A DNA stretch of 22,715 nt, taken from an uncultured Lachnospiraceae bacterium (lineage in GTDB: Bacteria; Bacillota; Clostridia; Lachnospirales; Lachnospiraceae). The stretch covers positions 1 through 22,715 of the forward strand of contig CAKRNI010000012.1 of assembly GCA_934370915.1 (NCBI GenBank), given 5' to 3'. Shown piece after piece: positions 1 to 22,715 of this stretch; within the stretch, counting starts at the first letter, position 1, and each line of letters starts with the position of its first letter. The notes below the pieces were generated by a model. That model had not been told where the DNA came from. It saw only the letters and a list, made by a program, of their open reading frames with translations, and ran no database searches. A program made the translations under genes and the position numbers.

Positions 1-213
1 CCGGCAGGGCTTCTGTGCAAGGAGGCATTGCGGTTCCAGAGTTCGATCAAATTTGAATATGGAAACACGACAGCAAATGCGAAAAGTGTACTGAGTGTGC
101 TGGGGGCATGCGTAAAGTGCGGAGATGAGATCGAGCTGATCTGTGAGGGAGCGGACGAAAAGGAAGCTCTGGAAGCGATCACAGAACTGATCAATGGCGG
201 TCTCGGAGAGTAG
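1..213 (+). CDS. HPr-like PTS phosphocarrier protein, C-terminal part (5' end outside window)
   Basis: The reading frame is open from base 1 to the stop at 211-213 and gives 70 residues that match the HPr fold after its active-site loop. The window begins at the proline that follows the catalytic histidine in HPr (family motif HARPA), so the phosphorylated His15 itself lies just upstream and cannot be checked. The segment NAKSVLSVL carries a serine aligning with Ser46, which HPr kinase phosphorylates in Firmicute carbon catabolite control. The C-terminus ends in GLGE, as B. subtilis HPr does. A TTG at 28 is an internal codon, not a start. The family passes phosphate from enzyme I to sugar-specific EIIA proteins in the cytoplasm. 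Whether this copy is the main HPr or a specialised paralogue such as Crh depends on the missing histidine. The next gene starts 6 bases after the stop, so the two are probably cotranscribed. Confidence 0.85.
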   Translation, partial: PAGLLCKEALRFQSSIKFEYGNTTANAKSVLSVLGACVKCGDEIELICEGADEKEALEAITELINGGLGE

Positions 214-219
214 GCTGAT

Positions 220-1542
220 ATGCTGGTTTATGTGATCTGTTACGGCGCTGCCATGCTTTTTGCATTCAGCGCCCATTTTACCTTATCGGGAATGTCGCTG
301 ATGTTTGCAGCACTCTATCTTTATCTGTGGGAATATGGGAAAAATGGCAATCCGCTTCATCTCCGCGGACTGTTTTCCCTGTTTTATGTGGGAGGAGAAG
401 GAATCTCCTGCCTGAAGCTTTCAAACCTTCAGAGAGACTGGAGCTTAGAGACCTGGGCATGTTTTTTTGTAGCCTTTGCGGCATTCTGGAATGTGTACGC
501 GCTGGCAGAAAAGAAATTTGGACATGAGAAAGAAAAAAAGACAGCAGATGGTTTTTCCCTGAAGTTTACAGGAGAGACCCCAGAGAGATACGGGACAAGA
601 ATTTTCATTGCACTTACCGGGCTGACAATCCTGTCCCTGACTGCTTTTCTGTTTGAGGCATTTCGGCTGGGATATGTGCCGTTTCTTCTTCGGGGAGTGC
701 CGCATGCCTACTCCTATTTCCATATTTCCGGTGTCCACTATGTGACAGTGTCCTGTGTTCTGGTTCCGTCCATGGAAGTGCTGTTATGGTTCTATGACAG
801 GGAGATGGGGAAGGCGAAAAGAATCGTTTCCCTCATTATGACAGGGATCGCGCTTTTGATTCCGGTGCTTTGTGTATCGAGATTTCAGCTGATCTTTGCG
901 GTGATTCTCGCTGTGCTGACATTTATGATCGTCAGCGGACACAGGAAAATCAGGTATCTTTTCATGGCGGCGGCGGGACTTGTTCCACTCTATGTGATCT
1001 TAACGATTGCAAGAAGCCATGATGTGACGTATCTGAATGGGATCTTTGAGATGAAGAATGCGGCTACGCCGATCTTTATCACGCAGCCTTACATGTATAT
1101 TGCAAACAATTACGACAATTTTGATTGTCTGGTACGGGAGCTTCCGGCCCACTCAATGGGACTTAAGGGAATGTTTCCGCTCTGGGCATTATCGGGGCTT
1201 AAGTTTATAAAGCCCGCATTAGTGGACTGGCCGATCTACGTGAATAAGGAGGAGCTGACCACGGTTACGCTGTTTTACGACGCGTACTATGATTTTGGGA
1301 TCGCCGGTGTTTTCATGTTTTCATCGGTACTGGGAGCGGCTGCCGCGTGGCTTTCCGCAAGGACGTACCCGGGAAGAAATCCGGCGTGGTACCTGTTCTA
1401 TTCTCAGGGAGCGCTCTATTTTATGCTCTCGTTTTTTACAACCTGGTATTCCAATCCTACGACCTGGTTTTACTTTGTGGTGACCGGTGCCTTTGGAATT
1501 TTTTTAGAGATTAAATACAACAGACGGAGGAGACAGCTATGA
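220..1542 (+). CDS. O-antigen-polymerase-like (oligosaccharide repeat unit polymerase) membrane protein
   Basis: This 440-residue protein consists mostly of hydrophobic segments, about ten or more predicted helices, separated by short basic loops. One longer polar insert lies near residues 100-125, and a large loop lies around residues 285-350. The stretch TVTLFYDAYYDFGIAGVF near residue 350, an aromatic run followed by DFG and a hydrophobic helix, resembles the C-terminal region of bacterial oligosaccharide repeat unit polymerases (Wzy-type). Those enzymes join lipid-linked repeat units at the outer face of the cytoplasmic membrane. The ATG lies 6 bases after the HPr stop with a GGAGAG sequence upstream. 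Its last four bases overlap the aminotransferase start (ATGA), which indicates translational coupling. No glycosyltransferase or flippase gene is visible nearby, so the substrate is unknown. The family call rests on topology and one motif and is moderate; a generic polytopic membrane protein remains possible. Confidence 0.6.
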   Translation: MLVYVICYGAAMLFAFSAHFTLSGMSLMFAALYLYLWEYGKNGNPLHLRGLFSLFYVGGEGISCLKLSNLQRDWSLETWACFFVAFAAFWNVYALAEKKFGHEKEKKTADGFSLKFTGETPERYGTRIFIALTGLTILSLTAFLFEAFRLGYVPFLLRGVPHAYSYFHISGVHYVTVSCVLVPSMEVLLWFYDREMGKAKRIVSLIMTGIALLIPVLCVSRFQLIFAVILAVLTFMIVSGHRKIRYLFMAAAGLVPLYVILTIARSHDVTYLNGIFEMKNAATPIFITQPYMYIANNYDNFDCLVRELPAHSMGLKGMFPLWALSGLKFIKPALVDWPIYVNKEELTTVTLFYDAYYDFGIAGVFMFSSVLGAAAAWLSARTYPGRNPAWYLFYSQGALYFMLSFFTTWYSNPTTWFYFVVTGAFGIFLEIKYNRRRRQL

Positions 1543-2735
1543 TATCAGAAAAAATGAAACCATTTATGGCAAATAATTCCGCGATCCGCGCAATGTTCGA
1601 GGAAGGGAAAAGAATGGCTGCTGTTTACGGCAAGGAGAATGTCTACGATTTCAGCCTTGGAAACCCGAATGTCCCGGTTCCGCAGGTGACAGAGGCGATC
1701 CTCGATGTGGTGAAGAATGAGGATTTCATGACACTTCATGGATATATGAGCAACGCAGGTTACGAGGATGTCCGTCAGACCATCGCAGAGTCCTTAAATA
1801 AGCGGTTCGGAACGAACTTTTCTTTTAAGAACCTGATCATGACAGTGGGTGCGGCGAGCGGATTAAATATCATTTTAAAGAGTATTTTAAATCCGGGTGA
1901 TGAGGTTATCGTGTTTGCTCCGTATTTCGTGGAATATAATGCATATGTGAGAAACTACGACGGAAAGGTTGTGATCATTTCTCCGGATACTGAGACATTT
2001 ATGCCGAAGCTTGATGAGTTTGAGGCGAAGATCACTGCTAAGACGAAGGCTGTTATCATCAACAACCCGAACAACCCGACGGGTGTTGTGTATGATGAGG
2101 CGACGATCAAGGCTATGGCTGCGATCCTGGAGAAGAAGGAGAAGGAGTTTGGCACATCGATCGTGCTGATCTCTGATGAGCCGTACCGTGAGCTGGCCTA
2201 CGGCGGGGTGGAGGTTCCGTTTGTGACGAAGTACTACCACAATGCGGTTGTGGGATACTCTTACAGTAAGTCCCTCTCTGTTCCGGGCGAGCGTATCGGA
2301 TATGTGGTGATTCCGGATGAGGTGGATGATTCTGCGGCCCTGATCGGGGCGGCTACGATCGCGAACAGGGTGATCGGGTGTGTGAATGCGCCGTCACTGG
2401 TTCAGAAAGTGATCAAGTATTGCATTGAGCATGACGTTACAGTGGATCTGGAGACTTATGAGAAAAACAGAAATCTGATCTATGGCGCGCTGACGGAGTA
2501 TGGATTTACCTGCGCGAAGCCGGACGGAGCATTTTATTTGTTTGTGAAGTCTCCGGTGGAGAACGAGAAGGAATTTTGCGAGGTGGCGAAGAAACATCAC
2601 GTGCTGGTGGTTCCGGGCAGTTCGTTTGCTTGTCCGGGGTACGTGAGACTGGCTTACTGTGTGTCATATGAGCAGATCGAGAGGTCTCTGCCGGCATTTA
2701 AGGAGATTGCAGAGGAGTACGGGCTTTGTAAGTAG
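1539..2735 (+). CDS. PLP-dependent class I/II aminotransferase
   Basis: This 398-residue enzyme has a complete fold-type I aminotransferase signature. NNPNNPTG lies at residues 175-182, Asp213 and Tyr216 in SDEPYRE contact the cofactor, SYSKSL holds the Schiff-base lysine at Lys244, and Arg370 in YVRLAY binds the substrate carboxylate. The family moves amino groups between amino acids and 2-oxo acids in the cytoplasm; members near aspartate aminotransferase are the closest resemblance. The substrate cannot be fixed from sequence alone. The start overlaps the end of the membrane protein gene by four bases, with GGAGGAGA upstream. No terminator with a T tract follows, so transcription may run on toward the next gene 167 bases away. 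Confidence 0.9.
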   Translation: MISEKMKPFMANNSAIRAMFEEGKRMAAVYGKENVYDFSLGNPNVPVPQVTEAILDVVKNEDFMTLHGYMSNAGYEDVRQTIAESLNKRFGTNFSFKNLIMTVGAASGLNIILKSILNPGDEVIVFAPYFVEYNAYVRNYDGKVVIISPDTETFMPKLDEFEAKITAKTKAVIINNPNNPTGVVYDEATIKAMAAILEKKEKEFGTSIVLISDEPYRELAYGGVEVPFVTKYYHNAVVGYSYSKSLSVPGERIGYVVIPDEVDDSAALIGAATIANRVIGCVNAPSLVQKVIKYCIEHDVTVDLETYEKNRNLIYGALTEYGFTCAKPDGAFYLFVKSPVENEKEFCEVAKKHHVLVVPGSSFACPGYVRLAYCVSYEQIERSLPAFKEIAEEYGLCK

Positions 2736-2782
2736 TGTTGGCGGGAAAACCGGTGAAGAGAGTACAGATCATTAGCCGGAAT

Positions 2783-2817
2783 CGGTTTGAAAGTATGTCA
2801 AACCGCATGATATCATG
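2783..2817. promoter_or_regulatory. Perfect hairpin followed by a 12-base palindrome upstream of the ytvI-like gene
   Basis: CGGTTTGA (2783-2790) and TCAAACCG (2798-2805) form an 8-bp perfect stem with a 7-base loop. CATGATATCATG (2806-2817), a perfect palindrome, follows without a gap. No T tract follows, so this is not a normal intrinsic terminator. An operator or an RNA processing structure is possible, and the function is unknown. Confidence 0.4.
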
Positions 2818-2902
2818 TGGAGTACAAAAAAGGGGGATCGACTGAGTAAAATACTGTGGATGGAATGAAGCAGGATTTTTACAGGATTAGGAGGTCCATG
2901 GA

Positions 2903-4012
2903 ATGAATTTCAGAAAGTATGCCGGGATTATTTTGAATATTCTGGTCCCTTTGCTCACAGTTTATCTGGTCTGTGTCTGGGGACTGAGGCTGGTGGTGTT
3001 TTTTCTTCCGTTTGTGATCGGATGGATCGTGGCAGCGATCGCAAATCCGGTGGTGCGCTTTTTTGAAAAGCGGCTGAAGATCGTCCGCAGGCACGGCTCG
3101 ATGGTTCTGATCGCGGGTGTGCTGGCACTGGTGATTTTCGGCATCTATGCGCTGTTTTCCTGGGTATTCCGGGAAATGACGGAGTTTGGGCAGGCACTGC
3201 CCGGAATTTATGCGTCGATCCGGGAGGAAGTCGATCTGGCCTGCGAGCGGATCGGGGGACTTTTGAAGTATCTTCCTGCAGACACGGAGACGACGATCGT
3301 TTCCGAGCTGGAGAATGTGGGTGGATATATCGGCGATTTTGTTCAGAAGATCGCAGCTTCCGCAGGCAGCCGCGTAGTGCGGACGCTACCGGAGGTCTTT
3401 GTGAATACGATCATCGTATTCCTTTCTTCTTATCTGTTTCTGGCAGATCATGATAAGCTTGTGGAGACGGTGCGGAAGGTTATGCCGGAGCCTGTGATCA
3501 AGTATGGACGGATGATGAAGAGCGATATCAGGACTTTGATCGGCGGGTATTTTCTGGCGCAGTTTAAGATCATGTTCGTGGTCGCAGTGGTGTTGGTGAT
3601 CGGAATGTTATTCCTCAGGGTTCCATATGGGATTTTTCTTGGAATCGCGATCGCGATTCTGGATTTCCTGCCGATGTTCGGTACAGGAACGGCATTGATT
3701 CCCTGGGCAGTGGTGAGGCTCTTTACCGGGGAGTACGGTTATGCGCTCAGCCTTATTATTCTCTATGTTTTAACACAGGGCATCCGTCAGGTGATCCAGC
3801 CGAAGATCGTCGGTGACAGCATGGGACTTCCGCCGCTTGCAACACTGTTTTTCCTATACCTTGGCTTTAAGTTCCGCGGTATTGCGGGAATGATCATCGC
3901 TGTACCGGTCGGCATCCTGTTTATCCGGTTTTACGGATATGGGGCATTTGATGGCTTGATCAGGAATGTGAAGCTTCTTGCGGAGGAGATCAGGAAGCTG
4001 ATGGAAGGATAG
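2903..4012 (+). CDS. ytvI: YtvI-like sporulation integral membrane protein (AI-2E transporter superfamily)
   Basis: This 369-residue protein has the layout of the AI-2E/PerM family. Two hydrophobic segments lie in the first 45 residues with the FVIGWIVAAIANPVV signature, followed by a helix near 65-85, a soluble stretch of roughly 85-165, and a C-terminal half with further helices. The C-terminal half includes the conserved DFLPMFGTG motif near residue 252 and a QPKIVG motif near 300. The length and N-terminus resemble the sporulation protein YtvI more than longer AI-2E exporters, and a sporulation-type gene follows. The molecular function of YtvI is not established. The ATG is preceded by AGGAGG at the right distance. 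An ATG five bases upstream leads straight to a stop. The gene has its own upstream gap and is closed by a hairpin terminator. Confidence 0.75.
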   Translation: MNFRKYAGIILNILVPLLTVYLVCVWGLRLVVFFLPFVIGWIVAAIANPVVRFFEKRLKIVRRHGSMVLIAGVLALVIFGIYALFSWVFREMTEFGQALPGIYASIREEVDLACERIGGLLKYLPADTETTIVSELENVGGYIGDFVQKIAASAGSRVVRTLPEVFVNTIIVFLSSYLFLADHDKLVETVRKVMPEPVIKYGRMMKSDIRTLIGGYFLAQFKIMFVVAVVLVIGMLFLRVPYGIFLGIAIAILDFLPMFGTGTALIPWAVVRLFTGEYGYALSLIILYVLTQGIRQVIQPKIVGDSMGLPPLATLFFLYLGFKFRGIAGMIIAVPVGILFIRFYGYGAFDGLIRNVKLLAEEIRKLMEG

Positions 4013-4028
4013 AAAATAAGAAAAAGAG

Positions 4029-4074
4029 ACAGGCATTCAGAAGCTTATATGGGTTTCCGGATGCCTGTTTTGGT
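4029..4074 (+). terminator. Rho-independent terminator after ytvI-like gene
   Basis: ACAGGCAT (4029-4036) pairs with ATGCCTGT (4061-4068). The stem extends inward through imperfect pairs, and TTTTGG follows directly. It lies 16 bases after the ytvI stop. Confidence 0.75.
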
Positions 4075-4181
4075 ATAAGAAAACAAAATTTATTCAGCAG
4101 ATAGGCCATCGGCCGGGACTATAACGATATTGACGTCCGGGATATTATAAGTGTAGGAATGTATCATGCGTGCATCCGCTG

Positions 4182-4189
4182 CATAAAAT
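4182..4189 (+). promoter_or_regulatory. Possible sporulation-sigma -10 element (weak)
   Basis: CATAAAAT resembles the SigE -10 consensus (CATACAAT-like) and, as CATAAAATA, fits the SigK -10 pattern CATANNNTA. Transcription would begin near 4197, about 22 bases before the preferred ATG. No convincing -35 element is visible at the expected distance, so this is only suggestive. Confidence 0.2.
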
Positions 4190-4218
4190 AGAACGATATT
4201 CAATTGAGCGAGGAAATT

Positions 4219-5457
4219 ATGGCACAGGGATATTTGCAGGTAGATGTTGTGTCGGACGCGAACAGTTTTCCGGTGCAGGATGCGGATATTGTGGTTGCAA
4301 GGACGGAGGAACCAGATGAAATTATTGAGGAGACGAGAACGAACAGTTCCGGACAGACGGAGAATCTTCCATTAGATGCACCACCATTAGAGCTTTCATT
4401 GTCACCGGAGGAGACGGAACGACCATATGCAGAATACACGATCCGAATCACGGCGCCGGGATTTGAGCCGTTTGTTGTTTCAGGAACGGAGGTTCTGGCG
4501 GATGTGACGGCGATCCAGGGGATTCGTTTGCGGCCTCTTTCGAATGTTCCGGCCGGAGAGCAGACAGAGATCGTGAAGATTCCGGATCACACACTTTATG
4601 GTGATTACCTTCCCAAAATTGCGGAGAGCGAGATCAAACCTGTTATAGAGACAGGAGAGATCGTTCTATCCAGAGTGGTCGTCCCCCAGACGGTCGTGGT
4701 ACATGACGGAGTGCCAACGAACGCGTCCGCGGCCAACTATTATGTCCCATATCGGGATTATATCAAAAATGTAGCCTCCAGTGAGATATACGCGACCTGG
4801 CCCCGCTCCGCGATCGTCGCGAATGTGCTGGCGATCATGTCCTTCACGTTAAACCGTGTTTATACGGAATGGTACCGCAATCAGGGATATGATTTTACGA
4901 TCACATCATCAACGGCGTATGATCATAAATGGATTTATGGCCGGAATATTTTTGAGTCCATCTCTGTTGTGGTGGATGATATTTTTGATAATTATCTTTC
5001 GCGCCCGGGAGTGAAACAGCCGATCCTGACACAGTATTGCGATGGGCGGAAGGTTCGGTGTCCGGGGTGGATGACGCAATGGGGCAGCTGCGAGCTCGGA
5101 GAAGCGGGGTATAGTCCGATCGAGATCCTGCGGAATTTTTATGGAGATGATATGTATATCAATACGGCGGAACAGATCTCCGGTATCCCGGCATCGTGGC
5201 CGGGGTATGATCTGACAATTGGTGCCACCGGTGATAAGGTGCGGCAGCTGCAGGAGCAGTTAGACGCAATCGCCAGCGTGTATACCGCAATTCCGGATAT
5301 TACCCCTGACGGGATCTATGGTCCGGCTACCGCGGAAGCTGTCCGGAAATTTCAGTCGATCTTTGGACTGCCCCAGACCGGAGTGGTAGATTTTGCTACA
5401 TGGTATAAGATTTCCCACATATATGTGGGGATTACAAGGATTGCGGAATTATCGTAA
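4219..5457 (+). CDS. SpoIID-like domain protein with C-terminal peptidoglycan-binding domain
   Basis: The preferred start is ATG 4219, preceded by GAGGA; an in-frame TTG at 4204 would add five residues. The 412-residue product has three parts. Residues 1-105 look like a beta-rich carboxypeptidase-regulatory-like domain. Residues 170-315 resemble SpoIID-type enzymes, with NVASSEI (184-190), YDFTITSSTAYDHKWIYGRN and CPGWMTQWGS. Residues 333-398 form a peptidoglycan-binding type 1 domain with repeated GDKVRQLQ and DGIYGPATAEAVRKFQ motifs. SpoIID proteins are lytic transglycosylases of the engulfment and cortex machinery, but the catalytic residue here cannot be assigned with certainty. No signal peptide or membrane segment is visible, which is odd for a wall enzyme and may indicate action inside the mother cell or assembly on the spore. 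Three cysteines (274, 281, 291) cluster near the SpoIID-like motif. The gene is monocistronic, between two terminators. Confidence 0.7.
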   Translation: MAQGYLQVDVVSDANSFPVQDADIVVARTEEPDEIIEETRTNSSGQTENLPLDAPPLELSLSPEETERPYAEYTIRITAPGFEPFVVSGTEVLADVTAIQGIRLRPLSNVPAGEQTEIVKIPDHTLYGDYLPKIAESEIKPVIETGEIVLSRVVVPQTVVVHDGVPTNASAANYYVPYRDYIKNVASSEIYATWPRSAIVANVLAIMSFTLNRVYTEWYRNQGYDFTITSSTAYDHKWIYGRNIFESISVVVDDIFDNYLSRPGVKQPILTQYCDGRKVRCPGWMTQWGSCELGEAGYSPIEILRNFYGDDMYINTAEQISGIPASWPGYDLTIGATGDKVRQLQEQLDAIASVYTAIPDITPDGIYGPATAEAVRKFQSIFGLPQTGVVDFATWYKISHIYVGITRIAELS

Positions 5458-5488
5458 CGCAGATAAAAATTCGGGCTGAAATGTTAAA

Positions 5489-5532
5489 CATGGTGGCAGG
5501 AAATGTTTAACGGTCCTGTCACCATGATTTTA
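5489..5532 (+). terminator. Rho-independent terminator after SpoIID-like gene
   Basis: CATGGTGGCAGGA (5489-5501) and TCCTGTCACCATG (5514-5526) form a 13-bp stem with one G-T wobble and a 12-base loop, followed by ATTTTAA. It separates the sporulation gene from the tRNA unit. Confidence 0.75.
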
Positions 5533-5672
5533 AAACATGTTTTGCAGAGAGGAAAATGCAGGAATCAGCTGATGCTGCAAAAGATTGGAATGCAAGGGAC
5601 AGATATAGATAAATGATTTGTATATGTTGTCGGAAAAACAAGAACGATTTCTTCCAATTTACCAGAAAATCC

Positions 5673-5701
5673 TTGTAGAATCCATGAAAATGTGCTATGA
5701 T
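5673..5701 (+). promoter_or_regulatory. SigA promoter of tRNA-Gly
   Basis: TTGTAG (5673-5678) and TATGAT (5696-5701) are separated by exactly 17 bases. The predicted start near 5708 lies about 15 bases before the tRNA 5' end. Confidence 0.7.
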
Positions 5702-5722
5702 ACGAGTATCAGAAAAAGAAAC

Positions 5723-5793
5723 GCAGATATGGTTCATCGGTAGAACGCTAGCTTCCCAAGCTGGAAAGGCGGGTTCGATTCCCGTTATCTGCT
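5723..5793 (+). tRNA. tRNA-Gly (anticodon CCC)
   Basis: All four arms fold cleanly. The 7-bp acceptor stem is perfect (GCAGATA with TATCTGC), the D stem is GTTC/GAAC, the anticodon stem is CTAGC/GCTGG with loop TTCCCAA, and the T arm has TTCGATT in the loop. The anticodon at 5755-5757 is CCC, reading the glycine codon GGG. The discriminator base is T and the 3' CCA is not encoded, so it must be added after transcription. The gene stands alone with its own promoter and a strong terminator. Confidence 0.95.
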
Positions 5794-5800
5794 TCCTTTA

Positions 5801-5834
5801 GGGAATCCTTAGAAATTAAGGATTCCCTTATTTT
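5801..5834 (+). terminator. Rho-independent terminator of tRNA-Gly
   Basis: GGGAATCCTTA (5801-5811) and TAAGGATTCCC (5817-5827) form an 11-bp perfect stem with a 5-base loop, followed by TTATTTTA. It begins 8 bases after the tRNA 3' end. Confidence 0.85.
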
Positions 5835-5910
5835 ATGCGGGCTTGCGGGATTTCTGGAACAAACTTATCCTTTCAAATAAGAGGGTAAAAGTGCATATTT
5901 CCGGGGAAAG

Positions 5911-5949
5911 TATCACACGAAATATCACACGGGAAAACTGATTTCGTGT
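5911..5949. repeat. Short direct and inverted repeats downstream of tRNA-Gly
   Basis: TATCACACG occurs at 5911-5919 and again at 5923-5931, a 12-base period. ACACGAAAT (5915-5923) is the inverted complement of ATTTCGTGT (5941-5949). They fill the gap between the tRNA terminator and the small ORF. They might be an operator or a remnant of an integration event; no copy of the tRNA 3' end is seen here. Confidence 0.45.
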
Positions 5950-5984
5950 AATCCTACTGATAGCGATATAGTGAGGCGATTACA

Positions 5985-6134
5985 ATGAAGGAAATGGAAA
6001 GAAAATTTGAACTGACAAAAGAGCAGATTGAATTTTTAAAGAAAATGTATCCGGGTAATCTGCTTGTGCAGCGAGTGCTTGGTGCTGAAAACAATGGTTA
6101 TTTATCAGAAGTGGTTAAGCTCCTGAAAAAATGA
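5985..6134 (+). CDS. Possible small protein of 49 residues, unknown function
   Basis: ATG 5985 opens a 49-codon frame ending at TGA 6132-6134, with a GAGG sequence 8 bases upstream. The product is charged and looks helical: a Lys/Glu-rich N-terminal half (FELTKEQIEFLKKMYPGN) and a second amphipathic stretch ending VVKLLKK. There is no signal peptide, cysteine or membrane segment. I do not recognise a family. It lies between the tRNA-Gly terminator and a hairpin facing the opposite gene. It could be a genuine small gene, perhaps a relic of an element that used the tRNA as its integration site, or a chance frame. The ribosome-binding site is only moderate. Confidence 0.4.
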   Translation: MKEMERKFELTKEQIEFLKKMYPGNLLVQRVLGAENNGYLSEVVKLLKK

Positions 6135-6193
6135 GAAAGCATTCCAATAGAAAAAAATTCAATAATGACCCATAGATGAAATTGCTGTGCAAA

Positions 6194-6253
6194 GTAAACA
6201 TTGAAACTGCCGGATTCTTCGAAAAAAGAAGATCCGGCAATTTCGCTGTTTAC
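6194..6253 (-). terminator. Long hairpin terminator of the cysteine-rich gene (perhaps bidirectional)
   Basis: The inner stem TGCCGGAT-CTTC against GAAGATCCGGCA has one bulged base. It is extended by an outer pairing of GTAAACA (6194-6200) with TGTTTAC (6247-6253). Read on the minus strand it lies about 50 bases past the stop of the secreted-protein gene and runs into a T-rich stretch. Confidence 0.55.
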
Positions 6254-6299
6254 AGACTGATTTTATTAAATGATGTCATGGAGAACAATGGAAAATTGC

Positions 6300-6707
6300 C
6301 TATCGTGCACTGATAAAACTTCCGCATGACGCTCCTGAAATCATGGAAACATTCCCGGATGTCAGGCAGTTCCCGCCAGTGCAGGAATTTAAACCGCAGT
6401 TTGTTCCGGAAGAGCAGCTGCCTCCATTGAAGCCGTTTGCGCAGCTGGTACCGCAATTATTTCCAGTTCCCCAACATGGATATCCCTTCCCAGATAACGT
6501 ATAAAGACCAATAGCATTTCCTGTGGAAATCACGCATCCGCCCTGCGTCCGAACCATAGAAATGGCATTGGTGCCAGTTGTGTATCCACAGTTGTTTCCC
6601 GGACGGAAGCCGGTTTGGCAAGAGCGGGACGCAGCGAAGGACGCGAAAGGCATTGCGAGTGTCATCATGGCGGAAACTGCGAGAGCAGTCATTATCTGTT
6701 TTTTCAT
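6300..6707 (-). CDS. Secreted cysteine- and glycine-rich protein, unknown function
   Basis: The 135-residue product begins with a clear Sec signal peptide: MKK, a hydrophobic core ITMALAV-like to about residue 22, and likely cleavage after the ASFAA segment near residue 25 or 26. The mature part of about 110 residues contains 11 cysteines (30, 40, 58, 78, 85, 89, 98, 104, 109, 114, 128) and is rich in Gly, Asn, Ser and Thr. A short unit recurs: NNCG at 38-41 and 83-86, and TNCG at 102-105. Between residues 78 and 114 cysteines fall every 4-9 residues. There is no cell-wall anchor motif, membrane helix or recognised enzyme motif. A strong AGGAGG sits 7 bases before the ATG, so translation is expected. 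The odd cysteine count suggests disulfide pairing plus one free or intermolecular thiol, or metal binding; this is inference. I do not recognise the family. It is transcribed alone, opposite to its left neighbour. Confidence 0.75.
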   Translation of the reverse strand: MKKQIMTALAVSAMMTLAMPFASFAASRSCQTGFRPGNNCGYTTGTNAISMVRTQGGCVISTGNAIGLYTLSGKGYPCWGTGNNCGTSCANGFNGGSCSSGTNCGLNSCTGGNCLTSGNVSMISGASCGSFISAR

Positions 6708-6842
6708 GGTAAAACCTCCTGTTATGTAAAAATATTACAAAAATGTTACAAGAAGGATTCTACCATAAAATTCCGCGCATAGAACTGGGAATGAATGGCA
6801 ATATATTTTGCGATAAGAGCCGTATGATGAGAGGCAAAGCGC

Positions 6843-7634
6843 TTATTTCGCAGCAAGCGCCTCCCGATCTTTTTTAATCAGCTTCCTCATCGCCTCCACC
6901 GCTGTAACAACAGCGGCTTCTGTATCATAGACCTGCGGATCCTCAAGTCCTAATTCCCGCCTTGTCTGGTTCGCGATCACGAGCATCACAGAGCCGGTGC
7001 GGACTTTGCGGACGCTGCCGACGATGAAGAGGGCAGCGGACTCCATCTCGGAGGCGAGAGCACCACAGGCGATCCAGGCCTTCCATTTGGAGTTTAATTC
7101 ATCGGCCACCGGCATGGATTCCGGGGAGTGCTGGCCATAGAAGTTATCCTTGCACTGGACGACGCCGAGGTGATGGCGGTAGCCGAGTTCCTCAGAAGCT
7201 TCTTTTAACGCGGCAGTGACATCGAAATCCGGAACTGCCGGGTACTCAATGGGCGCGTATTCCTTTGTAGTCCCCTCAAAGCGGATCGCGCCGGTGGCGA
7301 TCACGAGATCTCCGCCAAGAACGTCCTTCTGCATGCCGCCGGATGTCCCAACACGGATGAAGGTGTCCGCACCGCAGTGGATCAGCTCTTCGACCGCAAT
7401 GGAGGCGGACGGACCGCCGATTCCGGTGGAGACAACGCTGACTTTTTCCTCGTCGAGATAGCCGGTATAGGTGGTGTATTCCCGGTTCTGGGCGATCTTT
7501 ACCGGGTTATCAAAATGTTTCGCAATCTTTTCACAGCGTCCGGGATCGCCCGGCAGGATCACGTAGCGTCCCACATCCCCGGTGCCGACGCCGATGTGGT
7601 ATTCTTTTCCCTTTGTATAGACAAGTTTACTCAT
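6843..7634 (-). CDS. udp: Nucleoside phosphorylase, uridine phosphorylase type
   Basis: The start is ATG 7634 (MSKLVYT) because GAGGAGG lies 6 bases upstream; a GTG at 7649 would fall across that ribosome-binding site. The 263-residue protein belongs to the PNP/UDP phosphorylase family 1. GDPGR (29-33) forms the phosphate loop, STGIGGPS lies at 69-76, RVGTSGG (94-100) carries the conserved arginine and threonine, and SEMESAA (195-201) holds the ribose-contacting Glu-Met-Glu. Uridine phosphorylases split uridine with phosphate into uracil and ribose 1-phosphate in the cytoplasm for pyrimidine salvage. The FYGQHSPES segment (165-173) is where base specificity resides. It differs from the E. coli motif, so purine nucleoside or broader specificity is not excluded. 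The gene is divergent from carAB, which makes pyrimidine precursors. Confidence 0.85.
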
Positions 7635-7759
7635 AAGCTGCCTCCTCACATAAGAAGTTTATAAGCAGGAAAAAATCATTCACAGCCGATCTTCAGAACA
7701 AGAAAGACACCTTCTGTCTGTGTCAGGGCTGTTTTCAAATCTTTCCTTTATTAATATTC

Positions 7760-7788
7760 ATTTTACCATTTTTCTTCAATAGAGACAA
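7760..7788 (-). promoter_or_regulatory. Likely promoter of the uridine phosphorylase gene
   Basis: On the minus strand TTGTCT (7788-7783) and TAAAAT (7765-7760) are 17 bases apart. An overlapping alternative, TTGAAG with TATTAA, also has 17-base spacing. Either gives a 5' leader of roughly 110-120 bases before ATG 7634. Confidence 0.4.
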
Positions 7789-7816
7789 CTCTTTATAATA
7801 TCTGAAAAGATACTTC

Positions 7817-7949
7817 GTTACTGTTCACGCCTTGCGCAAACAGTAACTGATTTTGCCGATGCTTCGCATTCCAAATCGGCAAAATCCACTACCACCACTG
7901 TACTGTACGGAATTTTCAGTTCAGAAAATTCCTACCCGTGTACAGTAAC
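7817..7949. mobile_element. MITE-like non-coding insertion, 133 bases, with 8-base flanking duplication
   Basis: The ends are GTTACTGT (7817-7824) and ACAGTAAC (7942-7949), a perfect 8-base terminal inverted repeat that extends to 12 of 13 matches (GTTACTGTTCACG against GTTACTGTACACG). GATACTTC stands immediately outside both ends (7809-7816 and 7950-7957), which is a perfect 8-base target duplication. Inside are three hairpins: GTTACTGTT/AACAGTAAC (7817-7847), a 12-bp stem GATTTTGCCGAT/ATCGGCAAAATC (7849-7886), and GGAATTTTC/GAAAATTCC (7909-7932). The last is enclosed by TACTGTAC (7901-7908) pairing with GTACAGTA (7940-7947). There is no ORF. It would need a transposase in trans. IS families that give 8-base duplications include ISL3, IS6 and IS66, but the parent cannot be named from these ends. 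It lies upstream of both flanking promoters and interrupts neither. Confidence 0.8.
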
Positions 7950-7957
7950 GATACTTC

Positions 7958-8186
7958 CAACAAAAAATAAATCCTCTATCAGAAGTCAGAAAAGTGTAAG
8001 ATACCGGTCGCTGATATTTATCCGGAAGAAAGACATCATGAAAAATACAGAATATATTTTTGCTTCGCGGCAAGAAATAAGCCAATCAGTCGAGTTAACA
8101 TAATTCAAAATTTCACTCCCAGACAACACTGGTTAGCCTGTCATAACTTTCACAAACAATTTCTTGAAAAATTTCACAAAAACCAG
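7958..8186. other. Intergenic stretch between the inserted element and the carA promoter
   Basis: I see no gene here. A 21-codon frame at 8038-8103 has only a weak ribosome-binding site. The region is AT-rich and contains TTTCACTCCCAGA at 8111-8123, nearly repeated past the promoter at 8241-8253. It also has several TTTCACAAA and TTGAAAAATTTCA segments near 8147-8180. Transcription-factor binding is possible but cannot be assigned. Confidence 0.4.
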
Positions 8187-8215
8187 TTGAAAAATCTCTC
8201 ACCGCATGATAGAAT
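8187..8215 (+). promoter_or_regulatory. SigA promoter of carAB
   Basis: TTGAAA (8187-8192) and TAGAAT (8210-8215) have an exact 17-base spacer, with ATG two bases before the -10. The predicted start near 8222 leaves a leader of about 70 bases. This leader begins with an 8-bp hairpin, GAAAATTT/AAATTTTC (8219-8244), but contains no obvious terminator or PyrR-binding site. Confidence 0.75.
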
Positions 8216-8291
8216 AGTGAAAATTTGGGCTGAAATAAATTTTCAATCCCAGATAGGAAACGAACACGAACACAGAAGAAAGGGTGGCGTC

Positions 8292-9365
8292 ATGAAAGCA
8301 TATTTAATACTGGAAGACGGAACCGTGTTTGAAGGAACAAGCATCGGCTCTACCAGGGAAGTAATCAGTGAAATTGTTTTTAACACATCCATGACCGGTT
8401 ATTTAGAAGTCCTTACCGATCCGTCCTATGCAGGACAGGCAGTGGTAATGACTTATCCGTTAATTGGTAATTACGGTATTTGTAAAGAAGATATGGAATC
8501 CGGAAGAGCATGGCCGGATGGTTATATTGTCAGAGAATTATCTAGGATCCCCAGTAATTTCAGAAGTGGGGACACGATTCAGCATTTCTTAGAAGAACAG
8601 GATATTCCAGGTATCAGTGGTATCGATACAAGAGCCCTCACAAAGATTTTAAGAGAAAAAGGAACCATGAACGGCATGATCACAACGAACGGATCTTTTG
8701 ATCTGGAAGAAGTGAAAGAGCGGATCAGGGCTTATCAGGTAACAGGCGTTGTATTAAAGACAACCACAAAGGAAAAATACGTTCTCCCGGGTACAGGAAA
8801 GAAAGTTGCACTCATGGACTTTGGCGCAAAGAAGAATATCGCCAGAGAGTTAAATAAGAGAGGCTGCGAAGTAACCGTATATCCTGCAGATACCCCGGCT
8901 GAGGAAGTATTAAAGACAAACCCGGATGGGATCATGCTTTCCAACGGCCCTGGAGATCCGGCAGAGAACACGGAGATCATCAAAGAAGTCAGAAAGTTTT
9001 ATGAATCCGATGTTCCGGTTTTCGCCATCTGTCTCGGACATCAGCTCATGGCTCTTGCCACAGGCGCAAATACATATAAGCTGAAATATGGCCACCGCGG
9101 CGGAAATCACCCGGTAAAAGACCTTGAGACAGGCCGCGTCTACATTTCCTCCCAGAACCACGGATACGCGGTAGACGAGCACAGCATGAATCCTGAGGTT
9201 GCCGTTCCGGCGTTCGTGAACGTGAACGATAAGACGAACGAGGGATTAAAGTACGTGGGCAAGAATATCTTCACCGTCCAGTACCACCCGGAAGCATGCC
9301 CGGGACCGCAGGATTCCGGATATCTGTTTGACCGCTTTTTACGCATGATGGAGGAGGAAAGATAA
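8292..9365 (+). CDS. carA: Carbamoyl phosphate synthetase small (glutaminase) subunit
   Basis: The start is ATG 8292 (MKAYLILEDG), preceded by AGGGTGG. The frame remains open further upstream, but that stretch is promoter and leader. The 357-residue protein has the CarA N-terminal domain (residues 1-150, with SYAGQAVVMTYPLIGNYG) and a class I glutamine amidotransferase domain (about 170-355). The nucleophile is Cys248 in FAICLGHQ, and the triad is completed by His332 and Glu334 in QYHPEA. It releases ammonia from glutamine and passes it to CarB to make carbamoyl phosphate for pyrimidine and arginine synthesis. Its stop overlaps the carB start by one base (TAATG), which fits equimolar, coupled translation. 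No pyr or arg genes adjoin. Confidence 0.96.
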   Translation: MKAYLILEDGTVFEGTSIGSTREVISEIVFNTSMTGYLEVLTDPSYAGQAVVMTYPLIGNYGICKEDMESGRAWPDGYIVRELSRIPSNFRSGDTIQHFLEEQDIPGISGIDTRALTKILREKGTMNGMITTNGSFDLEEVKERIRAYQVTGVVLKTTTKEKYVLPGTGKKVALMDFGAKKNIARELNKRGCEVTVYPADTPAEEVLKTNPDGIMLSNGPGDPAENTEIIKEVRKFYESDVPVFAICLGHQLMALATGANTYKLKYGHRGGNHPVKDLETGRVYISSQNHGYAVDEHSMNPEVAVPAFVNVNDKTNEGLKYVGKNIFTVQYHPEACPGPQDSGYLFDRFLRMMEEER

Positions 9366-12300
9366 TGCCTAAGAATCCAGAGATCAAGAAAGTACTTGTA
9401 ATCGGTTCCGGTCCGATCGTTATCGGCCAGGCCGCAGAATTTGACTACGCGGGAACACAGGCCTGCCGTTCCTTAAAGGAAGAGGGCATCGAGGTCGTTC
9501 TCTTAAACTCCAACCCGGCAACGATCATGACGGATAAGGATATCGCGGACCGGGTATATATCGAGCCGCTGACAACCGAGGTTGTCGAGCAGTTAATTAA
9601 GAAAGAAAAACCGGACAGTGTCCTCCCGACCCTTGGCGGTCAGGCCGGCTTAAACCTTGCGATGGAACTGGAAGAGGCAGGTATCTTAAAGGCAAACAAC
9701 GTGCGCCTTATCGGTACCACAGCCCTTACGATCAAAAAAGCCGAAGACCGTGAAATGTTCAAGGAGACAATGGAAAAGATCGGCGAACCGGTGGCTCCGT
9801 CTGAGATCGTTGAGGATGTGAACACAGGTCTTGCTGTTGCAAAAGAGATCGGTTATCCGGTCGTTCTCCGTCCGGCTTATACCCTCGGCGGTTCCGGCGG
9901 CGGTATTGCTTATAATGAGGAGCAGTGCGCAGAGATCTTGGAGAACGGACTCCGTTTATCCCGTGTGGGCCAGGTCCTTGTAGAGCGCTGTATCGCGGGC
10001 TGGAAAGAGATCGAGTACGAGGTTATGCGTGACGGCGCAGGCAATGTGATCACAGTCTGCAACATGGAGAATATCGATCCGGTCGGTGTTCATACCGGAG
10101 ACAGTATCGTTGTTGCCCCGTCCCAGACCCTTGGAGACAAGGAGTACCAGATGCTCCGTACCTCCGCGTTGAAGATCATCACAGAGCTCGGCATCACCGG
10201 TGGCTGCAACGTACAGTACGCACTTCATCCGGAGAGCTTCGAGTACTGTGTAATTGAGGTAAACCCGCGTGTAAGCCGTTCCTCCGCCCTTGCGTCCAAG
10301 GCGACAGGATATCCGATCGCGAAGGTTGCCGCAAAGATCGCCCTCGGCTACACCCTTGATGAGATCAAGAATGCTGTTACAAAGAAGACCTACGCAAGCT
10401 TTGAGCCGATGCTTGACTATGTGGTAGTCAAGATGCCAAGACTTCCGTTTGATAAATTCATCAATGCAAGCCATAAATTAGGAACCCAGATGAAAGCAAC
10501 CGGTGAGGTCATGAGTATCTGCACAAGCTTTGAGGGCGGCTTAATGAAAGCGATCCGCTCTCTGGAGCAGCATGTGGACTCCTTGATGTCTTACGACTAC
10601 AGCGGACTCACAGATGAACAGTTAAAAGAGCAGCTTCACAACGTGGATGACCGCCGGATCTGGGTCATTGCGGAGGCACTCCGCCGTGGATTCGATTACG
10701 AGCTGATCCACGACATCACGAAGATCGATATCTGGTTCATCGACAAGTTGATGATCCTCGTTGAGATGGAGAATGCCTTAAAGAAAGCCGGGAAGAACCT
10801 CGACGCTGATCTTTTAAAGGAAGCAAAGCGCATCGAATTCCCGGATAATGTGATCGCAAGACTCACAGGTCTCACGGAAAACGAGATCAAGGAGATGCGT
10901 CATGCAAACGGCATCCGTGCTGCCTTCAAGATGGTAGATACCTGCGCGGCCGAGTTTGCAGCCGAAACTCCATACTATTACTCCTGCTTCGGAAGTGAGA
11001 ATGAGGCAGAGGGAGAGACTGAGAAGAAGAAGGTTCTCGTTCTCGGCTCCGGACCGATCCGTATCGGTCAGGGTATCGAGTTCGATTTCTGCTCTGTTCA
11101 CAGCACATGGGCCTTCGAGAAAGAGGGCTTTGAGACCGTCATCATCAACAATAACCCGGAGACTGTCAGCACAGACTTCGATATCGCTGATAAGCTGTAT
11201 TTCGAACCGCTGACTCCGGAGGATGTGGAGAGCATCGTTGATATTGAGAAACCGGACGGAGCAGTTGTCCAGTTCGGTGGACAGACAGCCATCAAGCTCA
11301 CTGAGGCTCTGATGAAGATGGGAGTCCCGATCCTGGGAACCGCTGCCGAGGATGTTGATGCCGCTGAGGACAGAGAACTCTTCGATGAGATCCTGGAGCA
11401 GTGCCAGATCCCGAGAGCAAAGGGACAGACTGTATTTACAGCGGAAGAGGCGAAAAAGGCAGCAAACGAGTTAGGTTATCCGGTACTCGTTCGTCCGTCC
11501 TACGTTCTTGGCGGACAGGGCATGCAGATCGCGATCTGCGATGAGGATATCGACGAATTCATCGGCATCATCAACCGGATCGCTCAGGAGCATCCGATCT
11601 TAGTCGATAAGTATATCATGGGTAAGGAGATCGAGGTCGATGCGATCTGCGATGGTACCGATATCCTGATCCCGGGTATCATGGAGCATATCGAGCGTAC
11701 CGGTATCCACTCCGGTGACAGTATCTCCGTATATCCGGCAAAGAGCATCACCGAGGACAACAAGAAGACGATTGTGGAATACACGGAGAAGCTCGCAAGA
11801 GCACTCCATGTAAAGGGAATGATCAACATCCAGTTTATTGTAAATGATGAAGGTGTATTTATCATCGAGGTCAACCCGCGTTCCTCCAGAACCGTCCCAT
11901 ATATCAGCAAGGTAACCGGAATCCCGATTGTACCGCTGGCAACACAGATCATCTGTGGCCACACGATCCGGGAACTCGGCTACACACCGGGACTCCAGAA
12001 AGAGGCAGATTACTACGCAGTGAAGATGCCGGTATTCTCCTTCGAGAAGATCCGCGGAGCTGATATCAGCCTTGGACCGGAGATGAAATCCACAGGTGAA
12101 TGCCTTGGTATCGCAAAGACCTTCAACGAAGCTCTTTACAAGGCCTTCCAGGGTGCCGGTATCAAGCTTCCGAAGTATAAGAACATGGTCATGACTGTCC
12201 GTGATTCCGATAAGGAAGAGATGCTCGACATTGCTGCGAGATTCAAGGCACAGGGTTACCGCATCTTCTGTACCGCAGGAACCGCGAAGTATTTCAATGA

Positions 12301-12565
12301 GCACGGCGTAAAGGTCATTCCGGTAAGAAAGATCGAGCAGGAGTCTCCGAACCTTCTTGACCTGATCCTTGGACATGAGATCGACCTTGTCATCGATATC
12401 CCAGCACAGGGCGCAGAGAGAAGCCATGACGGCTTTATCATCCGCCGGAATGCGATCGAGACAGGCGTTACCGTTCTCACAGCAGTCGATACTGCGAGAG
12501 CGCTTGTGACAAGTATGGAAAATCGTGCAAAAGAACTTACACTGATCAATATTGCTGAAATCTGA
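9365..12565 (+). CDS. carB: Carbamoyl phosphate synthetase large subunit
   Basis: At 1066 residues this is a full-length CarB. It has the expected internal duplication: two carboxyphosphate-synthetase halves, starting KKVLVIGSGPIVIGQAAEFDYAG near residue 8 and KKVLVLGSGPIRIGQGIEFDF near residue 555. Each has an ATP-grasp fold with glycine-rich loops (GGSGGG near 177, LGGQG near 715) and a VNPRxSRSSA or VNPRSSRTV metal site. An oligomerisation domain lies between the halves, and a C-terminal MGS-type allosteric domain covers roughly the last 130 residues, including FCTAGTAKYF. The enzyme makes carbamoyl phosphate from bicarbonate, ammonia from CarA and two ATP. It follows carA with a one-base overlap and is closed by a hairpin terminator. 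Several long antisense frames over this gene are by-products of its codon use. Confidence 0.97.
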   Translation: MPKNPEIKKVLVIGSGPIVIGQAAEFDYAGTQACRSLKEEGIEVVLLNSNPATIMTDKDIADRVYIEPLTTEVVEQLIKKEKPDSVLPTLGGQAGLNLAMELEEAGILKANNVRLIGTTALTIKKAEDREMFKETMEKIGEPVAPSEIVEDVNTGLAVAKEIGYPVVLRPAYTLGGSGGGIAYNEEQCAEILENGLRLSRVGQVLVERCIAGWKEIEYEVMRDGAGNVITVCNMENIDPVGVHTGDSIVVAPSQTLGDKEYQMLRTSALKIITELGITGGCNVQYALHPESFEYCVIEVNPRVSRSSALASKATGYPIAKVAAKIALGYTLDEIKNAVTKKTYASFEPMLDYVVVKMPRLPFDKFINASHKLGTQMKATGEVMSICTSFEGGLMKAIRSLEQHVDSLMSYDYSGLTDEQLKEQLHNVDDRRIWVIAEALRRGFDYELIHDITKIDIWFIDKLMILVEMENALKKAGKNLDADLLKEAKRIEFPDNVIARLTGLTENEIKEMRHANGIRAAFKMVDTCAAEFAAETPYYYSCFGSENEAEGETEKKKVLVLGSGPIRIGQGIEFDFCSVHSTWAFEKEGFETVIINNNPETVSTDFDIADKLYFEPLTPEDVESIVDIEKPDGAVVQFGGQTAIKLTEALMKMGVPILGTAAEDVDAAEDRELFDEILEQCQIPRAKGQTVFTAEEAKKAANELGYPVLVRPSYVLGGQGMQIAICDEDIDEFIGIINRIAQEHPILVDKYIMGKEIEVDAICDGTDILIPGIMEHIERTGIHSGDSISVYPAKSITEDNKKTIVEYTEKLARALHVKGMINIQFIVNDEGVFIIEVNPRSSRTVPYISKVTGIPIVPLATQIICGHTIRELGYTPGLQKEADYYAVKMPVFSFEKIRGADISLGPEMKSTGECLGIAKTFNEALYKAFQGAGIKLPKYKNMVMTVRDSDKEEMLDIAARFKAQGYRIFCTAGTAKYFNEHGVKVIPVRKIEQESPNLLDLILGHEIDLVIDIPAQGAERSHDGFIIRRNAIETGVTVLTAVDTARALVTSMENRAKELTLINIAEI

Positions 12566-12581
12566 TATTGGTAAAAGATAG

Positions 12582-12626
12582 AAGAGCAGCCCGTTTCACA
12601 ATGGAGTGAGATGGGCTGCTCTTTGC
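12582..12626 (+). terminator. Terminator hairpin after carB
   Basis: AAGAGCAGCCC (12582-12592) and GGGCTGCTCTT (12613-12623) form an 11-bp stem with a 20-base loop. The following T-run is short, so termination may be incomplete and some read-through into the transporter operon is possible. Confidence 0.65.
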
Positions 12627-12728
12627 GTTGTCCCCCAGCAGCGTATGCCGGAAATATATGCCGGAAATTTGAAAGAGGTGCTGCGCTGTGCAAAAAACGA
12701 AATGTTAACGCTTTATCAAGGTAAATAT

Positions 12729-12811
12729 ATGCATTGATAATGTATAAAACATTGGAAAAACTGCATGAAACGATATAATTATGCATCGAATATTGTATAA
12801 AATGCATAATT
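12729..12811. promoter_or_regulatory. Cluster of AT-rich operator-like motifs upstream of the amino acid transporter
   Basis: AATTATGCAT at 12777-12786 is repeated inverted at 12802-12811 (ATGCATAATT), and AATTATACAT occurs directly at 12849-12858, inside the promoter. A looser copy, ATGCATTGATAATGTAT, lies at 12729-12745. ArgR hexamers typically bind several AT-rich boxes of this kind. The assignment to ArgR is inference. Confidence 0.4.
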
Positions 12812-12835
12812 CGTAAAAAAAACATAAAAAAGTGC

Positions 12836-12864
12836 TTTACAAAAGAATAATTATACATTATAAT
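12836..12864 (+). promoter_or_regulatory. Strong SigA promoter of the transporter operon with overlapping ARG-box-like operator
   Basis: TTTACA (12836-12841) and TATAAT (12859-12864) are 17 bases apart. The spacer contains GAATAATTATACA (12845-12857), which differs at one position from the ArgR core GAAT-WWWW-ATTCA. A repressor bound there would block RNA polymerase. The leader to the start codon is about 55 bases. Confidence 0.75.
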
Positions 12865-12926
12865 GCGTATCAACATCACAAATGTGAAACATAAAAAAGA
12901 TAGAAATGAAGAGGAGAGGATCGATT

Positions 12927-13898
12927 ATGAAGAAGAACATCGTTTTAGCTATGACAACAGCAGCGGTCATTGCTGCTCTTACAGGATGCGGAAGCTCCAA
13001 GACCACTGAGACAACGGCAGCAGCAACAACGGCAGCTGAGACAACAACAGCCGACGCGACAACAGCGGCTGAATCAAAGGAAGCAGATAAGACAGAGGCA
13101 GCAGCCGCAGCGGAAGGTTCCTTAAAGGCACTTGAGAATGTAGATCCGAATGGTCATCTCGGAAAAGTTCTTGCGGCAGGAAAGATCACAATGGGAACAT
13201 CTCCGGATTTCGCTCCGTGGGAATTCAAGGATGTCAGCAGCGGAACAACCGAGTATGTCGGTGCCGATGTGGAGCTTGCAAAATACATCGCCGAGAAGCT
13301 TGGCGTAGAGCTTGAGATCAAGCCAATGGAGTTCTCCGCGATCCAGCAGGCAGTTACTTCCGGAAACATTGACATGGGTATCTCCGGCTTCGCTTACACA
13401 GATGAGCGTGCGGAGGCTATGGGACTTTCCGAGCGTTACAACGTAAACACGAAGAAAGGTCAGGGACTTTTAGTTAAGAAGGAGCTTGCTTCCCAGTACA
13501 ATACAGCAGAATCTTTTGCAGGCAAGAAGGTTGCTACCCAGAACGCAACCTTACAGAACAAGCTTGCTACGGAGCAGCTTCCGTCTGATGTTCAGATCCA
13601 GTTAGTGACAAATGTAACAGACGGTGTTATGATGTTAACAACAGGCAAGGTTGACGCACTTGCTGTATCCGGTGATAACGGTGAATCCCTCGCAAAGACA
13701 TATGATGATATCGCAATGGCAGATTTCATGTTTGACTATTCAAGTGAAGGTAACGTTGTTGCGGTCAAGAAAGGCGATGACGATCTCTTAAATGCGATCA
13801 ACGAAGTGATCGTTGAAGTTAACGAGAAAGGTCTCTATGAGCAGTGGAGGGAAGAGGCAGTTGCGCTTGCTGATAAGCTCGGTATCGAGACACACTAA
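12927..13898 (+). CDS. Amino acid ABC transporter substrate-binding lipoprotein (SBP family 3)
   Basis: The start is ATG 12927 (MKKNIVLAMTT), preceded by AGGAGAGG; an in-frame ATG at 12906 precedes that ribosome-binding site and is unlikely. The 323-residue protein has a lipoprotein signal with lipobox LTGC, so Cys21 would be lipidated. A Thr/Ala/Glu-rich low-complexity linker follows to about residue 65, then a family 3 periplasmic-binding fold. GKITMGTSPDFAPWEF, GADVELAKYIAEKLG and the SGFAYTDERA segment are typical of polar amino acid receptors such as those for glutamine, arginine or cystine. It would capture the amino acid outside the membrane and deliver it to the permease. Ligand identity cannot be read directly; the ArgR-like promoter sites favour arginine or a related amino acid. 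It is separated from the permease gene by 160 bases with hairpins. Confidence 0.92.
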   Translation: MKKNIVLAMTTAAVIAALTGCGSSKTTETTAAATTAAETTTADATTAAESKEADKTEAAAAAEGSLKALENVDPNGHLGKVLAAGKITMGTSPDFAPWEFKDVSSGTTEYVGADVELAKYIAEKLGVELEIKPMEFSAIQQAVTSGNIDMGISGFAYTDERAEAMGLSERYNVNTKKGQGLLVKKELASQYNTAESFAGKKVATQNATLQNKLATEQLPSDVQIQLVTNVTDGVMMLTTGKVDALAVSGDNGESLAKTYDDIAMADFMFDYSSEGNVVAVKKGDDDLLNAINEVIVEVNEKGLYEQWREEAVALADKLGIETH

Positions 13899-13933
13899 TT
13901 TCGGAGCAGATCGTTTCGTTCCGTGATGGAAGA

Positions 13934-13947
13934 CCGGCGCAGGCCGG
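13934..13947 (+). other. Small GC-rich hairpin in the binding-protein/permease gap
   Basis: CCGGC (13934-13938) and GCCGG (13943-13947) enclose GCAG. It precedes the terminator-like hairpin and may help stabilise the 3' end of the upstream mRNA. Confidence 0.35.
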
Positions 13948-13986
13948 AATCGGTTATCGCTTCAGGTTACAGAAAATACAGAACTC

Positions 13987-14027
13987 GGTCTTTCCGGTGA
14001 AAATGCCGGAAAGACCTTTGTCTGTTT
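13987..14027 (+). terminator. Intercistronic terminator/attenuator between binding protein and permease genes
   Basis: GGTCTTTCCGG (13987-13997) and CCGGAAAGACC (14006-14016) form an 11-bp perfect stem with an 8-base loop, followed by TTTGTCTGTTTT. It has the form of an intrinsic terminator, yet the permease ribosome-binding site lies only about 30 bases further on and no new promoter is evident. The likely role is partial termination or 3'-end protection, giving more binding protein than permease. Confidence 0.7.
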
Positions 14028-14058
14028 TCAAGTTTTATCTACGAAAGGAGTTTTCCAG

Positions 14059-14748
14059 ATGGAGTTTCTTAACGTCATGTTAAAAGTCTGGATGAAGTAC
14101 TGGAACTTATTCTTACAGGGTCTTGGAATGACACTGTTTATGGGTCTCCTCACCGTCCTCATCAGTACCGTTTTCGGTTCTCTGATGGCACTGATGCGCC
14201 GCAGCAACGTGGGTATCGGAAAATTCAAGCCGCTCCGGCTGATCGCAACCGTTTATGTCGAAATTATCCGCGGTACGCCGATCCTGCTGCAGTTATATTT
14301 CTTCTACTTTATGCTGCCGACCTGGCTCCCGTTCTTCAACTTAAGCGAGTTTACATGCGTCATGACTGCATGTTGCGTAAACTCTACCGCTTATGTCTGT
14401 GAGATTGTCCGCGCAGGTATTCAGGCTGTCGATGTCGGACAGACTGAAGCAGCACGTTCCCTGGGCTTAAACGCGCGCCAGACCATGATCCATATCGTTC
14501 TCCCGCAGGCAGTCAAGAATATTCTTCCGGCACTCTGCAACGAGTTCGTAGCGATCGTCAAGGAGACATCTCTGGCATCCACGTTCTTTATCGGAGAGCT
14601 TATGACCCAGTTTAAGACTATCAACGGTCTTACATTCCGTGTACTTGAGCCGTTGACCATCGTTGGTATCATTTACTTCGGCGTGACATTTATCATGTCC
14701 AAGCTGATTGCCTTACTGGAGAGGAGGATGAACGCAAGTGAGCGCTAA
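14059..14748 (+). CDS. Amino acid ABC transporter permease (HisM/GlnP type)
   Basis: This 229-residue membrane protein has the size and layout of polar amino acid permeases, with about five helices. Near the N-terminus is a [20 protein letters not shown] segment, and [15 protein letters not shown] (67-81) is a hallmark of the HisM/GlnP family. The cytoplasmic EAA loop that docks on the ATPase is [22 protein letters not shown] (130-151). AAAGGAG precedes the ATG. The frame overlaps the ATPase gene by 11 bases, so the two are translationally coupled. A single permease is encoded, implying a homodimer pore. Confidence 0.94.
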
Positions 14749-15484
14749 TGAGAAAGAACTGATCCGTGTAGAAGATCTGCATAAATCCTTCGGCAGTCTT
14801 CAGGTATTAAAAGGTGTTACCGAGCATGTCGACCAGGGTGAGGTTGTGTCTGTTATCGGACCGTCCGGCGGCGGTAAAAGTACATTTTTACGCTGCTTAA
14901 ACCTCCTTGAGACGCCGACATCCGGCAAGATCTATTTCGAGGGAACCGACATTACCGACAAGAATGTGGATATCAACCTTCATCGCCAGAAGATGGGAAT
15001 GGTATTCCAGCACTTTAATGTATTCAATAATCTTACAGTTGGAAAGAACGTAACGCTTGCTCCGGTCCTTCTCGGAAAGAAAACCCAGAAGGAAGCCGAT
15101 GAGATGATGCGGGAGCTTTTAAACCGCGTTGGTCTTGCGGATAAGGAGAATCAGTTCCCGAAGAAGCTCTCCGGTGGACAGAAACAGCGTCTTGCGATCG
15201 TGCGCGCGCTGGCGATGGAACCGGACGTTATGCTTTTTGATGAGCCGACTTCCGCCCTTGACCCGGAGATGGTAGGAGAGGTCCTTCATGTTATCAAGGG
15301 TCTTGTTAAGACAGGCATGACCACTGTGATCGTTACCCATGAGATGGGATTTGCGAGGGAGGTTTCCGACCGCGTATTCTTTATGGACGGCGGCGTGATC
15401 GCGGAGAAAGGTACTCCGGAAGAGGTCTTCAACCATCCGCAGAACCCGAGAACGCAGGAATTTTTAAGCAAGGTATTATACTAA
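14738..15484 (+). CDS. Amino acid ABC transporter ATP-binding protein (GlnQ/HisP type)
   Basis: The 248-residue ATPase has all ABC motifs: Walker [10 protein letters not shown] (41-49), Q-loop Gln91, signature LSGGQKQR (144-151), Walker B VMLFDEP (164-170), D-loop ALDP, and switch histidine His201. The length and the [16 protein letters not shown] segment fit the polar amino acid uptake subfamily. The start is GTG 14738, inside the end of the permease gene, with GGAGG about 10 bases upstream. A terminator-like hairpin follows the stop. Confidence 0.95.
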
Positions 15485-15487
15485 TAA

Positions 15488-15510
15488 AAAACAGCGGGAA
15501 AAGCTGTTTT
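15488..15510 (+). terminator. First hairpin after the ATPase gene
   Basis: AAAACAGC (15488-15495) and GCTGTTTT (15503-15510) form an 8-bp stem around GGGAAAA, with the T-run inside the 3' arm. It lies 4 bases after the ATPase stop. Confidence 0.6.
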
Positions 15511-15522
15511 AACAGGAGTTAT

Positions 15523-15567
15523 ATCCCGCTCAGGCAGACTTTTGGAGTCTTACCTGGCGGGATTTTT
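15523..15567 (+). terminator. Second, long terminator-like hairpin abutting the amidohydrolase ribosome-binding site
   Basis: ATCCCGC (15523-15529) pairs with GCGGGAT (15557-15563), CAGG with CCTG, and GACT with AGTC around a TTTGG loop. TTTT follows. AAGGAG of the next gene begins 3 bases later. It has the form of an intrinsic terminator placed directly before a start, so it may act as an attenuator governing read-through. Confidence 0.65.
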
Positions 15568-15583
15568 GAAAGGAGAACATGAC

Positions 15584-17047
15584 ATGGCAGCATCCAAACA
15601 GACAGCCTTCGATTATATCGACGAGAAATCCGGCGTGATCACCGACGTATCCGATAAGATCTGGGACTATGCGGAGCTTTCCCTGAGAGAGTACAAATCC
15701 GGTGAGCTTTATGCAAAGGTATTAAAAGAAGAAGGATTTACTGTCGAACATCCCTTTGACAACATTGAGACTGCATTCCGCGCTTCCTACGGTTCCGGAA
15801 AGCCGGTGATCGGTATTCTGGCCGAGTATGATGCCCTGACAGGACTTTCCCAGATCGCCGGATCTGAGACCAGAAAAGAGCTTGTCACAGACGGAAACGG
15901 CCACGGCTGCGGCCACAACCTTTTAGGTGCGGGCTCCATGGCTGCGGCTTTTGCCATCAAGAAATATCTGGAAGAAAAAGGTGAGGGAAGCGGTAAGGTA
16001 ATCCTTTACGGCTGTCCTGGTGAGGAAGGTGCCGCTACAAAAGCATTTATGGCAAGAGACGGCGTGTTCGCGGAGTGCGACGCGGCTCTCACCTGGCATC
16101 CGGGCAATGTGAATCAGGTTACTTCCGGTACCTGCAACACCTGTATCCAGACAGAGTATAAGTTTACCGGTGTTGCCTCCCATGCGGCAGGCGCGCCGGA
16201 CAAGGGACGTTCTGCCCTCGACGCGGTGGAGCTTATGAACATTGGCGTCCAGTTCTTAAGAGAGCATATGCCGGACAGCGCGAGAATCCATTACTCCATC
16301 ACAGATGCCGGTGGAGATTCTCCGAACGTGGTACAGCCGAAGGCACAGGTCCTCTATATGGTCCGCTCCATCTGGGTAAAGGACGCGCTGGAGCTTCAGG
16401 AGAGAGTCGACCGTATTGCTCTTGCGGCATCCATGATGACAGATACAAAGATGGAGAAGAAGTTTATCGACGGCTGCTCCAATACTGTTCCAAACAAGGT
16501 CCTGGAGTCCCTTATGTGGGACAACTTCAATGATCTCGGTGTCTGCCATTACACGGAGGAAGAATTAAAGTACGCGAAAGCCCTCTACGATTCCGTTGAG
16601 ATGAAGTCTGACAAGCTTCCGGGAGATGCGACGGAGGACAGCAGCGATATCTACGAATATGTTGATGAGAAGTCCAAACACGGCACAACACCGATGAATG
16701 AGTTCCTTGTCCCGTATCTCTACTATGAGAAACCGAGAATGGGATCCACGGATGTCGGTGATGTGAGCTGGTGCATTCCGACGGCGCAGATCAATACTTC
16801 CACATTCCCGGCACAGGCACCGGGACATTCCTGGCAGAATGTCTCCTGTGGACGGACATCCATTGCCCACAAGAATATGCTGTTAGCGGGAAAGGTCATC
16901 GCGGCTACCGCGATCGATCTCATGGAAAAGCCGGATGTTTTACAGGCAGCGAAGGACGAGTTCAACAAGAAGATGAAACGTTATGGCGGCTATACCTGCC
17001 CGGTTCCGCAGGGCGCAGTTCCGGTCATCCCGGGTGAGAAGATGTAA
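15584..17047 (+). CDS. M20 family amidohydrolase, AbgB-like
   Basis: The start is ATG 15584 (MAASKQTAFDYI), with AAAGGAG upstream; an in-frame TTG at 15542 falls inside a hairpin and is rejected. The 487-residue length matches AbgB, the p-aminobenzoyl-glutamate hydrolase B subunit. Metal-site motifs of the M20 family are present: GILAEYDAL (78-86), GHGCGHN (106-112), and GCPGEEGAA (143-151) with adjacent glutamates. Later come FTGVASHAAGAPDKGRSALDA, typical of the dimerisation domain, and a C-terminal TDVGDVSW and PGHSW. These enzymes hydrolyse amide bonds of N-acyl or N-aroyl amino acids and dipeptides in the cytoplasm. Following an amino acid importer, it more likely processes an imported conjugate than folate breakdown products; this is inference, and no AbgA partner is visible. 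It is probably expressed by read-through from the transporter operon and ends at a large hairpin. Confidence 0.87.
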   Translation: MAASKQTAFDYIDEKSGVITDVSDKIWDYAELSLREYKSGELYAKVLKEEGFTVEHPFDNIETAFRASYGSGKPVIGILAEYDALTGLSQIAGSETRKELVTDGNGHGCGHNLLGAGSMAAAFAIKKYLEEKGEGSGKVILYGCPGEEGAATKAFMARDGVFAECDAALTWHPGNVNQVTSGTCNTCIQTEYKFTGVASHAAGAPDKGRSALDAVELMNIGVQFLREHMPDSARIHYSITDAGGDSPNVVQPKAQVLYMVRSIWVKDALELQERVDRIALAASMMTDTKMEKKFIDGCSNTVPNKVLESLMWDNFNDLGVCHYTEEELKYAKALYDSVEMKSDKLPGDATEDSSDIYEYVDEKSKHGTTPMNEFLVPYLYYEKPRMGSTDVGDVSWCIPTAQINTSTFPAQAPGHSWQNVSCGRTSIAHKNMLLAGKVIAATAIDLMEKPDVLQAAKDEFNKKMKRYGGYTCPVPQGAVPVIPGEKM

Positions 17048-17098
17048 GAGGCGACATGGCGGAGTCTCTGAAAGAAAAAGAATAGAATGACTGTAAGT

Positions 17099-17160
17099 CC
17101 GGCAGGACAGGGGAAGGCGGAGATACTCTGCAAAAGACCTGGCCTGCCGGGCTGTTTTAT
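17099..17160 (+). terminator. Terminator after the amidohydrolase gene
   Basis: CCGGCAGG (17099-17106) pairs with CCTGCCGG (17143-17150), and an inner CAGG/CCTG pairing is offset by single bases. The loop is about 26 bases. GCTGTTTTAT follows. Confidence 0.7.
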
Positions 17161-17230
17161 CTCAGTGGGAGCTGAACGAAAAAATTTCAGAAATTTTACA
17201 TATTTTTCAGTAAAAGGACAGGAATCGTGG

Positions 17231-17259
17231 TTCTAAAATGCCTTAAAATATGATATACT
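17231..17259 (+). promoter_or_regulatory. Likely promoter of the dgt-dnaG-rpoD cluster
   Basis: TTCTAA (17231-17236) and TATACT (17254-17259) have a 17-base spacer in an AT-rich region after a terminator. The -35 element is weak. Start sites for dgt lie 30-80 bases downstream. Confidence 0.5.
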
Positions 17260-17340
17260 ATAAAAGTATATTCTTAGGACGGAGAACAAATGTACGCCCG
17301 TGGGAATGACGGGCTGCGCCGGAAAAGGAGGCGGTCAGGT

Positions 17341-18348
17341 ATGAATATCAGGGAAACGATGGAACAGTGGGAACGCCAGAATCTGAGTCCTTACGCGTCG
17401 TTAAGCAGTGAGACGCTGGGGCGTGACCGGGAGGAACCGCTCTGCGATATCCGCCCTGCCTATCAGCGTGATCGTGACCGGATCCTGCACAGCAAGTCAT
17501 TCCGGCGCCTGAAAGACAAGACCCAGGTTTTCCTCGCTCCGGAAGGGGACCACTATCGGACGAGACTGACCCATACGTTAGAGGTATCCCAGATCGCGAG
17601 AACGATCGCAAAGGCACTCCGGATGAATGAGTCCCTGACTGAGGCGATCGCCTTGGGGCATGATCTCGGCCACACGCCTTTCGGACATGCGGGGGAGTAC
17701 ATATTGAACGAGATCTGTGAGGACGGATTTGCCCACTATAAGCAGAGTGTCCGGGTGGTGGAGGTCTTGGAGAAAAAAGGTCAGGGACTGAACCTCACAA
17801 AGGAAGTCCGTGACGGGATGTTAAACCACAGAACATCTGGAAATCCGGCGACTCTGGAGGGAAAGATTGTCCGGTTCTCCGATAAAATTGCATACATCAA
17901 TCATGATATCGACGACGCGATCCGAGGAAGGATCATTACCGAGCGGGATATCCCAAGAGAATACGCAGATATCCTGGGAGATACCGTAAAGGACCGCCTG
18001 AATATCATGATCCATGATATTATCAATAACAGTATGGACAGGCCGTCGATCTTCATGTCCCCGGATGTGGAGCGGGCCATGCGGGGCCTGAGGGAATGGA
18101 TGTTTGAACATGTGTACCGGAATCCTGCCGCAAAAGGCGAGGAGGGAAGAGCCCAGCAGCTGATCGTGACGCTTTACGAATACTATCTGAAGCATGTGGA
18201 CGAGCTGCCGGAAGAGTATCTGGCGATGATGGAGCTTCGCGGGGAGAAGAAAGAGCGGGTTGTCTGTGATTATATTGCCGGGATGAGCGATGGATATGCC
18301 ATCGACCGGTTTGAGGAATTATTTGTACCGAAGGGCTGGAATGTCTGA
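17341..18348 (+). CDS. dgt: Deoxyguanosine triphosphate triphosphohydrolase-like protein (HD domain)
   Basis: The preferred start is ATG 17341 (MNIRETMEQW), with AAGGAGG 9 bases upstream and agreement with how family members begin. An in-frame ATG at 17290, also behind a GGAG, would add a basic 17-residue extension. The 335-residue protein belongs to the short dGTPase-like family. His78 in LTHTLEV, His107-Asp108 in LGHDLGHTPFGHAGE, and Asp in YINHDIDDA supply the HD metal site. The KSFRRLKDKTQVF motif near 52-64 contacts the triphosphate. It cleaves dNTPs to nucleoside and triphosphate, helping control dNTP pools. It stands directly before dnaG, and the two are probably cotranscribed, although an 87-base gap separates them. 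Confidence 0.92.
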   Translation: MNIRETMEQWERQNLSPYASLSSETLGRDREEPLCDIRPAYQRDRDRILHSKSFRRLKDKTQVFLAPEGDHYRTRLTHTLEVSQIARTIAKALRMNESLTEAIALGHDLGHTPFGHAGEYILNEICEDGFAHYKQSVRVVEVLEKKGQGLNLTKEVRDGMLNHRTSGNPATLEGKIVRFSDKIAYINHDIDDAIRGRIITERDIPREYADILGDTVKDRLNIMIHDIINNSMDRPSIFMSPDVERAMRGLREWMFEHVYRNPAAKGEEGRAQQLIVTLYEYYLKHVDELPEEYLAMMELRGEKKERVVCDYIAGMSDGYAIDRFEELFVPKGWNV

Positions 18349-18435
18349 GAGACAGATCCGGCGGACCTGCGAGGTTTCTGAGAGGAAAGCGCAGAGTGGT
18401 TTTGCGGAAAATGCATATCGCAGGAGGGATGAAGC

Positions 18436-20202
18436 GTGTATTACCCGGAAGAAGTGATCGAGGAAGTACGAACAAGAAATGATATTGTGGACATCGTGTC
18501 CCAGTATGTAAATCTAAAGAAAAAGGGCGCGAACTATTTCGGACTATGCCCGTTTCATAATGAGAAATCCCCGTCCTTTTCCGTTTCACCGGGAAAGCAG
18601 ATGTATTACTGCTTCGGCTGCGGGGCGGGCGGAAATGTCATCACCTTTGTGATGGAGTACGAGAATTATACCTTCGTGGAAGCCGTGAAGATGCTGGCGG
18701 ACCGGGCGGGAATCGCCCTGCCGGAGGTGGAATACTCAAAGGAGGCGAGAGCTCAGGCGGACCTGAAAAATACGCTCCTTGAGATCAACCGTCTTGCGGC
18801 GAACTTCTTTTATTATCAGTTAAAGCAGCCGTCGGGAAAGGTCGGATACGACTATTTTAAGGAGAAACGCCGTCTGACGGACGATACGATCCGCCACTTC
18901 GGCCTTGGGTATTCCAGCAAGGTGCCGGACGACCTTTACCGGTATATGAGGTCGAAGGGATACAACGACGATATTTTAAAAGAGACAGGACTCTTCTTTA
19001 TCGATGAGAGGGGGGCCAGAGATAAATTCTGGAACCGTGTCATGTTCCCGATCTTAGACGTCAATAACCGTGTCATCGGTTTTGGCGGCCGTGTGATGGG
19101 GGACGGGGAGCCGAAATATTTAAACTCCCCGGAGACGAAGATCTTTGATAAGAGCCGGAATCTCTATGGGCTGAATTTCGCGAGAACGTCCAGAGCGAAA
19201 TATATGCTGGTCTGTGAAGGCTATGTAGATGTGATCGCTATGCATCAGGCCGGATTTACGAACGCCGTGGCATCTCTGGGGACCGCCTTTACGTCCCAGC
19301 ATGCGATGCTTTTAAAACGCTACACGGATCAGGCAGTCCTGACCTATGACAGTGATGGGGCGGGGGTGAAGGCGGCGCTCCGCGCGATTCCGATCTTAAA
19401 AGAGGTTGGAATGTCCATCAAGGTTTTAAATATGAAGCCCTATAAGGACCCGGACGAGTTTATCAAGAATCTCGGGAAAGAGGAATTCCAGAAGCGGATC
19501 GACAATGCCGTCGGAAGCTTTATGTTCGAAATCTCCGTGATCCGGAGCCAGTACAACATGCAGGACCCGGAGTCGAAGACAGGGTTTTATAATGCCATCG
19601 CGAAAAAGCTTCTGGAATTTCCGGAGAAGCTGGAGCGCGATAATTACACGGAAGCCGTTGCAAGGGAGTATATGATCCCGGAGACGGATCTCAAAAACCT
19701 CGTGAACTCCATGGGCGGACTCATCGGAGTGACTACAAGGGAGCGGGAGTACGATAAGGAGCGGACCCGCCAGAAAAAGGAGAAGGAGGACGGGATCCGG
19801 AAGTCCCAGAGACTGCTTCTCACCTGGCTCATCGAGCGTCCGCAGCTTTTCGAAAAGATCCGCGGCATTATCACGCCGGAGGATTTTGACGATGAACTTT
19901 ACAGAGAAGCGGCATCCATGGTTTTCGATGAATATGAAAAAACAGGCAGCGTGAACCCCGCGCAGATCCTGAATCATTTCATCGAGGGCGAGGAACAATA
20001 CAGGGAAGTGGCGGCCTTATTCCACGCGAGTCTCAGCGAGTCCTTAAATAATGAGGAACAGAGGAGAGCGCTCTCAGAGACCGTCAAAAAGATAAAGAAA
20101 CACAGTCTGGAGGTAAAAGGAAAAACAGCAGATATCAGAGAGTTGCAAGAAATCATCAGGCAGCAGTCAGCGCTGGCCGCCCTGAATATCACACTTGACT
20201 AA
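18436..20202 (+). CDS. dnaG: DNA primase
   Basis: The 588-residue product has the standard DnaG order. The N-terminal CHC2 zinc-binding domain has Cys38, His41, Cys59 and Cys62 in CPFH and CFGC. The RNA polymerase core follows, with [10 protein letters not shown] near 197-206. The TOPRIM domain carries Glu261 in VCEGYVD, and Asp305 and Asp307 in YDSDGAG, for Mg binding. A C-terminal DnaB-interaction region follows. It lays down RNA primers at the replication fork. The start is GTG 18436, with AGGAGGG 7 bases upstream; an ATG at 18429 is out of frame. It lies between dgt and rpoD, the arrangement of a macromolecular synthesis operon. Confidence 0.97.
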
Positions 20203-20261
20203 GCGAAGCAGAAGCCAAAAGGCAGACACGAGGAACGTCAGGTGCCGGGAAGGATGGAATT

Positions 20262-21386
20262 ATGGAGGAAAAGACACTTACATTTGAAGAGAAGTTATCA
20301 AAACTTCTGGAACTCGCAAAAAGTAAAAAGAACGTCCTTGATGAAAAGGAAGTTCTGGCTGCCTTTGCGGGGGAAGAACTGACACCCGAGAAGCTGGACC
20401 GCATATACGACTTCCTGGATAAAAAACATGTCGACGTCTTAAAAATGTCGAACGATGATGATATGGATCCGGATCTGTTTTCGGAGGATGAAGATGCAGA
20501 TCCGGAGAATGAGATTGATGTGGAACATATTGATCTCTCCGTACCGGAGGGGATCGGTGTGGATGATCCGGTCCGGATGTACTTAAAAGAGATCGGAAAA
20601 GTACCGTTGCTCTCTCCGGACGAGGAGATTGAACTGGCAAAGAAGATCGAGCTCGGTGACGAGGAGGCAAAGAAGAAGCTTGCGGAGTCGAACCTGCGTC
20701 TTGTGGTAAGTATCGCGAAGCGGTATGCCGGACGGGGCATGCAGCTGCTCGACCTGATCCAGGAGGGAAATCTGGGGCTTATCAAGGCCGTGGAGAAGTT
20801 TGACTACCGGAAAGGCTATAAATTCAGCACCTATGCCACCTGGTGGATCCGTCAGGCGATCACCCGCGCCATTGCGGATCAGGCGAGAACGATCCGGATC
20901 CCGGTACACATGGTGGAGACCATCAACCGTCTCGTGCGGACACAGAGACAGTTAGTCCAGAAGCTTGGCCGTGAGGCAACGCCGGAGGAACTCGCAAAGG
21001 AACTCGATATGCCGGTGGACCGCGTCCGCGATATCATGAAGATCTCTCAGGACCCGGTGTCATTAGAGACTCCGATCGGTGAGGAGGAGGACAGCCACCT
21101 CGGGGACTTTATCCAGGATAATAATGTGGAAGTCCCGGCGGATGCCGCGACCTACACGCTGCTCCACGAACAACTGATGGATGTGCTGTCAACGCTCACT
21201 GAGAGGGAACAGAAAGTGCTGCGCCTGAGATTTGGCCTGGATGACGGAAGACCGAGGACTCTGGAGGAGGTCGGAAGACAGTTCAACGTGACGAGGGAGC
21301 GGATCCGCCAGATCGAGGCGAAGGCTCTTAGAAAACTGCGCCATCCGAGCAGGAGCAAGATCTTAAAAGATTATCTGGATGAATAA
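20262..21386 (+). CDS. rpoD: RNA polymerase primary sigma factor (SigA/RpoD)
   Basis: The 374-residue protein has the full primary-sigma layout. A short acidic region 1.1 (about 1-95) includes an Asp/Glu-rich run near 64-90. Region 1.2 covers about 101-132 ([17 protein letters not shown]). Region 2 covers about 140-210, with [30 protein letters not shown] and the [10 protein letters not shown] -10 recognition helix. Region 3 follows, and region 4 contains LRFGLDDG and the [19 protein letters not shown] helix-turn-helix for the -35. It directs transcription of housekeeping genes, including the TTGNNN/TANNNT promoters in this window. The ATG has GGAAGG upstream, and the gene starts 59 bases after dnaG. 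Confidence 0.97.
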
Positions 21387-21423
21387 AAAGATATAGGAAA
21401 CTGGAAAAGGCCTGTGCAGGAAA

Positions 21424-21515
21424 AGGCAGTCAGGGATGGTCTGCCTGTGTGCTCCGAGGCGGAGTTAAACTGCCGGGAAATACAAAAAGGCGGCTGCGAA
21501 AACGAAAAGCAGCCG
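21424..21515 (+). other. Two hairpins in the rpoD-trmK gap
   Basis: AGGCAG (21424-21429) pairs with CTGCCT (21441-21446). Further on, CGGCTGC (21491-21497) pairs with GCAGCCG (21509-21515). Neither has a proper T tract, so they look more like mRNA processing or stability structures than strong terminators. Confidence 0.35.
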
Positions 21516-21541
21516 TGTTAAAGAGAAATGGAGAAAACGAT

Positions 21542-22288
21542 ATGAAATTATCAGAACGCCTGGAGCTGGTGCTCTCATTTGTGGAACCTGGGGAGTCCGC
21601 GGCAGACGTTGGGACGGACCACGGACATGTTCCGGTGGAGCTTGTCAGGAGAGCGATCGTGAAGAAGGCCGTGGCTATGGATGTACGGAAAGGTCCGTTA
21701 TCCAGAGCAACGGAAAATATCGCACTGGCGGGACTTTCCGCGAAGATCGAGACGAGACTTTCTGACGGTGTTGCAAAGCTTCTGCCGGGAGAGGCAGATT
21801 CTGTCGTGATCGCCGGGATGGGCGGTGAGCTGATCATTAAGATTCTGGAGAACGGAAGACATATGTGGGATTCTGTGAAACAGTGGGTCTTATCGCCGCA
21901 GTCGGAGATCTTTAAGGTCAGAAGATGGCTTTTTGAGAATGGTTTTGTGATCCGGAAGGAAGATATGATCCTTGAGGATGGGAAGTTTTATACGGTGATG
22001 GATGTGCGGAGAAAGAAAGACGCAGATTCTGAGGGAAAAACAGCGGATCCGGGTGTTTTAAGCCTTTCTGAGGACAGCCGCATGCTCTACGGCGATTATC
22101 TGATCCGCACGAAGAACCCGGTTCTTCTTACATATCTGAAGGAGGAAGAGGCAAAGCTTCTACGGTTCGTCGATGATCTTTCCGCGAAGGCGGGGGATTC
22201 CGGGAGGGCGGCAGAACGGCTTTCCGAGTTGAAATTACAGTTAAAAGAAAATCAGGAGGTACAGTATGAAATGCAGGGAGATCATTGA
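21542..22288 (+). CDS. trmK: tRNA (adenine(22)-N1)-methyltransferase
   Basis: The start is ATG 21542 (MKLSERLELVLSFV), with GGAG upstream; the frame is open 31 codons further back, but that part covers the hairpin region. The 248-residue protein has a Rossmann methyltransferase domain with the SAM-binding ADVGTDHGHVPVEL at 21-34, a VIAGMGGELI motif near 95-104, and a C-terminal helical region rich in Lys and Glu. This matches TrmK (YqfN), which methylates N1 of adenine 22 in tRNAs. The order rpoD-trmK-nif3 matches B. subtilis sigA-yqfN-yqfO. Its 3' end overlaps the next gene by 23 bases. Confidence 0.9.
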   Translation: MKLSERLELVLSFVEPGESAADVGTDHGHVPVELVRRAIVKKAVAMDVRKGPLSRATENIALAGLSAKIETRLSDGVAKLLPGEADSVVIAGMGGELIIKILENGRHMWDSVKQWVLSPQSEIFKVRRWLFENGFVIRKEDMILEDGKFYTVMDVRRKKDADSEGKTADPGVLSLSEDSRMLYGDYLIRTKNPVLLTYLKEEEAKLLRFVDDLSAKAGDSGRAAERLSELKLQLKENQEVQYEMQGDH

Positions 22289-22715
22289 AATCTTAGAGAC
22301 GCTTGCGCCGAAGTCCTGTGCCTGTGACTGGGATAATCCGGGACTTTTAGCGGGGCGGATCGACAAGGACGTGAAGAAGATCCTTTTGACGCTGGACGCG
22401 GATGACGCGGCGGTGGAGCGGGCGAAGGAGATCGGGGCAGATATGCTGTTAAGCCATCATCCGCTGATCTTTAAGCCGGTGAAGCATGTTTCGGACGAGG
22501 ATTTTATTGGAAGACGGCTTGTGTCCCTGATCCAGGCAGATGTGTCCTACTATGCGATGCATACAAATTTTGATTCGGCGCCGGGGTGTATGGCGGATAT
22601 TGTGGCGGACCGGTTGAATTTTATCGATCAGAAGCCGCTGGAGGCCATGGGAGAGATTTCCGGGACGGAGTACGGAATCGGTAAGACAGGATCGCTGAAA
22701 GTGCCTATGAAGGGC
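22266..22715 (+). CDS. Nif3-like dinuclear metal centre protein (YqfO family), 3' end outside window
   Basis: ATG 22266 has AGGAGG 6-7 bases upstream and opens a frame that continues without stop to the window end (150 codons). The N-terminus KCREIIEILETLAPKSCACDWDNPGLLAG is the Nif3/YqfO signature. SHHPLIF (near residue 60) and MHTNFD (near 99) provide the metal-binding histidines and aspartate. Members form toroidal hexamers, and their reaction is not firmly known; it has been linked to GTP cyclohydrolase-like or metal-handling roles. It overlaps trmK by 23 bases, a conserved pairing. The C-terminal half is missing from the window. Confidence 0.9.
   Translation, partial: MKCREIIEILETLAPKSCACDWDNPGLLAGRIDKDVKKILLTLDADDAAVERAKEIGADMLLSHHPLIFKPVKHVSDEDFIGRRLVSLIQADVSYYAMHTNFDSAPGCMADIVADRLNFIDQKPLEAMGEISGTEYGIGKTGSLKVPMKG

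Follow-up and report, generated by a model that had tools for sequence, protein, structure and literature searches.

Several well-described classes of mobile DNA resemble the element considered here in part, and they differ in the traces they leave at their targets. Insertion sequences of the IS66 family duplicate 8 bp and have ends that start with GTAA (GTAAGCG..), Tn7 duplicates 5 bp, and IS200/IS605 elements are not known to have inverted ends or a duplication. HUH enzymes are not known to leave a target duplication, nor is the REPIN/RAYT system, whereas an 8-bp duplication is present at the element studied here, a 133-bp sequence within a window of 22,715 nucleotides (the whole stretch of DNA analysed, from an uncultured Lachnospiraceae bacterium). 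The length of this duplication, and family ends that begin with GTTA or GTAA, recall IS66; however, the IS66 element of one genome that also carries the family (G213, locus L141) has the ends GTAAGCGTC and not GTWACTGTTCA, so that only the initial GTWA is common to both.

The closest described parallels are short repeats. ERIC, Correia/NEMIS and the QMITE2 of Coxiella appear, in the relevant part of PMC10969869, as short and mostly intergenic elements with inverted ends, a flanking duplication and transcripts with predicted stable stem-loops. The family described here is likewise short, with inverted ends and a flanking duplication. In contrast to these three, known here by description only, it has a fixed order of three covarying hairpins and a left end that is itself a hairpin, and its copies follow replication in their orientation in the best-sampled genome. 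REPINs, with their RAYT transposases, are similar in being hairpin units with compensatory changes and no internal transposase, according to the section of PMC3116915 that treats them, but the present element consists of three hairpins and has inverted ends with an 8-bp duplication. Copy orientation that follows replication is a property shared with IS200/IS605 and Tn7, as outlined in part of PMC5371812.

The element and its neighbours

The element lies between a leftward gene (start at 7634), which we take to be udp-like and to encode a nucleoside phosphorylase, and a rightward gene (ATG at 8292) that is presumably carA, both names coming from an earlier note on this DNA and from general knowledge. 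Its near-perfect inverted ends, GTTACTGTTCACG and CGTGTACAGTAAC, match at 12 of 13 positions, or at 93% over 15 nt if the TC/GA of the duplication is counted in, and the octamer GATACTTC is identical at 7809-7816 and 7950-7957. The earlier note had given the same coordinates, exact duplication and end match, and all of these hold. No ORF of at least 90 aa in the window's ORF list overlaps the 133 bp, which are thus gene-less. The note had also described three internal hairpins: three are present, but hairpin 1 contains the left end itself, and the description therefore needs refining. As the left terminal repeat and its own inverted copy make up hairpin 1, the element contains two copies of ACAGTAAC at a distance of 102 bp. 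The features are as follows.

6843..7634, minus strand: flanking gene, taken to be udp-like (nucleoside phosphorylase); start 182 bp from the element
7809..7816, no strand: left copy of the 8-bp target-site duplication GATACTTC, read from the sequence, its 8-bp length borne out in relatives
7817..7949, plus strand (plus meaning hairpin 1 first): almost certainly a non-autonomous transposable element (MITE), 133 bp; best match in genome G019 92% identical over 133/133 bases; 152.9 bits with covariance model R1
7817..7829, plus strand: left terminal inverted repeat GTTACTGTTCACG, from inverted-repeat comparison
7817..7847, plus strand: hairpin 1, in which the left terminal repeat pairs with its inverted copy AACAGTAAC; from fold, covariation, and solo copies in genomes G262 and G019
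7849..7886, plus strand: hairpin 2, arms GATTTTGCCGAT and ATCGGCAAAATC; compensatory changes between genomes
7862..7866, plus strand: tip of hairpin 2, C(TTC)G here, or C(GAA)G when the minus strand is read; 84 of the 101 distinct members have C(TNC)G
7887..7908, plus strand: linker, from alignment A1
7909..7932, plus strand: hairpin 3, arms GGAATTTTC and GAAAATTCC; compensatory changes between genomes
7937..7949, minus strand: right terminal inverted repeat (CGTGTACAGTAAC on the plus strand), from inverted-repeat comparison
7950..7957, no strand: right copy of the 8-bp target-site duplication GATACTTC, read from the sequence
8292..9365, plus strand: flanking gene, presumably carA; ATG 342 bp from the element

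In 22 of the 26 sequences of alignment A1, by an eye count, YNTACGG closes the stretch formed by the linker and the two initial bases of hairpin 3. Elsewhere in the window, Rfam places a tRNA gene at 5723-5793, and on the minus strand a 135-aa ORF with a high content of Cys, Gly, Asn and Ser, and with a start resembling a signal sequence, occupies 6300-6707.

Copies, target duplications and the wider family

Eighty loci were gathered via the udp protein, and among the 23 genomes behind the chosen loci a single one has the element: G019, the genome of locus L020, Brotaphodocola catenula (Lachnospiraceae). It contains 38 matches, and within 24 genomes of its genus it alone carries the element. 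A DNA search of 397 Lachnospiraceae genomes gave five positives, namely G019, G262 with at least 40 matches (40 scored among 126 candidates), G331 with 11, G213 with one and G418 with one weak partial match. In 2.38 Mb of the approximately 3.3 Mb G262 genome, BLAST identifies 80 copies, and the covariance model R1, built from 26 copies, gives 64 hits of at least 80 bits. Members detected with R1 occur in 15 of the 397 genomes; in a class-wide draw of 391 genomes, the Lachnospiraceae share of which is not stated, they occur in one, which is G019 again.

Both ends could be placed by script in 39 of 60 loci submitted to a flank test, the remaining 21 being dropped. The flanking octamers are at most one base apart in 22 of these 39 relatives, against 3 of 1482 cross-paired flanks, and at most two bases apart in 29, against 10 of 1482. 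Other repeat lengths fit two loci only (7 bp at L091 and 10 bp at L111), possibly through a shifted boundary. The 2.38 Mb of G262 were also listed for end pairs whose duplication has no more than one mismatch; as the duplication was the selection rule, this list, which includes a second family (F2), is a census rather than a test. Pairs of 133 bp dominate it (54), followed by those of 30 bp (16), 61 bp (4) and 132 bp (3); lengths of 27, 40, 50, 57 and 63 bp occur once each, and four pairs are longer than 160 bp (4-7 kb), each of which has at least one poor end and looks like a chance pairing.

The window element is short, lacks a transposase gene and has inverted ends, and its family shows dispersed copies flanked by a duplication of fixed length and variable sequence; it is, with very little room for doubt, a MITE. 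The transposition proposed in the earlier note is accordingly borne out by copies in relatives that have different 8-bp duplications of their own, and the many such copies that it had asked for are found in both G019 and G262. The contrary outcome it had named, a single copy at one fixed locus with the repeats forming part of the element, is excluded. Its expectation of empty sites in relatives fared less well: of the 80 udp loci only L001 also has carA, and udp there is turned round relative to the window, such that the spacer is not the same site and gives no true empty site. An R1 match is lacking in 79 of the 80 udp loci, some of which are cut short. The sole match, in L061, lies approximately 290 bp upstream of udp and has its own duplication, GTATTTCT; L061:4558-4686 is an independent insertion of a distant member in another Lachnospiraceae MAG.

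Distant members are 116-153 bp long and retain the order of end, hairpin 1, hairpin 2, linker, hairpin 3 and end, even though their stems have little sequence in common. Twenty-two distant members (L061 and 21 cut loci) were folded against 60 shuffles each; in all 22, hairpin 1 starts from base 1 and is joined by further hairpins, with z between -4.1 and -11.3. Hairpin 2 is shortened in L270, and two G420 members lack a clear duplication and end differently (GACTTTTG..); at the boundaries set by the model, 13 of the 22 have a duplication with at most one mismatch. The second G262 family, F2, has the ends GTAACTGTTCAG, is likewise 133 bp long and follows the same plan. At the other extreme, the 30-bp copies of G262 are hairpin 1 alone or nearly so (e.g. 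L203:13063-13092), and two clear 31-bp solo copies with exact duplications were present among 14 stretches examined in G019 (e.g. L288:2579-2609). These solo hairpins of 30-31 bp are products of decay or else mobile units of very small size; as they still keep 8-bp duplications, it would seem that the middle was lost between CAGTAAC repeats.

Other short structured repeat families share the G262 genome (tiles L145-L184 of contig 1; near 478256, 714471 and 547142). Parts of two family members are also found at the end of the record MT839400.1 (L144, 4135-4312), which is labelled Bacteriophage sp. (unverified) and derives from human faeces; they adjoin an ORF that resembles a PHP phosphatase by eye, and the contig may be bacterial or chimeric. 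A literature search returned no paper on the element family by title or abstract start, and the motif GTTACTGTTCA matched unrelated papers only.

Conservation of the fold and orientation of the copies

Folded as RNA, the window element has a z of -8.9 on the plus strand and -7.2 on the minus strand; folded as DNA, the values are -9.0 and -7.9. In each of these four tests the element folds better than all 200 dinucleotide shuffles. In an alignment of 26 sequences, 96.5% of cells pair, against 85.8% in shuffles, and 12 of 29 pairs have changed on both sides, against 6.4 in shuffles. Covariation, scored on a structure derived from the same 26 sequences, is 0.275 against 0.073, with none of 500 shuffles as high. 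Related sequences can exceed shuffles without any structure, but with the partners slid, a control that retains relatedness, covariation is at most 0.049. Within genomes, change affects 80 of 4734 cells at stem sites outside the ends and 144 of 3332 unpaired cells (Fisher p = 3 × 10^-12, the cells not being independent), a count made on 74 of 84 sequences, the others having been dropped by length or grouping; as the copies are related, neither cells nor copies represent independent events. Three hairpins, one of them formed from the left terminal repeat, are thus kept by compensatory changes between genomes.

Of 101 distinct members, 84 have a hairpin 2 tipped by C(TNC)G, against 4.7% of mononucleotide-shuffled regions; as the members are related, these are not 84 independent events. 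The variants are TTC (56), TAC (18), TGC (8) and TCC (2), the remainder being C(TTT)G (3) and others (14). Counted by genome and subfamily, C(TNC)G is present in 14 of 18 groups; the tip differs in G316, G323, G272 and L061, and in certain copies of five other groups. Its complement is C(GNA)G, with N free, and loops of the GNA type make, as Yoshizawa (1997) is quoted in part of PMC6479982, very stable DNA minihairpins. The C(GNA)G tip hence favours DNA, and the minus strand, as the form that matters, short of proof. The earlier note had likened the element to REP- or MITE-type repeats folding as RNA or DNA; the MITE and the folding stand, while the evidence leans towards DNA.

Orientation was scored with the strand that has hairpin 1 first as plus, and the leading strand of G262 was taken from GC skew over 80 kb. 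In this genome plus is opposite to the leading strand in 50 of 64 model hits and in 63 of the 80 BLAST copies, the other 17 having the same direction. Outside tandem pairs of leading-strand genes, i.e. in divergent or convergent positions, inside ORF calls, at contig edges or by lagging-strand genes, the ratio is 27:6 in favour of the opposite direction (the ORF calls are mechanical, and some cases inside ORFs may be spurious). The duplication-supported subsets give 33:9 for full copies, 12:3 for F2 and 10:3 for solo hairpins (3 of 16 could not be oriented), with F2 overall at 14:5. Two further G262 repeat families with differing ends, F3 (13:4) and F4 (AAAGAATGTGCCTTGG..; 28:1), are also biased, and F5, the control family (5:5), is not, which implies that the bias is not peculiar to the family of the window element.

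For members outside G262, the leading strand was derived from a local skew of approximately 3 kb, which is confounded with gene direction; on this basis the ratios are 25:5 in G019, 15:7 in the distant set and 6:4 in G331 (one ambiguous), the last showing no clear bias. G272, considered as a second genome for the replication test, has three members only. The window copy itself belongs to the minority, lying on plus where the skew is +0.125. Relative to flanking genes that run in the same direction as one another, plus opposes the genes in 28 of 41 cases in G262, 16 of 20 in G019, 6 of 7 in G331 and 10 of 13 distant members (60:21 pooled). Under standard replication geometry, the majority orientation would place the minus sequence, with its GNA tip, on the lagging-strand template, where it would be exposed at the fork.

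Candidate transposases and the mode of movement

A full insertion sequence with the same ends, which the earlier note had hoped for, was sought in part of the searches that could be made, and none was found; nor did an autonomous relative with these ends turn up in the 2.38 of approximately 3.3 Mb of G262. IS66 (PF03050) is present in two of four genomes (G331 and G213), with no match in G019 or G262 at E 0.001, and neither IS256 nor ISL3 has a match in G019 or G262 at that threshold. DDE_Tnp_1 was found in 12 of 15 genomes. Among 30 DDE_Tnp_1 loci, none combines the family ends with a duplication, L302 aside (G175, 924-2806, 1883 bp; matching ends, exact duplication), and this was rejected as a partner because it is a family member split by another IS, which has 22-nt ends CAATGTCATTTAGATAATTTAC, a 10-bp duplication CTGTATGAAC and a 442-aa DDE_Tnp_1 protein. 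In G262, 45 of 46 ORFs from 22 lone end pairs 600-4000 bp apart and from long repeats were scanned with Pfam (the other, of 91 aa, is cut by a tile border), without a DDE transposase among them. A Tn916-type integrase in one such pair (C1 232272-236210) was discarded as a partner, the flanks differing at 8 of 8 positions. Long repeats within the initial 800 kb of contig 1 occur in two copies only, comprising approximately 820 bp in two large serine recombinases and approximately 910 bp in two neighbouring NlpC/P60 genes, and none is a DDE transposase.

The explanation that best accounts for the whole, to which we assign a probability of about 0.65, is that of a non-autonomous MITE family spreading within Lachnospiraceae. 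A transposase supplied in trans would recognise the ends (GTTACTGTTCA), and its 8-bp staggered cut, once filled in, would produce the duplications observed. The covariation suggests that this enzyme may need the fold as well as the letters, the hairpins staying while the sequence, and in distant members the length, drifts. Most probably the fold acts as DNA, formed by the strand on which hairpin 3 comes first and hairpin 1 last, during the exposure of this strand on the lagging-strand template; the C(GNA)G tip, the lack of a G-U preference in broken pairs (see below) and the orientation of the copies would all be accounted for in this way. After insertion, some copies would drop the middle between the CAGTAAC repeats and leave a solo hairpin 1. 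Taken separately, a role of folded DNA and the replication fork in the movement is slightly favoured over the absence of such a role. A bolder version is speculative and rather doubtful: that a folded single DNA strand is the substrate and yet is inserted with an 8-bp stagger, by a Lachnospiraceae transposase that reads three hairpins on the lagging-strand template, of which one has a GNA triloop and another derives from the terminal repeat.

Several points count against this preferred explanation: the searches made yielded no transposase with these ends, the copies are related, G331 lacks a clear orientation bias and the distant set reaches only 15:7, F3 and F4 share the bias, the window copy is a minority one, and the tip is not C(TNC)G throughout. 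Template switching can also homogenise palindromic DNA, so that changes resembling compensation would arise in the absence of selection. The element could be an ordinary MITE, the conventional DDE transposase of which is lost or elsewhere, with hairpins that are relics regularised by template-switch repair and a bias that stems from a transposase binding the replication clamp, as is described for several IS families. The ends, the 8-bp duplication and the copy number require nothing more than this, the broken pairs show no strand preference, and replication-linked orientation is documented for Tn7 and several IS families in the portion of PMC5371812 used here. However, hairpin order, tip motif and a narrow length of 116-153 bp have been kept despite dissimilar stems, which is beyond what would be expected of relics, and we regard the ordinary MITE as an unlikely, if credible, account.

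Two further readings attribute the fold to other kinds of molecule or enzyme. A structured RNA carried on a mobile element (a small RNA, or an mRNA leader or processing element that influences adjacent genes), with the fold under RNA selection, would agree with the strong covariation, with the pooled orientation against tandem genes and with the minus strand being the better RNA folder in 63 of 66 distinct copies of F1, the last in part an effect of G/U composition. RNA selection should, though, make G-U exceed A-C on one strand, and the broken pairs comprise 40 A-C against 32 G-T (p = 0.41), which argues against it. Moreover, the bias tracks replication where genes do not (27:6), Rfam 15 reports only tRNAs above gathering score in the window and 20 member loci, and there is no terminator-like site in 7600-8330; a role as RNA is therefore very unlikely. 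Single-stranded DNA moved by an HUH (tyrosine) transposase, in the manner of REPINs or IS200/IS605 and with 8-bp repeats of some other origin, would fit the compensatory hairpin changes and predicted single-strand folding reported for REPINs in part of PMC3116915, and the lagging-strand orientation that a section of PMC5371812 gives for IS200/IS605. Exact 8-bp duplications of varied targets would be unexpected for such an enzyme, and when 2029 ORFs from 2.38 Mb of G262 were crudely scanned for a RAYT motif, 28 loose matches emerged, none RAYT-like by eye, and no match to a stricter pattern, leaving this reading highly improbable.

MITEs are often treated as decayed transposons with an irrelevant interior. 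A family in which the interior fold is kept and the copies are oriented with replication offers a directly testable case of a transposase that may read DNA hairpins; if the bolder version above were true, inverted-repeat MITE transposition and strand-specific hairpin transposition would be combined in one element. For gut Lachnospiraceae, the family adds an abundant and patchily distributed class of repeats, and a reason to seek the missing transposase.
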